From positions 186,001 to 250,000 of the forward strand of contig CAIRCN010000006.1 in NCBI GenBank assembly GCA_903877135.1: a DNA stretch of 64,000 nt, written 5' to 3'. Shown here in pieces: positions 1-64,000 of this stretch. Both the position numbers and the translations under genes were made by a program. Numbering within the stretch: position 1 is the stretch's first letter; each line of letters starts with the position of its first letter. The stretch comes from an uncultured Opitutia bacterium (lineage in GTDB: Bacteria > Verrucomicrobiota > Verrucomicrobiia > Opitutales > Opitutaceae). The notes below the pieces were generated by a model that ran no database searches, was not told the origin of the DNA, and saw only the letters and a program-made list of their open reading frames with translations.

Positions 1-498
1 CTGCACGGCATGACCAACCAAAAGCGGCTCGGCACTGCGCAAGTCAACGCCCGCGACCACATCATCATCTGCGAATACACCGCCTTTGCCGACGAGCTCA
101 TCCAGATCCTGCCGCACTATCCCGAACTGGCGCGGCGCAGCGTGGTAATCGTGACCGACCTCGTGCAGGTGCAGCCCTACCCGGAACATTATTTCGTCCG
201 CGGCGTGCCCATCAGCCCCACTTTCCTCCGGCAGGCCAGCGTCGCTGACGCCGCTTTGATCTTCGTCTTTGCCAATGTGCGTTTCGTGGACCCGGACCTG
301 AAAACGCTCCACACGGTCTCCCGCATCCGCCAGCTCAACCCGCGCGCGACCATCTACGCCGAGCTGGCCAACCCCGATCTCGACCTGGCGCGGCACCTCG
401 GGGCCGGCGTCGTGATACTCCCCAGCCGCGTCCTCCTCGAATCCGTGCTGAAACACCGGCAACTCGACCTGTCGGCCTATTTCGCCCGCTCCGCCTGA
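1..498 (+). CDS. Potassium channel RCK (TrkA-N) domain protein, C-terminal part
   Basis: The reading frame is open from the first base, so the gene probably begins upstream; the first ATG is at 10. The visible 162 residues form a Rossmann-like RCK domain of the kind on the cytosolic side of bacterial K+ channels. A glycine-poor first strand (HIIICEY) is followed by VVIVTDL, a segment where a buried residue is assigned to a remote event (ASVADAALIFVFA), and a late strand (AGVVILPSR). The membrane pore helices expected in the full protein are not in the window. Ligand identity cannot be read from the sequence. The next gene downstream is about 550 bases away, so this looks like the last gene of its transcript. 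Confidence 0.7.
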   Translation: MHGMTNQKRLGTAQVNARDHIIICEYTAFADELIQILPHYPELARRSVVIVTDLVQVQPYPEHYFVRGVPISPTFLRQASVADAALIFVFANVRFVDPDLKTLHTVSRIRQLNPRATIYAELANPDLDLARHLGAGVVILPSRVLLESVLKHRQLDLSAYFARSA

Positions 499-522
499 CC
501 GGGGCATTATTGGTGCAATGTT

Positions 523-579
523 TGCCTGTCGGAAGAGCAGCCTAGCCGCTCTGCGCTAGTTTAGGCAGATAGACGGGCA
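523..579. repeat. Nested inverted repeat downstream of the channel gene
   Basis: The outer arms TGCCTGTC (523-530) and GACGGGCA (572-579) pair with one G-U. Inside are AGAGC/GCTCT (534-538 with 548-552), GCCTA/TAGGC (540-544 with 562-566) and CTAGC/GCTAG (542-546 with 555-559), which are mutually exclusive. There is no clear T-run after it. It could be a terminator or a structured leader; the function is unknown. Confidence 0.35.
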
Positions 580-956
580 GGCTGTTTTGAAGATATAGCC
601 AAAAACTTCGGGTAGAGCGCACCAGCGTCATGCGCGATGGATTTCACCCTGAAGTTTGGGCCGTTGTCGATGTAGGTCATCGCGCCGAAAAATACCGAAC
701 CGAGGCTTACACTTATGACGTAGAGCGAATGCAGTGCGAGGAGCGATGGCGTGTCGGGCGCGCCACAGGTCGCCTGAGCCAGCTAGAAGAAATTTGCGGA
801 GGTCGGAGCGTTGTGGGGGACCGACGAAAGCGCAGCGCGCGCGATGTAGCCCTGTGGAGAGGCGGAGATACGGCTTGGCGGAGGTGGATAAGTCGATCGT
901 GTCGCGGAGATGAAACGCGGACTGGCGACCAGCCATGGTCGCTGAAGATTGCGAGA

Positions 957-975
957 CGCTTACTACCTGTAAGCG
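957..975. repeat. 7-bp palindrome upstream of first unit
   Basis: CGCTTAC and GTAAGCG form perfect inverted arms around a 5-base centre, about 75 bases before the proposed GTG start at 1052. It could be an operator or a small hairpin. A different palindrome lies at a comparable position before the second copy of the unit (3532-3554). Confidence 0.35.
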
Positions 976-1051
976 CGGATTTCGTGGCGATATGTTTGCC
1001 GGTGGTGCACGTCGAGCTTGTGGCAAGGGAAAAATTTTCCAGCATGCCCGC

Positions 1052-1894
1052 GTGTTCGGTGCTTCGACCCCACTCCCGCGATCCGCTTTTCTGCTGCTGG
1101 CCGGCTGGCTGTGGCTGGTGAGGACAGTTTGGGCGCATGAGCCGGATCTGACGCAGGTTTGGAAGAATCTGGCGGACAGCCAGAACACGACCGCGCAGGC
1201 GATGCTCGCCTCATTGCCTCCCGATGGGAGTCGCGCGCGTTTGCTCGCCACGGCGGTGGTGCAAATGGCGCACCAGCCGGTCACCGAGGAGATGTTGCGT
1301 TCGGCCGAGGCCGATCTTGTGGTCGTGGCGCAGGGCGACGACGAGGTGGCGGCGCTGGCGGGTTATCTGCGGGCGCGCCTGTATCAGGTGCATTTCCAAA
1401 AAACGGATTACACGCGCGCAGCCGAACTCTACCGCGAGCTGGCGCGGCGGCAGCCGCAGAACCACTGGGCGCGGCTCGGGCTGATGAAGCTCGGCCTGCT
1501 CACGCTTTTCGCTCTGCCCGAGCCGGCGGAGCCCGTGGCGCGGTTGCGGGCGGTGGAGGCGCTGCTGCCGGCGATCGCCGAGCCGGCCTTGCAGCGCGAC
1601 CTGAACCTGCAGCTTGGGCGTGCGGCGGTGCTTTACGAGCGGCCGGTCGAGGAGACGCTGGTTTACCTGAAGGCGGTGGACCGCGTGGGCGGACTCGTCG
1701 GGTTGGTGGCGGAGGATCTGGTTTCCCAGCTCGGCGAGCTGTCGCTGCGCGCCGGGCGGCCGGCGGATGCGAAGGTGTATTTTCAACGGTTCCTGCGCGA
1801 TTTTCCGACGAACAACCGTAGCTTCAATGTCGAGCAAAAGCTCGCGCGGATCGCCGAGCGGGAGCACGCGGCGGGGCAGGGAGGCGGCCCATGA
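1052..1894 (+). CDS. Exported TPR-like helical repeat protein, copy 1
   Basis: A protein of about 280 residues with a hydrophobic signal-like segment (FLLLAGWLWLV) ending near TVWA, followed by Ala/Leu-rich helical repeats resembling TPRs (for example DYTRAAELYRELARRQPQNHWARLGL). I chose the GTG at 1052 because it puts the signal segment close to the N terminus and matches the GTG of the paralogue at 3581. An ATG at 935 in the same frame gives an implausible leader. The stop overlaps the next start (ATGA at 1891), so the two genes are translationally coupled. A paralogue lies at 3581-4408. It is probably an envelope partner of the adjacent solute-binding protein; its exact role is unknown. 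Confidence 0.65.
   Translation: MFGASTPLPRSAFLLLAGWLWLVRTVWAHEPDLTQVWKNLADSQNTTAQAMLASLPPDGSRARLLATAVVQMAHQPVTEEMLRSAEADLVVVAQGDDEVAALAGYLRARLYQVHFQKTDYTRAAELYRELARRQPQNHWARLGLMKLGLLTLFALPEPAEPVARLRAVEALLPAIAEPALQRDLNLQLGRAAVLYERPVEETLVYLKAVDRVGGLVGLVAEDLVSQLGELSLRAGRPADAKVYFQRFLRDFPTNNRSFNVEQKLARIAEREHAAGQGGGP
1878..1884 (+). promoter_or_regulatory. Shine-Dalgarno site of copy-1 solute-binding protein
   Basis: AGGGAGG lies 6 bases before the ATG at 1891, inside the end of the upstream gene. It supports that start and coupled translation. Clear sites like this are rare in the window. Confidence 0.6.
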
Positions 1895-3495
1895 ACCGGC
1901 GCGTGCGTGTGCTGCCGCTCGGGCTGTGGCTGCTCGGGCTGGGCTACGTCGTCTGCGTGGCGTGGGTGCTCACGCATGGCGCGCCGGTGCTGCCGGGCCG
2001 CAAGGTCACGATCCGGCTCGCGCACTGGCAGATCGAGAAGGGGCCGCCCGACGGGATCGACGCCGTGATCAAACGTTACGAGGCGCTGCATCCGGACGTG
2101 CGGGTGGAGCAGATGCTGGTGCCGGGTGCGGTTTACCGCCAGTGGCTGCGCACGACGCTCGCCGGCGGCACTGCGCCGGATCTCATCGAATATGGCATCT
2201 GGCTCGAGAACGTGCGCGACGTGCCGCTGCGGTATTTCGAGCCGGTGACGGACTGGTTGATGGAGCCGAATCCCTACAACCGCGGCACGCCGCTCCAGGG
2301 CGTCCCGTGGCTGAAGACCTTCGAGGACGAGCTGCTGGAGCAGCGAGTGAACTCGCCCGAGCCGGGCCAGTATTACTGCGTGACGATGTCGCGCGGCTCG
2401 CAGCGGCTGTTCGGCAACCTGAAACTCCTCCGCGAAATCACGGGCGCCGAGCGCGTGCCGGCGACGCTGCCGGAGTTTTTCAAGCTGTGCGAACGCGTGC
2501 GCGCCTACGGGCGGAACCGGGGCCGCGAGCTCATGCCGCTGGCGGGCGCGCGCGACAACACGATGTTCTTTTCCGAAATCTACCTCGCCGGCATGCTGAC
2601 GAAGCTGACGTTCGCGATGGACCGCGACGGGATGCTCGCGATGGACAGCCGGCAGTTGGAGGCCGCCTATCTGGAGAACCGCTGGCAGTGGAGCCGGCCG
2701 GAAATCCGGGGCGCGCTCGGCGTGCTGGCGCAGCTCTACGCGCATATGAAGCCCGGTTATCTTCAGCTCGGGCGCGACGACGCGGTGCAGCAGTTCATGC
2801 GTGACGAGGCGCTGTTCATTTTCACTGGCACGTTCGACTCCACCAGCCTTCGGCGGCTGGCGCCGTTCCCGGTGGGGGCGTTCCGCCTGCCGCAGCCGAC
2901 GCGCGACGACCCTCTGATCGGGCCCTACCTCATGGGGCATTTCGTGGACGGCGACAACTCGACCGGTTTCGAATTCTACCTCAACCGCGCGAGCCCGCAC
3001 CACACGGAGGCGGTCGATTTCCTGCGGTTTCTTACCAGCTACGAGGGCGGGCGTACGTTCATGGCACACAGCGGCTGGATCTCGAGCATCCGCCACGTGC
3101 CTGTGCCGCCCGAGCTGGCGTCGGACCTCTCGCCGGTGGACGGCTATGTGGCGAGCGGAAGCTACAGCACGCTTGGGACTGAGTCGAGCCGGCTGTTCTG
3201 GCGCGAGTTTTACCGGCTGACCGGCCCGCGAGGGAGCGTGGAAAACTTCACGACGGCGCTCGACGCGGCGATGCCGGCGGCGATCACGGCCGACCTGCGC
3301 GCCGAGGAGCGCAACCAACGCCTGACCCTCGCGCCGCGCGACGTGCGCATCGCGGCGATCGGCGAACTCGTCCGCGCGGCGCCGCAGGATCCGGCGGTGC
3401 GCCTGCGCCGCGAGCGGCTGGAATCGGCGCAGAACCAGAGCGAGGGGCTGGCGCTCCACGTTGAGTGCCAGTTGCGCACGCTCGCGAAGCCCTGA
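1891..3495 (+). CDS. Extracellular solute-binding protein (family 1-like), copy 1
   Basis: A 534-residue protein with an N-terminal membrane segment (residues about 9-27, GLWLLGLGYVVCVAWVL), then a periplasmic-binding-protein fold. The start [21 protein letters not shown] and the following RYEALHPDVRVEQ match sugar-binding proteins of ABC importers (SBP_bac_1 type), as do the late segments YLNRASPHHTEAVDFLRFL and FTTALDAAMP. There is no lipobox cysteine, so it appears to be anchored by an uncleaved helix or cleaved as a signal. No permease or ATPase gene is next to it. It shares long stretches with the paralogue at 4405-6012, showing a tandem duplication. The sugar bound is not identifiable. 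Confidence 0.8.
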   Translation: MNRRVRVLPLGLWLLGLGYVVCVAWVLTHGAPVLPGRKVTIRLAHWQIEKGPPDGIDAVIKRYEALHPDVRVEQMLVPGAVYRQWLRTTLAGGTAPDLIEYGIWLENVRDVPLRYFEPVTDWLMEPNPYNRGTPLQGVPWLKTFEDELLEQRVNSPEPGQYYCVTMSRGSQRLFGNLKLLREITGAERVPATLPEFFKLCERVRAYGRNRGRELMPLAGARDNTMFFSEIYLAGMLTKLTFAMDRDGMLAMDSRQLEAAYLENRWQWSRPEIRGALGVLAQLYAHMKPGYLQLGRDDAVQQFMRDEALFIFTGTFDSTSLRRLAPFPVGAFRLPQPTRDDPLIGPYLMGHFVDGDNSTGFEFYLNRASPHHTEAVDFLRFLTSYEGGRTFMAHSGWISSIRHVPVPPELASDLSPVDGYVASGSYSTLGTESSRLFWREFYRLTGPRGSVENFTTALDAAMPAAITADLRAEERNQRLTLAPRDVRIAAIGELVRAAPQDPAVRLRRERLESAQNQSEGLALHVECQLRTLAKP

Positions 3496-3531
3496 GCACA
3501 CCCGCTGAATTTTCGTAGAAAATGTGATTTT

Positions 3532-3554
3532 GGCGACAGGTAACACTTGTCGCC
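3532..3554. repeat. 7-bp palindrome upstream of second unit
   Basis: GGCGACA (3532-3538) and TGTCGCC (3548-3554) are perfect inverted arms around 9 bases. The palindrome lies between the stop of copy 1 (3495) and the GTG start at 3581. It could be an operator, or a hairpin ending the first unit. No T-run follows. Confidence 0.35.
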
Positions 3555-3580
3555 GCGGCGCGGGCTTCCACCATGGCGCG

Positions 3581-4408
3581 GTGCTTTTTTCCTTCCCGCC
3601 CCCGTTTTGCCGGACTGCCGCCTGGTGGCTGCTGCTGCTGCCGGCCGCGGCCGCGGAGCCCGGTCTGACGAGCGTCTGGCAGGACATTGCCGAAAGCCGC
3701 TCGCACTTGGCACTGGTCCAGCTTGACCGTTTGGCGGATCAGAACGACCGGGGGGCGCAACTAGCTCGCGCCGCCGCGATGCTCGATGACCAGCCGGTGA
3801 CGGACACCGGACTGCGCGAGGCCGAGGCGCTGCTGGTGGCGGTGGCGGGCGGCACGGATGAGCTGGCGGCGCAGGCCACCTACCTGCAGACACGCCTTTA
3901 CCAGATGCATTTCGCGCAGCCGGATTTTCCGAAGGCGGCGGAGCTGTTGCGCGCGCTTGCCGCCCGGCTGCCGCAGAGCCACTGGGCGCAGCTCGGCCTC
4001 GTGAAACTCGGTCTGCTGCAACTCTACGCGTTACCCGAGCCGTCGGGCCCGGCGGCTCGCCTCGCCGTGACCGAGGCGCTGCTCGCGCGCATCACGGAAA
4101 AGAGCCTACAACGCGACCTGCACCTCCAGCTTGGGCTCGCGGGTGTGTTCTGGAAACAGCCACTGGCCGGCGTGCTGGAGCATCTGCTCGCGGCGGACCG
4201 GATCGGCGGAGTGGCCGGGCAGGCGAGCGAGGATCTGATCGCGCAGATCGCCGAGCTGTCGTTCCGCGACGGCCAGGATGCCCAGGCGCGCCAGTATTAT
4301 GAACGCTACCTGCGTGAATATCCGACCAGCGGCCGGTGTTTCACGGTGCGGGTGCGGTTGCAAATGCTGGACGAGCGCGCCGCCGCAGCGAAAGGAGCCC
4401 GGCCATGA
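3581..4408 (+). CDS. Exported TPR-like helical repeat protein, copy 2
   Basis: A paralogue of the gene at 1052, about 275 residues. It has a signal-like segment (AAWWLLLLPAAAA) cleaved before EPGLTSVW, then the same helical repeat architecture (FPKAAELLRALAARLPQSHWAQLGL, matching TRAAELYRELARRQPQNHWARLGL of copy 1). A GTG at 3524 in the same frame is possible, but GTG 3581 gives a normal signal peptide. The C terminus overlaps the next gene by ATGA, as in copy 1. Order, overlap and spacing are the same in both units, so the pair duplicated as one block. The two copies have diverged well beyond recent duplication. Confidence 0.65.
   Translation: MLFSFPPPFCRTAAWWLLLLPAAAAEPGLTSVWQDIAESRSHLALVQLDRLADQNDRGAQLARAAAMLDDQPVTDTGLREAEALLVAVAGGTDELAAQATYLQTRLYQMHFAQPDFPKAAELLRALAARLPQSHWAQLGLVKLGLLQLYALPEPSGPAARLAVTEALLARITEKSLQRDLHLQLGLAGVFWKQPLAGVLEHLLAADRIGGVAGQASEDLIAQIAELSFRDGQDAQARQYYERYLREYPTSGRCFTVRVRLQMLDERAAAAKGARP
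4391..4397 (+). promoter_or_regulatory. Shine-Dalgarno site of copy-2 solute-binding protein
   Basis: AAAGGAG lies 7 bases before the ATG at 4405. It decides this start over an in-frame codon at 4336, which would add an unlikely Arg-rich leader. Confidence 0.65.
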
Positions 4409-6012
4409 ACTTCGGCAGACGCGAGAAAATCGGCCTGGGCTTCTTTCTGCTCTGCTACCTGACGGCGGTTTATTGGGTGTGGACGCGGTCTTCGCCGCTG
4501 ATCCGCGAGCGGCCCGTCACGATCCGGATCGCCCACTGGCAGATCGAGGCAGGCCCGCCCGATGGGATCGATGCAATCATCAGGCGCTACGAGGCGCTGC
4601 ACCCGCGCGTGAAGGTGGAGCAGCAGCTGATCCCCGGCATCGTTTACAAGCAGTGGCTGCGCTCGAACCTCGCCGGCGGCACCGGCGCCGACATCATCGA
4701 GTGGGGGCCGTGGATCGAGGGCGTGCGCGACGTGCCGGCGCGCTACTTCGAGCCCATAACCGCGGCGCTCGCCCTGCCGAATCCCTACAACGGTGGCACG
4801 CCGCTCGAGGGCGTGCCCTGGCAGCAGACATTCAAGGACGGCCTCGGGGGCCAGCGCACCGACTCGCCAGACCCGGGCGAGATTTTCGGCGTGACGCTCT
4901 GCGAGGTGTCGGTGCGGCTGTTCTGTAACCGTGAGCTGCTGCGCGAGGTCACCGGCTCTACGCGAATCCCGCAGACGTTTGACGACATGCGCCGGATCTT
5001 TGGACAGCTCGACGCCTACAACCTTCGCTCCGGCCGGCAGCCGGTCATGGCGCTGGCGGGCGCGAAGGACAACAACGAGTGGCTGCAGGAATACTTGCTC
5101 ATGGGTGTGACAATGGGCCTGAACTTCACGCTCGACGATCCCGGCAGTCTGTTTCTTGCCAACCGCCAAATCCTCGCGGCCTATCTGGAGGGCCGGTGGA
5201 ATTTCCGCCGGCCTGAGGTGAAGGCGGGCTTCGAGCTGATGCGCGAAATCGGTCGCCACATGAAGCCGGGTTTCCAGCAACTCAGCCGCGACGAAGCCAC
5301 GCGGGAGTTCATGCACGGCGACGCGCTATTCATCTTCACCGGCACATGGGACGCCACCAGCCTGCGGCGCCTAGCGTCGTTCACGATCGATGCGTTGCGT
5401 TTCCCCCAGCCGACGAAGGATGACCCCGTGGTTGGCCGCTACACCATCGGGCGCTTTGCCGACGGCGGGGGCGTCACCGCCATGGCCATGCACCTCAACA
5501 AAGCTAGCCCGCACAAGGCCGAGACGCTCGATTTCATGCGCTTCATGACGAGTATGCAGGGTTCGCAGCTCTTCACCGACGGTAGCGGCTGGCTGCCGGC
5601 CACCCTCGGGGTGAAAATCCCGCCGGAGATCGTGTCGTTCCTCTCGCCGCAGGATGGCTATGCGCTGTGCCAACCCTATTCCATCATCGGCTCGAACGCC
5701 ACTATGCAGTTCTCTCGCAACATGCACCTGCTCACCGGTGAGCACGGCTCTGTGGACAAGTTCACCGCCGCGCTCGATGAGGTTATGCCCGAGGCGGTGC
5801 GCTCCGATCTGCAGTCCGAGCTGCGCAGCCTGCTGATGACGATCCGCACGCAGGACGGCCGCACGATCGCCCATGCGCAGTTGAGCGGCGCGGCGGTCGC
5901 CGGTCGTAACCACGCCGTCCTGCGGGAAGTGATGGAGTGCGGGGAAACGATTTCGGAAGCCACGGCGCTCCAGATGCGCTGCCAATTGGAGCAGACCGCC
6001 CCAACGAAATGA
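4405..6012 (+). CDS. Extracellular solute-binding protein (family 1-like), copy 2
   Basis: A 535-residue paralogue of the protein at 1891. It has an N-terminal membrane segment ([18 protein letters not shown]), then [21 protein letters not shown] and [14 protein letters not shown]. The mid-region [18 protein letters not shown] corresponds to FIFTGTFDSTSLRRLAPF of copy 1. It is a sugar-type ABC substrate-binding protein by family resemblance, held by an N-terminal helix and not by a lipobox. No transport permease is encoded next to it, so the membrane components must lie elsewhere or be shared. Conserved core with divergent loops suggests the two copies bind different ligands; this is inference. 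Confidence 0.8.
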
Positions 6013-6031
6013 GCACGGCGGCCACGCGAAG

Positions 6032-6202
6032 CTACCCGTTCAGTTTTTGCGCGAGTTTCCAGCCGGCGTAAACGCCCAAGATGCTGCCGACGCCGCTCAG
6101 CACGAAGGACCACAGGAAACTGAGCCCGAACACGCTGTCGCCGAGCGCCCAGAACGCGTAGCTGCCCAAGGTCGTGCCAAGAAGAATGCACAGTTTGGTC
6201 AT
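6032..6202 (-). CDS. Small two-helix membrane protein
   Basis: A 56-residue protein starting at the ATG at 6202. Two hydrophobic stretches ([18 protein letters not shown] and [22 protein letters not shown]) are joined by a short acidic turn, and the C terminus is basic (KLAQKLNG). The second helix is rich in small residues in a Gly-zipper style. An in-frame ATG at 6259 would add a non-hydrophobic leader and was not chosen. The gene diverges from pckG. The family is not recognised and the function is unknown. Confidence 0.55.
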
Positions 6203-6367
6203 GCATGCAGATTGGGCGGTTGGCCGGCACATGGCGATTTCATAACGCGGCCACGGCAATCGGGGTGCATTTCTGCCAAGATTTGGGTGAAGAATCGCAG
6301 GTTATACGCAGCGCCGTCGCCGCAAATGCGGTTTACTCGCCCCTGCATATCATCTTCTGATTCTCCC

Positions 6368-8194
6368 ATGACCACTCGCGATGTTTCCCAGCCGCTCAGC
6401 CACAATCCCAACCTGCTGAAATGGGTTGAAAAAATGGCGGACCTCACCAAACCCGCCGCTATCCACTGGGTCGATGGTTCCCAGGAGGAATACGACACCC
6501 TCTGCGCGCAGATGGTCGCGAGCGGCACGTTCATCAAGCTCAACGAAAAGCACTGGCCCGGGTGTTACTACGCGCGCTCCGATGCGAGCGACGTTGCCCG
6601 CGTCGAGGACCGCACATTCATCTGTTCGCTCTCCAAGGAGGCGGCGGGGCCGACCAATAACTGGGTGCCGCCGTTCGAGATGCGCAAGAAGCTGAAGAGC
6701 CTGTTCGCCGGCGCCATGCACGGTCGCACGATGTATGTGCTGCCGTTCAGCATGGGGCCGATCGGTTCGCCGATGGCGCAGATTGGCGTGGAGCTCACCG
6801 ACTCGCCCTACGTCGTCGCCAACATGCGCATCATGGCGCGCATCGGCCTGCCGGTTTACGTCGAGATCGACAAGGGGGAGAAACGCGTCGTGCCCTGCCT
6901 GCACTCGGTCGGCGCGCCGCTTGCGCCCGGTCACAAGGACGTGGCGTGGCCCTGCAACAAGGAGAAATACATCGTCCACTTTCCCGAGACGCGCGAAATC
7001 TGGAGCTACGGCTCCGGCTACGGCGGCAACGCGCTGCTCGGCAAGAAGTGCTTCGCCCTGCGCATTGCGTCGAACATAGCGCGTGACGAGGGCTGGATGG
7101 CCGAGCACATGCTCATCCTCGGCCTCGAGGATCCGCACGGCGAAAAGACCTATGTGGCCGCCGCGTTTCCCAGCGCCTGCGGCAAGACGAATCTGGCGAT
7201 GCTCATCCCGCCGGCACATTTCAAGCGGAAGGGCTGGAGAGTCTGGACGGTCGGCGACGACATCGCGTGGATCAAACCCGACGCCAACGGCCGGCTCCGC
7301 GCGATCAATCCCGAGGCGGGCTTCTTCGGCGTGGCGCCCGGCACCTCGCAGAAAACCAACCCGAACGCGATGGCCGCGCTCTCGAAGAACACTATCTTCA
7401 CCAACGTCGCACTCACACCCGATGGTGGCGTCTGGTGGGAAGGCCTGACGGGCGAGCCCGCCGAATGCCTCGACTGGCAGGGCAAACGCTGGACGCCCGA
7501 GATCGCGCTCCAGACCGGGGCGAAGGCGGCACACCCAAACGCCCGCTTCACCGCGCCCGCCTCGCAGTGCCCGACAATCGATCCGGCGTGGGAAGACCCC
7601 GAGGGCGTGCCGATCAGCGCGTTCATCTTCGGTGGGCGCCGCGCGACGACGATGCCGCTCGTCTATCAGGCGTTTAACTGGAGTTCAGGTGTCTACACCG
7701 GCGCAACGATGGGCTCGGAGATGACTGCAGCCGCCGCGGGCACGATCGGCAAGGTGCGCCGCGATCCGATGGCGATGCTGCCTTTCTGCGGCTACCATAT
7801 GGGCGACTATTTCCGCCACTGGATCTCGATGCAGAAAAAACTCAGCGAGACCCCGCGCATTTTCCACGTGAACTGGTTCCGCAAGGATGCCGACGGCAAG
7901 TTTCTCTGGCCCGGTTTCGGCGAAAATATGCGCGTGCTGAAATGGATCGTTGACCGCGCCCGCGGCCGGGCACTCAGCTGCGAGACGCCCATCGGTTGGA
8001 TGCCGCACTACGAGGACATCGACTGGGCCGACTTGGATTTTCCGCGCGCGCAATTCGAGCAATTGCAGGCTTTCGACCGCGCCGCGTGGCGGGCTGAGGT
8101 GATCGGCCACGAGGAGCTCTTCCTCGACCTCCATGATCACTTGCCGAAAGAAATGGTCTACGAGCGTGAACTGCTGATCTGTCGCATGGGCTGA
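6368..8194 (+). CDS. pckG: Phosphoenolpyruvate carboxykinase (GTP)
   Basis: Converts oxaloacetate and GTP to phosphoenolpyruvate, GDP and CO2, the entry step of gluconeogenesis, in the cytosol. The product has 608 residues, the usual size of the GTP-dependent class. The P-loop [13 protein letters not shown] carries the GTP-class cysteine (Cys271) and Lys273. The second nucleotide motif VGDDIAW, the substrate loop FGGRR and the segment NPNAMAAL are also present. The start at 6368 was chosen because the protein then begins just before the conserved N-terminal fold ([17 protein letters not shown]). The frame stays open upstream to 6047, but that part resembles no protein. It is monocistronic and ends at a hairpin facing a convergent gene. 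Confidence 0.96.
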
Positions 8195-8211
8195 CGCTTG
8201 CGAGCATGGAG

Positions 8212-8231
8212 ACGCGGCGCCCTCGCCGCGT
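8212..8231. terminator. GC-rich hairpin between convergent genes
   Basis: ACGCGGCG and CGCCGCGT are perfect 8-bp arms around CCCT, placed between the stop of pckG (8194) and the stop of the convergent gene (8239). There is no T-run. The position suits a bidirectional terminator, but a dispersed REP-like element is also possible. Confidence 0.5.
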
Positions 8232-8238
8232 TGCATAG

Positions 8239-9087
8239 TCAGCCGAGCCGTTCGAGCCGGGCGGCGACGTCCGCGCGCAACAGCTCGATGTGGGCGAGCG
8301 TGAAGTCGCGCACGGACAGATTCTCGTCCGCGACGAGCGGGGTCAGATCGAGCGCTAGGGCGATGGAAGTGAACTGATCGGTCGCATGAGAATTATGGAA
8401 GGTCGCGTTGGCCTTGCGGCGCCCAAGCGCGGCGTTGTCGTAGCGCTTGCCCCCGGCAATTTGGGAGTCGAACACACGCATCAGCGTCAGCCCGAGCTCA
8501 GGATAGGCGCTGCAATCGAGCGGCACCTTTGCGTCATCCATCACCCAATCGAGCCCGCGCCAGCCCTCGACGCCGAGGACACGCGCCGGCCGTTGCGCGG
8601 CGGGTAGGCTTCGCAGCGCCTCCAGGCAGCGCAGCAGCACGGCGACGTGAGTGTCGTGCTTGTCGAGCGGTTGGTGCAAGTAAACGACCTGCGGGCGGCA
8701 GGCTGAAAAAATCGCCGCGAGGTCAGCGCGCACGCCGGCGTGGCCGGATTTTTTCACGTCGGCGCTCGGGTGCGCGAGCTGGAGCTGCAGGTTGTATTTG
8801 CCGAGGCGGGCTGCGGCGCGCTGCTCCTCGCGGCGGATACCCTGCATCTCGACGTCGGTGACGTGCGCGTATTTTCCCGTGCGGGCCGAGCCTGAACCGT
8901 TGGTGACGACGACCCCGGTAAAAAAACGGTCGGCGCTGCCGTAGCAGTCGGCGACAGCCGGGTAGGTGTTGATCTCGATGTCGTCCTGGTGCGCGATCAC
9001 GCAGAGGTGTGTCGTGCGGGCGAGCGCGGCGGTGGGGTCGCCTCCGGCGGGGACGAAGACATCGGCTTCAGGGCGGGAGAATTTCAT
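8239..9087 (-). CDS. PIG-L / LmbE-family deacetylase
   Basis: A 282-residue protein of the family that removes acetyl groups from N-acetylglucosamine-type sugars in a metal-dependent way. The N-terminal metal motif AHQDDIE is the family's AH-x-DDE with Q at the variable position, and the later His-rich loop HQPLDKHDTHVAV supplies further ligands. The ATG at 9087 is preferred over 9183, whose extra 32 residues are not conserved-looking. There is no signal peptide, so it is cytosolic. It follows a URO-D-like gene and a large glycosidase-like gene on the same strand, which suggests sugar catabolism. The substrate is unknown. Confidence 0.8.
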   Translation of the reverse strand: MKFSRPEADVFVPAGGDPTAALARTTHLCVIAHQDDIEINTYPAVADCYGSADRFFTGVVVTNGSGSARTGKYAHVTDVEMQGIRREEQRAAARLGKYNLQLQLAHPSADVKKSGHAGVRADLAAIFSACRPQVVYLHQPLDKHDTHVAVLLRCLEALRSLPAAQRPARVLGVEGWRGLDWVMDDAKVPLDCSAYPELGLTLMRVFDSQIAGGKRYDNAALGRRKANATFHNSHATDQFTSIALALDLTPLVADENLSVRDFTLAHIELLRADVAARLERLG

Positions 9088-9149
9088 GGGTGGAGCCTGC
9101 GATAAGTTGGCGCCTGGGCGGAAAAACTCAACCTCATCCTCCGCGCAGC

Positions 9150-10217
9150 TCAGCGCTGCGCGATCAGGCTTCCATACCGCCACGCCTCGTCATACATCGC
9201 GATGATGTTTTCCACGGGCGTGACCACTTGGATGTTGTGGCACGGCGCCAGAATGTAGCCGCGGCCGTCGCTCGCGAGTCTGTCGATGCAGTGCCGGACC
9301 TCCGCGCGCACTTCCTCCGGGGTGCCGAACGGCAAGATACTCTGGTTCTCGATGCCTCCGTGAAAACTGATGCGCTGGCCGAATTCCGCCTTCAGCTCGC
9401 TCATATCCATTTCGGGGCAGTTCCACTGGATCGGGTTGAGCATGTCGATGCCCATGTCCACCAGCAGCGGCAAAAACGGCCGGCAATCGCCGTCGTCGTG
9501 GTGCATGACCTTCACGCCGAATTCGTGGCAGAGGTCGATGAAGCGCTTGTGCTGTGGCGCGTAGAACTCGCGATACATAGCCATGCTGATCAGCGGGCCG
9601 CTCTGACTGCCGAGGTCGTCGGTGACCTGCGCCACGTCGATCAGCCCCTCGCACACCTCGAACATCCGGCGGTGGTGCGCGTAGAAAAAATCGCAGATGC
9701 GCCGGACGATCTCGTGGCTGAGTTCCGGCTCCAGCAGCAAATCCTCCAGCGACAGTTCGAGGCCGCGGAGCAGGTTGTGATAGTAAAACGGCGCCATGTA
9801 GCCGCATTGCACCACGCGCTTCTGCCGGGCGACCTCGGCCGCCGCCTTCAGCGTGGAATAGTCGAACCAGTCCGCTTGCGGCCAGGCATAGGCATCGAGA
9901 TCGGCGATCGTCTTCGCCGCGGCGAGCGGATAGAAAACCTGCTCGGCGTAGGCTCCGCCGCCGTGTGGCACGAGTTTGTGGCGCATGCCCCAGAAATTCG
10001 CCGACTCGCCCTCCGGCATGGTTGGCACCGTCGGGCCGACATAGTTGGGGCTGATGTAGGTCATCCCGTCGATGTGCAGCGCGGCCATGACATCCTCGCT
10101 CGAGCCGAACTGCTGGCGGAGCTTGGCCCAGACCTCCTCTGTCGCCCAGATGTCGGTGGGAATGCGGTCAACTGGCTGGCGGTTGATCGCGGCTAGCATG
10201 CGTTCGCGGGAGTTCAT
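9150..10217 (-). CDS. Uroporphyrinogen decarboxylase-like (URO-D/MtaA fold) protein, paralogue A
   Basis: A 355-residue TIM-barrel protein of the wider URO-D superfamily, which includes heme-pathway decarboxylases and cobalamin-linked methyltransferases. MNSRERMLAAINRQPVDRIP is the standard opening of the non-heme branch and matches MTSRERVLQAIAHQPTDRTP of the paralogue at 48377. FHGGIENQ and LPFGTPEEVRAEV are family landmarks. At the metal site it reads HHDDGDC, where MtaA-type enzymes have H-x-C-G. The start was placed at 10217 by alignment with the paralogue; ATGs at 10223 and 10238 are alternatives. It is unlikely to be hemE, given the paralogy and context. The substrate is unknown. Confidence 0.8.
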   Translation of the reverse strand: MNSRERMLAAINRQPVDRIPTDIWATEEVWAKLRQQFGSSEDVMAALHIDGMTYISPNYVGPTVPTMPEGESANFWGMRHKLVPHGGGAYAEQVFYPLAAAKTIADLDAYAWPQADWFDYSTLKAAAEVARQKRVVQCGYMAPFYYHNLLRGLELSLEDLLLEPELSHEIVRRICDFFYAHHRRMFEVCEGLIDVAQVTDDLGSQSGPLISMAMYREFYAPQHKRFIDLCHEFGVKVMHHDDGDCRPFLPLLVDMGIDMLNPIQWNCPEMDMSELKAEFGQRISFHGGIENQSILPFGTPEEVRAEVRHCIDRLASDGRGYILAPCHNIQVVTPVENIIAMYDEAWRYGSLIAQR

Positions 10218-10304
10218 TGTCATGGGGCGGAGGGCCATAGCGCCACAGCCCTAACTTCGGACGGGGAAGAAGCAACCACTACTCTGCCCACAAGTTCTGA
10301 AAAC

Positions 10305-13300
10305 TCATCGTGGGTTCATCACCGTCACGCCCATCAGCCCCACGACGACTTCGGCGGAGAGCGTTTCGAGGGTGACGCTTTCCAGCACGGCGCCGCGCCG
10401 GAGCCGCCAGCCGAGCAGCATCGCGCGGCAGTTTTCTCCGAGTTGCACCGTCTGCGGCCACGGCTTCGGCACGCAAAACGCATCCATCGGTGCTGTGTAG
10501 TCGAAGCGGCTTTCCTGCCCGGGCGCGGAGACGATCGGCCGGATCGGGCTCAGGTTCCAGTAATTGAACGGCGGCACGAGTTCGAGCGTCTCGTCAGCGC
10601 CGCGCGCATAACGCATCCGCAGCACGGCGTTGGCGATGTGTCCCTGCATGGGATTCGTCGAGCCGCACACAAGGAACCACACCGCGTCGCCCGCGTGGCT
10701 CACAGGCACCGTCACGCGGTCGGGCCAGTTGTCCCAGTGCGAGGTGAACGCGACGTTGCGGGCCTCGCCGGGCCAGACGAACGGCACGCCCTGCGGCGTG
10801 CGCAGCCGGCCACCCGCCGGACCGTCGAGCAACGCCGGCACGCCGTCGAGTTTGATGACCGGCGGATAACTGTTCCAGTAGAGAAACGTCCATGGCGTAT
10901 ACCCGTCGGTGCCGATGCGCGCTGAAACAGTCGCCGGTCGCGGCGACAGATATTGCTGCGAATAGATCGTGCGGATGTCGCCGTTCAGTGCCGACGCGAG
11001 CTCGACGCACTGCCACTTCGCCCGTGCCGGCGCAAGATCGAGGCGCTTGGTCGCCGCGGCTTTCACCAGTGCGCGATTGGTGACTTGCACGTGAAAACGC
11101 CGGAGCTGCGGCAGCGCGCCAAATTTGACGCGCGCGATCACCGTGTGCACGCCTGCATTTGCCGCGAGCCGGCCCGCCACCGCGCCGTGGCGAACCACCG
11201 CGCCGCTCAGAACGCGCTGCGAATCGGAAAACGCGCCGATCGGCCCCGAGTCGGACCGCAGCACGATCTTGCCGCCGGCGTTGCCGGCAACGTTGACGGG
11301 CGCGAAGAACGTGGCCGCCCCCTCGGTCGTGACCTCGATCACGGTCCGCTGCGTCACCGGCAGCTGCACGCGCACGAAGGTCCGGCCGAAGCCGGCCTGC
11401 GCCGTCCAGCGCACGGGCCGGCCGTTGGCCGTTACGCTGGCAATGCCGCCCGCGCAGACGGGCAGGCGGACTTCCAGCTGCGCGGGCGCGGTGAGTTCCA
11501 CCTCGAGCGCCGTCACTTCGCCGCGGCGGGTGAAGTTCAAATGCACGTCGGGCGTTCGCAGCCGCGCCCGGTCCCAGTCGGCCGGGAACTGTGGCGTCAC
11601 GCACACGCCGCCGCCCGGCCGGTCCGGGGCGTAGCCGAACAACCCCTCGACCAGCGTCCGCGCGAACATGTGGGTGCTGTCGCCAAAATCTGTGCCGCCC
11701 GCCGGCGCGCCAAAATCCCCCGGCACGAGGTGATCGAACGCCGTGTGCAGGAAGGTGCCGCGGAAAACGTCCCACCCGTCCTCCGCCAGCCCGGTCTGAA
11801 AATAGGCGAGCGCGAGGTGGTGGTTATCGCCCGGCCAGCGTTCGCGCACCGACCAGATGCCCGGCACGAAATTCGACGTCCACACCTGCCGGCCGCCGCA
11901 GGGCATACGGTCGTTTTGCAGGCACCGCTCCGCGTAGAGCAGCGATTCCGCCGCCTGCGCCGTGTCCACCAGCCCCGCGTCGATCGGCAGGAAAATGCTG
12001 TAGAGCCACGCGTCCTCGTGGAGACGCTGCCGGCCCTCCTGCTCGCGGTAGAGGCCGGCGTGGCCCTTGGCGGTGATCCAGAGTTTCCGGCGAAACGCCG
12101 CGCGGATGCGCGCGACCTGCCTCGCGTGCCGCTTTACCGCGGCCTTGTCTCCCGCCCGACGCGCCAGCTCGCGCGCCGCAACGTGGGCGCGATAGGCGTA
12201 GGCGGTTTCCTCGGTCGCGCCGCCGCCGGCAAACCACACCGAGTCCGTCGGCCAGACGTTGATGAAGCTCTCGTAGAGTCCGTCGCCGTCGGGATCGAAA
12301 CACTCGCGGAGCCACTCGAGGTGCAACTCCAGCGCGGGCCGCAGCAACGCCTTGAGCTCCGCGTGGCCGGTCCACCGCCAGGCATGGATCAACTGGTCGA
12401 AGAACTGCGACTGCATGTTATAGATCCCCTGGTCCTCAAGGATGCGGCCGCGGCCAAAGAAGCGGGAGTGTTTCGCCGGCGAAGTGAGGAGCAGCTTGGG
12501 GTCCGCCTCCATCGAGCGGTTTTTCGACGAGGTGACCTGATGGCCAGTGTAGAACTTCGCCTGCGCCTTCACGCGATCGTGCCAACCGAGCGCCGTGCCT
12601 CCGAACAACGTGCGCCAGCCCGGATAGCGGACGTTCCAAAGCATCGAGCCATGGCGAAACACCGGCGGATACCACGCGCCGTCGAGCGCCGCCGACAGCA
12701 CCGAAGCCGCCGCGTCGAGTCGCGGCTCGGGTGTCTCGACGACGATGCGCGCGGCTAGGGTGGCAGAGCGTGCGAGCCCCGCCGCGAAGATTTCAGCCGG
12801 CGCGCGGCGCGCCTCCGCGCCAGCGCTCTCACGCTCCGTCCGCGCCAAGGCCCAGTGCACCAACGGCTGCGCCGCGAGATCCACAACGCCGGCGATCAGC
12901 GGCTGGGTGCCCGCGATTGACGCGAGCAGCGCGGCCGGAGTTTTCAGCGCCGAGGCGTCGCGCACCAGCGGCGCCTCACCGGCGTCGCAAAACCCGCGCG
13001 CCACCTGCGGCGCCTCGTCCGCCGGCGCCACCGTGAAACCACCGGCCACGGCCTGCACCGCGTTGCCGGCGCAGAGCGCGGGGTCAAACCACGACGCGAT
13101 CCACGGCGGCGTGCGATGCGGATCGAGTTCCCAGTTGAGGGGTTTTTCCGGCCACACATGCGCGCCGCCGAAGGCCCACACGAGCAGATCACCGGCACGC
13201 GCCCCCGCGACCGCAAGTCGCATGGCGAAACCCACGTCGTGCTCCGGCGCCGTGATCTCGGCGGTCACGGTGAGCCCGGCCAGCGCGCGATCGCGGGCCA

Positions 13301-13586
13301 CCCAGCGGACGTGTGCCGGACGATACTCCATCGTCAGGTCGCCGAAGGCGTGGAGCCACCGCGCCGTCCGGCCGCGCACCACGCCGAAGAACAGCGTGCC
13401 GTGAAGTGTCTCGCCGCTGCCGAACCGCACCGCCGGCCGGTCGCCCGCCAGTGCAAACACGTCCGTGTGGGCGAGGTAGAGCGGACGGTTGAAAAACCGA
13501 CCCTGATTGTGACCCACGACGGCGCCGTCGCGCGCTGTGTAGCAGCTAGGTTTTTCGGCGCGACAGGGAGAGGGGTGTTTGGGCAT
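10305..13586 (-). CDS. Large six-hairpin glycosidase-like protein (DUF4450-type)
   Basis: A 1093-residue protein. The N-terminal beta-rich region opening with VGHNQGRFFNRPLYLAHTDVF resembles DUF4450 proteins. A central alpha/alpha-barrel region (about residues 300-700) contains MEADPKLL, EDQGIYNMQSQFFDQL, FDPDGDGLYESFINVWPTDS and GDNHHLALAYFQTG, the style of six-hairpin glycoside hydrolases. A C-terminal beta-rich part follows. Acidic residues in FDPDGDGLYE and TEETAYAYRAHVAA are candidates for catalysis. No signal peptide is visible, which is unusual for a polymer-degrading enzyme and suggests a cytosolic oligosaccharide substrate or non-classical export. Neighbours are sugar-acting enzymes. 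Family assignment is moderate and the substrate is unknown. Confidence 0.65.
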   Translation of the reverse strand: MPKHPSPCRAEKPSCYTARDGAVVGHNQGRFFNRPLYLAHTDVFALAGDRPAVRFGSGETLHGTLFFGVVRGRTARWLHAFGDLTMEYRPAHVRWVARDRALAGLTVTAEITAPEHDVGFAMRLAVAGARAGDLLVWAFGGAHVWPEKPLNWELDPHRTPPWIASWFDPALCAGNAVQAVAGGFTVAPADEAPQVARGFCDAGEAPLVRDASALKTPAALLASIAGTQPLIAGVVDLAAQPLVHWALARTERESAGAEARRAPAEIFAAGLARSATLAARIVVETPEPRLDAAASVLSAALDGAWYPPVFRHGSMLWNVRYPGWRTLFGGTALGWHDRVKAQAKFYTGHQVTSSKNRSMEADPKLLLTSPAKHSRFFGRGRILEDQGIYNMQSQFFDQLIHAWRWTGHAELKALLRPALELHLEWLRECFDPDGDGLYESFINVWPTDSVWFAGGGATEETAYAYRAHVAARELARRAGDKAAVKRHARQVARIRAAFRRKLWITAKGHAGLYREQEGRQRLHEDAWLYSIFLPIDAGLVDTAQAAESLLYAERCLQNDRMPCGGRQVWTSNFVPGIWSVRERWPGDNHHLALAYFQTGLAEDGWDVFRGTFLHTAFDHLVPGDFGAPAGGTDFGDSTHMFARTLVEGLFGYAPDRPGGGVCVTPQFPADWDRARLRTPDVHLNFTRRGEVTALEVELTAPAQLEVRLPVCAGGIASVTANGRPVRWTAQAGFGRTFVRVQLPVTQRTVIEVTTEGAATFFAPVNVAGNAGGKIVLRSDSGPIGAFSDSQRVLSGAVVRHGAVAGRLAANAGVHTVIARVKFGALPQLRRFHVQVTNRALVKAAATKRLDLAPARAKWQCVELASALNGDIRTIYSQQYLSPRPATVSARIGTDGYTPWTFLYWNSYPPVIKLDGVPALLDGPAGGRLRTPQGVPFVWPGEARNVAFTSHWDNWPDRVTVPVSHAGDAVWFLVCGSTNPMQGHIANAVLRMRYARGADETLELVPPFNYWNLSPIRPIVSAPGQESRFDYTAPMDAFCVPKPWPQTVQLGENCRAMLLGWRLRRGAVLESVTLETLSAEVVVGLMGVTVMNPR

Positions 13587-13634
13587 GATGGATTGGACGG
13601 AGAATCACCTCCGGGGGCAATGGGAGTCGCAACT

Positions 13635-13651
13635 CCAAGATTCGGTCTTGG
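13635..13651 (-). terminator. Hairpin after nucleoside phosphorylase gene
   Basis: The arms CCAAGA and TCTTGG surround 5 bases just beyond the stop at 13658 on the minus strand. A second short arm pair (GGAGT/ACTCC) lies at 13623-13636. There is no T-run, so this is a weak terminator candidate. Confidence 0.35.
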
Positions 13652-13657
13652 ATCGCC

Positions 13658-14428
13658 TTAAAGGGCGAGGCACGCCTCCACGGCGAGCCAGAAAAGTTTG
13701 TCCGAAAACTCCACGTGCTCGTGGGTGTTCCAATCGCGCGTGTCCCATTCGTCGCCGCTCACGTCGTCGGCCGTGGCCAGCAGTTGGCCGAAGGCGACGC
13801 CGCGGAACTGCGCCACCGCGAGGAACGCCGCGCACTCCATCTCCACAGTAAGACAGCCCTCGGCCTTCCGTCGGGAAATCCGCTTCGGGGTTTCGCGATA
13901 GAAAGCATCCGTCGTCCACGTCTTGCCGACCCGGTGTGCGACGCCGCGGCTGCGCAGGGTCGCCTCGATGATCTGCACCACTCTGGGATCGGCGGAAACC
14001 TCCCGGGACGGCTTGAGGTAGTGATAGGAAGTGCCTTCGTCGCGAACCGCCGCAGAGGGCACGACGACGGTGCCGGAGGCGAGGGAGCGATCGAGCACGC
14101 CGGCCGAACCGCAGGCGATGAACTTGCGGCAACCGAAGGCGATTAGTTCCTCCATGACACCCGCTGCGAGCGGCGCGGAAATTCCCGGATTCACCACTGT
14201 CAGGGGTATGTCGCCGTGCATCATCGTGTAAACCGGGATCGGCCCCATCGCGGTTTTGATGTCCGCGATCTGGGTCGACCGCGAGGCCGCGGCCAGGCGC
14301 TGGATGACCCGGAAGTAGATCGGGAGCACGCAGCGCTCCGGAATGGCGATGGGCTTGATCACCCGCGCCGGCTCGATGATCGCCTCTCTCGCGCCATCGA
14401 ACTCCAGGATGGGAAACTCGGCGTTCAC
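13658..14428 (-). CDS. Nucleoside phosphorylase (PNP/UDP family)
   Basis: A 256-residue protein of the PNP_UDP_1 family, which splits nucleosides with phosphate into base and ribose-1-phosphate. CGSAGVLDRSLASGTVVVPS is the glycine-rich phosphate region, VEMECAAFLAVAQFRG is the typical purine/uridine phosphorylase segment with the ribose-binding Met-Glu, and ATADDVSGDEWD follows as in uridine phosphorylase-like enzymes. The GTG at 14428 is preferred because the ATG at 14590 would overlap the upstream methyltransferase by over 100 bases and adds an unlike leader. Base specificity is not clear from sequence. Confidence 0.8.
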   Translation of the reverse strand: MNAEFPILEFDGAREAIIEPARVIKPIAIPERCVLPIYFRVIQRLAAASRSTQIADIKTAMGPIPVYTMMHGDIPLTVVNPGISAPLAAGVMEELIAFGCRKFIACGSAGVLDRSLASGTVVVPSAAVRDEGTSYHYLKPSREVSADPRVVQIIEATLRSRGVAHRVGKTWTTDAFYRETPKRISRRKAEGCLTVEMECAAFLAVAQFRGVAFGQLLATADDVSGDEWDTRDWNTHEHVEFSDKLFWLAVEACLAL

Positions 14429-14481
14429 GGGGTTGGGTGAGGCGCAGCCATCGAGGCCCGCGGATTCGGTCGCTGGCCGGC

Positions 14482-15150
14482 TCAGGGCTTCACGCCCCAG
14501 GCATCGACCCAAAGATGGCGGGTGCGGGTCTTCACCTCGGCAAAGCCGGCCCGCTGGAGATAGGTTTCGAGCTCCTGCGGGGTCGAGCACTTCGCGATGT
14601 GCGTGGGCCGCTGTTCCGGGGTGAAGGCGCGCCGGTGGGTTTCGAACAGCTCCCAGCCCGGGTCGGTCAGCAGATTGATGTTGTCACACCAAAAACGCCC
14701 GCCGCTCCGCAGCACGCGAAACGCCTCGCGCACGTAGTTGTAACGGTCCCACTCGTCCAAGTGCATGAAGACGACGGTGGAATAAACCAGATCCATCGAG
14801 GCATGCGCGATCGGCTGGAGGTCGTGGCCGGAGATCTCGACCGTGCGGGCCGTGGGGAAGACCGCGAGCCGGTCGGCCGCGTGCTTCAGCATCTGGCTGG
14901 AACAGTCGCAGCCGGTCCAACTGCGCACGAGGGGACTCAGGATCAGGCCGACCCGGCCGACGCCACAGCCGATTTCCAGCACGTCGTCCTCGGCGCGGAG
15001 GCCGGCGGTGGCCTGGAGGTAGCGCAGCGTGTCGTTCGCGGTCGCATCGACGGCGGCCTCGTCGGTGCTGCCGCCGACGTAGAGGAAGGCGTCGGGGCGC
15101 GTTTGCGCCAAAGCGTTCCAGGTTCCCTTGTAGTCAGATCGGTTGCCCAT
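14482..15150 (-). CDS. SAM-dependent class I methyltransferase
   Basis: A 222-residue protein with motif I VLEIGCGVGRVG, an acidic strand-2 end (WTGCDCS), and VYSTVVFMHLDEWDRYNYVREAFRVLRSGGRF, typical of Methyltransf_11/25 small-molecule methyltransferases. The ATG at 15150 (MGNRSDYKGTWNAL) was chosen; 15186 adds 12 unlike residues. The C-terminal half carries a cap that may bind the acceptor. It lies between the PfkB kinase and a nucleoside phosphorylase with gaps of about 55 bases, so co-transcription is possible. The acceptor is unknown. Confidence 0.75.
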   Translation of the reverse strand: MGNRSDYKGTWNALAQTRPDAFLYVGGSTDEAAVDATANDTLRYLQATAGLRAEDDVLEIGCGVGRVGLILSPLVRSWTGCDCSSQMLKHAADRLAVFPTARTVEISGHDLQPIAHASMDLVYSTVVFMHLDEWDRYNYVREAFRVLRSGGRFWCDNINLLTDPGWELFETHRRAFTPEQRPTHIAKCSTPQELETYLQRAGFAEVKTRTRHLWVDAWGVKP

Positions 15151-15208
15151 CGGGGGGAGCCCAAGAGCGAAACGCCCCGCGGTCAATCATAGTGACAAGG
15201 AAAGCGCG

Positions 15209-16210
15209 TCAGCGCGGCGCGTCTTGGAATCCCCACTGTGCGCCGAGGGCGAGGCAGTCGGCGACGGGGGCGACGGCGTCGGAGGTCGTGGGTTGGCGCA
15301 GCGAGGCGGCGGCGGCGCAGACGCCGAGTTCGAGGGCGCGCGGCATCGGCCAGCCTTCGTGCAGGCCGAGCAACACGCCGGCGGCGAAGGCGTCGCCCGC
15401 GCCGGCGGTGCCGGCGATGGCGGCAGCGGGCACGCGCACACCGGGTTGCCACACGAGTTCGCCTGCGGCGGAGCAGGCGCAGGCGCCCTCGGGAAAATGG
15501 ATGACGGCCCAGGCGCGGACGCCTTGCGTGATGAGCGCGCGGGCGGCCTGCTCGATGGCGCGGCGGTCGAGCGCGGCGCCGCGGCCGAGCATGAGGTCGG
15601 TGAGCTTCTCTGCCTCGAAGTCGTTGGCGAAAATATAGTCGAGGTGCGGGAGCACGGGCAGAACGACGGTGCGGAAGCGGTCGCTGGGCTCGCTCACAAG
15701 GTCGAGCGAGGTTTGCAGGCCGGCGGCGCGGGCGGCGGCAAAGAGGCGCGGGGCGACACCGGGCGCGTCGAGCCGGTCGAGGAGAAGGAGGTAGCCGAGG
15801 TGGAAGATCCGCGCGTTGGTGGCGGCGAAATCGAAGTGCTCGGGGCCGAGCCGGGCGTTGGCGCCGCGCTGGTGGAAATAGGTGCGGTGCGTCGTGCCCT
15901 GCACGCTCATCACGTCGGTGTAGGAAGTGGGCGCGTCGCGGGTGAGGCGGAGCTGCGCGGTGTCGATGCCGGTGGCGCGGCAGTCGTCGAGGATGCGGCG
16001 GCCGTCGGCGTCGTCGCCCACGAGGCCGAGGGCGGCGAGCGGGAAGGGCGCGCCGAGGCGGGCGAGGTCCTTAAGGATGTTGTAGGGCGAGCCGCCGTTG
16101 CCCCAGGACTGCGAGCTGATGTTGGCGAGCGTGTCCTGCGCGGGCCAAGCATCGATGAGCTTGACGTGATCGACGATCCAGTTGCCGGCGGCGATGAGGC
16201 CAGTGTGCAT
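15209..16210 (-). CDS. PfkB-family carbohydrate kinase
   Basis: A 333-residue ribokinase-like sugar kinase. The N-terminal segment SSQSWGNGGSPYNILKDLARLG is the Gly-Gly substrate-binding region, and AGTAGAGDAFAAGVLLGL carries the catalytic Asp273 and anion hole. The start at 16210 lies 8 bases after the stop of the lyxose-isomerase-like gene, so the two are almost certainly one operon. A logical role is phosphorylation of the ketose the isomerase makes (xylulose or fructose type), giving a sugar phosphate for central metabolism. That coupling is inference from position. Confidence 0.85.
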   Translation of the reverse strand: MHTGLIAAGNWIVDHVKLIDAWPAQDTLANISSQSWGNGGSPYNILKDLARLGAPFPLAALGLVGDDADGRRILDDCRATGIDTAQLRLTRDAPTSYTDVMSVQGTTHRTYFHQRGANARLGPEHFDFAATNARIFHLGYLLLLDRLDAPGVAPRLFAAARAAGLQTSLDLVSEPSDRFRTVVLPVLPHLDYIFANDFEAEKLTDLMLGRGAALDRRAIEQAARALITQGVRAWAVIHFPEGACACSAAGELVWQPGVRVPAAAIAGTAGAGDAFAAGVLLGLHEGWPMPRALELGVCAAAASLRQPTTSDAVAPVADCLALGAQWGFQDAPR

Positions 16211-16218
16211 GGGTGGGG

Positions 16219-16794
16219 TCACTTTTCCGAGACGAGTTTTACGAGTGCGGGCTCGTCCTCGACGAGCTCGGGGAAACGGCCGATGTCGGGGTTGAGGAAA
16301 AAGTTGTCGTGCAGGTCGTCGTTGGCGGTGGAGACCTCGCCGATGACGCACTCGTCGCTTGAGGGGAAAAACTCGTGCCACACGCCCGGGACGAGCGTCA
16401 CGCGCTCGCCGGCGGCGAGGACGAGCGGCGTGCCCGGGCGGAGTTCGCGGGGCTCGCCGTTGACCGGCACGTGGAAGTGCGCGGGCTGGGCGGCCGAGGG
16501 GTCCGGGCGGTTGGGCCAGAGCCGCAGGGTGAGCTCGCCGGTGCGGCAGATGATGTCCTCTTTTTTCTTTGCGTGCGTGTGGCAGGGCGTGGTCTGGCCG
16601 CGGTGTGCGAACATGAGTTTCTCGCAGTATTCGGGCTCGGTCGCGAGGTTGATCACCATGAGTCCGTAGCGGGGGAAATCGCCGAGGCCGAAGTCGGTGA
16701 TGTCCCAGCGCGGTTTTGGCGGCTGCACCCAGTGGTGGCGGGCGAAACAAGCGGAAGCGGCGCAGTAGGCGAGGTTGATTTCGGAGCGTTTCAT
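16219..16794 (-). CDS. D-lyxose isomerase-like cupin sugar isomerase
   Basis: A 191-residue cupin-fold protein resembling the D-lyxose ketol-isomerase family (E. coli EcSI type), which interconverts lyxose/xylulose and mannose/fructose with a divalent metal. Metal ligands fit HTHAKKKE (His72, His74, Glu79) and PGVWHEF (His140). It is shorter than the E. coli enzyme (about 227 residues), mostly at the N terminus. MKRSEINLAY at 16794 matches the family start. It lies 7 bases after the mutarotase-like gene and 8 before the PfkB kinase. Together these could take a free aldose through anomer exchange, isomerisation and phosphorylation. Confidence 0.8.
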   Translation of the reverse strand: MKRSEINLAYCAASACFARHHWVQPPKPRWDITDFGLGDFPRYGLMVINLATEPEYCEKLMFAHRGQTTPCHTHAKKKEDIICRTGELTLRLWPNRPDPSAAQPAHFHVPVNGEPRELRPGTPLVLAAGERVTLVPGVWHEFFPSSDECVIGEVSTANDDLHDNFFLNPDIGRFPELVEDEPALVKLVSEK

Positions 16795-16801
16795 AGGGGC
16801 G

Positions 16802-17947
16802 TCAGAGGTTGAGAAAGGTGGTGTCCACGGCCGTTGGGGCGCGGCGGCCGCGGGTGTCGATGAAGGTGGCGCGGCCGGAAGCAAACTCCACCGTGCGCAC
16901 GGTGCCGAAGCCCGCGGGCAGGGCGGCGACGCCCATGATGTAGGGGATTGTGAGCGGGCGGTCCGCGCGCAGCCGGAGCACGGTGGGGATGCCGCGGCGC
17001 GAGAGCGAATTCGGCGCGGCGGAGGCGGCGAGGCCGAGGTGAAAAAACGCGGTCACGTCCTCGAGCCCGAGCACGCGGCGGTGGCGGCCGCTCCACGGGA
17101 CGTAGTGCCGGCCGCCGTGGGAGTGCCAGAGCACGGTCGAGGCGAGCAGGCGCGGGTTTTTCAGGGCGAACCACAGGTAACCCTGCTCGGGGAAACTCAC
17201 GGCCGTCCACGCGGGGCCGTCGCCCGGTTTCGCGCAGACCATGACGAGATCTTCATAGCCTTCGCGGTTCGGGTAGCGTGTGAGGTCGGTCGTGCCGCCG
17301 TTGGCGAGCGGCACGCGGCGCAGGTCGGAAAAACGCGCGCCGATTTTCAGCGCCGAGTAGCCGCCTTGCGCGGCCGACTCGAACGCCTCCGGCACGACCT
17401 GCCCGTGGCGCCACGGGCTGATCGTAATCCGGCCCGCGCCGGGTTTTTCGGGAAACGCGAGCGTGGCGTGGTGCCCGGGGCACATCGGGCCGGCAAGGCC
17501 GTGGAGCTCGTGGCGGACATAGACGTTGGTCTCGCCGTCGTGCAGTTCGAGCCGTTTCACGACGCGGCCCGGGCGAACCTTGGTTTCCAACACGGCGGCG
17601 AGTTCCGTGCGGCCGTCCTGCTCGGTCTGGCTGACGAGTTGCCAGGGCGAGCCGGCGGTTTCGCCGTGGGGTGGGTGTTGCTCGCCGCGCCACGGGGTGG
17701 CGTTGCCGCCGAAGGGCGCGCAGAAGAAATCGCCGCGCAGCGGGCGCAGCACCGGGGGCGCGTCGGCGGGCAGCGTTTCACCGTGCCACGGCGCGATGGC
17801 GTAGGGCTGCACGGGGCCGGCCGCGGTTTGAAACGTCACCGGCCCGAGGTGGCCGCCGGTGCAGGTCACGAGCGCCTCGACGCGATTGCTGGCGAGCCGC
17901 CACGACGGCTGGTGGAAAACGACGGCGGGCTCGGGGCGCGGCTTCAT
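16802..17947 (-). CDS. Mutarotase-like carbohydrate protein
   Basis: A 381-residue beta-rich protein, start at 17947 (MKPRPEPAVVFHQPSW). Segments such as GGHLGPVTFQ, PLRGDFFCAPFGGN, RHELHGLAGPMCPGHHATLAFPE and SHGGRHYVPWSGRHRRVLGLEDVTAFF suggest a galactose-mutarotase-like fold with conserved His and Asp in a sugar pocket. There is no signal peptide. It is the first gene of the tight operon with the isomerase and kinase. An aldose 1-epimerase or a hexuronate/amino-sugar epimerase role is plausible, but no exact family was recognised. The start fits because the upstream region is shared with a divergent gene. Confidence 0.5.
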   Translation of the reverse strand: MKPRPEPAVVFHQPSWRLASNRVEALVTCTGGHLGPVTFQTAAGPVQPYAIAPWHGETLPADAPPVLRPLRGDFFCAPFGGNATPWRGEQHPPHGETAGSPWQLVSQTEQDGRTELAAVLETKVRPGRVVKRLELHDGETNVYVRHELHGLAGPMCPGHHATLAFPEKPGAGRITISPWRHGQVVPEAFESAAQGGYSALKIGARFSDLRRVPLANGGTTDLTRYPNREGYEDLVMVCAKPGDGPAWTAVSFPEQGYLWFALKNPRLLASTVLWHSHGGRHYVPWSGRHRRVLGLEDVTAFFHLGLAASAAPNSLSRRGIPTVLRLRADRPLTIPYIMGVAALPAGFGTVRTVEFASGRATFIDTRGRRAPTAVDTTFLNL

Positions 17948-18059
17948 GGCGCCGGAATGTGACAACTTGCCGGCGGTTAGGCGAGTCTGACGGAGACCTC
18001 CGTGCAAGGAGGGGTTGCGTTGGCGGGCGGGCCGCCTAGGGTGGCGGTCGCGCCTTGCC

Positions 18060-19397
18060 ATGCTAAATTTGCCGACCGAGCTTTTCATCATCTGCCTGCT
18101 CGTGCTCGCCAACGGCCTGCTGGCCATGGCCGAGACGGCAGTCGTCAAGGTGCGCAAGTCGCGGCTGCGCGAGCGCGCGACGCAGGGCCACACGGGCGCC
18201 GCCAAGGCCCTCGAGCTCGCCGAGCACCCCGCGCGTTTTCTGGCGCTGGTGCAGTTCTGGCTGACGCTGTCGGGGATGATCGCCGGCGTGCTCGGCGGCG
18301 CGCGGTTTGGCCGGCCCGTGGCGGATTGGCTCGGCGGATATGGGCTGGAGGGGATTTATGCGAAGGCGCTGGGTTTCGGCTCCGTGACGGTCGGGCTCAC
18401 GGCTTTCATGCTGCTGTTCGGCGAACTTGTCCCGAAACGAGTGGCGCTGGCCTACCCCGAGCAGGTGGCGGCGCTGCTCGCGGGCTCGATGCGGCGGCTG
18501 GCGTGGTTGGCGGCGCCGTTCCTGTGGCTGCTGGAAATCGCGACCGACACCCTCGCGCGGCTGCTGCGTGTGCGAACGCGGCCCGCGGCGGAAACCGTCG
18601 GCGACGAAGAAGTGCGGGCGCTGGTGGAGCAGGGGCTGCACGCGGGGGTGTTTCAACGCGCCGAGAAGGAGATGGTGGAGCGCGTGCTCGCGCTCGACCA
18701 ACTGCCCGTGACGACGATCATGACGCCGCGGCCGAAAATCGTCTTCCTCAACCTCGACGACCCGGAGGAGACCAACTGGCGCAAGATCGTCACCAGCGGC
18801 CACTCGTATTTTCCGGTTTACCAGACGCAGCGCGACCAGATCGTGGGCATGGTGGCGGTGAAGGCGCTGTGGGCGCACTCGGCGATCGGCCTGCCGACAT
18901 CGCTGAAGAACCTGATGTTTCCGCCGCTGAGCGTGCCGGAGACACTGACGGCGATCCAGCTGCTCGAGCAGTTCAAAAAAACTGGCCGGCACATCGCGGT
19001 CGTGAACGACGAGTTCGGCATGCCGCAAGGGCTCGTGACGCTGATCGACGTGCTGGAGGCGATCGTGGGCGACCTGCCGGACCGCGCGAAGCACGAGCAG
19101 CCCGAGGCGAAGAAACGCGAGGATGGCTCATGGCTGGTCGATGCCACGCTGCCGACGAGCGACTTGAAAACGCTGCTCGCGCTCGAGGTCGCGCTGCCGC
19201 ACGAGCACGAGGCGGATTTTCAGACGCTGGGTGGCTTCGTGGTGACGCAGTTTGGGCGCATCCCGGCCGCCGCGGATTTTTTCGATTGGAATGGCTGGCG
19301 CTTCGAGGTGGTCGATATGGACAAGCGCCGCGTGGACAAAGTCTTGATCGCGAAAACAGCCGCGCCGGCGGCGGCCGCCGAAGAACCATCGATCTGA
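18060..19397 (+). CDS. CNNM/CorC-HlyC family membrane protein
   Basis: A 445-residue protein with the full family architecture: DUF21 transmembrane domain (about 1-190; LFIICLLVLANGLLAMAETAVVKVRKSRLRERA and FMLLFGELVPKRVALAYP), a CBS pair (about 205-330; VTTIMTPRPKIVFLNLDD, HIAVVNDEFGMPQGLVTLIDVLEAIVGDL) and a C-terminal CorC_HlyC domain (about 345-430; LGGFVVTQFGRIP). Members are linked to Mg2+/Co2+ efflux or transport in the cytoplasmic membrane. The ATG at 18060 follows a 112-base divergent intergenic region; in-frame 18015 would place a basic leader before the first helix. Confidence 0.88.
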   Translation: MLNLPTELFIICLLVLANGLLAMAETAVVKVRKSRLRERATQGHTGAAKALELAEHPARFLALVQFWLTLSGMIAGVLGGARFGRPVADWLGGYGLEGIYAKALGFGSVTVGLTAFMLLFGELVPKRVALAYPEQVAALLAGSMRRLAWLAAPFLWLLEIATDTLARLLRVRTRPAAETVGDEEVRALVEQGLHAGVFQRAEKEMVERVLALDQLPVTTIMTPRPKIVFLNLDDPEETNWRKIVTSGHSYFPVYQTQRDQIVGMVAVKALWAHSAIGLPTSLKNLMFPPLSVPETLTAIQLLEQFKKTGRHIAVVNDEFGMPQGLVTLIDVLEAIVGDLPDRAKHEQPEAKKREDGSWLVDATLPTSDLKTLLALEVALPHEHEADFQTLGGFVVTQFGRIPAAADFFDWNGWRFEVVDMDKRRVDKVLIAKTAAPAAAAEEPSI

Positions 19398-19429
19398 GGC
19401 CCGCGCCACGCTCCGGCGGCGATCAGCCT

Positions 19430-20378
19430 TCAGCAGATCATTGACCGCTTCGCGCCCAGACCGTGACCGACGGGGTTTTCGCCCACCCAGCGTTCGTCGA
19501 TGGGTTCGGAGGCCGGCTGGTAGCGCGTGTCGGTCGAAAACCGGAAGTAGGGCGACTGGTTGTCGAGGCTCGCGTGCACGGTGGTCATCCCAAAGAGCAG
19601 CATGTCGCCCATGCGATACTCGGTGCTGAGCCAGCGCCCGCCGAGGTGGCCGCGCAGACTTTGCGGGTTGTTGGAGAGGACGCCGCCCCATTTACCAGGG
19701 AATCTCGCCGGAGCGGATTTTCTCCGCCTCGGGGCGGTTCTCGCAGTAGAGATCGACGTCGCGGCTCAGATAGTTCTTCAGGCGCTGCTCCTGCCGGTGC
19801 GAGCCCTCAAGGATCATCAGCCCGCCGATCTCATACGAGATGTCGCCGTAGGGCACCCAGAGGGTGCAGAGCCGCGAGCTGCCCCGCCCCATGTAAACGG
19901 TGTCGCAGTGCGGGTCGGTGCCGAAGCCCCGGCCCATCGTGCGCACCCAGGTGAAATCGAAATGCCGGATGGCCTCACCGAAAAAATCCGCAAAGAACTG
20001 GATGATCGGCCCCGAGTAGAGCAGCCGCTGCATCGCGGGGTTGTGCTTGGCGATCGAGTTCATGAACTCCACCGCTAGCCGCGGATCAGAGAGAAACTTC
20101 AGGTCGGCGTCTTCCCGTTTGACCGCGTCGATTACCGGAAACGCGGTATCGAGCAGGCCTTTCCGGTCAAGGACGGCGGCGATGTGGCTGCGCGCCTCGA
20201 GAACTTCGGCGCGGTCAAAAAAGCCCGGGACATAAAGGTAACCGTCCTCGGCGAAGCGTTCGCGCAGGGCGGCGCGGTCGTGCTGCACGTGATCCGAGCG
20301 GCGGAGTTTGCCGAAGGAAGCGGCGGCGGTGTCGAGTTCGTGGCCTTTGGCGTGAATCCGGGGGTAGGTCGCATTCAT
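19430..20378 (-). pseudogene. Phytanoyl-CoA dioxygenase-like gene split by a frameshift
   Basis: The first 228 codons (20378 down to a TAA at 19692-19694) give a PhyH-type Fe(II)/2-oxoglutarate oxygenase with the metal pair His157-x-Asp159 (DPHCDT). The remainder continues in another frame from about 19693, as KWGGVLSNNP, then GRWLSTEYRMGDMLLFGMTTVHASLDN, TDTRYQPASEPIDERWVGENP and the end at 19430. That second part carries the third metal ligand (His in VHASLDN) and the 2-oxoglutarate Arg (STDTRYQ). Skipping one base near 19694 restores one continuous protein of about 315 residues. It is either a recent inactivating mutation or a sequence error. It follows the peroxiredoxin by 54 bases. Confidence 0.8.
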
Positions 20379-20432
20379 GGCGGGGCAATCAGTCAGGTGG
20401 CGGCGTGAACGGACGGGCTGGCAATTCCTCGT

Positions 20433-20957
20433 TCAGCTTTTCTGCGCGGCGAGGACTTCGAGGATGGCCGCGGCCTGCTTGGAGGTCGTGCCTTTGTAGT
20501 CGGTGTAGATGATCTTGCCGCCCTTGATCAGGTAGGCCTGGCGCTTGGCCACGCTCGTCATGGGATAAGCCGGAACGCCGAAGGCTTCGCGCACCGCGCT
20601 ATCGGTGTCGGCGATGAGCGTGAAGGGAAAGTGAAACTTGTCCTTGAAGGCCTTTTGGTCGGCGACCGTGTCGTGGCTCACGCCGACGACGGCGACGCCC
20701 TGCTTGGTCAGTTCCTCGTAACCGTCGCGGAGCGAGCAGCCCTGCGCGGTGCAGCCGGGGGTGTCAGCCTTCGGGTAGAAATAAACCAGCGTATAGGGCT
20801 GCTGCTTGTAAACGTCGCCGAGGTTGAGCTTGGCGCCAGTTTCGGTGACGGCAGTGACGGCAGGGGCGTCGTCGCCAACTTTGAGAGGTTCGCCGTGGGC
20901 AAAGATGGAAGTGAGGGTGGAGAGGGACATAAGGGCAAGCAGGCGTGAGAGTTTCAT
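20433..20957 (-). CDS. Exported BCP-type peroxiredoxin
   Basis: A 174-residue protein with a signal peptide (MKLSRLLALMSLSTLTSIFAHG) and a peroxiredoxin fold of the thiol-peroxidase BCP/PrxQ class. FYPKADTPGCTAQGC holds the peroxidatic Cys69 with the second Cys74 four residues in between, the atypical 2-Cys arrangement of PrxQ. It reduces hydroperoxides, here probably in the periplasm. It lies in the middle of the long minus-strand block with short gaps on both sides, so it could be co-transcribed with the ligase genes or just carried along. Confidence 0.88.
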   Translation of the reverse strand: MKLSRLLALMSLSTLTSIFAHGEPLKVGDDAPAVTAVTETGAKLNLGDVYKQQPYTLVYFYPKADTPGCTAQGCSLRDGYEELTKQGVAVVGVSHDTVADQKAFKDKFHFPFTLIADTDSAVREAFGVPAYPMTSVAKRQAYLIKGGKIIYTDYKGTTSKQAAAILEVLAAQKS

Positions 20958-21000
20958 GGCGAGAAACTAGAACGCAGCCTGCGAGAAAACGCAAACGGCG

Positions 21001-22200
21001 TCAGACTGCAGCCAAAGGATAAAAACCAGCGCTGGCGCCGACCCAAGTGCGACCCTTGTTGAAATCGACGCCGTGCATCGCGCCTTTCGTGAGCCGCACA
21101 AGCGAATTCACGAGCGTGGGCCAGCCGGTGCCGTCGCCGGCGAGGATGAGCCGCACCTCAGCCTTCGCGGGGCCGTCGGGCGTGGCGAGGACGGGCGCGT
21201 AGGCGACCTTGCGCTGGAGGAGCCACTCGCGCGAGTTCGGCACCGCGGCGATTTTTTCGCGGGTCGGCGCGATATCCACGCCGAGGCCGGCGAATGAGTA
21301 GAGCGGCTTGAGCACGTAGTTTTCGAGATCGGAGGGAATGACGCCCCTGATGTCGCTCACGAAATGGCAGGGCGGCACGAATGGGCCGCGGAGGAAGGGC
21401 AGGGTGTGCTTGCTGATGCGGAAATACCAGTTGGGATGCCCGGCCCACTGCACGTCGAGCTCGTCGAAGAAACTGAACCGCATCGGCGGCTGCTTGCGGA
21501 GTAATTCGTCGAAGATGGCGCGGTTGAAGATGCGCGAGACGGGCGTCTCGATGCCATCGCGGTCATAGGAGAGCTTTTTGCCGTGTTTGCGGACCGCGGT
21601 GACGCACACGGCGCGGACGCCGAGCATTGCCTCAGTGCAGGCGAAATCGACGCGGGTCTTCTGCTCATCGGGCGTGATCTCGAGGAGAATCACCTCGCGA
21701 GGATCGCAGTCGCCGACGATCGCGTGCCGGAGCGCGGCGAGATAGCCGGCCTCGTCGAGCCCGCCAAAATAGCTCGTGAAATCGGCGGGGATATCGGGGA
21801 AGCGGGCCTTGAACGTGCGGGTGAGCAGGGCTTGAAAACAGGCGACGGTCGGAAACCCCTGGAGCTCGATCAACTGCGGCAGCACGCGGCCGGCCGCGTC
21901 GTGGCAGAGCGCGAAGTCGATGCAGAGGTGGTGCGGAAACGGCGTCTCGGCCGGAACGGTGAGTCCGGTGGGAATGGCGCAGGCGGCGTGCGTCCGAAAT
22001 GCCGGCGTGGCTAGCTGGGCGACAATATCGGCCGCGGCGGCGGTGAGCGCGTGGGTGGCGGCCTTGTCGAAAAACAGCGGTGTCTCGGCGACGCGGAAAT
22101 CCACCGGCCAGCGCGTCGAGTGGTTGAGCTCCGCCAGGAACGCCGAGTAGCGTTCCTCAGTGAACGCGGCATTGTAGCGCTGGCGGAGGGCGGGGATCAT
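21001..22200 (-). CDS. ATP-grasp-like ligase candidate (second ATP-grasp of the cluster)
   Basis: A 399-residue protein. The C-terminal third has ATP-grasp-like features: NYVLKPLYSFAGLGVDI (a nucleotide-binding Lys followed by a Gly-rich turn), WLLQRKVAY (adenine-facing strand) and AEVRLIL (metal/ATP Arg strand). The N-terminal part contains HHLCIDFALC and LPQLIELQGFPTVACFQALL, with charged residues that may form the acceptor site. The arrangement recalls glutathionylspermidine-synthetase-like or circularly permuted ATP-grasp enzymes, but no exact family was recognised. It starts 21 bases after the aminopeptidase stop, so the two are probably co-translated. The role is likely amide-bond formation, by inference from fold and from the neighbouring ligases. 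Confidence 0.55.
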   Translation of the reverse strand: MIPALRQRYNAAFTEERYSAFLAELNHSTRWPVDFRVAETPLFFDKAATHALTAAAADIVAQLATPAFRTHAACAIPTGLTVPAETPFPHHLCIDFALCHDAAGRVLPQLIELQGFPTVACFQALLTRTFKARFPDIPADFTSYFGGLDEAGYLAALRHAIVGDCDPREVILLEITPDEQKTRVDFACTEAMLGVRAVCVTAVRKHGKKLSYDRDGIETPVSRIFNRAIFDELLRKQPPMRFSFFDELDVQWAGHPNWYFRISKHTLPFLRGPFVPPCHFVSDIRGVIPSDLENYVLKPLYSFAGLGVDIAPTREKIAAVPNSREWLLQRKVAYAPVLATPDGPAKAEVRLILAGDGTGWPTLVNSLVRLTKGAMHGVDFNKGRTWVGASAGFYPLAAV

Positions 22201-22221
22201 GGGAATGAGCTTCCCGCTCTG

Positions 22222-23247
22222 CTAGATCAGGAACTTCCCCTTCGCCATGACCTGCTCGTGGTCGAGCCAGATGTCGAAAAAGCGGCCGACGCAGTCGATG
22301 TGGGTCGTGCTCTTCCAGGTCTGGCCCGTATGCTCGGAGTAGGGATGGCCGAAGGCGATGTGGATGCCGGGGAGTTTCTCATCCTGCAAAATGTGGCCGA
22401 TGATGTGCGTGCAGGCGAGGTTGGTGCCGATGGCGAACTCGCCCACGCGGTCGCTGTTTTCGTCGGTGTGCACGTAGGCGTCGAACTCGGCCAGCAGTTC
22501 CTTGTTGGCGCAGGCGAGGCTGGTGATGCGGTTGTCGCGGATCTCGATCGTCAGCGGCGTGGCGCCGATGTCGCCGTATTTCTGGCAGAGGTAGTCGCCG
22601 ACAACGCCGTCGACCACAAAGCGGCCGTGGCTGGTGAAGGGCGAGGTGAAGATTTCGCCGCCGGGGAGGTTGCCCCATTTTTCCGGGGTTATGAGGCCGG
22701 CAGTCTTGACCCATTTCAGGTCGGGCGAGAGTTCGGCAACGTAATCGGTGCCGGCGGCGGTCTTGCACGTGACACGTTGGGCGCGGCGGGTCTTCTCGAT
22801 GAGCTTCTGGGAGAGGCGGTCGACCTCGACAAAGTCGGCGCGCATGCCCTCAAGCATGATTTGCTTGTTGATGTTCACCATGTGCCCGTGGCGGATGTGG
22901 CGCGGGTTGACGACATCCATCATCTGCATGCGGGTGCGGAGTTCGCCGGTCTGGGTGAGCGCGCAGTAGAGACTGACTTGGGACTGGGCGAGGTCGGCGA
23001 GAATCTCGGGCGGCATGTCGCGATGGGGGCGCGGGCCGTGGTCCTCCAGGACGAACACGGAGTAATCGGCGCCGGTCTTGTCGATTTCGGCCCGGAGAGC
23101 GGCGGCGATCTCGGCACAGGCGCGGTCGGTGATGAGCGTCATCCGCTCATGGGCGCGGAGGCGCAGGCACACGTGGATGGCGTTGTGCGCCCCGGGCGAG
23201 AGCGCGGGGTCGAAAGTGGCTGAGGGCGGCAGGTCGATGACGGACAC
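22222..23247 (-). CDS. M29-like aminopeptidase
   Basis: A 341-residue protein resembling the M29 (aminopeptidase T/AmpS) metallopeptidases. The C-terminal HIAFGHPYSEHTGQTWKSTTHIDCVG carries the His/His/Asp ligands, and GEFAIGTN supplies the Glu ligand of the two-metal site. The start is GTG at 23247 (SVIDLPP). Members remove N-terminal residues from peptides in the cytosol. Located between an APH-fold kinase and an ATP-grasp-like gene, it may trim or recycle the product of the adjacent ligases; that is inference. The upstream gap holds short direct repeats. Confidence 0.75.
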   Translation of the reverse strand: MSVIDLPPSATFDPALSPGAHNAIHVCLRLRAHERMTLITDRACAEIAAALRAEIDKTGADYSVFVLEDHGPRPHRDMPPEILADLAQSQVSLYCALTQTGELRTRMQMMDVVNPRHIRHGHMVNINKQIMLEGMRADFVEVDRLSQKLIEKTRRAQRVTCKTAAGTDYVAELSPDLKWVKTAGLITPEKWGNLPGGEIFTSPFTSHGRFVVDGVVGDYLCQKYGDIGATPLTIEIRDNRITSLACANKELLAEFDAYVHTDENSDRVGEFAIGTNLACTHIIGHILQDEKLPGIHIAFGHPYSEHTGQTWKSTTHIDCVGRFFDIWLDHEQVMAKGKFLI

Positions 23248-23253
23248 GGGGGA

Positions 23254-23283
23254 AGTGACGAGTGAAAAGTGACGGGTGACGAG
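23254..23283. repeat. Short direct repeats GTGACGRG
   Basis: Three copies of GTGACGAG/GTGACGGG, at 23255, 23269 and 23276, between the kinase stop and the aminopeptidase start. The low-complexity tract probably arose by slippage. No function is known. Confidence 0.45.
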
Positions 23284-23329
23284 AGGAAAACCGAGCGGGC
23301 GTGAGGACGCTTTCCGGGGACGCCGGGAC

Positions 23330-24286
23330 CTATGATTCGATGGAGAACCAGGTTTTTTCCATGTCTTCGAGGGTGGTGAGGGTTTTGGCGCGCTCGGGGC
23401 CGAGGCGTTCGAGGAACCAAGTGAGGTTGCTGTAGCGGTGGAGGAGCAGGTAGGTCATCAGGAGCCGAGGTGAAGCGGGAACCCAAGGATAGCCGTAACT
23501 GCGGATGAAAGCGCGCAGGAGGGATGGTCGCCCTTCGCTGATGAAAATAGGCACGGCGCCAAAATCGTATTCGGCCGCGCCGATCATCGAGGGCTCGAAG
23601 TCGATCAGGCCCTCGATGGTCAAGCGGTCTGGGTCGATGAAGATGTGCTCTAGCATGAGCTCGGTGTGCAGGAAGACCACCGGCGATGCTGCGATGGGCG
23701 CCAGCGCCGGCGCAATGTAGTCGGGAATCTGCGCGAGCAGGTTTTCGCCGACGCCACGGCCGCGCTGATGCTCGACACAGCGTTCCGCCTGCCGGGCGAC
23801 GAAGGTGCGCCACGTCACGGTGGCTTTAGCGGTGGCGACCGGGAGGCGGTGGAGGGCGGCGAGGCTGGAGCCGAGGTTTTTGCAGACAGTGACTTTTTTC
23901 GCGTCGGGCAGGTCGCGCCAGAGCGAGCTGAGCTGCGTGCCGCGGACGCGGGTCATGACGAGGTAGGACCACGTTTCCAGCGTGCCAGACGCCCTGATCT
24001 GCGGGATGTCGAACGAGGTCTTGCTGGCGAGCGTGCGCAGCGAGGCGAGCTCGTTCTCAAAGTGGTCGCGGTGGTTGGAGGAGAACAGTTTCACGACGAG
24101 GTCGTGGTTTACGCCGAAGACGGGCATGGAGCCGCCTATGGTCGCGGAGAGCGTCGCGTCGGCCAAGCTGCACTGGCTCAGAATGTGGCGCAGACCCGGT
24201 TCTAAGAGGGTCTGGTTCTTGCGGATGGCGGAGACGGCGGACAGGGTGTCGGCCTGAGGAAGGAGCGTGGGGGATGAGGCTGACAT
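23330..24286 (-). CDS. APH-fold small-molecule kinase
   Basis: A 318-residue protein of the aminoglycoside/choline kinase-like fold. VVKLF supplies the ATP-binding Lys, and YLVMTRVRGTQLSSLW is the hinge. The catalytic loop reads HTELMLEHIFID instead of the usual H-G-D-x-x-x-x-N, so Glu and His replace Asp and Asn. The metal-binding GLIDFEPS keeps its Asp. The kinase could act with a Glu base, as in some divergent APH relatives, or be altered in function. In this context a small molecule or peptide made by the neighbouring ligases is a more likely substrate than an antibiotic. Confidence 0.7.
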   Translation of the reverse strand: MSASSPTLLPQADTLSAVSAIRKNQTLLEPGLRHILSQCSLADATLSATIGGSMPVFGVNHDLVVKLFSSNHRDHFENELASLRTLASKTSFDIPQIRASGTLETWSYLVMTRVRGTQLSSLWRDLPDAKKVTVCKNLGSSLAALHRLPVATAKATVTWRTFVARQAERCVEHQRGRGVGENLLAQIPDYIAPALAPIAASPVVFLHTELMLEHIFIDPDRLTIEGLIDFEPSMIGAAEYDFGAVPIFISEGRPSLLRAFIRSYGYPWVPASPRLLMTYLLLHRYSNLTWFLERLGPERAKTLTTLEDMEKTWFSIES

Positions 24287-24384
24287 GGGGCGCGGTGTCT
24301 ACGGATGGCGGCAAGCGACGCCCTACGGCGGAACCGATAGAGGGAGGTAGCGGGCTGAAATCCACCCTGAGTTGGGCGCGGTGG

Positions 24385-25539
24385 CTACTTCTTCAGGCCG
24401 GCGGTGGTCTCGGCGACGATGTGGTCGACGACGGCGCGCAGGTCACAGGTCCTGTGCCACACGGCGAGCTGGCGGTCGGCGCCGGTGCCGTTCTTCAGGA
24501 TCTCGTGGATGTAGTTCACTTCATTGCGGCTGCCGAACTCGTCGATCTCCTGGTCGACGAGCTCGAGGAGTTCGAGGATGAGCGCGCGGGTCGGCACCTC
24601 CTCCTGCTTGCCGAAGTCGATGAGCTTGCCGTCGAGGCCGTAGCGCGAGGCGCGCCAGCGGTTCTCGTCGAGCAGGCGGCGGCGGTAGTTGCGCCAGGTG
24701 AGATTTTTCTTGAGGAGCTTGTGGAGTTTCGCGACGAGGGCCTGCATGAGGCCGGCGAGTGCGATGGTCTCGTCGACGCGCATCGGGATGTCGCAGACGC
24801 GAAACTCGATCGTGTCGAAAAATGGGTGGAGCCGGATGTCCCACCAGATTTTTTTGGCGTTATCGATGCACTTGGTTTTGACGAGGAGATCGAGGTAGCC
24901 GTTGTATTCCGCGAGCGACTCGAAGGCGTCGGGGATGCCGGTGCGCGGGAAGCGCTCGAAGACTTTCACGCGGTAGCTCTTGAAGCCGGTGTTGCGGCCG
25001 ATCCAGAAGGGCGAATTGGTGGACAGGGCGAAGAGGTGCGGCAGGAAGTAGCGCGCCATGTTCATCACCTGGATCGCGACCTCGCGGTCGGGGATGCCGA
25101 TATGGACGTGGAGGCCGAAGATGAGGTTGGCGCGGGCGACCTGCTGCATGTCCTCGACGATCCCCTCGTAGCGCTCGCCCTTGGTGATTTTCTGATCGAC
25201 CCAGTGCGAGAACGGGTGGGTGCCAGAGGCGGCGATGGTAAGGCCGCGGCCGCGGGCAAGCTTCCAGAGGTCGGAGCGCAAGGCGGTGACAGCGCGGCGG
25301 GCGTCCTGCACGGTGCGGCAGATGTCGGTGCCGACCTCGACGACGGACTGGTGCATCTCAGTCTTCACGCGCTCGGCGAGGAGCATCTTGCCGTCGTCCA
25401 TGATCTGCTCGACGTGGGAGCGGAGCTCGCGCGTCTCGGGATCAATGATCTGGAACTCCTCCTCGATGCCGAGGGTGAAGAGGCCGTCGGATTTCTTGGC
25501 GGCGGGGCGGGGGGCGGGCTTGGCGGGGGCGGCGCTCAT
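24385..25539 (-). CDS. Carboxylate-amine ligase, GCS2 (YbdK) family
   Basis: A 384-residue protein of the glutamate-cysteine-ligase type 2 superfamily, which joins a carboxylate to an amine using ATP through an acyl phosphate. FTLGIEEEFQII is the family's Glu-rich metal/ATP motif, and THPFSHW, GLHVHIGIPDREVAI and EFRVCDIPMRVDETIAL follow in the expected order. The N-terminal 18 residues are Ala/Pro/Lys-rich and probably disordered. Stand-alone YbdK-type enzymes act weakly on Glu and Cys; here the partner ligases suggest a different product. It is cytosolic, with a 41-base gap after the L,D-transpeptidase gene. Confidence 0.88.
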   Translation of the reverse strand: MSAAPAKPAPRPAAKKSDGLFTLGIEEEFQIIDPETRELRSHVEQIMDDGKMLLAERVKTEMHQSVVEVGTDICRTVQDARRAVTALRSDLWKLARGRGLTIAASGTHPFSHWVDQKITKGERYEGIVEDMQQVARANLIFGLHVHIGIPDREVAIQVMNMARYFLPHLFALSTNSPFWIGRNTGFKSYRVKVFERFPRTGIPDAFESLAEYNGYLDLLVKTKCIDNAKKIWWDIRLHPFFDTIEFRVCDIPMRVDETIALAGLMQALVAKLHKLLKKNLTWRNYRRRLLDENRWRASRYGLDGKLIDFGKQEEVPTRALILELLELVDQEIDEFGSRNEVNYIHEILKNGTGADRQLAVWHRTCDLRAVVDHIVAETTAGLKK

Positions 25540-25580
25540 AGGGTGTTTCTTAAAAATAGAGGTCGCGGAGAATTGAAGGC

Positions 25581-26093
25581 TTATTTTCGGATCTCTATCA
25601 CGGTGCCATCGGCGACGGCGGTGTAGATTTCCTCGATTTCGGGGTTGGTGACGGCGATGCAGCCGGCGGTCCAGTCAGACAGGAGATGCGCCCGGCCGAT
25701 TAGTCCCCAACCGTTGGGCAGGCCGTGCACCATGATCTCCGAACCAGGGTTCACGCCCTGGCTCCTGGCGCGCGCCACGTCTTCGAGTTCAGGATATGAA
25801 ACCTGCAAGGCGCGGTGGTATGAGCTGTCCGGTTTGTGCAAGAGGATGTGGTAGATTCCCTCGGGGGTCTTCTTGTCGCCTTCACGCTGTTTGGGGCCGA
25901 TGGGGACGCGCCCCAGCGATACGGCGTATTTTTTCAAGACGGCGGTGCCGTTGAAGAGAGTCAGCATGTGGGCGTCTTTTTCCACGAGAACCCGGTCGGC
26001 CTTGGTCCCAGCCGGCAGTATGTCGGCGGGCCAGTTGGCCCAGACGAGAGCGGCGAGAACGGTGACGGCGATCAGGGCGAGAATTCTTCTCAT
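25581..26093 (-). CDS. L,D-transpeptidase (YkuD domain)
   Basis: A 170-residue protein with an N-terminal signal/anchor helix (ILALIAVTVLAALVWANW) and a YkuD catalytic domain. MVHGLPNG gives His123, and SDWTAGCIAVTN gives the nucleophile Cys145 (TAGCIAV where many members have SxGCIRM). Such enzymes form 3-3 peptidoglycan cross-links or attach molecules to peptide stems in the periplasm. It sits between the RimK-like ATP-grasp gene and the GCS2 ligase gene with 41-base gaps, so co-expression is likely. A hairpin lies just upstream. Confidence 0.85.
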   Translation of the reverse strand: MRRILALIAVTVLAALVWANWPADILPAGTKADRVLVEKDAHMLTLFNGTAVLKKYAVSLGRVPIGPKQREGDKKTPEGIYHILLHKPDSSYHRALQVSYPELEDVARARSQGVNPGSEIMVHGLPNGWGLIGRAHLLSDWTAGCIAVTNPEIEEIYTAVADGTVIEIRK

Positions 26094-26107
26094 GCTGGTG
26101 AGGGCAA

Positions 26108-26129
26108 GGCGCGTTAGGGATAACGCGCC
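26108..26129. repeat. Perfect 9-bp hairpin inside the ligase operon
   Basis: GGCGCGTTA and TAACGCGCC flank GGGA in the 41-base gap between the ATP-grasp stop and the L,D-transpeptidase start. It could attenuate read-through, protect an mRNA end, or be a dispersed intergenic element. Confidence 0.5.
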
Positions 26130-26134
26130 CTATC

Positions 26135-27088
26135 TTAGAGGCCCTGGCCGGCGGCGTAGTTCGTGACGAACTTGCCCCAGGTAAGGTTGTTCTTGCCGGG
26201 CTGGTGTTCCTTCGCCTTGCGGACGGCGAGACGTGCGGCGGCGTCGACCACCCAGGCAAAGTTCTTTTCGCCGACGGAGACGCGATCAGCATCGGGCGCG
26301 GGGTTGCAGAAGTCGATTGCGTAGGGGACGCCGTCGTGGATGGCGAACTCGACGGTGTTGAAATCGTAGCCGAGGTTGCGGTTGAGCGTGAGGACATCGG
26401 CGTGGACGCGGTCGAGGAGTTCCCGCGTCGGGGCGGGACGGTCGACGACGTAGCGAAGGTGGTGGGGGTTGCGCGGCTCGTAGGGCATGATGAGGACGTC
26501 CTCCCCGCCGATGCAGTAGCAGCGGAAGTAATCGTCGAACGTCACCTCGCTCTGGAGGAGCATGACGAGCTGGCCGGTCTCACCGTAGGCTTTGAAAAAC
26601 TCGTCGGGGTTGCGGACTTTGTAGACGTTTTTCCAGCCACCGCCGGAGTGAGGCTTAAAATAGGCGGGCCAGCCGATGTAGGCGAAAATGCCCTCCCAAT
26701 CGAGCGGGTAGGCGAGATTGCTGAAGGACGCGGGGCCGCAGTCGGGCGGCATCTCCTTCGAGGGGAGGATGACGGTTTTCGGGACGGCGACGCCGAGTTT
26801 GGTGGCGAGGCAATTGTTGAAAAACTTTTCGTCGGCGGACCACCAAAAGGGGTTGTTGATGACGGCGGTACCGTTGAGCGCGGCGTTCTTCAGGTAGGCT
26901 CGGTAGAACGGCACGTCCTGCGAGATGCGGTCGATGACGACGGCGTATTCCGTGGGGTCGCCCTGAATGACCTTGTTGAGCGTGACGGGCTCGGCGACGA
27001 TGCCGGGCTCGTCCATGGCGTTGATGCGTTCGACGAACGCCTGCGGGAAGGTGCGCTCTTTGCCGTGGAGGATGCCGATGATTCTCAT
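26135..27088 (-). CDS. RimK-like ATP-grasp ligase
   Basis: A 317-residue ATP-grasp protein. The order of motifs fits RimK/glutathione-synthetase-like enzymes: an N-terminal Rossmann-like part (RIIGILHGKERTFP), GWPAYFKPHSGGGWKNV (ATP-binding Lys and Gly-rich loop), and at the end NTVEFAIHDGVPYAIDFCNPAPDAD, carrying the metal-binding Glu and Asn. It forms amide bonds via an acyl phosphate in the cytosol. It starts 21 bases after the esterase stop. With the GCS2 enzyme and the second ATP-grasp-like protein in the same run, it probably builds a short peptide or modified amino acid. The substrates are not identifiable. Confidence 0.85.
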   Translation of the reverse strand: MRIIGILHGKERTFPQAFVERINAMDEPGIVAEPVTLNKVIQGDPTEYAVVIDRISQDVPFYRAYLKNAALNGTAVINNPFWWSADEKFFNNCLATKLGVAVPKTVILPSKEMPPDCGPASFSNLAYPLDWEGIFAYIGWPAYFKPHSGGGWKNVYKVRNPDEFFKAYGETGQLVMLLQSEVTFDDYFRCYCIGGEDVLIMPYEPRNPHHLRYVVDRPAPTRELLDRVHADVLTLNRNLGYDFNTVEFAIHDGVPYAIDFCNPAPDADRVSVGEKNFAWVVDAAARLAVRKAKEHQPGKNNLTWGKFVTNYAAGQGL

Positions 27089-27109
27089 GGGGTGGGGAGT
27101 GAGGACGGG

Positions 27110-27832
27110 TCAGCCTTTGATCAAGCCGAGATATTGGGGCAGCATGTCGCGCCAGTAGTTCCAGTCGTGGCCGCACGATTTACGGTCGTCGAGGAAGTGC
27201 GGGATGCCCCGGGCGTGGAGGATGGCGGAGAGGGCGAGGTTGCGGTCGCGGCAGTTGTCGCGGTCGCCGGTGCCGAGCACGATGCCCATCTGGCGGATCT
27301 GGGCGAGGAGCGTGGGGTCGGCGAGGTTGGGGAGGTAGTCGACGGGATTATTGAAATAGCAGTTGTCGTCGTAATAGCCGTCGAGGAAGGAGCGGACGTC
27401 AAAGGAGCCGCTCAGGCTGAACATGTAACCGACCTTGTTGGGATGGCGGAACGCGAAGTTGGCGGCGTGATAGCCGCCGAAGCTCGCGCCGGCCACGCAG
27501 ACACGGTCGCGGCCCGTGTCGCGGCAGGCGAGTGGCACGAGATCGTGTAGGATGACGTTTTCGTAGGCGAGGTGCGTGCGGACCCGGTCGGCGGGATGGA
27601 TGGACTTGTTATACCAGCTCTGCTCGTCGATGCCGTCGGGGCAGTAGACTTTCACGCGGCCGGAATCGACAAACGCCGCGACCGAGTCGATCAGGTGAAA
27701 GTCCTTGTTTTGATAATAGCGGCCGAGCGAAGTGGGGAAGATGATCACCGGGTAGCCCGCGTGGCCGAACGTGAGCATCTCGAACTCACGACTCAGATGG
27801 GGCGTATGCCAGCGGATGTAATCTTCCTTCAT
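27110..27832 (-). CDS. Alpha/beta-hydrolase esterase (COG4947-like)
   Basis: A 240-residue alpha/beta hydrolase. The nucleophile elbow is GASFGG (Ser117), with a later Asp region (GTGDRDNCRD) and His (SCGHDWNYW) completing a triad. There is no signal peptide. It resembles the esterases often seen next to RimK-like and YbdK-type ligases. It is the first gene of the minus-strand block, with a second esterase divergent 108 bases away. It could hydrolyse or transfer an acyl group of the ligase product; this is inferred from context. Confidence 0.75.
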   Translation of the reverse strand: MKEDYIRWHTPHLSREFEMLTFGHAGYPVIIFPTSLGRYYQNKDFHLIDSVAAFVDSGRVKVYCPDGIDEQSWYNKSIHPADRVRTHLAYENVILHDLVPLACRDTGRDRVCVAGASFGGYHAANFAFRHPNKVGYMFSLSGSFDVRSFLDGYYDDNCYFNNPVDYLPNLADPTLLAQIRQMGIVLGTGDRDNCRDRNLALSAILHARGIPHFLDDRKSCGHDWNYWRDMLPQYLGLIKG

Positions 27833-27940
27833 GCCGGGTGGGTGGGCGGGAAGAGAACAGGGTTTGCGCCCGGTGGCAATGCTCGCGGGCCGAAAACCGC
27901 TTGGCTTCAGGCAAACGCTCGCGCTTGCTCCTGCGCTCCC

Positions 27941-28750
27941 ATGGCCACCCGCCCTTCATCACCCGATGGCACGCTCCGACTGCACCGCCGGTTCCCGTCG
28001 CGCGTGCTCGGCAACCTGCGCGACGTGGTGGTGTGGCTGCCGCCGGGCGTCGATGGCCGTCGGTGCCGGCATCCGGCCGTCTATTTTCAGGACGGGCAGA
28101 ACATTTTCGACCCGCTGACGGCATTCTTGGGCAACGCGTGGCATGCCGGGCGCACGGCGGCGGAGTTGATCCGCGCGGGCGAGATCGTGCCACCGATCAT
28201 GGTGGGTATCTACAACGCCGGCTTCGGCCGGATGGACGAATACGCGCCGACGCGTGGCGCATTTTCCGGGTGGGACGGCGAAGCGTGCCGCAGCCGCGGG
28301 CTGGCGCGGCGCTATGCGCGGTTCGTCGCGGCGGAAGTGAAGCCGTTCATCGATGCGCGCTATCCAACGCTGCCGGGGCCGGAGCACACCGCGGTCGTCG
28401 GCTCGTCAATGGGCGGGTTGGCGGCGCTCTACGTCGCGCTGTGGCACCCGAGCGTGTTTGGCGCGGCGGGGCTGCTGTCGCCCTCGGTGTGGTGGGATGA
28501 TGGCGCGGCGATGAGATTTGTCGCGGCCCTGAAGAAGAAACCGGCGGTGCGGCTGTGGCTCGACACGGGCACGGCCGAGCCGGGCTGGGAAAAAGCGCGA
28601 CTGATGCGCGACGCGCTCGTCGCCCGCGGCTGGTGCGAAGGCGTCGATCTGCGCTACCTCGAGCACGAGGGCGCCGAGCACAAGGAGGCGGCGTGGGCGG
28701 CGCGCACCGGGCCGCTGTTGCGGTGGCTGTGGCCGGCGCGGGCGCTGTAG
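27941..28750 (+). CDS. Putative esterase (PF00756/IroE type)
   Basis: A 269-residue alpha/beta hydrolase of the putative esterase family. VWLPPGVDGRR and VYFQDGQNIFDP are the usual opening, VGSSMGGLAALYVA holds nucleophile Ser156, and GLLSPSVWWDD follows. The C-terminal EHEGAEHKEAAW gives the His. The start at 27941 (MATRPSSPDG) was chosen because the frame remains open to 27572 only through the antisense of the divergent esterase. No signal peptide is evident. It shares a promoter region with the ligase block and may act on the same product. Confidence 0.75.
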   Translation: MATRPSSPDGTLRLHRRFPSRVLGNLRDVVVWLPPGVDGRRCRHPAVYFQDGQNIFDPLTAFLGNAWHAGRTAAELIRAGEIVPPIMVGIYNAGFGRMDEYAPTRGAFSGWDGEACRSRGLARRYARFVAAEVKPFIDARYPTLPGPEHTAVVGSSMGGLAALYVALWHPSVFGAAGLLSPSVWWDDGAAMRFVAALKKKPAVRLWLDTGTAEPGWEKARLMRDALVARGWCEGVDLRYLEHEGAEHKEAAWAARTGPLLRWLWPARAL

Positions 28751-28822
28751 GGCGCGGTCGCCGAACAGCGCCGGTTACGCCAGCGAGAACTGAAGGCGGC
28801 GGGGTTCGGCGACCCCGCCCTA
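28748..28822. repeat. 19-bp inverted repeat between convergent genes
   Basis: The left arm TAGGGCGCGGTCGCCGAAC (28748-28766) includes the esterase stop codon, and the right arm GTTCGGCGACCCCGCCCTA ends at 28822. They pair at 18 of 19 positions. The right arm also sits in an 8-bp hairpin of its own (GGCGGGGT/ACCCCGCC, 28798-28819). The position between two stop codons suits a bidirectional terminator; the sequence style also suits a REP-like dispersed element. Confidence 0.6.
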
Positions 28823-28832
28823 CCTCCTCATT

Positions 28833-30497
28833 TCAATCGAGGCCGGTGACGTTCACATCGTTCGCATACTCGATGGCGAACTTTACGGTCAGCTCGCGCT
28901 TTTCGGCGGGCTTGAGGTCGAGTGTCCACTTGAGCGTGCCGTCGTCGGTGGGTTTCACGTCTTTCGCGTCGGGCGCGTGTTGTTTCACGATGATTTTTTC
29001 GTTGCGCGAAACCGGAATCTGATCGGCGACGATCACGCGCTCGGCGGTCTTCTTGTTGTTCTGGATCGTGATCAGATATTCGTAGGTGATGCGCTTGCCG
29101 GAGTTGGTCAGGCCGGTGTCTTCGGTGAATTTGTTCACGCGCTTGTGCTTCACGGAAATCCCCTCGTCGGCACCGAGCGCGAGGTCGAACTTTTCGCCGG
29201 CCATGACAGTGCGCAGGCTGCTGGTGGCGACAAAGGTGCCGTCAAGAAAGACGTTCATCGGGCCGGCGAGCAGAGGGAACGCGGAGGAGTTGACGACCTT
29301 CGCGGTGAGGAAGGCCGAGGCGAGGCGCTTCGGCACGGTGAGATATTCGGGGCTGGCGGTGAGTTGGGCGGAGGTGATCGGGACTTTCTGCGGGGAGTTG
29401 TCGCTCGGCACGCTGGCGGCGGTGGCGATCTTGAACGAGGCGCTGGTCGCGCCGGCCTCGATGGTGGCGACGGCCTGTTCGGCGAGGCGCATCTCGGGCG
29501 CGGGGGCGTTGCTGGTGAGGGTCTGCATGTTGACTGCACCGCTTACAAGGATTGGGCTACGGGCTTTTGAGAACATCACGCGCTGTTCTTGCATAACCGT
29601 AGCCATAGGTTCCGGTCGCGGCAGAAACACATCGACATTCCACGGTGACAGCACCGGCGCGGCGCCGCCGAGGCTCGGGCGCGCGGTCGAGAGCGTGAGG
29701 GCGACGTCTTTCCAATCCTCGCCGGTGCTCTGGCGGACAAGTCCGAAATAGCCGAGCGCCACGGTGCGGTCGCCGCTCGCCACGCGGGCGTCGTAGTTGG
29801 GCGACCAACTGGCGCCGGGCACGGCGTAGGAGAGCGCGACCTCCAGTTTGCCGGCCTGCGCGGCGGCCACGCGCACAGTGACGGACTTGTAGCTCTTGCC
29901 GCCGCCGCCGCGGAGTTCGTTGAGCTGGTTTTGGACGGTGGTGATTTTGTTCTGCAACTCCTCGCGCTGCTCGTCGAGCGAGGCCTGCTCGGCGGCGATT
30001 TTGGTTTTCTGCTCGGAGAGATAGCCGAGCGAGGCGGTGAACTGGTTGAGCTCGGGCCGCGGCACGTCCTTGGCCGGCGGGGCGAAGAGCGCGGTTTCCA
30101 TGCGCCCGAGCATGCTACCCTGGGCCTCGAGCACGCCCTTGCGGTCATCGAGGGCGCGCTGCTGTTTGCCGAGGCCCTTGAGCTGATCCTCGAGTTCTTT
30201 GACGCGGGTGTTGGGGGTGAAGTCGACGTAGATCTGCCGGGCGCTGACGTCGAGGATGGTGGCCTGGGTGGTGCCTTTGCCGCTGACTTGCAGAGAGTGT
30301 TCGTTGAGCGTTTGGGGAAGGTTAGTGAAGACCAGTTCGGCGGTGCCTACGAACAGTTCTACGCTGGCGGTGCGGGTGACGACGGCGCGGTCGGTGTAAA
30401 CGGTGACGGAGGTGATGGAGGAATCGACCGGCATGGGGGCGGCGAGGGCGGCTGACGTGGCGCTGGTCAGGCCAAGAACGAAGGAGAGGAGTTTCAT
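28833..30497 (-). CDS. DUF4139 / mucoidy inhibitor A-like exported protein
   Basis: A 554-residue protein with a signal peptide (MKLLSFVLGLTSATSAALA). An N-terminal beta domain (SSITSVTVYTDRAVVTRTASVEL) is the DUF4140-type start. A coiled coil follows (about 95-205; RVKELEDQLKGLGKQQRALDD to QNKITTVQNQLNELRGG), then the DUF4139 domain (LEVALSYAVPGASWSPNYDARV to the C terminus, ending ELTVKFAIEYANDVNVTGLD). Members are envelope or secreted proteins of unclear function. The ATG at 30497 was chosen because it precedes the signal peptide directly. It is convergent with the esterase and divergent from the delta-60 gene. Confidence 0.8.
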   Translation of the reverse strand: MKLLSFVLGLTSATSAALAAPMPVDSSITSVTVYTDRAVVTRTASVELFVGTAELVFTNLPQTLNEHSLQVSGKGTTQATILDVSARQIYVDFTPNTRVKELEDQLKGLGKQQRALDDRKGVLEAQGSMLGRMETALFAPPAKDVPRPELNQFTASLGYLSEQKTKIAAEQASLDEQREELQNKITTVQNQLNELRGGGGKSYKSVTVRVAAAQAGKLEVALSYAVPGASWSPNYDARVASGDRTVALGYFGLVRQSTGEDWKDVALTLSTARPSLGGAAPVLSPWNVDVFLPRPEPMATVMQEQRVMFSKARSPILVSGAVNMQTLTSNAPAPEMRLAEQAVATIEAGATSASFKIATAASVPSDNSPQKVPITSAQLTASPEYLTVPKRLASAFLTAKVVNSSAFPLLAGPMNVFLDGTFVATSSLRTVMAGEKFDLALGADEGISVKHKRVNKFTEDTGLTNSGKRITYEYLITIQNNKKTAERVIVADQIPVSRNEKIIVKQHAPDAKDVKPTDDGTLKWTLDLKPAEKRELTVKFAIEYANDVNVTGLD

Positions 30498-30801
30498 GAT
30501 AAGGTGATTAGACTGCATAACGCGGTAAACGCTCCAATCCCGAAAAACTTAGGCCCAATCGCGCAAACACCGCCGATGCCCCGTCATTTTCCCGGAACCA
30601 AGGTGGCGGGGACGCACACTAAGCGCCCGGTGACAGCTTTATCCCGGGGTCAGACAAATTGCAGATTGGCGCAGGCGGGAGCTTGCTTAAAGCACGGCGT
30701 CCGGCTTTGCATACCCCCTCGTTTAGCGAAGAAACGTTGCAGCTTCCGGCTGCCCGTGTCTGCCTAGACGCCCTTTCGACTCTTCGTAATCCGATTTTCT
30801 C
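30498..30801. other. Divergent intergenic region before the delta-60 gene
   Basis: About 300 bases without a gene, between two divergent exported-protein genes; both promoters should lie here. I see no recognisable riboswitch, operator or strong -35/-10 pair. Its lower GC than the flanking genes fits a regulatory region. Confidence 0.5.
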
Positions 30802-33800
30802 ATGCTCACTGTTTCAGTTTTTCGCTCCCTTTGGCGTCGCTTCGGCCTCGCTGTTTTGGCGCTGTGCGCGCCCGCGCTCTTTGGCCAGACCCCGGCGGTA
30901 GCCGACGGTTTCGACCCAAACATTAACGGCGTCGTGAATGGCGTGGTCGTGCAGCCCAACGGTCAAATCCTAGTCGCAGGTCTTTTCAGCACAATCTGGC
31001 CTGTTGGTTATCCCGGCTGGGTGACGCGCAACAACATCGCTCGGCTCAACCGCGACGGCACGGTCGATCCCACGTTTGATCCCAACGTCAACGGTCAGAT
31101 CAGCGCGCTTGTCCTCCAACCCGATGGCCGGATTCTGATCGCCGGCAAATTCACCACCGTGCAGCCCAACGGCACCGCCACGGCTACGACGCGCAACCGC
31201 ATCGCACGCCTAAACGCGGATGGCACCCTTGATCCCACCTTCGACCCCAACACAGGTGGTTCGCTCACTCCGCAAGTCAACGCCCTCTCGCTCCAAGCCG
31301 ACGGCAAGATTCTGGTCGGTGGTGGCTTCACGACGCTCCAGCCCAACGGCGCGGCCGCGCCCACGACACGCAACCACCTCGCTCGCCTCAACGCCGACGG
31401 CACGCTCGACGCCACATTCGACCCCAACGCCAACGGCATGGTGTGGGCCTTCGCGCTTCAGCGTGACGGTAAGATTCTGGTCGGTGGCGGCTTCACCGCG
31501 CTCCAGCCCAATGGCGCGGCTGCGTCCGTCACGCGCAACCGCATCGCGCGCCTCAACCCCGATGGCACGATCGATTATAGCTTCGACCCCAACGCCGACA
31601 ACGTCGTCGCGGCAATCGCTGTGCAGGCTGACGACCGGATCGTGATCGGCGGAAACTTCGTTACCCTCACACCCAACAGCCTGGGGGTTGTGACGTATCG
31701 CAACCGTCTCGCCGGACTCAATTCCGATGGCACCGTGGATGCGAATTTTGCGCCCGATGTGAATGGCAACGTCGCCATGCTCGCCATTCAGCCGGACGGC
31801 CGCCTGCTGGTGGGTGGCTATTTCACGACGATGCGGACCAACAGCACCACTCTACCGGTTTCGCGCGGCTTTGTCGGCCGCTTCAACACCGATGGCACGC
31901 TCGATACCACCTTCAACCCGAATGCTAACTACGTCGTCCTCGCGGCGGCTTTCCAGGCCGACGGCCGGATCCTGCTCGCCGGCAATTTCACCACGATCTT
32001 CCCCAACGCCCTCAACACCCCGACCACGCGCAACCACCTTGCCCGGATCAATGCCGACAGCGGCCTGGACAAGACCTTCGCGCCTGACACCAGCGGCCGT
32101 CCTGTTGCCGTTGCCCTGCAGCCGGATGGCAAGCTGCTTGTTGCGGGCACCTTCACCAGCATCGCCGGCGTCACCCGGCAGGGTATGGCCCGCCTCAACG
32201 CCGACGGCACGCTCGATCTCACCTTCAACCCCAAAATCAACGGCCCGGTGCGGGTCATGTTGGTGCAGGCCGACGGCAGGATTATGATCGGCGGCACCTT
32301 CACCTCGATTGCCGACACAGCGCGCTACAACCTCGCGCGCCTCAACGCCGACGGCACGCTCGATACCGCTTTCAACCCAAATCCCGACGGCCAGATCTAC
32401 TCTCTAGCCCAGCAGTCTGACGGTCAGATCATTTTGGGCGGTACCTTCAGCCAGATCACCCGCCACAACAATGTTAACCTCAACGTGGCGCCCAGCACCG
32501 ACACCGACATACGCTATCGCGCCAACATCGCGCGCATCAAACTGGACGGCACGCTGGACGACAACTTCTTTCCGACCACCGATGGTGGCGTGGCGGTCAT
32601 AAAAATACTCTCCGACGGCCGGATTCTCATCGGTGGCTCATTCTCCACGCTCACCCCGAACGGGGCCTACTCCGCCACGGCGAACAGCGGCATCGCGCGC
32701 CTCAACGCCGACGGCACCCTTTCCCTAGGCTTCAACCCCACGCCTGACAGTTCCGTCCTTGCCATCGCGTTGCAGGCCGACGGCAAGATTATCATCGGCG
32801 GCAATTTCAAGAGCGTGTCGCTCTACAACAACGAGCTCGACCCCAAAGTCCCCACCAACCCCTACCGCGCTCCCCGCAACCACCTCGCCCGCATCAATGT
32901 CGACGGCACGCTCGACACCACCTACGACCCCAACCTCAACGGCATGGTCCTCAGCGCCGTCCTGCAGTCCGATGGCAAACTAATCATCGGCGGCAATTTC
33001 ACCACCCTGACGCCCAACGGTGCTCCAGACTGGACACTGCGAAAATATTTCGCCCGCCTCAACTCTGATGGCACGGTTGACCCTGGCTTCGACCCCTTCC
33101 TCAACGAGACTTCCGACAATCAAGTCAACTCCATCGCCCTGCAGAGCGACGGAAAAATGGTCATCGTGGGCGGCTTCACATCGATGCAGCCCATCGGTTC
33201 CAGTGCGCCGACCGCGCGCACCCACATTGCGCGCATCACCGCCGCGGGCACCGTTGACACCACCTTCAACCCCTCTGTCTCAGGCCAGTTCTCCGCGCAG
33301 ATCAACGCCCTTGCCTTGCAGAGCGACGGCAAGATTCTCGCGGGTGGCCAGTTCTCCGGCTTTGGCGGCAGTCTCAGCACCAACCTTACGCGCTTCCTGG
33401 CCGACAGCTCACCCGACACCGCCTTTGTGCCCTCGATTGACGGCCCGGTCAATGCCCTCCTAACGCCTCCAGCCGGACAGGGGGTGGCCACGCAGAGCAG
33501 TGGCTTTGCCTGGCTCAGGAGCGACGGTCACCTAAACCCCAATTTTGTCTCAACAATCACCAACCGCATCACCGGTCAGGTCAATGCCATCGCCGTGCAG
33601 AGTGATGGCAAGATTCTGGTTGGCGGGGGATTCACCACAAATAATTCGGCTGCTGGCAGCAACTTCGTCCGCTTTAACCCCGACGGCACGCTCGATCTCG
33701 GCTTTGTGCCCAATCCCGACAGCTACGTCCAGGCAATCGCAGTGCAGGCCGACGGCAAGATTCTCGTGGGCGGCACTTTCCTAAACATCGCCGGCGTTGC

Positions 33801-36800
33801 CCGCAATTACATCGCCCGACTCAACTCCGACGGTTCGGCCGACGCCACCTATGATCCCCACCCCAACGCCCAAATCAGTCAGATTTTGATTCAACCCAGC
33901 GACGGCAAGGCCATAGTCTGCGGTTATTTCGACACGTTCCTACCCAATGGTGCCACCGTCGTGGTATCCCGAGGCTACGTTGCCCGGCTGAAAACCGATG
34001 GCACGGTCGACAGTCCCTTCGATCCGGGTCCAAATTTCCAGGCTGTAGCCCTCGCCTTGCAGCCGGATGGCAAGGTGCTCCTCGGCGGCTATTTCACGAC
34101 GCTCAAATCCAACGGCGCCTCCACCGCGGTCGCGCGCAACCACGTTGCCCGCGTCAATGCTGACGGCTCGCTCGACACCGTCTTCGACCCCAATGCCAGC
34201 AGCTACGTCACCACCATCGCGGTGCAGCCAGACGGCAAGGTGCTCCTCGGCGGTCTCTTTACCACGCTCCAGCCGAATGGCGCCGCGACAACTACCGCCC
34301 GCAGCGGCATCGCCAGGGTCAACTCCGATGGCACACTCGACAGTTCCGCGTTCGATCCCGAAGTTGCAGGCGGTGGCGTCAACAGCATCGCCCTCCAGTC
34401 CGACGGCAAGATCATCATCGGCGGAGATTTCCTCCAACTGCGGCCCAACGGTGCTCTTTTTTCTAGCACTCGCAACCACCTAGCCCGCCTCAACTCCGAC
34501 GGCACTGTCGATTCCGGCTTCGATCCCAACGCTGACGGCTCGATCTCGGTGGTTGTGCTGCGGCCCGACGGCTCGGTGCTGATCGGCGGCATATTCACAA
34601 GCCTGCAGCCCAGCGGCTCGATTATGGTCGGCGGCGCCTTTGCCAACGTCGATGGCATCGTCGCGGCAAACCTCACGCTCCTCAATTCCGATGGCACCAT
34701 CAACAGCACCTTCCTCCCCAATCCGAACGGCGCCGTTTACGCGCTCATACTCAAGCCCGATGGCAGCACGTTGGTCGGTGGCGCCTTCACCACCATCTCC
34801 GGAGCCGCGCGCACCAGCCTCGCCCGCTACCTGACTGACAACACGCTCGACCCCGTCTTCGCCCCCAGTGTCAACGGTACTGTCAACGCCTTGGCACTGC
34901 AAAGCGACGGCCGCCTGATCCTTGGCGGCGCATTCACTAGCGTCGGCGGCGCGGCACACAGCTACCTCGCGCGCCTCAACGCCGACAACACCGTCGATAC
35001 CTCCTTCAGCCCTTCCGTCAACGGCGCGGTCAGCACCATCCTCCTCCAGTCCGACGGCAAGTTCCTCCTCACCGTCAAAACCGGCGCCGCCAACCAGCTC
35101 GTGCGCCTCAACGCCGACGGTTCAGTTGACGGCAGCTTTAGCGTCACCTCCGACGGCAGCGTCAACGCGGTCGGCTTGCGCACCGACGGGCTGATCTATG
35201 TTGGCGGCACCTTCTCGGCCATTGGCGGGGTCAGCGTCACCCGCCTTGCGCGGCTCACCGCGTCGGGTGCGGTCGACGCGACATTCAACCCCGGTCTGGA
35301 CGGAGCGGTCAGCAGCCTCGCGCTGCAGTCCGACGGCAAGGTTATCGCCGGGGGCGGTTTCACCACGGTCAGTGGCCTCCCACGGCAGGGGCTGGCCCGC
35401 TTCTCTACCTCAGTCCCCGCCACCGACAACATCACGGTGTCGAGCGATCTTACCACTGTCACCCTCGTGCGCGGCGGTAGCAGCCCGCAACTTGGCGGCG
35501 TGACATTTGAAATATCCACCGATGACCGCGTCTGGACCAACCTCGGTCAGGTCAGCCGCGTCGGCACCACTGGCAACTGGCAGTGCACCGGCCTCAGCCT
35601 GCCGGCACGGATGTATTTCTTTGTCCGGGCACTTGAGATCCTGCCGGCCACGCAATACGCCTCCAGCGGCCTCTTCCAGGTGGAGCGCGCATTCTACGCC
35701 CGCCCGCTGCCGAGCTTCACCAGCCCGACCGCCGTCAGCGCCACCGTCGGCTCCGGCTTTTACTACGTCTCCGCGACGCTGCAAAATCCCACCAGCTTCG
35801 CCGCCACTGGCCTGCCTGCCGGCCTCACGATCGATTCCTCCAGCGGTATCATCTCTGGTACGCCCACGCAGTCCGGCGCCTTCGCCGTCACCCTCCAGGC
35901 CACCAACGACTCTGGCACCGGCACCGCCACGCTCACTCTGATCGTGGCCCCTGCGGGTCCCCCGCCGACCGACGCGCGTTTCGTCAACCTCTCCACCAGC
36001 GTCTTCGTGGACAGCACCAGCCCGGTCATCTCCGGCTTCGTCATCTCCGGCTCGGAGCCCCGTAGCGTGCTCCTCCGCGCGGTCGGTCCGGGTTTGAGCA
36101 GCTTTGTGTCCAACACGGTCCTCACCAACCCGCGCCTAGACCTCTTTGACAACCGCACCGGCAGTCTCCTCCTCACCAGCGTCGGATGGGGTGGCAGCAC
36201 CCAGCTCTCGACGTTGTTTGCCCGTCTGGGTGCGTTCCCGCTAAACAAGAGCAGCACTGACTCCGCCGCAGTGGTGACTCTCCCGCCAGGGCTCTACTCG
36301 ATCGTCGTGTCCGATGCCGGCACCGGCAGCACCGGCGGCTTGGTGCTGGCCGAGGTTTACGATGCCAGTGGCGATCCCACGCAGGGGGCCGCGCGGCTCG
36401 TCAATCTCTCCTCCCGCGGCTTCATCAACGCCGGCAACAGCGTCCTCACCGGAGGCTTTGTGATCACAGGCAACACCACGAAAACCGTCCTCATCCGCGG
36501 CATCGGTCCAGCGCTTGCGCGCTACGGAGTGCCCGGCGTGCTCTCCGACCCGATCATCAGCGTCTTCGACAACCAAGGCCACTTCCTGGCGCAGAACAAT
36601 GACTGGCAGACGCCCGTCACCATCAGTTCCACCTATCCTGCGGCCACCGGCGCGCAAATCGCCGCCGCGGCGACGACCACCGGCGCCTTCCCGCTCGACT
36701 CTGGCAGCAAGGATGCCTCGGTGCTGATCACGCTGGCGCCCGGCGTCTATTCCGCCCAAGTCGTCGGCGCCACCGGCGCCACGGGTGCGACGATGGTGGA

Positions 36801-36825
36801 AATATACGAGCTCCCGGCACACTGA
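30802..36825 (+). CDS. Giant secreted delta-60 repeat protein
   Basis: A 2007-residue protein with a signal peptide (LAVLALCAPALFGQ). Residues about 30-1540 hold roughly 28 delta-60 repeats of about 50-60 residues, each with an ALQSDGKILVGGxFT strand and an RLNxDGTxDxxFxP turn. This is a beta-propeller-like array. Next come a beta region, a putative Ig domain (about 1634-1722; FAATGLPAGLTIDSSSGIISGTP) and two C-terminal modules of about 130 residues (from about 1725 and 1863; ARFVNLST and ARLVNLSS, each with a GFVI-to-ILIRxxGP core). The protein is extracellular and possibly adhesive or ligand-binding; function is unknown. Irregular repeats occur near residues 890-910 and 1265-1285. Confidence 0.9.
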   Translation: MLTVSVFRSLWRRFGLAVLALCAPALFGQTPAVADGFDPNINGVVNGVVVQPNGQILVAGLFSTIWPVGYPGWVTRNNIARLNRDGTVDPTFDPNVNGQISALVLQPDGRILIAGKFTTVQPNGTATATTRNRIARLNADGTLDPTFDPNTGGSLTPQVNALSLQADGKILVGGGFTTLQPNGAAAPTTRNHLARLNADGTLDATFDPNANGMVWAFALQRDGKILVGGGFTALQPNGAAASVTRNRIARLNPDGTIDYSFDPNADNVVAAIAVQADDRIVIGGNFVTLTPNSLGVVTYRNRLAGLNSDGTVDANFAPDVNGNVAMLAIQPDGRLLVGGYFTTMRTNSTTLPVSRGFVGRFNTDGTLDTTFNPNANYVVLAAAFQADGRILLAGNFTTIFPNALNTPTTRNHLARINADSGLDKTFAPDTSGRPVAVALQPDGKLLVAGTFTSIAGVTRQGMARLNADGTLDLTFNPKINGPVRVMLVQADGRIMIGGTFTSIADTARYNLARLNADGTLDTAFNPNPDGQIYSLAQQSDGQIILGGTFSQITRHNNVNLNVAPSTDTDIRYRANIARIKLDGTLDDNFFPTTDGGVAVIKILSDGRILIGGSFSTLTPNGAYSATANSGIARLNADGTLSLGFNPTPDSSVLAIALQADGKIIIGGNFKSVSLYNNELDPKVPTNPYRAPRNHLARINVDGTLDTTYDPNLNGMVLSAVLQSDGKLIIGGNFTTLTPNGAPDWTLRKYFARLNSDGTVDPGFDPFLNETSDNQVNSIALQSDGKMVIVGGFTSMQPIGSSAPTARTHIARITAAGTVDTTFNPSVSGQFSAQINALALQSDGKILAGGQFSGFGGSLSTNLTRFLADSSPDTAFVPSIDGPVNALLTPPAGQGVATQSSGFAWLRSDGHLNPNFVSTITNRITGQVNAIAVQSDGKILVGGGFTTNNSAAGSNFVRFNPDGTLDLGFVPNPDSYVQAIAVQADGKILVGGTFLNIAGVARNYIARLNSDGSADATYDPHPNAQISQILIQPSDGKAIVCGYFDTFLPNGATVVVSRGYVARLKTDGTVDSPFDPGPNFQAVALALQPDGKVLLGGYFTTLKSNGASTAVARNHVARVNADGSLDTVFDPNASSYVTTIAVQPDGKVLLGGLFTTLQPNGAATTTARSGIARVNSDGTLDSSAFDPEVAGGGVNSIALQSDGKIIIGGDFLQLRPNGALFSSTRNHLARLNSDGTVDSGFDPNADGSISVVVLRPDGSVLIGGIFTSLQPSGSIMVGGAFANVDGIVAANLTLLNSDGTINSTFLPNPNGAVYALILKPDGSTLVGGAFTTISGAARTSLARYLTDNTLDPVFAPSVNGTVNALALQSDGRLILGGAFTSVGGAAHSYLARLNADNTVDTSFSPSVNGAVSTILLQSDGKFLLTVKTGAANQLVRLNADGSVDGSFSVTSDGSVNAVGLRTDGLIYVGGTFSAIGGVSVTRLARLTASGAVDATFNPGLDGAVSSLALQSDGKVIAGGGFTTVSGLPRQGLARFSTSVPATDNITVSSDLTTVTLVRGGSSPQLGGVTFEISTDDRVWTNLGQVSRVGTTGNWQCTGLSLPARMYFFVRALEILPATQYASSGLFQVERAFYARPLPSFTSPTAVSATVGSGFYYVSATLQNPTSFAATGLPAGLTIDSSSGIISGTPTQSGAFAVTLQATNDSGTGTATLTLIVAPAGPPPTDARFVNLSTSVFVDSTSPVISGFVISGSEPRSVLLRAVGPGLSSFVSNTVLTNPRLDLFDNRTGSLLLTSVGWGGSTQLSTLFARLGAFPLNKSSTDSAAVVTLPPGLYSIVVSDAGTGSTGGLVLAEVYDASGDPTQGAARLVNLSSRGFINAGNSVLTGGFVITGNTTKTVLIRGIGPALARYGVPGVLSDPIISVFDNQGHFLAQNNDWQTPVTISSTYPAATGAQIAAAATTTGAFPLDSGSKDASVLITLAPGVYSAQVVGATGATGATMVEIYELPAH

Positions 36826-36843
36826 CGCGCCGGGCCGGGCGCG
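36826..36843 (+). terminator. Hairpin after the delta-60 gene
   Basis: CGCGCC (36826-36831) and GGCGCG (36838-36843) pair around 6 bases directly after the stop codon. There is no strong T-run, so termination is only likely. Confidence 0.4.
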
Positions 36844-37027
36844 GCGGATTATCCTTAATCAGCCGTCGCAGTTCCGACCAGTCTAGCAATTTTGCCGGTG
36901 ATCTGAGTTGGTGGATCCCGACGCGGACACCATGCTTGATGAATTCAATCGGCTCGACTCAGGCAGAGGACGTGGCAGGGTTACTCTGGGTCAGATGTCG
37001 GAAAATCGGCTCCAAAAATTCTGCTCA

Positions 37028-37318
37028 ATGAAGGCAAAATCGGTCCAAGCGATGTTGGTTTTATGTGCGATGACGGTTGCTGGTTGTGCCGATGGGAATT
37101 TAGCCAGTCGTTACGATGGGCGGTATGTCGTCAATTTGCCAAGCGCTCCCAAGAGTGCGACCCAAACGGCCGCCCCGCTGGTGGGACCCGTGAAACAACC
37201 CTCAGTCAGCGACGCGCCCCCTGCGGCTTTGGTCAGTGTGGACGCTCCGCGGCAGCAAGAGCAGAAAGCAGCCCAGGAAACCCTCGCAGACGAGCTGGCC
37301 AAACTCGACCGGAAGTGA
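37028..37318 (+). CDS. Small lipoprotein
   Basis: A 96-residue protein with a type II signal peptide (KAKSVQAMLVLCAMTVAGC), lipobox VAGC. The mature part begins ADGNLASRYDGRY and is otherwise Ala/Pro/Gln-rich with a helical Glu/Lys tail (QQEQKAAQETLADELAKLDRK), so it is probably a flexible membrane-tethered stalk. ATG 37028 was chosen because it gives a regular lipoprotein signal; the frame is open to 36908 without sense. No family is recognised. Confidence 0.65.
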   Translation: MKAKSVQAMLVLCAMTVAGCADGNLASRYDGRYVVNLPSAPKSATQTAAPLVGPVKQPSVSDAPPAALVSVDAPRQQEQKAAQETLADELAKLDRK

Positions 37319-37373
37319 ACCCCGGGATGAGCCGCGGGCACCTACCCCAGTGGCTACGAGTTGAGGATCAGCG

Positions 37374-39305
37374 CTACCGGGCCCAGTCCATCGGGGGCGG
37401 GGCGGGGAACGTCGATTTGATTTCGCGCGGCTGGCCGTCGCGCAGGCAGGCGTGGATCGCCTCCATGATCTCGACGACGTGGGCGGCGTGTGCGCCCTGG
37501 GCGCGGTGCGGACGGTTCTCTCGGATGGCGTGCGCGAACTCCACCACGCCGCGGCCAAACTCTATGCCCCGCACAGGCACGCGCAGTGGCGGGATGCGCG
37601 TGAGTTTTTCGCCGTCGCTCAGTGCGCTGAACCACAGTGGTGTGTCGAACACGTCCCAGCGGTCGAGTGCGATCATGCCGGTGTCGCCGTGCACCTCGAG
37701 GCCTTTCTGACGCGTGTGCCAGCCGACGTAAAAGTTCGCCGTCACCCGGGCGCGCAGCCCGCTCGCGAGTTCGAGGATCGTGCAGCTCCACTCGGGCGTT
37801 TTGAAACTGAACGGCTTTCCTTCCTTCGTGAAACGGTTCGGGTAGGTGAGCCCGCCGCCGGTGATGATGCGTTTCGCCGGGCCGAACCATGCGGTGAGCA
37901 GCGTGAGCGGATAGACGGCGACGTCGAACACCGGGCCGACGTCATAGAACGGCGTGGGGTTCGGGTGCCAGCTCTCAATACGGCCCCAGTTGACCTCGGC
38001 GTAGGCGATGCGCGGCGTGCCGATGCGGCCGTCGCGGATGAGTTTCCACGCGGTCTGCTGCGCCTCGCCCATCCACGTGATCGGCGCGGAGCTGAGGCGG
38101 AGATTTTTTGAAGCGGCGAGTTTAACGAGGCGGTCGGCGTCGGCGAAGGTGGTGGCGATGGGTTTTTCGCTGTGCACGTGCTTGTCGCCTTCGAGGCAGC
38201 GCGTGATCACCTCGACGTGCGCGTCGTAGATCGTGAGATTGACGACGGCCTCGACCTCTGGGTCGGCGAGCACGGCGTCGAGCGTGGGGTAGACCTTGCC
38301 GGCGTGGTGCTGCTTGACGAACGCCTCGGCGCGGGAGCAGTCGATGTCCTGCGCGCCGACGATTTTCACCTCGGGGTAGGGCGCGAGGTTGCGGGCATAG
38401 GCGCCGGAGATGTTGCCGCAGCCGACGATGGCGACGCGCAGCGGCGCGGCGGTGAGCACCGCGGCCTTCGCGGCGCGGAGCCACTCCTCGACGAGCAGGC
38501 GCGAGGCCAGTGCGTCGGGCCGTGGGTCGAAATCCTCGGGCTCGTGTTCGATGCCGATGCCGCCGCGGTAGCCGAGCGAGGGCAGAAGTTTCACGCAGAG
38601 TTCGACGGGCACGATGCCCGCGCCGAGCCGGCAGGTTTCGTGGCCGCGGTCGATCATGTCGAAACCGGGTTTCTCGGCGCGTGGCGCCTTCACGTCCTTC
38701 AGGTGGAGGTGCTTCACACGCGGAGCGAGTTCGTGGAGCGCCGCGAGCGCGTCGTAGCGCTGGGTGCCGAACCAGCCGGTATCGAGGGCGACGCCAATCA
38801 CGTCCTCGTCACCTGCGCCAAGTTTGGCGAGGAGTTCGGCGGGATTTTTCTCGGGATGGTTTTCGAGGCCGAAGACGAGGCCGAACTCGCGTAGCGTCGC
38901 CACGAGCACGGCGCGATTTTTCTCGAGCAGCGCTGTGCCGCCGCCGAGGACGGAGATGTCGAGCGCGGTGCAGAGGCGGCAGGTGGAGCGAAAATCGACA
39001 ACGGTGTCGCCGAACCAGCCGGCATAGCTGGTGACGCGGAGCTGGCGCGCGCCGAGCAGGCGGCGGGCGATGGCGAGGTGCTCGGGCGTGGCCCAAGTGT
39101 AGTGCAGGTGCGCGATCCAGAGGTCGATGGCGTTGAAGCCGAGCGCAGTGATTTCGCCGAGCATCTCGTCGAAGCGAGCTTCGAAGGTGGCGAGCGGCGC
39201 AAACCACTCCTGCGCAGAGCGGTCGCCCTCGCCCCAGCCTTTGGCCATGTGGTAGCCGACTTGGCGGGCGACGAAGTTGGCGGACATGAAGGAGACGTGG
39301 TTCAT
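37374..39305 (-). CDS. Fused sugar-phosphate isomerase/epimerase and Gfo/Idh/MocA dehydrogenase
   Basis: A 643-residue fusion. Residues 1 to about 285 form a xylose-isomerase-like TIM barrel (AP_endonuc_2 type; LDTGWFGTQRYDAL, VKHLHLKDVKAP, GIEHEPED with metal-binding acidic and His residues). From about 290 a Gfo/Idh/MocA oxidoreductase begins with the NAD(P) motif LRVAIVGCGNISGAYARNL, followed by GDKHVHSEKPIATTFADADRL (the EKP motif) and the C-terminal substrate domain FYDVGPVFDVAVYPLTLL. The two activities usually sit on separate neighbouring genes in inositol- or keto-sugar pathways. The fusion suggests channelling between an isomerisation and a redox step. The substrate is unknown. It starts 25 bases after the sugar kinase stop. 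Confidence 0.85.
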   Translation of the reverse strand: MNHVSFMSANFVARQVGYHMAKGWGEGDRSAQEWFAPLATFEARFDEMLGEITALGFNAIDLWIAHLHYTWATPEHLAIARRLLGARQLRVTSYAGWFGDTVVDFRSTCRLCTALDISVLGGGTALLEKNRAVLVATLREFGLVFGLENHPEKNPAELLAKLGAGDEDVIGVALDTGWFGTQRYDALAALHELAPRVKHLHLKDVKAPRAEKPGFDMIDRGHETCRLGAGIVPVELCVKLLPSLGYRGGIGIEHEPEDFDPRPDALASRLLVEEWLRAAKAAVLTAAPLRVAIVGCGNISGAYARNLAPYPEVKIVGAQDIDCSRAEAFVKQHHAGKVYPTLDAVLADPEVEAVVNLTIYDAHVEVITRCLEGDKHVHSEKPIATTFADADRLVKLAASKNLRLSSAPITWMGEAQQTAWKLIRDGRIGTPRIAYAEVNWGRIESWHPNPTPFYDVGPVFDVAVYPLTLLTAWFGPAKRIITGGGLTYPNRFTKEGKPFSFKTPEWSCTILELASGLRARVTANFYVGWHTRQKGLEVHGDTGMIALDRWDVFDTPLWFSALSDGEKLTRIPPLRVPVRGIEFGRGVVEFAHAIRENRPHRAQGAHAAHVVEIMEAIHACLRDGQPREIKSTFPAPPPMDWAR

Positions 39306-39330
39306 GATGGTGAGAGCTGGTTGGGTGGGT

Positions 39331-40212
39331 TCAGAGACGGATAAGCATCCGGCGGACGCCTTCTATCGGAGGGTCGGTGATGGGCGTGAGCGGGAGCGGC
39401 GTGCGCATGGCAAACGCCTGAAACACCACGGTGTGCGTGAGGATGTGGCCGCTCAGTCCGGCCCGCACGGTGTTGAGCGGTGTGCCGGGAAAAAGCTTGG
39501 TGGCGACGCGCGTGGCGAGGTCGAAGAGTTCACCGACGGAATCGAGCACCAGTTGGTGCGCGGTGATGTCGCCCTCGCTGGCGAGGCGGAGCACGGCGGG
39601 GGCGAGCGCGGCGATTTGGCGATTGGCCGCGGCGTGGTGGTAGAAAAACCGCGAGATCTCGGCGGCCTCATGCTGGCCGCTGTGGTCGCGCACGATGGTC
39701 GCAAGGCGCGACTCGGGCAACCAGCCCTGCAACTCGAGGAGCGCGCGGGCAATTGCGCGACGGCCGAGATCGTAGCCGCTGCCGGGATCGCCGAAGCGCC
39801 AGCCAATGCCGCCCGCATAGTGCAGGGTGCCGTCGGGGGCGCGGGCGGCAACAAACGAGCCAGTCCCCGCATGCAGGACGAGGCCGGGCGCGCCGCCGGT
39901 GGCGAGTTCGAGGACGGGAAAGGAATCGTCCATGGCGCGGGCGCGGCCTAACTCGGGGCCGAGGCCGGCGGCGAAGGCCTGCCAGAACTGGCGGTTGCCG
40001 GCTAGACAGAGCAACGTCGCGCCGACGGGTTCGGGACTGGCCGCGAGCATCATGCGCAGCCCGTCGTGCAGGAGCGCGCGCACCGCATCGGGGTCGGCGC
40101 CGTTGGGGTTGCAGCCGGGCGCGAGATGTCGCGCGACAATGGCGCCCGCCGGGTCGGTGAGGATGAACTCGGTCTTGGTGCCGCCGCCGTCGACGCCGAT
40201 TTTGAAGCTCAT
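39331..40212 (-). CDS. BadF/BcrA-type sugar kinase (N-acetylglucosamine kinase-like)
   Basis: A 293-residue ASKHA-fold kinase. The phosphate-1 motif is IGVDGGGTKTEFILTDPAG, the second is VLHAGTGSFVAARAPDG, and GGIGWRFGDPGSGYDLGRRA is the typical adjoining loop of N-acetylglucosamine kinase-like members. It phosphorylates a hexosamine or related sugar at position 6 with ATP in the cytosol. It follows the SIS-domain gene by 42 bases and precedes the isomerase-dehydrogenase fusion by 25. The three look like one amino-sugar (or similar) catabolic operon. Confidence 0.82.
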   Translation of the reverse strand: MSFKIGVDGGGTKTEFILTDPAGAIVARHLAPGCNPNGADPDAVRALLHDGLRMMLAASPEPVGATLLCLAGNRQFWQAFAAGLGPELGRARAMDDSFPVLELATGGAPGLVLHAGTGSFVAARAPDGTLHYAGGIGWRFGDPGSGYDLGRRAIARALLELQGWLPESRLATIVRDHSGQHEAAEISRFFYHHAAANRQIAALAPAVLRLASEGDITAHQLVLDSVGELFDLATRVATKLFPGTPLNTVRAGLSGHILTHTVVFQAFAMRTPLPLTPITDPPIEGVRRMLIRL

Positions 40213-40254
40213 GGGAAATAGCGGCCTTGGTAAAACGCCGACGGCAACGCGCGT

Positions 40255-40983
40255 TTAAGCCATCTGGCGGCTGAGGCGCTGCAGGTATTTCGCACTCACG
40301 GCGCGGTTGTGCTCGATGGAGCCAGGAATGTTCTGGCTGCGGAGAACGGGGAGGTCGTGGCCGTTTTGCTGGAGCCACTCCATGGTCGAGAGCAGGAGCC
40401 AGTTGAGCAGGGAGCAGCCGACGAAGGTGCTGGTGGGCCCGGTGGAAATCTTCGGTGTGAGTGGCATGATGGTGTCGCCGGGGACGCCGCCATTATCGAG
40501 GGTGTAGTCGGCGATGGCGTGAAGGTTCTGGCCTCCAGGGTGGACGGTCTTGGCGGTGGTGGACATCGCGAGCGAGGTGAGGCCGACGACGAGACAGCCT
40601 TTTTTCTTGGCGTGCAGGGCGACTTCGAGGGGCGAGGAGTTTTTGCCGGAGTTGGAGACGACGATGACAACCTCTCCGGCGTTCATTCCGAACTGGCGGT
40701 CATAGCGCTCGACGAGGGCCGTGCCGTAGCCGACAAGGTTTTCGATGAAGCCGGCGGTGGGGTCCTGAATGCTGGTGACACAGACGAGACCACCGGCGCG
40801 GCCGACGATTTCGCGGGCGACCATCTCGCTGTGACCGGAGCCGAAGGTATGGATGACCTCGCCTCGTGCAACGGAAGCGCCGACGAGGGGCGCGAGTTGC
40901 GCGATGACGGGGGCGTTGACGGTCCAGGCGCGGGAGAGGAGTGCGCTGGCGGTGGCGTAGTAGGATTCGGCGAGTGTGGGCAT
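40255..40983 (-). CDS. SIS-domain sugar-phosphate protein (UPF0309-like)
   Basis: A 242-residue SIS-domain protein. IHTFGSGHSEMVAREIVGRAGG and VVIVVSNSGKNSSPLEVALHAKKKG are the phosphosugar-binding loops. The ATG at 40983 (MPTLAESYYATASALL) is preferred; 41046 adds 21 hydrophobic/basic residues that look unlike the family. Related proteins include N-acetylmuramic acid 6-phosphate etherase and amino-sugar isomerases. It is the first gene of the operon with the sugar kinase. The reaction is unknown. Confidence 0.8.
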   Translation of the reverse strand: MPTLAESYYATASALLSRAWTVNAPVIAQLAPLVGASVARGEVIHTFGSGHSEMVAREIVGRAGGLVCVTSIQDPTAGFIENLVGYGTALVERYDRQFGMNAGEVVIVVSNSGKNSSPLEVALHAKKKGCLVVGLTSLAMSTTAKTVHPGGQNLHAIADYTLDNGGVPGDTIMPLTPKISTGPTSTFVGCSLLNWLLLSTMEWLQQNGHDLPVLRSQNIPGSIEHNRAVSAKYLQRLSRQMA

Positions 40984-41169
40984 AAGCCCGGAAAAGCGGA
41001 AAGCGGCGTGGGGTGAAAGCTTAAACGCAAACAACGCAGCAGTCACGGCGGGGCTGAACGTTCAATCAAATGGGCTTTGCGAATGGTTGCAGACCGGTGA
41101 GGATGTCGCGCGGTCGCCCACCGTGCAGTGCGAATGGGCCTACTCCTAAACCGCAAATTCCACCTCCGG

Positions 41170-43137
41170 ATGAAATCACCGCTCTTGATCGTCGCCTGCG
41201 GCCTACTGGCATTCGCAACCACTGCTTCGGCGGTGACGCCGCCCGAAAAAATTCCGACGCAGAATTTCTGCGCGCCGGCGGCGTTTTCCTCCCTGCATCT
41301 TTCGCCGGACGGGAAACGCGTCTCCTACGTAGTGGAGTCGGATAAGGACATCCGGCTGATGTTCCGGGAGCTGGACTCCGGGCAGTTGTTTGGCGTCGAG
41401 CTGCCGGCCATGTTCGCGTCGTTTTTCGGCAAGCTCGGCAACACGGTTTGGGTGAGCGAGAAGCGGTTCCTGCTGGAGAGCTACCAAGGTTATTGGGCGG
41501 TCGACAATGACGGGGGCGACTATCTGCCGGTTAGTGGCTATGACCGCAAATACCAGACCGGCTCGGACGGGGTCTACCTCTGGGCCGGCAACGTGCTGCA
41601 TACCTTTCGGGGCGAAGATTCGGATTGGGTGGTGATGACCGAGAATGACCAAGCCGGCACGCCGACGAAATCGGGCTGGATCACCGCCACCTACCCCAAC
41701 GTCATCCGGCTCAACACGCGCACACAGAAATATTTTGAGGAGGTGCGAAACCCCGGGAATATCGTCGGCTGGGCGACGGACAAGAATGGCGTGGTGCGGG
41801 TGGGATTGAAGGTGGTCGGCCTGAAACGGAGCGTGATCTATCGCGAGAACGAGCGGGCGCCGTGGGAAACACTGCCCGGACTGGGCGTGGGCTCGGAGGA
41901 TTTCGGACTACTGGCGCTCGATGAAACCGGACAGCGGCTCTATATTTCCAAGACTACGGAAGATGGGCGCTACGGCGTGTTTGCCTACGACCTGAAGCGG
42001 CGGTCGGTCGGCGAAATGATCGTCGGGCATAAGCTCTACGACATCACGGCGCCTTACGGGGCCGGCGGGCTGATCATGAACCGCAACCACGAGTTGCTGG
42101 GTGTGACCTACAAGAAGGACCTGCCGCGCGTGTTTTGGATGGACCCGGGAATGCTGGCGATCCAGCGCGCCATCGACCAGCAGTTGCCGAAGACGTTCAA
42201 CCAGTTCGCGGGGGCGAGCGACGACTGGCAGCACCTGCTGTTCTATTCATATTCGGACCGCGAGCCGGGCACTTATTACCGATTCGACCGGAAGAAGACG
42301 GAGTTGATCAAGGTCGTCCCGACGAGGCCTTGGATCAACCCGGACCAGATGGCGCCGATGTTTCCCTTCGACGCGAAGTCGCGCGATGGGCTGACGCTGC
42401 ATGGCTATCTGACTCTACCGGTGGGACGCGCACCGAAAAATCTGCCGATGGTGGTGATGCCGCACGGCGGGCCGTGGGCCCGAGACAGTTGGAGCTTCGA
42501 TCCGCAGGTGCAGTTTCTCGCCAATCGTGGCTACGCGGTGCTGCAGGTGAACTACCGCGGCTCGACCGGCTACGGGCGGGAGTTTTACGAAAAGGGCTTT
42601 CGCGAGATCGGCAAGGCGATCCAAGACGACATCGCCGACGCCGCGCGCTGGGCGATCGAGAAGGGCGTGGCTGATTCGAAGAGGATGGCGATTATGGGCG
42701 GGAGCTACGGCGGGTATTCCGTGCTGATGGGGCTGATCCAGACGCCCGAGCTTTACTGCTGCGGGATCGACATCGCTGGCGTCACCGACTGGGTCACGCT
42801 GATCGAGCACGGTGCGGAGATGTTTCCGCTGAGTCTAGCCTACAACGCCGACCGCATCGGTGATCCGACGAAGGACAAGGACGCGCTGCGCGCCATCTCG
42901 CCGGTCTACCACGTCGACCGGATCAGGGCGCCGTTGCTGATCATCCACGGCAAGGACGACCCGACGGTGCCCTACGACCAAGCCACGGAGCTGATGGCGG
43001 CGCTCGACCGGGCGCACAAGCCCTACGAGACGCTGGCAAAGTTCAACGAGCCACACGGCATTTATCACTTCAAGAACCGGGTGCAGATGTATGACCAAGT
43101 GGAGCAGTTCCTCGCGAAATACATGGCGGCGCAGTGA
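41170..43137 (+). CDS. Exported S9 prolyl-oligopeptidase-family peptidase
   Basis: A 655-residue protein with a signal peptide (KSPLLIVACGLLAFATTASA), an N-terminal beta-propeller (repeats such as LSPDGKRVSYVVE) and a C-terminal alpha/beta-hydrolase peptidase. VVMPHGGPWARDSW opens the domain, GGSYGGYSVL holds Ser512, HGKDDPTVPY gives the Asp, and EPHGIYHF the His. It cleaves peptides, probably in the periplasm. The ATG at 41170 directly precedes the signal peptide; an in-frame ATG at 41128 adds a longer leader. It is convergent with the LpxR-like gene. Confidence 0.88.
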   Translation: MKSPLLIVACGLLAFATTASAVTPPEKIPTQNFCAPAAFSSLHLSPDGKRVSYVVESDKDIRLMFRELDSGQLFGVELPAMFASFFGKLGNTVWVSEKRFLLESYQGYWAVDNDGGDYLPVSGYDRKYQTGSDGVYLWAGNVLHTFRGEDSDWVVMTENDQAGTPTKSGWITATYPNVIRLNTRTQKYFEEVRNPGNIVGWATDKNGVVRVGLKVVGLKRSVIYRENERAPWETLPGLGVGSEDFGLLALDETGQRLYISKTTEDGRYGVFAYDLKRRSVGEMIVGHKLYDITAPYGAGGLIMNRNHELLGVTYKKDLPRVFWMDPGMLAIQRAIDQQLPKTFNQFAGASDDWQHLLFYSYSDREPGTYYRFDRKKTELIKVVPTRPWINPDQMAPMFPFDAKSRDGLTLHGYLTLPVGRAPKNLPMVVMPHGGPWARDSWSFDPQVQFLANRGYAVLQVNYRGSTGYGREFYEKGFREIGKAIQDDIADAARWAIEKGVADSKRMAIMGGSYGGYSVLMGLIQTPELYCCGIDIAGVTDWVTLIEHGAEMFPLSLAYNADRIGDPTKDKDALRAISPVYHVDRIRAPLLIIHGKDDPTVPYDQATELMAALDRAHKPYETLAKFNEPHGIYHFKNRVQMYDQVEQFLAKYMAAQ

Positions 43138-43152
43138 AGGCGGGGCCGTGGT

Positions 43153-44229
43153 TCAGTAATAAAATGTCATGCTGATCGAGCCGAAGTTGTCGGCTTTTTT
43201 CTGCAAGGTGAATTCGCGCGAACGCACGGCTTGGGTGTAGTTGACCTGCCAGTGGCGCGTGCCGATGGCGAAGCCGGCGAGCATATCGCCGACGAGGGGG
43301 TTCTTGGTCACTCTCGCGCTGCTGCGAAACGAGTTGCCGTCGAGCGTAATGTCGCGCGCCACGGCGCGGCCGTCGACCTCGCCGAAGAGAAACACGCTGA
43401 AGGGCGGGCGGACTTCGCTGTTCGAGTCGCCGCTGGGACGGATGAGATTGGTGCCGAAATCGGCCGGTAGATGCCAGCCGCCGCGAATCTCGAAGCCGGC
43501 GTTGGCAAAGGTGAAGATGTTGCCGAGACTGAAACCGGCGTGCGGGATGAAATCCGCGCCCCAGCCGTGGCGGGAATCGGTGGTCGAGAAACGGTATTTG
43601 CGCTCAAAAGCGAAATTCATGCCCGGCTCGTTGTGAATCTGGGTGGGCCAGCCGTCGGCGGGCAGGACGCCGATTAAGTGGTGAACGTTGTTCTGTGCCT
43701 GCTTGCCGAGCGCTCCCGGTCCCACCATGCCGAAGGTGACCTCAAGGGTATCGAGCCGATCGATCGCACGTTCGCCGTTGGCAAAGAACCGAGGTGGTTG
43801 GTAAACTTCGAACGCGACGCTGCCGTAAAGCCACGCCGCGTAAGGCCGGTCGAGCGGTTGGGGTGCGGTCGTGTGGATGTTTGGGGGCGTGTAGAGATTT
43901 TGGCCGATGGCGAGGCCGAGCTTGACGTCATGGCCGGGCGGGACGAGCCCACCGAGCGTGCGGGCGAGTTTCTGAACCGGCTGTGGCACAGGATCGGCTG
44001 TGAACGAATTCAGATCGGTGCTGAGGAAGGAGATTTTGGCACCGTTGGTGTAATACTGGTCGGTGCCTGAGAAATACTTGTCATTTTCGGAGTAGATGTT
44101 GACCGAGCCAAAGCGCAGCTGATTGGGGTCGAGGTTGGCGTTGGTCAGCACCTCGGCGGCTCCGGCGAGGCGCGCGGTCGAAACGAGCGCACCGAAACCA
44201 AAGAGTAATCGAAGCGGGAGCGTTTTCAT
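43153..44229 (-). CDS. LpxR-family outer-membrane lipid A deacylase-like protein
   Basis: A 358-residue protein with a signal peptide (LLFGFGALVSTARLAGAAE) and a DUF2219/LpxR beta-barrel. NIYSENDKYFSGTDQYYTNG is the hallmark, with Asn-Asp and Thr active-site positions, and NNVHHLIG supplies the catalytic His. It ends in SISMTFYY, the aromatic C terminus of outer-membrane barrels. LpxR removes the 3'-acyloxyacyl chain of lipid A. This supports a Gram-negative envelope for the host. Confidence 0.85.
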   Translation of the reverse strand: MKTLPLRLLFGFGALVSTARLAGAAEVLTNANLDPNQLRFGSVNIYSENDKYFSGTDQYYTNGAKISFLSTDLNSFTADPVPQPVQKLARTLGGLVPPGHDVKLGLAIGQNLYTPPNIHTTAPQPLDRPYAAWLYGSVAFEVYQPPRFFANGERAIDRLDTLEVTFGMVGPGALGKQAQNNVHHLIGVLPADGWPTQIHNEPGMNFAFERKYRFSTTDSRHGWGADFIPHAGFSLGNIFTFANAGFEIRGGWHLPADFGTNLIRPSGDSNSEVRPPFSVFLFGEVDGRAVARDITLDGNSFRSSARVTKNPLVGDMLAGFAIGTRHWQVNYTQAVRSREFTLQKKADNFGSISMTFYY

Positions 44230-44316
44230 GGAACTACGAGCAACGACCCTAGAAGAATTTCCTGCGGCCGCACAAGTCGCGATCTTAGGTGGCCAGTGGC
44301 GAACGAACCCGGGGGG

Positions 44317-45231
44317 TCACGGATCAGTCTCCCAGCGACCGTAGATCCCGCAAGGGAGGATTTTCCCATCGCGCTGAACGGGCAGGCCGACCTCGCCGGC
44401 GGTGATCGTGCCGCAGTGTTCGTGCAGGAGCTCGGCGAGGAGGTTGGCGACGACGGTGGGCGAGAGGCGGGCGGTGTAGGCGTTGATGAGAAAAAACAGC
44501 GGCTGGTCGGTGAGCAGCGCGCGGCACTCGGTGAGCAACTCCCAGAGGTGATCTTCGAGTTTCCACATCTCGCCGGTCGCACCGCGGCCATAGGTCGGTG
44601 GGTCCATGATGATGGCGTCGTATTTCCGGCCGCGCTTGAGTTCGCGGCGGGCAAATTTCAGGCAGTCGTCGACGATGTAGCGGATGGGTGCGGCGGCGAG
44701 GCCGCTGAGGGTGGCGTTTTCGCGGCACCACTTGACCATGCCCTCGGCGGCGTCGACGTGGCAGACACTCGCACCGGCGGCGGCGGCGGCGACCGTGGCG
44801 GCGCCGGTATAGCCGAAGAGGTTGAGCACCGAAACGTCGCGGCCGGCGGCACGCGCGGTTTTGATCTTGGCGCCGAACCAGTCCCAGTTGACCGCCTGTT
44901 CGGGGAATAGTCCGGTGTGCTTGAACGAGGTCGGGTGGATTTTGAAGGTGAGGTTCAGCGGCGCGTAGGAGATTTTCCAGTGGTCGGGCAACTCGCGCCG
45001 GCATTCCCATTTGCCGCCGCCCTGTTCGCTGCGGTGGTAAAAACCGTCCCAGCCGTCCCACTTGGCGCCGGGTGTCACGCCGTGCCGCGGCCAGATGATC
45101 TGCGGGTCGGGGCGCACGAGGGTGTAGGCACCCCAGCGCTCCTGTTTCATGCCGTCGCCGCAGTCGAGCAGTTGGTAGTCCTGCCAGCGGTCGGCGACGA
45201 TGAGAGCAGGGCGTTGAACAGGTGCAGTCAT
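44317..45231 (-). CDS. RlmI-like class I SAM-dependent methyltransferase
   Basis: A 304-residue protein similar to 23S rRNA C5-cytosine methyltransferases of the COG1092 group. LNLFGYTGAATVAAAAAGASVCHVDAAEGMVKW is motif I with the acidic strand-2 residue, and KYDAIIMDPPTYGRG is the DPPxYG catalytic motif. TGLFPEQAVNWDWF is the conserved region before the fold. The N-terminal PUA-like part (YQLLDCGDGMKQERWG) is short compared with RlmI. The target nucleotide is not assured. Confidence 0.8.
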   Translation of the reverse strand: MTAPVQRPALIVADRWQDYQLLDCGDGMKQERWGAYTLVRPDPQIIWPRHGVTPGAKWDGWDGFYHRSEQGGGKWECRRELPDHWKISYAPLNLTFKIHPTSFKHTGLFPEQAVNWDWFGAKIKTARAAGRDVSVLNLFGYTGAATVAAAAAGASVCHVDAAEGMVKWCRENATLSGLAAAPIRYIVDDCLKFARRELKRGRKYDAIIMDPPTYGRGATGEMWKLEDHLWELLTECRALLTDQPLFFLINAYTARLSPTVVANLLAELLHEHCGTITAGEVGLPVQRDGKILPCGIYGRWETDP

Positions 45232-45375
45232 GGCTGTCTGGCTCAGGAAAGCCTGCTTGTGCTTTGTGTCGAGCTACGTTCGGCCCGGGGCGGAAAATCG
45301 CGCGAAGCCGTTGACTGATCCCCATGGTGCGCGGGAGGCTCGCCACATGGGTGTTTTTTGTGCGAGGCTCCGCCC

Positions 45376-48318
45376 ATGGTGTCCGTGCCTATCTCTGCCG
45401 ATTTCTCCCGCCTCGCAGCGACCCTCGAAGGAGAGCTGCACACCGGCCGCACGCTGCGACTGCTCTACGCGACCGATGCGTCGGAATACCAGGAACTCCC
45501 CGCGGCCGTGGCCATTCCGCGCAGCGAGGCCGACGTGCGCGCCATCCTCGCCTTCGCACGCGAGAATGGCCTCGGCTTCATCCCGCGCGCCGCCGGCACC
45601 TCGCTCGCCGGCCAGGTGGTGGGCGGCGGCATTGTCGTCGACCTCGGCCGGCACCTGAACCGCATCGTCGGCCTCGACGCCGCGCAGCGCCGCGTCCGCG
45701 TGCAGCCCGGCGTGATTCGCAACGACCTGAATCTCTTCCTCAAGCCCCACGGCTTCCTCTTCGGCCCCGAAACCTCCACCGCCAACCGCGCGATGATGGG
45801 TGGTATGGTCGGCAACAACTCCTGCGGTTCCAACTCGCTCGTCTATGGCTCGACGCGCAACCACTTGGTCTCGGCGCGCGGCTTCCTCAGCGATGGCAGC
45901 GAGGTCACCTTTGGCCCGCTGACCGTCGCAGAGTTCGCCGCGAAATGTGCCGGCCCCGTCACGCTCGAGATGAAGATCTACCGCAGCGTCCGCGACCTGC
46001 TCGGCAGCGAAGAAAACCGCCAGCTCATCCGCGACCATTTTCCGAAACCGGCCGTCACGCGCCGCAACACCGGCTACGCCCTCGACGCGCTGATGGACTG
46101 CGCCGTCTTCGATCCCGCCTCCGCGCAGCCCTTCAACCTCTGCCGGCTCCTCGCCGGCTCGGAGGGCACGCTGTTTGTCGGCGTCGAGTTCGAATTCAAC
46201 GTCGAGCCTCTGCCGCCGCCGGGCGCGCTGCTCTGCGCGCATTTCGCGACCGTGCAGGATGCGCTACACGCTACGCTCCTCGCGCTGCGCCACCAGCCGA
46301 GCGCCTGCGAACTCATCGACCGCCACGTGCTCGAGTGCACCAAGCAGAACATCGAACAGGCGAAGAACCGTTTCTTCGTGCAGGGCGACCCCGGCGCCAT
46401 CCTCGTGATCGAGCTCCGCCACGAGCAGCGCGCTGTCGTCGAGGCCGGGTGTCGCGAACTCGAGAGCGAGCTCCGCGCCTCGGGGCTCGGCTACGCGTTT
46501 CCCGTCCTCTGGGGCGACGACGGCGCGAAGGTCTGGGAACTCCGCCGCGCCGGCCAGGGCGTGATGAGCAACGTCTCCGGTGACGCCAAGCCGCGCGAGG
46601 TCGTCGAGGACACCGCCGTGGCCGTTGCCGACCTGCCGGCCTACATCGGCGAGTTCGACGCGCTCATGCGCGGCAAATACGGCATCAGCTGCGTCTACTA
46701 CGCGCACGCCGGCGCCGGCGAGCTGCACACCCGCCCGCTCTTCAACCTGAAAACGCCCAAGGGCCTGAAGATGTTCCGCGGCATCGCCACCGACGTCGCT
46801 GCGCTCGTGAAGAAATACCGCGGCTCGCTCTCCGGCGAGCACGGCGACGGCCGCCTCCGCGGTGAGTTCATCCGCTTCATGGTCGGCGACGACTGCTACG
46901 CGCTGATGCGCCGCGTGAAGGAGACCTTCGATCCGCACGGCCTGCTCAACCCTGGCAAGATCATCGACACGCCGCCGATGGACACCTCACTGCGCCACGC
47001 GCACGGCGATCCCGATCCGCACTACGCGACCGTGTTCAGTTTCGACGCCACGCAGGGCCTCCTCCGCGCCGCCGAGAAGTGCAACGGCTCCGGCGACTGC
47101 CGCAAGACCCACCTCTCTGGCGGCACCATGTGCCCGAGCTACATGGCCACCCGCAACGAGCAGGACACCACGCGCGCCCGCGCCAACATGCTCCGCCACA
47201 TGCTCACGCACCCGCGCGACCCCGCGCGGCCCTTTGACAGCGAGGAGATTGCCGTTGTCATGGACCTCTGCCTCTCCTGCAAGGGCTGCAAGAGCGAGTG
47301 CCCGTCGAATGTCGACATCGCGCGCCTGAAGGCCGAGTGGCTCCAGCACTACCACGACAACCACGGCGTACCCCTGCGCTCGCGCCTCGTCGCCGGTTTC
47401 TCCCGCTCGATGGCCCTGGCCGCGCTCGTGCCGGGCCTCTTCAACTGGATCGTGACGAACGGCGTGACCAGCCGCCTCGTGAAAAAAATCGCCTGCTTTT
47501 CTCTCCAGCGCAGCATCCCGAAGCTCCACGCGACGACGCTGCGCCGCTGGCACGCGCGCCATGCCAACCGCACTGGCCCCTTCCCGCACGGCCGCGTCTT
47601 CCTCTTCTGCGACGAGTTCACGAACTACAACGACACCGATGTCGGCATCAAGGCCGTGCAGCTCCTCAACCGCCTCGGCTACGAGGTCGTCATCCCGCGC
47701 CACGTCGACAGTGGGCGCGCGCACCTCTCAAAAGGTCTCGTCCGCGCCGCGCAAAAACTCGCCATCCGCAACGTCGAACTGCTCACGCCGGTCGTCACCG
47801 CCGACACCCCGCTGATCGGCATCGAGCCGTCGGCGATCCTCGGTTTCCGCGACGAGTTTCCCGACCTCGTGCCACCGCACCTGGTGGAATCGGCGAAAGC
47901 GCTCACGGAAAACACGCTGCTCTTCGACGAGTTCATCGCGCGCGAGATCGACCGCGGGCGCATCACGCCCGCCGCGTTCACGGGGGCGCCTCGCCAGATC
48001 CGCCTGCACGGGCACTGCCACCAGAAGGCGCTGTCGTCGCTCACGCCTACCATCAAGGCGCTGGAGTTGCCGGCGAACTACCGCGTGGTGACGATCCCCA
48101 GCGGCTGCTGCGGCATGGCGGGCGCGTTTGGCTACGAGGCGGAACACTTCGCGGTGTCGCAGCAGGTGGGCGAGCTGGTGCTGTTCCCGGCGGTGCGCTC
48201 GGCGCCCGCCGAGACGATTATCGCCGCGCCGGGCACGAGTTGCCGCCACCAGATCAAGGACGCCACCCGCCGGCGCGCCCAGCACCCCGCCGAGATCCTG
48301 CACGACGCGCTCGCGTGA
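45376..48318 (+). CDS. FAD-linked oxidoreductase fused to Fe-S / CCG domains (D-2-hydroxyacid dehydrogenase type)
   Basis: A 980-residue two-part protein. Residues 1 to about 530 are an FAD-binding oxidase of the VAO/GlcD fold (PRSEADVRAILAFARENG, FIPRAAGTSLAGQVVGGGIVVDL, MMGGMVGNNSCGSNSLVYGSTRNHL, SGEHGDGRLRGEFIRFM). The rest carries 4Fe-4S motifs (CNGSGDCRKTHLSGGTMCPSY and CLSCKGCKSECPSN) and CCG-type cysteine-rich segments (GHCHQKAL, GCCGMAGAFGYE). This matches D-lactate/D-2-hydroxyglutarate dehydrogenases of the YdiJ/Dld-II type, feeding electrons to quinone. ATG 45376 (MVSVPISADFSRLA) was chosen; an in-frame TTG at 45358 is possible. Confidence 0.9.
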   Translation: MVSVPISADFSRLAATLEGELHTGRTLRLLYATDASEYQELPAAVAIPRSEADVRAILAFARENGLGFIPRAAGTSLAGQVVGGGIVVDLGRHLNRIVGLDAAQRRVRVQPGVIRNDLNLFLKPHGFLFGPETSTANRAMMGGMVGNNSCGSNSLVYGSTRNHLVSARGFLSDGSEVTFGPLTVAEFAAKCAGPVTLEMKIYRSVRDLLGSEENRQLIRDHFPKPAVTRRNTGYALDALMDCAVFDPASAQPFNLCRLLAGSEGTLFVGVEFEFNVEPLPPPGALLCAHFATVQDALHATLLALRHQPSACELIDRHVLECTKQNIEQAKNRFFVQGDPGAILVIELRHEQRAVVEAGCRELESELRASGLGYAFPVLWGDDGAKVWELRRAGQGVMSNVSGDAKPREVVEDTAVAVADLPAYIGEFDALMRGKYGISCVYYAHAGAGELHTRPLFNLKTPKGLKMFRGIATDVAALVKKYRGSLSGEHGDGRLRGEFIRFMVGDDCYALMRRVKETFDPHGLLNPGKIIDTPPMDTSLRHAHGDPDPHYATVFSFDATQGLLRAAEKCNGSGDCRKTHLSGGTMCPSYMATRNEQDTTRARANMLRHMLTHPRDPARPFDSEEIAVVMDLCLSCKGCKSECPSNVDIARLKAEWLQHYHDNHGVPLRSRLVAGFSRSMALAALVPGLFNWIVTNGVTSRLVKKIACFSLQRSIPKLHATTLRRWHARHANRTGPFPHGRVFLFCDEFTNYNDTDVGIKAVQLLNRLGYEVVIPRHVDSGRAHLSKGLVRAAQKLAIRNVELLTPVVTADTPLIGIEPSAILGFRDEFPDLVPPHLVESAKALTENTLLFDEFIAREIDRGRITPAAFTGAPRQIRLHGHCHQKALSSLTPTIKALELPANYRVVTIPSGCCGMAGAFGYEAEHFAVSQQVGELVLFPAVRSAPAETIIAAPGTSCRHQIKDATRRRAQHPAEILHDALA

Positions 48319-48376
48319 GCGTCTGCCGCGGCGATGCCGGTGGAAAAGCCTCCGGGAAAAATCAGTGGGCTGAAGG

Positions 48377-49432
48377 CTAACTTTGTCGACTGCCCCGTCG
48401 GTTCTCGTCGAACAAGGCGAAGATGTTGTCGAGCGGGATGTCTTCGATGAAATCCTGACTGCCGCACAAAATGTAGCCCCCGTTCTCCCTCGTGAGCGCG
48501 AGATAAGCCCGGACCTCAGTCCGCACGTCTGCGGTCGAGCCGAAAGGCAGGGTGCGCTGCGTGTCCACGCCGCCGTGAAAGCACAGCGCGCCGCCGAAAT
48601 CCCTAACCAGTCCGGCCAGATCCATGCCGTTGGCGGCGACCTGGATCGGATCGAGAATGTCCACGCCGTCCTCGATCAGGCAGGGAATGATGTCCCGGAT
48701 GGCGCCGCAGGAGTGGTTCATGACCTTGCAGCCGAAGTCGTGGGAGGCGTCGAAATAGCGCTTCAGCGGCTGGCGGATGAAGTCGTTCCACATCCGCGGG
48801 GAAATGAACATCCCGCGCTGCGTGCCGAAATCGTTGCCGAAATAGGCGATGTCCAGCAGGCCATCCGCTGCCTGAAAAAACCGCCGCGTTGCCTCCACCT
48901 CGTAATCGACAACATGATCGATGATGGCGCGAATGACTTCCGGTTTGGTGTGCATCCACATCATGAACTCCTCCTGGCCGATCAGCCATCCCACCTCGTG
49001 AAAAAACGGGCTCCACGGGGCGCCAAAGGTGGCGTATTCCGCGTGATGCTTCTGGCATTCCTCCCGCACGCCGGAGTAGTCGAGCCGCCCGGCATCCGGC
49101 CACGCGTGGGCATGGACCTCGTCAACCGTGGTCTCCTCGTTGAACGGCGAAATGAAATTGGGTTGCCCGTCGCCGGGATCGTCCTTGCGGCGCAGTGCTC
49201 CCCACATCGTGCGCAGGTAGCCCCCGGCATCCGGGCCGGTGTCGGGCTGTCCGTAATTGAAACCAATCCGCCGCATGTCCACGCCCAGCGCGACCAGCAG
49301 TTCCTCGGTATCGGCCACGCCAAGTTTCCGGATCAGCGCGTCTGTCACGGCCGGAATGGCGCCGTAATCCGCCGGGGTCCGGTCCGTCGGTTGGTGCGCA
49401 ATGGCTTGGAGGACTCGCTCGCGTGATGTCAT
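48377..49432 (-). CDS. Uroporphyrinogen decarboxylase-like (URO-D/MtaA fold) protein, paralogue B
   Basis: A 351-residue TIM-barrel protein, paralogous to the one at 9150. The opening is MTSRERVLQAIAHQPTDRTPADYG. It keeps the zinc-type pair (NHSCGAI, H-x-C-G), plus CFHGGVDTQRTLPFGSTADVRTEV and ILCGSQDF with a C-terminal Cys as possible third ligand. This ligand set is that of cobalamin-linked methyltransferases (MtaA-like), unlike paralogue A, so the two probably differ in chemistry. It follows the FAD/Fe-S dehydrogenase convergently. A heme role is unlikely. Confidence 0.8.
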   Translation of the reverse strand: MTSRERVLQAIAHQPTDRTPADYGAIPAVTDALIRKLGVADTEELLVALGVDMRRIGFNYGQPDTGPDAGGYLRTMWGALRRKDDPGDGQPNFISPFNEETTVDEVHAHAWPDAGRLDYSGVREECQKHHAEYATFGAPWSPFFHEVGWLIGQEEFMMWMHTKPEVIRAIIDHVVDYEVEATRRFFQAADGLLDIAYFGNDFGTQRGMFISPRMWNDFIRQPLKRYFDASHDFGCKVMNHSCGAIRDIIPCLIEDGVDILDPIQVAANGMDLAGLVRDFGGALCFHGGVDTQRTLPFGSTADVRTEVRAYLALTRENGGYILCGSQDFIEDIPLDNIFALFDENRRGSRQS

Positions 49433-49597
49433 CGTCTTGTTTTCTAGTCACGGGCATTAGCCGGATTGGCTAGGGCTGCAAGGGCCATTCCTGGGAGCAA
49501 GCCGCTTGTCGCGCGAGGCACGGCCATATGCGGCAGAACCTTTCCGACTGCCCGCGCCAAACGAGTGAAGATGAACGCGATGGGAGCGGCTGAGGGA

Positions 49598-50890
49598 TCA
49601 GCTCTCCAGCACTTCGGCTGCGTGGAGGAAGCCGCCGGCGGTCCAGCCCATCATCTGCGGCATCTTGTATTCGTCGGCGACATCGATGCGGCCGGTCAGC
49701 GCGTTGTATTTTTCCCAGAGTTTGCCGGTCGTCTCGAGGTTGCGGGCGCAGGTGAGCACGTATTTTTCGGCGAGGCGCTTGGCCTCCGTCACGTAGCCGT
49801 GGCGGAGCAAGCCGAGGATCGCGGCGGTCTGGATGGGAGGCCAGGCGTTGGGCGCGTCCCATTGGTAGGTGTTGACGGAGGTGTTGCTGCCTTCGGCGCA
49901 GGTCATGACGCCGTGGGCGCGCTCGACGAGCGGAAGATTGCGGGCGAGGGCGGCGGCCTGAGCCTCGGAGCATACGCCCGACCAGAGCGCGAAGTAGGGC
50001 GCGGCGGAGACAACCGCGCCCTGGCGGCCGCGGGCCCAGTCGTAGTCGAAATAAAAACCGTGCGCCTCATTCCAGAGGCAGCGGTCGATGAGCGTGCGGC
50101 GGCGGGTGGCGCGGTCGCGCCAGACGGTTTCCTCGGCGGGCAGACCGAGCGTCTTGGCGAAGTCGCCGGCGATGGTCTCGAACTGGTAGAGGATGGCGTT
50201 GGTATCGACCGGATTGAAATCGGCGGCGCGCTGGTCGAAGCGGGGGTTGAAATCCCAGACTTCGCACTCGGCCATCTTGTGGCGGAGGTAGGCGAGGCGG
50301 GCGACTGGTTCGGCAGGGATGTCGCGCAGGCGGTGGCTAATGACGTCGTAGAAGTTGGCGAGCGTGGCGGGGTCGGCGTGGGTGCCGCAGGCGTTGAGGC
50401 CGTTGGGTGCGAGGCGCAGGGCGTGCCAGAAGGCGTATTCCTTCACTAGTGCGGCATAGGCGCGGCGCAGCCAGGCGAGGTCGCGGGTGTGGCGGTAGAT
50501 GTCCTCGAAGAGGACGGCGGAGACTGGGACCTGCGAGCGGTTGAGCGCGATGCGGACGGAGATGTTCGGCACGAAACCGAGCTGCTCGATGAGGTGGATG
50601 ACGTTGTCGGCGTTGTTGATGGCCTGCGCAAGGCGGTTCTGGCGCAGGAGGCCGAGGTTGGTGAAATAGGTGTCCCAGTAAAAGAAGAGCCACATGGTCG
50701 GATCGGTCGACGGGACTGTGTGCGGGCGCGGCAGGGGGATCTCGCGGGCGGACTCGCCGCGGGAGTCGCGGAAGGTCTGTTCCCAATGGGCGTCGATGTG
50801 GCGGCGGGTGGTGGCGATGGCTTCGCGGAGATTCACAGGGCAAACATGTGGTGCAGCGGGTCCCGAGGCAAACTCCGCGCGGGATATCAT
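49598..50890 (-). CDS. GH37 trehalase-like protein
   Basis: A 430-residue (alpha/alpha)6-barrel protein of the trehalase family. FFYWDTYF corresponds to signature 1, VWDFNPRF to the WDF segment with catalytic Asp213, QWDAPNAWPPIQ to signature 2, and DEYKMPQMMGWTAG to the C-terminal Glu407 region. The spacing between the two acids (194 residues) fits the family. The protein is shorter than E. coli trehalases and has no signal peptide, so it is cytosolic. Start 50890 is 22 bases after the heparinase-like stop; a GTG at 50836 (NLREAIATTRRHID) is an alternative. Trehalose or another glucoside may be the substrate. Confidence 0.8.
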   Translation of the reverse strand: MISRAEFASGPAAPHVCPVNLREAIATTRRHIDAHWEQTFRDSRGESAREIPLPRPHTVPSTDPTMWLFFYWDTYFTNLGLLRQNRLAQAINNADNVIHLIEQLGFVPNISVRIALNRSQVPVSAVLFEDIYRHTRDLAWLRRAYAALVKEYAFWHALRLAPNGLNACGTHADPATLANFYDVISHRLRDIPAEPVARLAYLRHKMAECEVWDFNPRFDQRAADFNPVDTNAILYQFETIAGDFAKTLGLPAEETVWRDRATRRRTLIDRCLWNEAHGFYFDYDWARGRQGAVVSAAPYFALWSGVCSEAQAAALARNLPLVERAHGVMTCAEGSNTSVNTYQWDAPNAWPPIQTAAILGLLRHGYVTEAKRLAEKYVLTCARNLETTGKLWEKYNALTGRIDVADEYKMPQMMGWTAGGFLHAAEVLES

Positions 50891-50912
50891 AGAAGCGTCG
50901 TGGCTCGGCTCT

Positions 50913-53909
50913 TCAGCAGAATAGTGTCGTGTAACCGGCGCCCGTGTTGCGGCGGACTTGGAGGCGGGGAGATTCGGCGAAGGTGATATCGACTTCGTCT
51001 CGGCCCAACGGGCCGTGCACGGTGAAGAGCGCGGTGTCGGGCTCGCGGGTGACGGTGACGGTTGGCGCGGCGAGGTCGCCGACGCGGTGGGGTAGGAGCA
51101 GCGAGGCGATGACGAAGGAATGTTCGAATTTGGAATCTCGAATTTCGAAATTCGGAGGCGCGGCGACTGGGGTTAGCTGCAGGTTGTGCGTGAGGATCTG
51201 GCCTTCGGCGCGGTAATCACTCGTGGCGGCTTGCAGCGGCGTTGCGGCGGCGATGGCGAGGGTGAGCGCGGCTTTCTGGCCGGTGAAGCTAATGAGGCCG
51301 GACGCGAGGTCGAGGTGTGTGAGCGGGACGGCGGAGTGAAAATTCCACTCGAGGCCGGGTTCGTCGGCGACGGCTTCGTCGAGGATCACGAAATAATGTG
51401 GGCGCACGAAGAGCACGCGGCGGCGGCAGGCGCGGAGGTGGCGGTAGGAATTACTGAGGTCGGCGGAGAGGTAGTCGCAGTCCGGCCCGAACCGCACCTC
51501 GTCGAGCACAACGGCATGTTTGGCATCGCGGTAGTCCTGGTTGCGGCCATGGTGGGTGATGAGGTTATGGTAGGCGGTGTCCTTGAAAAAGAGATGCGCG
51601 GGGTCCTGGTAGCGAATGACACCGGGATCGGCGGCGAGGCGTTCGCCATAAGCCTCGAGAATGAACTGGCCCTTGTCGCTATGGCAGTGCTCGAAGGTCT
51701 GCGGGCCGCCCTCGAAGAAAAAGAGCGTGTCGCCGTAGTCGCAGCCGGTGCGGAGGAAGACGCGGTCGCAGGTGGGAAAGCGGTGCGCGAGCTCGAGTGC
51801 GGGCGCGGCGGGCTCGCCGGGATGGTAGAGCAGGAGCGTGAGGAGGCCGGAGGAGCTGCAGGAGGCGGCGGAGGGTTTGCCGAAGAAGAGGGATCCGGGC
51901 GGGTTGGGCTGATCACGGTAGAACTTGTGCCAGAGCCAGAGGGCGTTGCGGTCGCCGTAATATTTGGCGAAAAACAGGAACGCGCTGTTCATGAAATGGC
52001 AGCCGAACCTGTCGTTGTTGTCGCCGATGCTGAGGAAGGCGAGGCGCTCGCGGGTGAGGGAGCGCAGGTGCATCATGTAGCGCATGGTCTCGCCGAGGTG
52101 CGGCGGCGCGAAGTCGCGCACGGACATGCCGGTGTGGCGCGAGATGGCGACGAGGGCGGAGACGACGTTTTGCATCGTGTATTCCCAGTAGGCGGGGCCC
52201 TCGTTGGAGGCGCCGTCGGGCTTGAAATAGTTGTGCAGCATTCGCGGAAACCAGCGGAGATTGCGTGCGAGAATGGCGTCGACGTCGGGATGGCTGCGGC
52301 GGGCGACGAGGGCAGCGAAGACGAGGCCGTTGATGTAAACGGCGCCTTGGTTGCTGCTGAGGAGGTAGCCCTCGCCCTTGAGGCGGAGATACATGTCGAG
52401 CCACGACAGGCCTTTTTCGTAGAGCGCATCCTCGACAGCGCGGCGCTCGGCGGCAGAGAGTAGCGGCGCGATGAAATCGTAGCAGAGCGCCACGGCCTCG
52501 GAAGTAGACGACTCGATGAAGGGCGCTCGGTAGCCGGGTAGGCCGCTCGGGATGCGGCTGGGGAAGCCGCCCTGCCAGGTGTCGCAGGCGATGGTCGAGA
52601 AAAGCGCGCGGCGGGCGGTCTGACCGTAGCGTAGGGCGCCCGTCAGCGCGTAGGCCACCGCGCTGTAGATCAGACAACTGTTGAACGCATACATCTGGTA
52701 GGCCGGCGACACGCGGCGCTCGCAGCCCTGGTTGCCGAGATCGACCGGGAGGTAGCGGCCGACGTATTGCTCAGGGTTGTAGACGAGGTGGCTGTCAGCC
52801 TCCGCGAGGATGTCGGTGGCGATTTTTTGCAGCGGACCGGGCCCGTGCGTGGCGACACGGAGTTTTAGAAATTCGTCGCGACCGATGAGCAGGCCGACGG
52901 GAAGGAGATCGGTGTCGGCGGGTGCGGCGATGGGAGTCGGCGGCACAGGAGCGAGGCCGCGGACCTCGGCGACGGCGGCAGGGTCGGTGCCCCTGCGCTC
53001 GAGCAACACCCAGCGGATGGAACTGGCGACGTTGATAGCGATTTTCTCCGTGATTTCGGGTTCGGCCTGCTCGAGCTCGAAGGTGAGCGCAGTCAGACTT
53101 GTGCCGGAAATGAGGGCGCGCATTTCGTCGCCTCCGCCGAGGCCGCGGCGGCGGTCGATGGCGCGCACGGGCACGCCGTCGATTTCGAGGATGAGGCTGA
53201 AGTTGGCGCGCAGGTCAGTGGCGGTGAAGACGGAGACGGCCTGATAGGCGGAGATATCGACGTTCATCCGGCGCGTGTAGGCGGTGTGATGCCAGCGGCC
53301 TGGTTTTTGGACATAGCGGAGGTTGGCATACATCCAAGCCACGTCGAAAGACTCCTCGCCCTCCGGCAGCGTGACCAGGCCAGTGTGCGGCCAGTCGGTG
53401 CGGTCCCACATGCGTTCGCTGAGGAAATTCACGACCATGTCCTCGAAGCGATTGACCGGCTCGAGCGGAGAATCGGTGCGCCACGCGACTGGGCCAAACT
53501 CCAACACGGTGCCGGCGAACGAGGTGCTGAGGGCGCGCAGGCGCAAGCAGCGGACGGCGGACAGGCCAGTAGGTGCGTTGAAATTCTGGAGCGAGGCGAC
53601 AGTGAGGGAAAGCGTGTTCCAGCCGGCCCACTCAACGACGAATTCGCTCCGGTAGCCACTGCGGGGAGAAGTGTTTTCTCCGCCGGCGCACTCGAAGGTG
53701 ACCTCGGCGATGAGCATCGACTGCCGGCTGGATTTCACCGGCAACGAAACAGCCCACACTCGTGTGTCCGGGATTGGTGCTGTGATGTCGAAGACAAACT
53801 CCTCCTTCAGAGCAGTGTCCCAACGGTGAATCACTCGTTCCTCGGCGGGGTGGCCGGTGCGATGGGCGAACGAGCCAGGCTCTTGTTCAGCAGTAGCGGT
53901 GGCGGTCAT
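50913..53909 (-). CDS. Heparinase II/III-family protein
   Basis: A 998-residue protein. An N-terminal beta-rich part (about 1-330) is followed by an (alpha/alpha) toroid (ESSTSEAVALCYDF, GYLLSSNQGAVYINGLVF, PDGASNEGPAYWEYTMQNV) and a C-terminal heparinase II/III-like beta-sandwich (FLRTGCDYGDTLFFFEGGPQTFEHCHSDKGQFILEAYGERLAADPG). The conserved His-x-Asp of that sandwich (HCHSDKG) and the Asn/Tyr/Glu of the toroid (NEGPAYWEY) suit a polysaccharide lyase. No signal peptide is visible. It is the gene directly before the trehalase-like gene (22-base gap). An AT-rich in-frame insertion lies at 51122-51154. The substrate is unknown. Confidence 0.82.
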   Translation of the reverse strand: MTATATAEQEPGSFAHRTGHPAEERVIHRWDTALKEEFVFDITAPIPDTRVWAVSLPVKSSRQSMLIAEVTFECAGGENTSPRSGYRSEFVVEWAGWNTLSLTVASLQNFNAPTGLSAVRCLRLRALSTSFAGTVLEFGPVAWRTDSPLEPVNRFEDMVVNFLSERMWDRTDWPHTGLVTLPEGEESFDVAWMYANLRYVQKPGRWHHTAYTRRMNVDISAYQAVSVFTATDLRANFSLILEIDGVPVRAIDRRRGLGGGDEMRALISGTSLTALTFELEQAEPEITEKIAINVASSIRWVLLERRGTDPAAVAEVRGLAPVPPTPIAAPADTDLLPVGLLIGRDEFLKLRVATHGPGPLQKIATDILAEADSHLVYNPEQYVGRYLPVDLGNQGCERRVSPAYQMYAFNSCLIYSAVAYALTGALRYGQTARRALFSTIACDTWQGGFPSRIPSGLPGYRAPFIESSTSEAVALCYDFIAPLLSAAERRAVEDALYEKGLSWLDMYLRLKGEGYLLSSNQGAVYINGLVFAALVARRSHPDVDAILARNLRWFPRMLHNYFKPDGASNEGPAYWEYTMQNVVSALVAISRHTGMSVRDFAPPHLGETMRYMMHLRSLTRERLAFLSIGDNNDRFGCHFMNSAFLFFAKYYGDRNALWLWHKFYRDQPNPPGSLFFGKPSAASCSSSGLLTLLLYHPGEPAAPALELAHRFPTCDRVFLRTGCDYGDTLFFFEGGPQTFEHCHSDKGQFILEAYGERLAADPGVIRYQDPAHLFFKDTAYHNLITHHGRNQDYRDAKHAVVLDEVRFGPDCDYLSADLSNSYRHLRACRRRVLFVRPHYFVILDEAVADEPGLEWNFHSAVPLTHLDLASGLISFTGQKAALTLAIAAATPLQAATSDYRAEGQILTHNLQLTPVAAPPNFEIRDSKFEHSFVIASLLLPHRVGDLAAPTVTVTREPDTALFTVHGPLGRDEVDITFAESPRLQVRRNTGAGYTTLFC
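51122..51154. repeat. AT-rich palindromic segment inside the heparinase-like gene
   Basis: About 33 bases rich in GAATTT/AAATTC, including the palindrome AATTTCGAAATT, in a strongly GC-rich gene. Read in frame on the minus strand it encodes FEIRDSKFEHS. A similar AT-rich tract lies between genes at 58584-58611. It looks like a small dispersed element tolerated in frame. Confidence 0.5.
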
Positions 53910-53999
53910 GGATGTTGCGGACTATGTTCGTCTGTCAGACGCAAGGGCGACGATGTGGCGGCGGGTGCTGCGATGGCTTCACTGAGATTCACGGCTGCG

Positions 54000-54557
54000 T
54001 CAGTAAAGCCAAGGGATCAGTCGATACGTGGTGGCTTGGTAGCGCAGATAAGCGTCGCCGAAGGCGCGGATCAGCGCGACTTCCTCCACGCGAATGCGGT
54101 AGGCGAGGGCCATGGAAATGGGCACGAGAATGCATGCCAGCGATAGCCAGTTTTGAAACGTCACCGCCAGCGCACCGAAGGCGATCATCATGCCGGTGTA
54201 GGCCGGATGGCGGATGATACGATAGGGGCCGCGCATGATGAGCTTGTGGTCGGGCGCGATGGCGACAGCGACGGTGAAGAATTTTCCGAGCAGCAGGATG
54301 GACCACCAACGCAAGGCAACGCCGCAGGCGAAAGTGGCGATCAGCCCATAGGTCGTGATTCGCGGCAGCTCAAATTCAAAATCCCTCACGATACGATGAA
54401 CGTTGATCCCGCCTGCGATGCCCGCCCCGACGGCGATCCAAAGCGCGAACAACGAGCCGGCGTCAACACGCGCCCTGCCGGGTTCGGATTTCCGGGTGAA
54501 CCACAGGACGGTTTCCGAGAGCAGATAGATGAGACCGAGTTGCGCGGGCAGGTGCAT
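54000..54557 (-). CDS. ICMT/PEMT-like membrane methyltransferase
   Basis: A 185-residue membrane protein with about five hydrophobic segments and the isoprenylcysteine-carboxyl-methyltransferase/phospholipid-methyltransferase motif MRGPYRIIRHPAYTGMMI followed by a C-terminal RVEEVALIRAFGDAYLRYQ. It methylates a lipid or membrane-associated acceptor with SAM. The start at 54557 lies 9 bases after the upp stop, so it is the last gene of the DUF5069-gntK-acylase-upp operon. The acceptor is unknown. Confidence 0.75.
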   Translation of the reverse strand: MHLPAQLGLIYLLSETVLWFTRKSEPGRARVDAGSLFALWIAVGAGIAGGINVHRIVRDFEFELPRITTYGLIATFACGVALRWWSILLLGKFFTVAVAIAPDHKLIMRGPYRIIRHPAYTGMMIAFGALAVTFQNWLSLACILVPISMALAYRIRVEEVALIRAFGDAYLRYQATTYRLIPWLY

Positions 54558-54566
54558 GGGACAGAT

Positions 54567-55196
54567 TCAGGTGCCGTAGAGACGGTCACCGAAATCACCA
54601 AGGCCGGGAAGAATATATTTGCGGGCGTTGAGCTCGCGGTCGAGGGCGGCGGTGTAGATCGGCACAGACGGATAGTGCTTTTCCACCTCGGCCACGCCTT
54701 CGGGGGCGCTGACGATGCTGACAAGGGTGATGTTGGTGGCGTCCTGCGCATGCACGACGTCGATGGCTTTCACGGCTGAGCCGCCAGTTGCGAGCATCGG
54801 GTCGACCAGCAGCACACGGCAGCCAGCAACGGGCGGGAGTTTGCAGTAATAGCTGCGCGCGATGGCGGTGGCATGGTCGCGCTCGAGGCCGATGTAGCCG
54901 ACGCTCACGTCAGGGAAAATATCGAGAAATGGCTGCACCATGCCGAGGCCGGCGCGGAGGATGGGCACGACGACGAGGGGTTGGGGCGCAAGCACGCGGC
55001 CGGTCATCGGCTCCAGCGGCGTCTCGATGGCCTTTTCCTCGGTGGGCAGGTGGCGTGTGGCATCGATGGCGAGGAGGAGGCTGATCTGGTAGCAGAGCGT
55101 GCGGAAGGTGGCGGGCTTGGTGGTTTTGTCGCGCAGGTGCGTGATGACGTGCGCGGCAAGTGGGTGGTTGAGGAGGTGGAGCATGGGAAAATCCAT
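54567..55196 (-). CDS. upp: Uracil phosphoribosyltransferase
   Basis: A 209-residue protein, the standard length. It converts uracil and PRPP to UMP in the pyrimidine salvage pathway. VVVPILRAGLGMVQPF and CRVLLVDPMLATGGSAVKAI (PRPP-binding) and IYTAALDRELNARKYILPGLGDFGDRLYGT (uracil-binding C terminus) are all present. ATG 55196 (MDFPMLHLLNHPL) gives the normal length; 55274 would overlap the acylase gene. It begins 8 bases after the acylase stop. Confidence 0.95.
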   Translation of the reverse strand: MDFPMLHLLNHPLAAHVITHLRDKTTKPATFRTLCYQISLLLAIDATRHLPTEEKAIETPLEPMTGRVLAPQPLVVVPILRAGLGMVQPFLDIFPDVSVGYIGLERDHATAIARSYYCKLPPVAGCRVLLVDPMLATGGSAVKAIDVVHAQDATNITLVSIVSAPEGVAEVEKHYPSVPIYTAALDRELNARKYILPGLGDFGDRLYGT

Positions 55197-55204
55197 AATC
55201 AGCG

Positions 55205-57640
55205 TCACGGGGTGAGCGTGAGCGTGTAGGTGGTCGGGCCGGGGAGGAGCGAGCCCGGCTCGCCGTGCACCCACGCATCATGGCCGGCGCGGTAGTAGGG
55301 CGAAAGCGGATGGCCGCTCTGGCCGCCGGGCATTTGGAACAGTCCCTCGGCTTCGCGGCCGGGTGTGACGACGAGCCGCATGCTGGCGCCGAAGGTCGGC
55401 GTTTGGATGCGGGGCATGTTGGAGTCGCCGGGCAGCGGGTCGGCGGGCATGTTGAGCCAGCCGCCGAGCCAGCGGGGCAACATGCGCCCGAAGGGATGAT
55501 TGATACGGGCGATGTTGCGCTGACCCCAAGTCGCCTGCGCGAGCGGCACGCCTTGTTTTTTCAAATCATCCACCACGCCGTCGGCGGCGGCCACGATCAG
55601 GTCATCCCAGGAGGCGTAGGCGGGATCAAGGAGGTGCATGGGTTTGTCCCGTATCATCGCATCCAGTGCCGTTTCGTAATGAAGACGGCGCCAGTCGAAA
55701 TTGGGCATCGCTTCGAAGCACGGGGCAAAGATGGGGTTAAATACCAGTTCAGAAACTTTCGTGCGGAAGGCACGCACGAGCCGGTAGCTCACTGATTCGG
55801 GCAGCGCGCGGCCTTCCCAGTGCGCGACGAGGCGGCGCAGCTCAGCGCGGGAACTATTCTCCGCCGTAACTCCGGGTGTGAGAATGGCGAGGAGAAGTTT
55901 TTGCCATGGCGCAAGAAAGACTGCGCGGTCGTCGAGCTGGATGGCGGCGAGATCCGGTGGGGAAATTTTCGCCGTGGGCGACGCGAGCAGTCGATCGAGG
56001 TCGTCGCGAATCTGAGCCGCACGCGAAGCCGAAGCATAGCCGCCGTCGCCGAGGAGTTCCAGCGCGGCACCGCCGACCACGCGGTTGTTGGCGGTCCAGA
56101 GTCGGCCGCTAGGCGGGGCGGTGATGGTGGGATGCTGATCAGGCGGCAGAAAACCGTCCCAGCCGCGGTCGCCGTAGGTCCAGGACACGGGCAGGCGGCC
56201 GTCGAAACCGAAGCGTTTAGGCAGAGTGCCGACCACGGTCCACGCGATGGTGCCGGCGGAATCGGCGACGAGGAAATTGTGCGCGGGCATACCAGAGCGG
56301 TGCGCGATGGCGACAGCCTCGGCGGCAGTGCCGGCGGTCTCCAGTCCGAGGTAGGCGAGGTTGGTCGCGGCGGGGTCGTGGGCCGTCCAGTGGCTCACGA
56401 TCGGGCGGCCTTTCTCGTCGGTGGCGACGATGGGGCCCCAGACGGTCCAGGAACTTTCGACGGTGACGGGGTCGGCGCCTTTGACGAGAATGGTGGCGCG
56501 GCGTTTTTCGATTTCGATCAGATCGTCGCGTCCGGGAACTTTGTAGAGCGAATGGTCGACGCGATTGACGTCGATGGTGATGAGGTCCGCGTTGTCGACG
56601 TAGGCGACGGTGAGGCCCCATGCGATGTGGCCAGTGCTGCCGAGGACGAGGAGGGGAAGCCCGGGGATGGTCACGCCGACGATGCGGCGGGGCGCGGAGT
56701 CGGTCCACTCCATGACGGTGCGAAACCAGATGTTGGGCACGTTGAGGCCGAGGTGCGGGTCGTTGGCGAGGAGAGCGCCGCCGCTGGCGGTGTGGGCGCC
56801 GGAGACGGCAAAGCTGTTGCTACCGGGGAAAAAGTCAGGATCGGGGACGGGGTTCAGCGCGTAGGTGGCAGCGGCGCGTGGGACTGACGTCGTAGATTTT
56901 TTTGCGGTCTGACGCAGGTTGATATCTCGCGCGGAAGGTGCCGGCGGGAGCGGGGCGCTGGTGCCGTCGACCGCGGCGTCGCCGGGCGTGGTCAGCGGAG
57001 CGAAGTAGGCGAGGGCGTTGGCGCCGAGTTGGTCGCGGACGGTGGCGAGCATGAGTTCATGGGCATTGGTAGGATCCTGCAGGTCGAGGGTCATTGCATA
57101 GATGACCAGAATGCTGTCCTCGGCCCGCCAAGGTGCGGGCGTGGTGCGCAGGGCGAGATACTCGAATGGTTTTTGCCCGAGGCGGGCGAGGCCGGTGTTG
57201 GCGCCCGCAGTATAGCTGGCGAGGAGCGTCTGTTCGGCCGGGGTAAGGCGCGTGAAAACCTGGTGGGCCATCGCGCGGAAACCGTGCACCCGTGCGCTCT
57301 TGTCTATCGGGAGAGCGGCCTGGCCGAACAGTTCCGCGAGTTCGCCGCTGGCGCGGCGGCGCAGCAGGTCCATCTGGAAAAAACGCTCCTGCGCGTGGAG
57401 AAACCCGAGCGCGCGGGCGACGTCTGCGCGAGTGCGAGCGCGGATGGTCGGCACGCCGAGGGCATCGCGGGTGACGGTCACGGCGGCGCTGGCTCCGGGA
57501 AGCGCGGCGGTGCCGTCAAGCTGCGGCAGGCTGGCGCGCATTTGGAAATAGAACCAGGTGGCGGCCAGTGCGGCGATCAGCACAAGCACACCAAGGGCGG
57601 TGGCGAGGTAGCGGAGGGTTTTGACGAGAACGGGTTTCAC
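55205..57640 (-). CDS. Penicillin acylase-family Ntn hydrolase
   Basis: An 811-residue precursor with an N-terminal hydrophobic signal/anchor (YLATALGVLVLIAALAATWFYF). The alpha-chain region (VTRDALGVPTIRARTRADVARALGFLHAQERFFQMDLLRRRASG) is typical. Autocleavage is expected at PGSNSF, freeing Ser274 as N-terminal nucleophile of the beta chain. LANDPHLGLNVPNIWF and GLPLLVLGSTGHIAWGLTV follow as in the family. It hydrolyses an amide of unknown acyl group, probably in the periplasm (acyl-homoserine lactone, beta-lactam or peptide-like). Its start is GTG overlapping the gluconokinase stop by 4 bases. Confidence 0.88.
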   Translation of the reverse strand: MKPVLVKTLRYLATALGVLVLIAALAATWFYFQMRASLPQLDGTAALPGASAAVTVTRDALGVPTIRARTRADVARALGFLHAQERFFQMDLLRRRASGELAELFGQAALPIDKSARVHGFRAMAHQVFTRLTPAEQTLLASYTAGANTGLARLGQKPFEYLALRTTPAPWRAEDSILVIYAMTLDLQDPTNAHELMLATVRDQLGANALAYFAPLTTPGDAAVDGTSAPLPPAPSARDINLRQTAKKSTTSVPRAAATYALNPVPDPDFFPGSNSFAVSGAHTASGGALLANDPHLGLNVPNIWFRTVMEWTDSAPRRIVGVTIPGLPLLVLGSTGHIAWGLTVAYVDNADLITIDVNRVDHSLYKVPGRDDLIEIEKRRATILVKGADPVTVESSWTVWGPIVATDEKGRPIVSHWTAHDPAATNLAYLGLETAGTAAEAVAIAHRSGMPAHNFLVADSAGTIAWTVVGTLPKRFGFDGRLPVSWTYGDRGWDGFLPPDQHPTITAPPSGRLWTANNRVVGGAALELLGDGGYASASRAAQIRDDLDRLLASPTAKISPPDLAAIQLDDRAVFLAPWQKLLLAILTPGVTAENSSRAELRRLVAHWEGRALPESVSYRLVRAFRTKVSELVFNPIFAPCFEAMPNFDWRRLHYETALDAMIRDKPMHLLDPAYASWDDLIVAAADGVVDDLKKQGVPLAQATWGQRNIARINHPFGRMLPRWLGGWLNMPADPLPGDSNMPRIQTPTFGASMRLVVTPGREAEGLFQMPGGQSGHPLSPYYRAGHDAWVHGEPGSLLPGPTTYTLTLTP

Positions 57641-58122
57641 AGGGAAAGGGCGCGCCGGATGGTGGCAGCGATGGCCGCCGGCGGCGGGGCGATGTCGATA
57701 GTGAGCGCGCCGGCGGGAGGTTCAAGCGCTGCGAGCTGGCTGTCGAGCATGGCGGATTTCATGAAGTGATTTTCGCGGCTGCTGATGCGCGACCAGAGCA
57801 GTTCGCGCGAGCCGTGAAGGTGCACGAGTTTCATCGCCGCAGGATCGGTGACGATGGCCTGGCGGTAGCGTTCCTTCAAGGCCGAGCAGGTGAGAACGGC
57901 GTTCTCGCCGCGCGCCTGCCGGACCTCGAGGTAGGCGCGGATGGCGGCGAGCCAGGGCGCGCGGTCGTCATCGTCGAGCGGGAGGCCGGCGCTCATCTTG
58001 GCGACATTGGCGGGCGGGTGAAAATCGTCGGCGTCGGCGAAAGGCCAACCGAGGTCGGCGGCGAGTTGCCGGCCGACGGTGGTCTTGCCGCAGCCGGCCA
58101 CGCCCATAAGCAGAATGACCAT
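57637..58122 (-). CDS. gntK: Gluconokinase
   Basis: A 161-residue P-loop kinase that makes 6-phosphogluconate from gluconate and ATP. LLMGVAGCGKTTVGRQLAADLGWPFADADDFHP is the signature (P-loop plus the DxDDFHP loop), and NVAKMSAGLPLDDDDRAPWL and LTCSALKERYRQ follow as in GntK. It is cytosolic. The product enters the pentose phosphate or Entner-Doudoroff route. It starts 11 bases after the DUF5069 stop and overlaps the acylase start, so it is the second gene of that operon. Confidence 0.93.
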   Translation of the reverse strand: MVILLMGVAGCGKTTVGRQLAADLGWPFADADDFHPPANVAKMSAGLPLDDDDRAPWLAAIRAYLEVRQARGENAVLTCSALKERYRQAIVTDPAAMKLVHLHGSRELLWSRISSRENHFMKSAMLDSQLAALEPPAGALTIDIAPPPAAIAATIRRALSL

Positions 58123-58133
58123 GGCGGGCCGCG

Positions 58134-58580
58134 TCAGCCGAGCCAGGGCCGGGTCGCGCCGGGATCGCGCTCCTCGTCATACTCAATGTAGTCGAACATC
58201 GTCTCGATGGGTTTGGCCGCGAGGCAGGATCCGAGGATGCGGCGGAGGAGGATTTCACGGCCGGCGTCGCGCCAGCCGCGTTTCATCATGAAACCGTTCC
58301 AGACCTCACACTCATCGTCAGTGCGCGGGCCGCCCTGCTCGTGGCACCAGGCGAGGATTTCTTCGTCGGTGCCACCTTGAAGCGTGCGGGCGACGAGATC
58401 GGCGTGTTTGACGCGGAGAAAATTGCAGCAGCGGCTGTCGAAGCCGATGCCGATGTTTTTGCGGTAGTCTTCGGGGAGCTGGCCGGCGGCCTGCAGGCGG
58501 ATTTTGTCGAGCATGCGGCCGAAATAAACGAGTCGGCCGGTTTTGGCGTAGCAACTGCGGAGTCCGGGAACGGCGGGCAT
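58134..58580 (-). CDS. DUF5069 protein
   Basis: A 148-residue protein of the DUF5069 family. FGRMLDKIRLQAAGQLPEDYRKNIGIGFDSRCCNFL is the conserved core, and GGTDEEILAWC follows. The product is cytosolic and small, with paired Cys (CC) at the core. It is the first gene of the operon with gluconokinase. The function of the family is unknown. Confidence 0.75.
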   Translation of the reverse strand: MPAVPGLRSCYAKTGRLVYFGRMLDKIRLQAAGQLPEDYRKNIGIGFDSRCCNFLRVKHADLVARTLQGGTDEEILAWCHEQGGPRTDDECEVWNGFMMKRGWRDAGREILLRRILGSCLAAKPIETMFDYIEYDEERDPGATRPWLG

Positions 58581-58583
58581 GGG

Positions 58584-58611
58584 GAATTTTGGAGTTTGGA
58601 TTTTCGATTGG
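58584..58611. repeat. AT-rich dispersed element between operons
   Basis: GAATTTTGGAGTTTGGATTTTCG, just before the DUF5069 start, is T-rich against a GC-rich background and similar in style to the tract inside the heparinase-like gene (51122-51154). It may contribute to the DUF5069 promoter. Confidence 0.35.
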
Positions 58612-58658
58612 AAAGAGGTCGAGACTGAAAGCGAAATACGACAGATGGCGGCGCTGGC

Positions 58659-59318
58659 TCAGTGGTCGGGCGAGATCATGCCCTGGCGCAGGGCGTAGCG
58701 CACGAGTCCGGCGACGTCGTGGATGTCGAGCCGAGCCATCAGGTGCATGCGGTGGGTCTCGATGGTCTTGATACTCAGGTTGAGCAGGAAGGCGATCTCC
58801 TTGGAGCTTTTGCCCTCGGCGATGAGCTGGAGAATTTCGCGCATCCGCGGTGTGAGGGATTTAAAAATTTCGACGCGGGGGTTGGCCAACTGGTCCCGGT
58901 GGCGCGCGAGCAGATTCTGCGGGAGCGAGGAACTTAGGTAGATTTCGCCGCGGCGCACGGCCTCCAGCGCGAGGGAGAGCTCGGTGGTGGCGGCATCTTT
59001 GACGAGATAGCCGGCGGCCCCCGCCGCGAGCGCCTGCAACACATAATCGTCACCGGCGTGCATTGAGAGAATGAGCACCTTGACGCCGGGATTCTCCCGG
59101 GTGAGGCGTGCGGTGGCGTCGAGGCCGTTGAGTCCGGGCATCGAGATGTCCATCACGACGACGTCGGGCGCGGCGGCGGCGATCGCGGCGAGGGCTTCGC
59201 GGCCGTCGCTGACTTCGGCGACGACTTTGACGCCGGGCAGGCGCTCCAGCAGGCTGCGGATGCCGCCGCGCACGAGAGCGTGGTCGTCGGCCAGCAGGAC
59301 TGTGAGTTCTTTCGGCAT
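58659..59318 (-). CDS. NarL/FixJ-family response regulator
   Basis: A 219-residue two-component regulator. The receiver domain (about 6-125) has the acidic pocket LLADDH, phosphoacceptor Asp57 (VVMDIS) and Lys in GYLVKD. The LuxR-type helix-turn-helix (about 152-212) reads LTPRMREILQLIAEGKSSKEIAFLLNLSIKTIETHRMHLMARL. The ATG at 59318 was chosen; the codon at 59324 is TTG. It begins 9 bases after the stop of a HisKA_3-type kinase, its obvious partner. The target promoters are unknown; the divergent NAD-linked flavoprotein gene is a candidate. Confidence 0.9.
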   Translation of the reverse strand: MPKELTVLLADDHALVRGGIRSLLERLPGVKVVAEVSDGREALAAIAAAAPDVVVMDISMPGLNGLDATARLTRENPGVKVLILSMHAGDDYVLQALAAGAAGYLVKDAATTELSLALEAVRRGEIYLSSSLPQNLLARHRDQLANPRVEIFKSLTPRMREILQLIAEGKSSKEIAFLLNLSIKTIETHRMHLMARLDIHDVAGLVRYALRQGMISPDH

Positions 59319-59327
59319 GGGCAAACG

Positions 59328-61256
59328 CTAGGCTGCCGGACCAGGCGGGAACAGGGGAAAAACCGCCTCGACACGCGTGCCCTGGCCGGGGGAGGAGCGC
59401 AAGGTGAAGGTGCCGCCGGCGAGTGAGAGGCGCTCGTCCATGCCGAGGAGGCCGAGTTTGCCTTTGCGTTCGGCTTGCAAGCGCACGGCCTCGACGTCGA
59501 AACCGCGGCCGTCGTCGCGCACACTGAGCCGCAGCACGCCATCCTCCTGGTCGACGGTGACAATGATGGATTGGGCGCTGGCGTGACGGAGGGCGTTGGT
59601 GAGGGCTTCCTGTGCGATGCGAAAGCAGGCGATCTCGATGGCGGGGTCGCAACGGCTCATGGCGGGGTCGGCCAGCAGCCGTACGCGGGGCGACTGGACA
59701 TGGGCCGGTGGCTGCTCCACCAGCCAGTGGAGCGCGGGCACGAGTCCGAGGTCGTCGAGCAGCGGTGGCCGCAGGTTGAGGGTGAGCGAGCGCACCTGCG
59801 CGAGAAGGCGGTCGAGCAGGGCGACGGCCTTCTGAAACTGCGCGACGACGCGGTCGGGTTCGGTATCCAGCGCGGCAGACTGGAGGTGCATTTTGGTCGC
59901 TGTGAGCACCTGGCCGATCTCGTCGTGCAACTCGCGGGCGAGATGGCGGCGCTCGGTTTCCTGGACTGCGAGCAGGCGGCGCGAAAGCTGTTGGAGCCGA
60001 AGGGAGGTGCGGTCGAGCTCGGTTTGGTGGTGCTTGAGTTCGGTGATGTCGATTTGCGAGCCGCGCATGCAGCGGGGGCGTCCGGTCTCGTCGCGATCTA
60101 GGTCGGCGCGCAGGAGAAACCAGCGCCAGGTGCCGTCGCGGTGGCGCAGGCGGTATTCGGCGGTGTAGTCAGGCCAGGATTTGGCGAGGTAGCGGGCGCG
60201 CAGGGCGAGAATGCGCTGGCGATCCTCTGGATGGCAGCGGTCGAGCCATTCGCCGGGCTCGTTGCGGATCTCGTGGTCGGCGTAGCCGAGCTGGGCTTTC
60301 CAGCGCGGGGAGAGGTAGGTTTTGTCCGTGGCGGGTTCCCACGACCACAGGCCGATGCGACCGGCCTCAAGGGCGAGGTTGAGCTGCTGCTCGCTTTCGC
60401 GGAGGGCGGAGAGGGCGCGCTGGCGCTCGGCCAGCTCGGCAGCGGCGCGGGCGTTGGCGAGTTGCAGGTGGTGGCGGTCGATCGCGAGTTCGATGCGCAG
60501 TGCGAGTTCGCCGTAGTGGTGCCCGTGTTTGAGCAAGTAGTCGCTTGCGCCGAGCTTGAGAGCGGCGACGATCACTTCCTCGTTGCCTATGCCGGTGACA
60601 AGGATGAACGGCGTCTGCAGGCCCAGGCGGCGCACCTCGGTCATCAGTTCGAGGCCGTTCAGGCGGGGCAGGAGAAAATCGCAGATCAGGAGGTCGAAGG
60701 CGTGATCCATCTTCAGCCGCGCCAGCGCCGACTCGGAGTCATGCTCGTGCTCGATGAGGAGGTGGGGCGCAGTGCGGGAGAGGTGCTCGACGACGAGGGC
60801 GGTGTCAGAGGGATCGTCGTCGATCACGAGGATGCTGCGGGGCGTGGCGCGGTGGGGCAGGGGGCCGGAGAGTTGTTGGCGGCGCTCAACCACCTCGCGC
60901 AGCTTGGCTGGCAGCGTTTCGAGGTAACCGGGCCGCTTGGGCACGTAGTCGTGGGCCCCGAGCCGCAGGGCCTGGGTGGCGAGTTCGCCGTCACCCACGC
61001 CGGTGATGAGCACGACGGGCGTGTCGACGCCGTCTTGTATGAGCGTGCGCAGCACCTCGACGCCATCCAGGTCAGGCAGGAGCTGGTCGAGCAGCAGCAG
61101 GCGGTGCTGCCGCTGGCGGGCGCGGACGAGGAAATCTGCTGCGCTGTGCACAATTTCGAGCGTGAAATCCGGCGCGCAGCGGGCGAAGTGGGCGCGGGTG
61201 AGATCCGCGTCGGCCGGGTTGTCCTCGGCGTAAAGCACGGCAATGGAGGCGCTCAT
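59328..61256 (-). CDS. Soluble REC-REC-PAS histidine kinase (NarX-like)
   Basis: A 642-residue protein without membrane segments. Two N-terminal receiver domains have phosphoacceptors Asp57 (LLLLDQLLPDLDG) and Asp193 (LLICDFLLPRLNG). A PAS/PAC fold follows (about 290-410; LEAGRIGLWSWEPATDK, RHRDGTWRWF), then a HisKA_3 domain with His444 (RRHLARELHDEIGQVLTATKMHLQ) and a HATPase (AQEALTNALRHASAQ, DGRGFD, GLLGMDERLSLAGGT). Receivers placed before the kinase suggest it takes phosphate from another kinase, probably the membrane kinase encoded 45 bases upstream. ATG 61256 gives a receiver start at once; 61292 is an alternative. Confidence 0.9.
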   Translation of the reverse strand: MSASIAVLYAEDNPADADLTRAHFARCAPDFTLEIVHSAADFLVRARQRQHRLLLLDQLLPDLDGVEVLRTLIQDGVDTPVVLITGVGDGELATQALRLGAHDYVPKRPGYLETLPAKLREVVERRQQLSGPLPHRATPRSILVIDDDPSDTALVVEHLSRTAPHLLIEHEHDSESALARLKMDHAFDLLICDFLLPRLNGLELMTEVRRLGLQTPFILVTGIGNEEVIVAALKLGASDYLLKHGHHYGELALRIELAIDRHHLQLANARAAAELAERQRALSALRESEQQLNLALEAGRIGLWSWEPATDKTYLSPRWKAQLGYADHEIRNEPGEWLDRCHPEDRQRILALRARYLAKSWPDYTAEYRLRHRDGTWRWFLLRADLDRDETGRPRCMRGSQIDITELKHHQTELDRTSLRLQQLSRRLLAVQETERRHLARELHDEIGQVLTATKMHLQSAALDTEPDRVVAQFQKAVALLDRLLAQVRSLTLNLRPPLLDDLGLVPALHWLVEQPPAHVQSPRVRLLADPAMSRCDPAIEIACFRIAQEALTNALRHASAQSIIVTVDQEDGVLRLSVRDDGRGFDVEAVRLQAERKGKLGLLGMDERLSLAGGTFTLRSSPGQGTRVEAVFPLFPPGPAA

Positions 61257-61301
61257 GGGGTGATGTTCGGCGGGGAGGGTGGTCGACGGCAATCGGCAAA
61301 C

Positions 61302-63299
61302 TCACACCGGGCGTGCAGAAGAAGACTTTGGCAGTTGCAGGACGAACCGGGCGCCTTCGCCAGGCTTGGCCTCGGCGCGCAGCGAGCCGCCAAGCCGGTC
61401 GGTGATCTTTTTCGAGATGGCCAGCCCAGCGCCGGTGCCCTCGAACTCCGCGGCGCTCACGAGGCGCTGGAAGAGTCCGAAAATGCGGTCGTGGTGCCGC
61501 ATGTCGAAACCGATGCCGTTGTCGCGCACCGTGACGAGCCAGCCGTCGGCGGTCTCGCCGGTCTCGATGCTGATGCATGGCGGCCGGGCGTGGCGGCTGT
61601 ATTTGAGGGCGTTGTCGAGCAGGTTGGCCAACACCTGTTCGAGGCCGCGCCTCCACGTCCGCATGCGGGTGGCATGAAATATGGTGGCGATCTCCGCGCC
61701 GTGTTCGCGGATTTGTGGTTCGCGCTGCTGTAGGAGCGCTTGGATTAGTGCGGGCAGGTCGACGGATTCGGTTCGCGCCGACTCGCCGTCGAGCTGGGCG
61801 AAGTCGAGTGTGTCTTGGATGAGTTGCTCAAGGTTGACTGAGGCGGCGGCGATCTGCGCCGCACAGAACCGCCCCCGCTCGTCAATGGCGGTGCCGTGAT
61901 GCTGGCTGAGTTCGCGGGCGTAGCCGCCGATGCCGCGCAACGGGGCCCGCAGGTCGTGGGCAACGGTGTGAGCGAAGCAGCGCAGGGTGTCGTTGTGCCG
62001 GTGCAGCGCCGCTTCAGCCTGGCGCCGGCCGGAGAGGTCGCGTGCCACGAGGAGATAGACCCCGAGCAATATGGCCGCGACGGTGATTGCGGCGGCGGCG
62101 TAGGTAAACAGCGCCTGCGTGCGGCTGGCCTCGCGCGTGGCGGCCTGCTCCGCCAGCTGGGTGCGGGCCAGCGACCGGAACGTGTCGGCCTCCTCCCGGA
62201 TTTGCTCCATGAGGCGGCGGCCACCACCGCCGGCGACGAGCCGTCGGGCCTGTTCCAGTTGCCCCACCTGGCGCAGATTGATGGTGTAGCGGAGCGCGGT
62301 CAGCCGGGCGTTGACGAGCGGAACGAGGCGGGTCACAAGCTGCTGCGGCTGGGGATAGTCTGCCGTCAGGCGCAGCAGCAACTCGAACCGACGCCGGCTC
62401 TTCGCGGTCGCCAGACGGCAAGGTTCGAGAAACGACGCCTGGCCGGTCAGGATGTAACCGCGCTGGTTCGACTCGGCTTCCGCGAGGTTGGAGAGCGCGT
62501 CCTCCAGCACGGTCAGCATGCGCTGAGTGTGCTCGACCCACCGGCTCGACTCGATGAACTTCACCGTGGTGTTGTAGGACAGCAGGCCCATCAACACGAC
62601 AACGCCAAACGCAGCACCGACGCCGGCGGACAGTTTTTTCTCAAGGGGAATCCCCACGTCCGGCTGGAGTGGATCGCGGGTGTGGGTAAACTCTGCTGCC
62701 ATGGCTGCGCAGAGCAGTCCGGTAGCCAGCACGACAAAAAGCGCCGCCGTTGTGACTGCCATCGAGGACGTGTCAAAGGCGAACAGCACGGGTGCACCCG
62801 CCATGAAACCGACGAGGAACACGCCGCCGACAATGCCCACCACGATGGCTAGGGAGCAGGCCAGCACATCGCCCGCCCAGATTTTTCCACGCCACAGTAG
62901 GAAGGCAAATCCTGTGGCAATCAGCAGGAAACAGAGGGCGCTCACCGAGGCCATGTGCATGCTGGCCAAGGCAGGCACGCGCTCCCGGAACGAGATAAAA
63001 AATTCATCGACGCCCCAATCCTGCCCCAAGCTGAACTCGAGCAGCCGAGTGAAACAGATCGCGGCAAGCAGACAAGTGGTGCCTCGGGTGAGGATGCGCC
63101 GGCGGGCGGGAGGTTTGGCCAGAAGCATCAGGGTCAGTCCCGCGAGGGAGAACGCGATGGCGGTGTTGGGCGCCATCACGGTTTCCCTATGGGCGATCAA
63201 AATCACTGTGGATAAACGCCCCAGCCAGCAGGCCAGACAGGCGAGTCCTACGAACAGGGTGATGGCTCCGGCCAAAAAGGATGCCTGCTTGAGATTCAT
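61302..63299 (-). CDS. Membrane histidine kinase with CHASE3
   Basis: A 665-residue sensor. About six to seven N-terminal helices (residues 8-245) form a MASE-like membrane module. A CHASE3-like sensor follows (about 246-395; SSRWVEHTQRMLTVLEDALSNLAEAESNQRGYILTG), then one helix (about 398-418), a HisKA with His448 (CFAHTVAHDLRAPLRGIGGYARELS) and a HATPase (LANLLDNALKYSRHA, DNGIGFDMRHHDRIFGLFQRL, GTGAGLAIS), phytochrome-like in style. It has no receiver of its own, which suits phosphotransfer to the REC-REC kinase downstream. ATG 63299 was chosen; 63407 adds an Arg-rich leader. The signal is unknown. Confidence 0.9.
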   Translation of the reverse strand: MNLKQASFLAGAITLFVGLACLACWLGRLSTVILIAHRETVMAPNTAIAFSLAGLTLMLLAKPPARRRILTRGTTCLLAAICFTRLLEFSLGQDWGVDEFFISFRERVPALASMHMASVSALCFLLIATGFAFLLWRGKIWAGDVLACSLAIVVGIVGGVFLVGFMAGAPVLFAFDTSSMAVTTAALFVVLATGLLCAAMAAEFTHTRDPLQPDVGIPLEKKLSAGVGAAFGVVVLMGLLSYNTTVKFIESSRWVEHTQRMLTVLEDALSNLAEAESNQRGYILTGQASFLEPCRLATAKSRRRFELLLRLTADYPQPQQLVTRLVPLVNARLTALRYTINLRQVGQLEQARRLVAGGGGRRLMEQIREEADTFRSLARTQLAEQAATREASRTQALFTYAAAAITVAAILLGVYLLVARDLSGRRQAEAALHRHNDTLRCFAHTVAHDLRAPLRGIGGYARELSQHHGTAIDERGRFCAAQIAAASVNLEQLIQDTLDFAQLDGESARTESVDLPALIQALLQQREPQIREHGAEIATIFHATRMRTWRRGLEQVLANLLDNALKYSRHARPPCISIETGETADGWLVTVRDNGIGFDMRHHDRIFGLFQRLVSAAEFEGTGAGLAISKKITDRLGGSLRAEAKPGEGARFVLQLPKSSSARPV

Positions 63300-63435
63300 C
63301 GCTTGCCGGGTAAGCTGGACCCGCTGACCCGAGGCGACAAGCCTACGAACCACGCCACGCTCAAATATTAATAGACCGGATGATGATTGCTTCTGGACAA
63401 ACACCACCGTGGGCGCGTGAACTGGGCGTCAAACC

Positions 63436-64000
63436 ATGCAGGAATCCGGTCTCGCCAGTTCCATGAACTCAACCCAGGAAACCAATCGAACCCACGGTGC
63501 ACATACCTTGCGCGCCGACGTCGAATCTTTCTACCATCTGTCGCACGGCGGGCATACGGGCAAAGCCTGCCAGGGCACAGCGTGTTTCGCGGCCCGCCAC
63601 TTCAATCCTGGGCGCTGGGCCGAGGCGATGCAGAACGATCCCCGCGTCTACTGTCTCGGCGAGTGTTTTGCGGGCCCGGCGAAGGGCCAGACCAAGCCGC
63701 GTCCGCCGGTGCGCGTGAGTTCGCGGGAAGGCATCGTGCTCGGCCGGCTGGCCGGTGGTCGGGTGCGCGCGCTCGACGCCTACCGGCAGCAGGGCGGCTA
63801 CGCTGCGCTGGCAGCGGCGTTAAAGAACACCACCGAGGCGGTGCTTGCTACGGTGGACAAATCCGGCCTGCGCGGCCGGGGCGGCGCGGGCTTTCCGACG
63901 GGCCGCAAGTGGCGCGCTGTCGCGTCGCAGCCCCCGGGCCAGAAATATGTCATCGCTAACGCCGACGAAGGCGACGCCGGCGCCTACATTGACCGCTACC
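63436..64000 (+). CDS. NADH-dehydrogenase-like flavoprotein (NuoF/HoxF/FdsB type), N-terminal part
   Basis: Open to the window end, about 188 residues visible. A thioredoxin-like [2Fe-2S] region (CQGTACFAARHF, then CLGECFAGP) is followed by the FMN/NAD start of the NuoF-like fold (SGLRGRGGAGFPTGRKWRAV, KYVIANADEGDAGAYIDRY). The spacing CxxxxC and CxxxC of the Fe-S part is that of NuoE-like domains fused to NuoF, as in HoxF/FdsB of NAD-linked hydrogenases and formate dehydrogenases. ATG 63436 was used; ATG 63463 is possible. The gene diverges from the two-component system across 136 bases, including an AATATTAAT stretch that could be a -10 element. Confidence 0.8.
   Translation, partial: MQESGLASSMNSTQETNRTHGAHTLRADVESFYHLSHGGHTGKACQGTACFAARHFNPGRWAEAMQNDPRVYCLGECFAGPAKGQTKPRPPVRVSSREGIVLGRLAGGRVRALDAYRQQGGYAALAAALKNTTEAVLATVDKSGLRGRGGAGFPTGRKWRAVASQPPGQKYVIANADEGDAGAYIDRY

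Follow-up and report, generated by a model that had tools for sequence, protein, structure and literature searches.

A tandem-receiver HisKA_3 kinase that is probably addressed by a neighbouring membrane kinase in an uncultured Opitutia bacterium

Organization of the kinase locus

The window analyzed here is a 64,000-nt stretch of genomic DNA, at the end of which three consecutive genes (RR, HK2, and HK1) lie divergent from a NuoF-like gene, fdhB1 [Table 1]. The start and stop codons of RR, HK2, and HK1 were verified, and since all four frames exceed the Pfam cut-offs, they are not chance open reading frames. With ATG starts, the intergenic gaps are 45 bases (HK1-HK2) and 9 bases (HK2-RR), so that the anatomy described in the first-pass annotation (a membrane kinase without receiver, a soluble REC-REC-PAS kinase, and a NarL-type regulator in a row, divergent from a NuoF-like gene) holds. 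Scans for sigma-70 promoters and terminators gave no sites above chance, and co-transcription of the three genes is therefore suggested by their spacing only.

Table 1. Features of the locus, in positions of the window
Feature	Position	Strand	Description
DUF5069 gene	58134-58580	-	Conserved in relatives, where it flanks the FDH slot
RR	58659-59318	-	NarL/FixJ-type response regulator, Response_reg + GerE (Pfam), 219 aa
HK2	59328-61256	-	Soluble REC-REC-PAS-HisKA_3-HATPase kinase, 642 aa
HisKA_3 phosphoacceptor (His) domain of HK2	59760-59954	-	Motif RELHDEIGQ
REC2 of HK2	60525-60833	-	Residues 142-244; acidic pair, D193, T221, K243 present
REC1 of HK2	60861-61247	-	E11, D12, D57, T85, K107 complete; probably phosphorylated by HK1
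HK1	61302-63299	-	Membrane kinase without receiver, ATG start
CHASE3 sensor domain of HK1	62139-62546	-	Pfam, E 4.1e-33
fdhB1 upstream block	63391-63436	+	Common to G168, G164, and G360, all without the kinase system at this place
fdhB1	63463-64000, continuing past window end	+	NuoF-like subunit of formate dehydrogenase 1, Complex1_51K FMN domain

HK1 may also start at an in-frame GTG at 63407 (36 aa longer); translated from there, it gives Pfam matches to CHASE3, HisKA, and HATPase_c and none to a receiver, and hydropathy adds hydrophobic segments at the N-terminus and between CHASE3 and HisKA. The phosphoacceptor histidine and the N, G1, and G2 motifs of the HATPase mark it as a HisKA-type histidine kinase. 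A foreign origin of HK1 was considered and set aside, its base composition being unremarkable (G+C 0.651, third-position 0.80). HK2 comprises two Response_reg domains, PAS_3, HisKA_3, and HATPase_c, and the active sites of both receivers are complete in this genome. HisKA_3 kinases are usually paired with NarL-type regulators, and the domains of HK2 (HisKA_3 and HATPase) and RR (Response_reg and GerE), together with their conserved adjacency, are those of such a pair. Pfam found no Hpt domain in HK1, HK2, or RR.

The adjoining formate dehydrogenase cluster

Beyond position 64000, where the first-pass annotation had pointed, fdhB1 is completed in the longer sequence L003 (499 aa, L003:6463-7962) and heads a cluster of five genes in the order fdhB1, fdhA1, a nuoE-like gene, fdhB2, and fdhA2, which encodes two formate dehydrogenases (FDHs). 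Both catalytic subunits, fdhA1 and fdhA2, are Fdh-alpha proteins (TIGR01591; 790.6 and 813.2 bits, cut-off 666.25), each with one CH and one RGQNNVQG motif, which we take to be the catalytic Cys-His and Arg active-site motifs, and FDH1 and FDH2 are accordingly classed as Mo/W formate dehydrogenases. A gene for FdhD is also present in the genome. The earlier proposal of formate or hydrogen metabolism next door thus stands for formate; hydrogen oxidation was rejected because both catalytic subunits are Fdh-alpha. As in known NAD-linked Mo/W FDHs, an Fdh-alpha with a NuoG-like Fe-S N-terminus is combined with a NuoF-like FMN subunit, and FDH1 is presumably of the FdsBA / M. extorquens FDH1 type. 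FDH1 lacks a separate gene for the gamma (NuoE-like) subunit known from the FdsGBA-type trimer, the only such gene standing before fdhB2. The N-terminal ~100 aa of fdhB1 have no Pfam match and contain four cysteines, whose spacing we assume to be NuoE-like. An Rfam scan of L003 gave no matches.

In relatives, FDH1 and an FdhF/YdeP-type enzyme (TIGR01701, 946.5 bits, cut-off 582.15) were seen to occupy the same chromosomal slot. FDH1 occurs in 21 and the FdhF/YdeP type in 87 of 252 family genomes, never together, and this genome has no match to the latter at E <= 1e-100. The FdhF/YdeP-type enzyme is a single gene, unlike FDH1. When the upstream regions of the YdeP-type genes were aligned, mainly a small membrane gene was found there. 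An FdhF/YdeP-type oxidoreductase is reported to act in formate oxidation in Pseudomonas putida (PMC10308882), and the use of one slot by two FDH kinds, which did not co-occur in any of the 252 genomes, supports such a function from independent genomic evidence.

HK2 and RR in relatives, and the question of FDH control

Among the 252 family genomes, close full-length orthologues of HK2 were found only in G141 (70%) and G296 (56%), the next best near-full-length match being 33% (G237). The RR orthologues are 77% (G141) and 69% (G296) identical, and in each of the three genomes that have a close HK2, RR lies next to it. For HK1, neither the 252 family genomes nor 387 genomes of the phylum yielded a close orthologue; the nearest relative of similar full length is 32% identical (G222). 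In the G141 and G296 loci, HK1 is missing and a 90-aa membrane gene stands at its place, and the three-gene order is consequently known from one genome only. Weaker HK1-like kinases occur elsewhere in G141 and G296 (<=38% to the HK1 core; L149-L151, L153, and L154 examined), and these could act in trans. All of this could be read as two systems side by side, in which HK2 and RR work as a pair of their own and HK1, acting elsewhere, came to lie beside them recently or by accident; the retention of HK2-RR without HK1, the lack of close HK1 orthologues, and the 90-aa gene filling its place agree with such a reading.

The divergent arrangement also raises the question, put forward in the first-pass annotation, of whether the system controls the gene beside it. 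Both genomes of genus g1 that were examined have HK2-RR beside an FDH-type molybdoenzyme, albeit of different kinds (FDH1/FDH2 here, FdhF/YdeP type in G141), which speaks for the proposal. Against it, HK1, HK2, and RR were absent from the searched stretch in 23 of 23 relatives with an enzyme in the slot (10 FDH1, 13 YdeP type), and the block upstream of fdhB1 is common to three of the FDH1 relatives among them, with 27/30 (G168), 23/30 (G164), and 23/30 (G360) matches where shuffles gave <=20. In G296, HK2-RR adjoins a BON-domain gene, whereas its FdhF/YdeP-type gene is elsewhere on the chromosome; at L074, which holds a near relative of HK2 and RR, reading of the surrounding ORFs gave no FDH-like protein; and a single inverted pair of 9 nt, its arms 62 nt apart, was all that 63290-63470 yielded. 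Control of the divergent formate dehydrogenase operon by the cascade is therefore, on genomic grounds, possible but doubtful, and we do not adopt it as the default reading. This observation emphasizes the caution to be exercised when the function of a regulator is read from its divergent neighbours, as the FDH slot is widely present without these genes.

HK1-type kinases adjoin tandem-receiver genes in other phyla

Two REC-derived peptide patterns returned 18 loci, one of which (L094) was G141 itself, leaving 17. Tandem receivers in one protein were found in six of these (L095-L100; Myxococcota, Chloroflexota, Methylomirabilota, Pseudomonadota, Bacteroidota, and Ignavibacteriota). In all six, the tandem-REC gene has a kinase core with 41-58% identity to HK1 (only a piece at a contig end in L097) directly beside it or on the far side of one Rcp-like receiver gene, and the remaining kinase cores at these loci are 22-37% identical. 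The other 11 loci had no protein matching both receiver probes in tandem, and their best HK1-type kinase was 38% identical (L101). From the HK2 search, two loci of the own family (L022 and L024) have a tandem-REC gene, an Rcp-like gene, and an HK1-type kinase of 40% identity; an HK1-type kinase thus lies beside the REC1-REC2 gene, or is separated from it by one small receiver gene, in 8/8 tandem-REC loci (L095-L100, L022, and L024), a count that leaves out G257 (match to HK2 query 3-427). Likewise, the two best family matches of HK1 (L091 and L092) precede Rcp-like and tandem-REC genes. In a 23-row kinase tree, which left out L097 (partial), L022, and L024, HK1 clusters with five tandem-REC neighbour kinases (100/99), and this group is next to an Anaeromyxobacter kinase (98/98), with long branches among the control rows and unusual make-up in the L099, L100, and L092 rows. 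That HK1 falls within a kinase group adjoining tandem-REC genes in other phyla argues against an accidental neighbour.

The receivers keep their identities across these loci: REC1 sequences from different phyla are 42-54% identical, while REC1 and REC2 within HK2 share 33%; the exception is L097, whose REC2 is 44% identical to REC1. We rejected the idea that REC1 is a fused copy of an Rcp-like single receiver (as in L072, L073, and L075), since REC1 is closer to REC1 of other phyla than to Rcp-like receivers (only 28-33% where BLAST aligned them) and these phyla have the same tandem order. L095 was also dismissed as an HK-REC-REC-HK fusion; the first ~460 residues of its 1135-aa frame are out-of-frame, and the kinase lies in an overlapping frame (5107-7029).

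REC1 integrity in proteins with and without an HK1-type neighbour

The five key REC1 residues (E11, D12, D57, T85, and K107) are all retained in each of the 12 proteins, from 11 loci including our own, that have an HK1-type neighbour, and both orthologues lacking such a neighbour show changes among them (Fisher p 0.011; 0.022 before adding L022 and L024), these two being few and related to each other. One search pattern spans REC1 residues 11 and 12, whose presence in L095-L100 was thus partly selected for; D57, T85, and K107 are outside this selection, and L091, L092, L022, and L024 were not found by pattern. The REC1 of G141 carries D12S and D57E, and its REC2 is intact; G296 keeps the acidic pair and D57 of REC1 with changes T85G and K107R, and its REC2 carries D193L, T221A, and K243A. 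The Asp is lost in 2/4 receivers of the HK1-less proteins versus 0/24 (Fisher p 0.016). An intact REC1 here and altered ones in both HK1-less orthologues speak further against two independent systems, which we regard as unlikely. While the 90-aa membrane gene favours a gain of HK1 in this genome, the altered receivers favour losses in G141 and G296. Ten of 11 outgroup proteins have a REC2 without the second acidic residue, which makes REC1 the likely acceptor.

A probable two-kinase cascade

We propose, with a probability of about 0.6, a two-kinase cascade in which HK1 acts on REC1 of HK2. HK1 would use its membrane region and its CHASE3 domain as sensor, autophosphorylate at the HisKA histidine, and then phosphorylate REC1. 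The tandem receivers would serve as an allosteric input that shifts the kinase/phosphatase balance of the HisKA_3 core of HK2, which may also read its own PAS domain, and HK2 would in turn determine how far RR, the NarL-type regulator encoded downstream, is phosphorylated. Domain content, the conserved catalytic residues, the association of HK1-type kinases with tandem-REC genes in several phyla, and the changed REC1 of the two HK1-less orthologues are seen directly in the sequences, and the direction of phosphotransfer, the allosteric step, and the pairing of HK2 with RR are what we infer. The earlier suggestion that the receivers of HK2 are addressed by a second kinase is supported by the adjacency of HK1-type and tandem-REC genes across phyla, the tree, and the integrity of REC1.

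The three-part phosphorelay of the first-pass annotation is retained as second-kinase input to REC1 and fares less well as a literal relay, in which the phosphoryl group would pass through HK2 (HK1 His to REC1/REC2 Asp, to HisKA_3 His of HK2, to RR Asp). Every His and Asp site for such a relay is present in this genome; however, the three proteins lack Hpt, and HK2 has its own ATPase domain. Moreover, the REC-REC unit of L096 heads only GAF and HD-GYP domains, with no kinase domain, and a REC-REC unit hence needs no downstream histidine. Because of this protein, and because REC2 is incomplete in most outgroup proteins, an allosteric switch is the likelier mechanism, and we consider the literal relay quite improbable.

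Conceivably, REC1-REC2 is a portable input cassette with a dedicated kinase class, spread over seven phyla with varied outputs (HisKA kinases, HD-GYP, and GAF proteins), wired here to HisKA_3/NarL, and with REC1 decaying upon loss of the partner; we hold the odds on this to be even. If true, decayed receivers in a genome could serve as traces of partner kinases that have been lost. The proposed cascade offers an explicit and testable connection scheme, from HK1 through REC1 to the output of HK2, for a soluble kinase whose receivers are N-terminal; in the natural variants G141 and G296, the HK1-REC1 link appears broken.

Comparison with known systems

A close likeness is with the tandem-REC genes of L095-L100, L091, L092, L022, and L024, where an HK1-type kinase is near a REC1-REC2 protein, as here. 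Their outputs differ, being HisKA kinases, HD-GYP, GAF, or HATPase domains in L096-L100, and only HK2 and its two orthologues were seen to combine the tandem receivers with a HisKA_3 output. Three loci of the same family (L072, L073, and L075) contain four-gene modules of a PAS kinase, a single Rcp-like REC, a REC-PAS-HisKA_3 kinase, and a NarL-type RR. The order of a receiver-less upstream kinase, a REC-PAS-HisKA_3 kinase, and a NarL-type RR is the same, but these modules encode one receiver in a gene of its own, their second kinase carries just one REC, and their kinases fall outside the HK1 group in the tree. In multikinase networks, one kinase acts on another, as reported for GacS and a second sensor kinase (PMC5992135). 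There, as proposed here, the kinase that feeds the regulator is itself modulated by another kinase; the present system differs in its point of contact, which would be a receiver pair at the N-terminus of a HisKA_3 kinase whose regulator is of NarL type.

Gene organization of the locus

The window derives from a draft assembly (4.2 Mb, 87 contigs), in which a membrane kinase (HK1), a soluble kinase (HK2) and a NarL-type regulator (RR) follow one another with intergenic gaps of 45 bases (HK1/HK2) and 9 bases (HK2/RR). The first-pass annotation had described these three consecutive genes and a divergent NuoF-like gene, and verification of the coordinates bears it out. A DUF5069 gene lies 3' of RR, followed by genes for a P-loop kinase (AAA_33 and SKI matches; gntK-like by reading), a penicillin-amidase-family protein and uracil phosphoribosyltransferase. 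Divergent from HK1, and running on into L003 (the stretch past the window end), are fdhB1 and fdhA1 (FDH1), a nuoE-like gene with fdhB2 and fdhA2 (FDH2), and a DUF3016 gene.

HK1 begins with several hydrophobic segments, followed by CHASE3, a further hydrophobic segment (437-455), HisKA and HATPase; the domain search found no receiver in it. HK2 comprises two receivers (REC1, REC2), PAS_3, HisKA_3 and HATPase, and RR comprises Response_reg and GerE. The REC1 quintet (E11, D12, D57, T85, K107) is present, as are the acidic pair, D193, T221 and K243 of REC2.

Positions of the features discussed
Feature	Sequence	Position	Strand
HK1	window	61302-63299	minus
HK2	window	59328-61256	minus
RR	window	58659-59318	minus
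Block upstream of fdhB1	window	63391-63436	
FDH2 (nuoE-like, fdhB2, fdhA2)	L003	10824-15797	
~90-aa membrane gene, G141	L070	10921-11193	minus
~90-aa membrane gene	L081	8826-9083	minus
Stressosome-like genes	L096	6270-10315	
Stressosome-like genes	L099	3372-6116	

Tandem receivers beside HK1-type kinases

A scan of one genome per species (84,980 species) with two segments conserved among three HK2 orthologues returned 18 loci, one of which (L094) was the congeneric genome G141 itself. Six of the 17 others (L095-L100, from other phyla) encode a protein that carries REC1 ahead of REC2, as HK2 does; their REC1 is 42-54% identical to that of HK2, and REC1 and REC2 within HK2 share 33%. In all six, an HK1-type kinase adjoins the tandem-receiver gene or lies one small Rcp-like receiver gene away, with core identities to HK1 of 58, 48, 46, 49, 43 and 41% (the kinase of L097 as a 120-aa piece only), and the remaining matched kinase cores, including those of the tandem-receiver proteins, reach 22-37%. 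The other 11 loci yielded no tandem match to the two receiver probes within one protein, and their HK1-type kinases all stayed below 40%, the top being 38% in L101, adjoining an Rcp-like receiver.

Searching the family with HK2 gave two more tandem-receiver proteins (L022, L024), in each case downstream of an Rcp-like gene and of a kinase gene whose product shares 40% core identity with HK1; a third candidate, from G257 (query 3-427), lay outside the locus comparison. Of the top three HK1 matches besides itself in 252 family genomes, L091 and L092 precede an Rcp-like and a tandem-receiver gene, and L093 (32% identity, nearly full-length) is followed by an Rcp-like frame of 98 aa. In an IQ-TREE phylogeny of 23 kinase cores (without L097, L022 and L024; some control rows sit on long branches, and some rows, HK1 not among them, have an unusual composition), HK1 groups with five tandem-receiver neighbours (100/99), this group is sister to an Anaeromyxobacter kinase (98/98), and L091 and L092 fall just outside (91/83).

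Several related arrangements were also seen. Stressosome-like genes (RsbR/RsbS/RsbT/phosphatase, by ORF reading) precede the tandem-receiver proteins of L096 and L099, where the HK1-type kinases carry an extra HATPase_c_2 domain. In the family, L072, L073 and L075 hold a four-gene module of PAS kinase, Rcp-like single receiver, REC-PAS-HisKA_3 kinase and NarL-type regulator.

Receiver integrity and the history of HK1

Orthologues of HK2/RR occur in G141 (70/77% identity) and in G296 of the same family (about 55/69%), where HK1 is absent from the stretch and no close HK1 was matched elsewhere at E <= 1e-50; kinases found there with the L095 core are 34-38% identical to the HK1 core (five loci read). 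REC1 carries D12S and D57E in G141, and T85G and K107R in G296, whose REC2 is also without D193, T221 and K243. The quintet is complete in 12/12 proteins with an HK1-type neighbour (11 loci, own included) vs 0/2 (Fisher p 0.011, ignoring relatedness), residues 11 and 12 being partly selected for in L095-L100 because one scan pattern spans them (E; D or S). Phospho-Asp is lost in 2/4 vs 0/24 receivers (Fisher p 0.016, ignoring relatedness); PMC12632262 puts receivers without the Asp site at 2.0%. Limiting this comparison, REC2 is intact in G141, D57 is kept in REC1 of G296, and the HK1-less orthologues number two.

Together, neighbourhoods, tree and REC1 integrity support and sharpen, at the level of sequence, the earlier proposal that a second kinase switches HK2. 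REC1 is the likelier phosphoryl acceptor, since REC2 is without the second acidic residue in 10/11 outgroup proteins. A literal phosphorelay was also considered; however, the domain search found no Hpt in HK1, HK2 or RR, HK2 has its own ATPase domain, and the REC-REC unit of L096 heads a GAF-HD-GYP protein without a kinase domain, which make an allosteric switch the likelier mechanism. The titles and abstract beginnings listed for HisKA_3 kinases with N-terminal receivers, for multikinase networks and for tandem or stressosome-linked receivers contained no account of this module.

A ~90-aa membrane gene lies beside the enzyme slot in G141, G296 and G168, upstream of HK2 in L071. Because a 90-aa gene occupies the place of HK1 in G141 and G296, gain of HK1 at its position is suggested. 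The own genome has only a 40% partial homologue of the small protein (contig C74). A search of 252 family and 387 phylum genomes (overlapping sets, with scoring limited to the top 2-4 candidates in each genome) found no close HK1 orthologue, and the tree places a kinase from Myxococcota nearest to HK1. The opposite course, an ancestral HK1 lost twice, is what the altered receivers point to.

Formate dehydrogenases and their possible control

Both alpha subunits exceed the curated Fdh-alpha cut-off of 666.25 bits (fdhA1 790.6, fdhA2 813.2) and share the Cys-His and Arg motifs; an FdhD gene lies elsewhere in the genome. FDH2 sits between FDH1 and DUF3016, and fdhB2 ends in a 2x[4Fe-4S] ferredoxin part. 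This layout resembles the electron-bifurcating HydABC-like one, so FDH2 is possibly ferredoxin- and NAD-linked.

FDH1 (>=78% identity) occurs in at least 21/252 family genomes, own included (three partial; short fragments may be missing). In the 14 compared of the 20 other genomes, fdhB1-fdhA1 lies between DUF5069 and DUF3016 in ten but not in four (one, L083, ends soon after); FDH2 and HK1-HK2-RR are absent from this place in all ten. The FdhF/YdeP-type enzyme of G141 (946.5 bits; TIGR01701 cut-off 582.15) occurs in 87/252 (E <= 1e-100). Across 20 further neighbourhoods, ten of them the closest, it is in the slot in 13 (two with ~3 kb before DUF3016) but not in seven (one with DUF3016 only).

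Of the formate or hydrogen oxidation suggested by the first-pass annotation, the Fdh-alpha scores point to formate; control of these enzymes by the cascade is on balance unlikely. The system is missing from this place in all 23 in-slot relatives (10 FDH1, 13 FdhF/YdeP type). The block upstream of fdhB1 is common to G168 (27/30), G164 and G360 (23/30 each; six single-base shuffles each gave at most 20/30), nothing exceeding shuffles in the other 11 genomes compared, and G296 keeps HK2-RR with a BON-domain gene instead of an FDH-type enzyme. In favour of control, both g1 genomes compared pair HK2-RR with an FDH-type enzyme.

One slot, two enzyme types

The slot from DUF5069 to DUF3016 holds either NAD-linked FDH1 or an FdhF/YdeP-type oxidoreductase (L003:6463-10649; L070:11255-13666; L076-L089; L122-L134). 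In no genome were both found (21 vs 87 of 252, no overlap; hypergeometric 8.6e-5, ignoring relatedness and draft gaps), and seven genera (g1, g2, g5, g6, g80, g100, g107) contain both in different species. In an incomplete literature set, and with no claim to priority, verrucomicrobial YdeP with formate dehydrogenase gave a sole match, on chlorine chemistry (PMC9751292), and no title among the matches listed for enzyme displacement concerned this slot. The in-place exchange is consistent with a single function carried by two enzyme types. According to PMC10308882, P. putida deletions place two FdhF/YdeP-type enzymes in formate tolerance and oxidation, and M. extorquens Fdh4A is similar to them.
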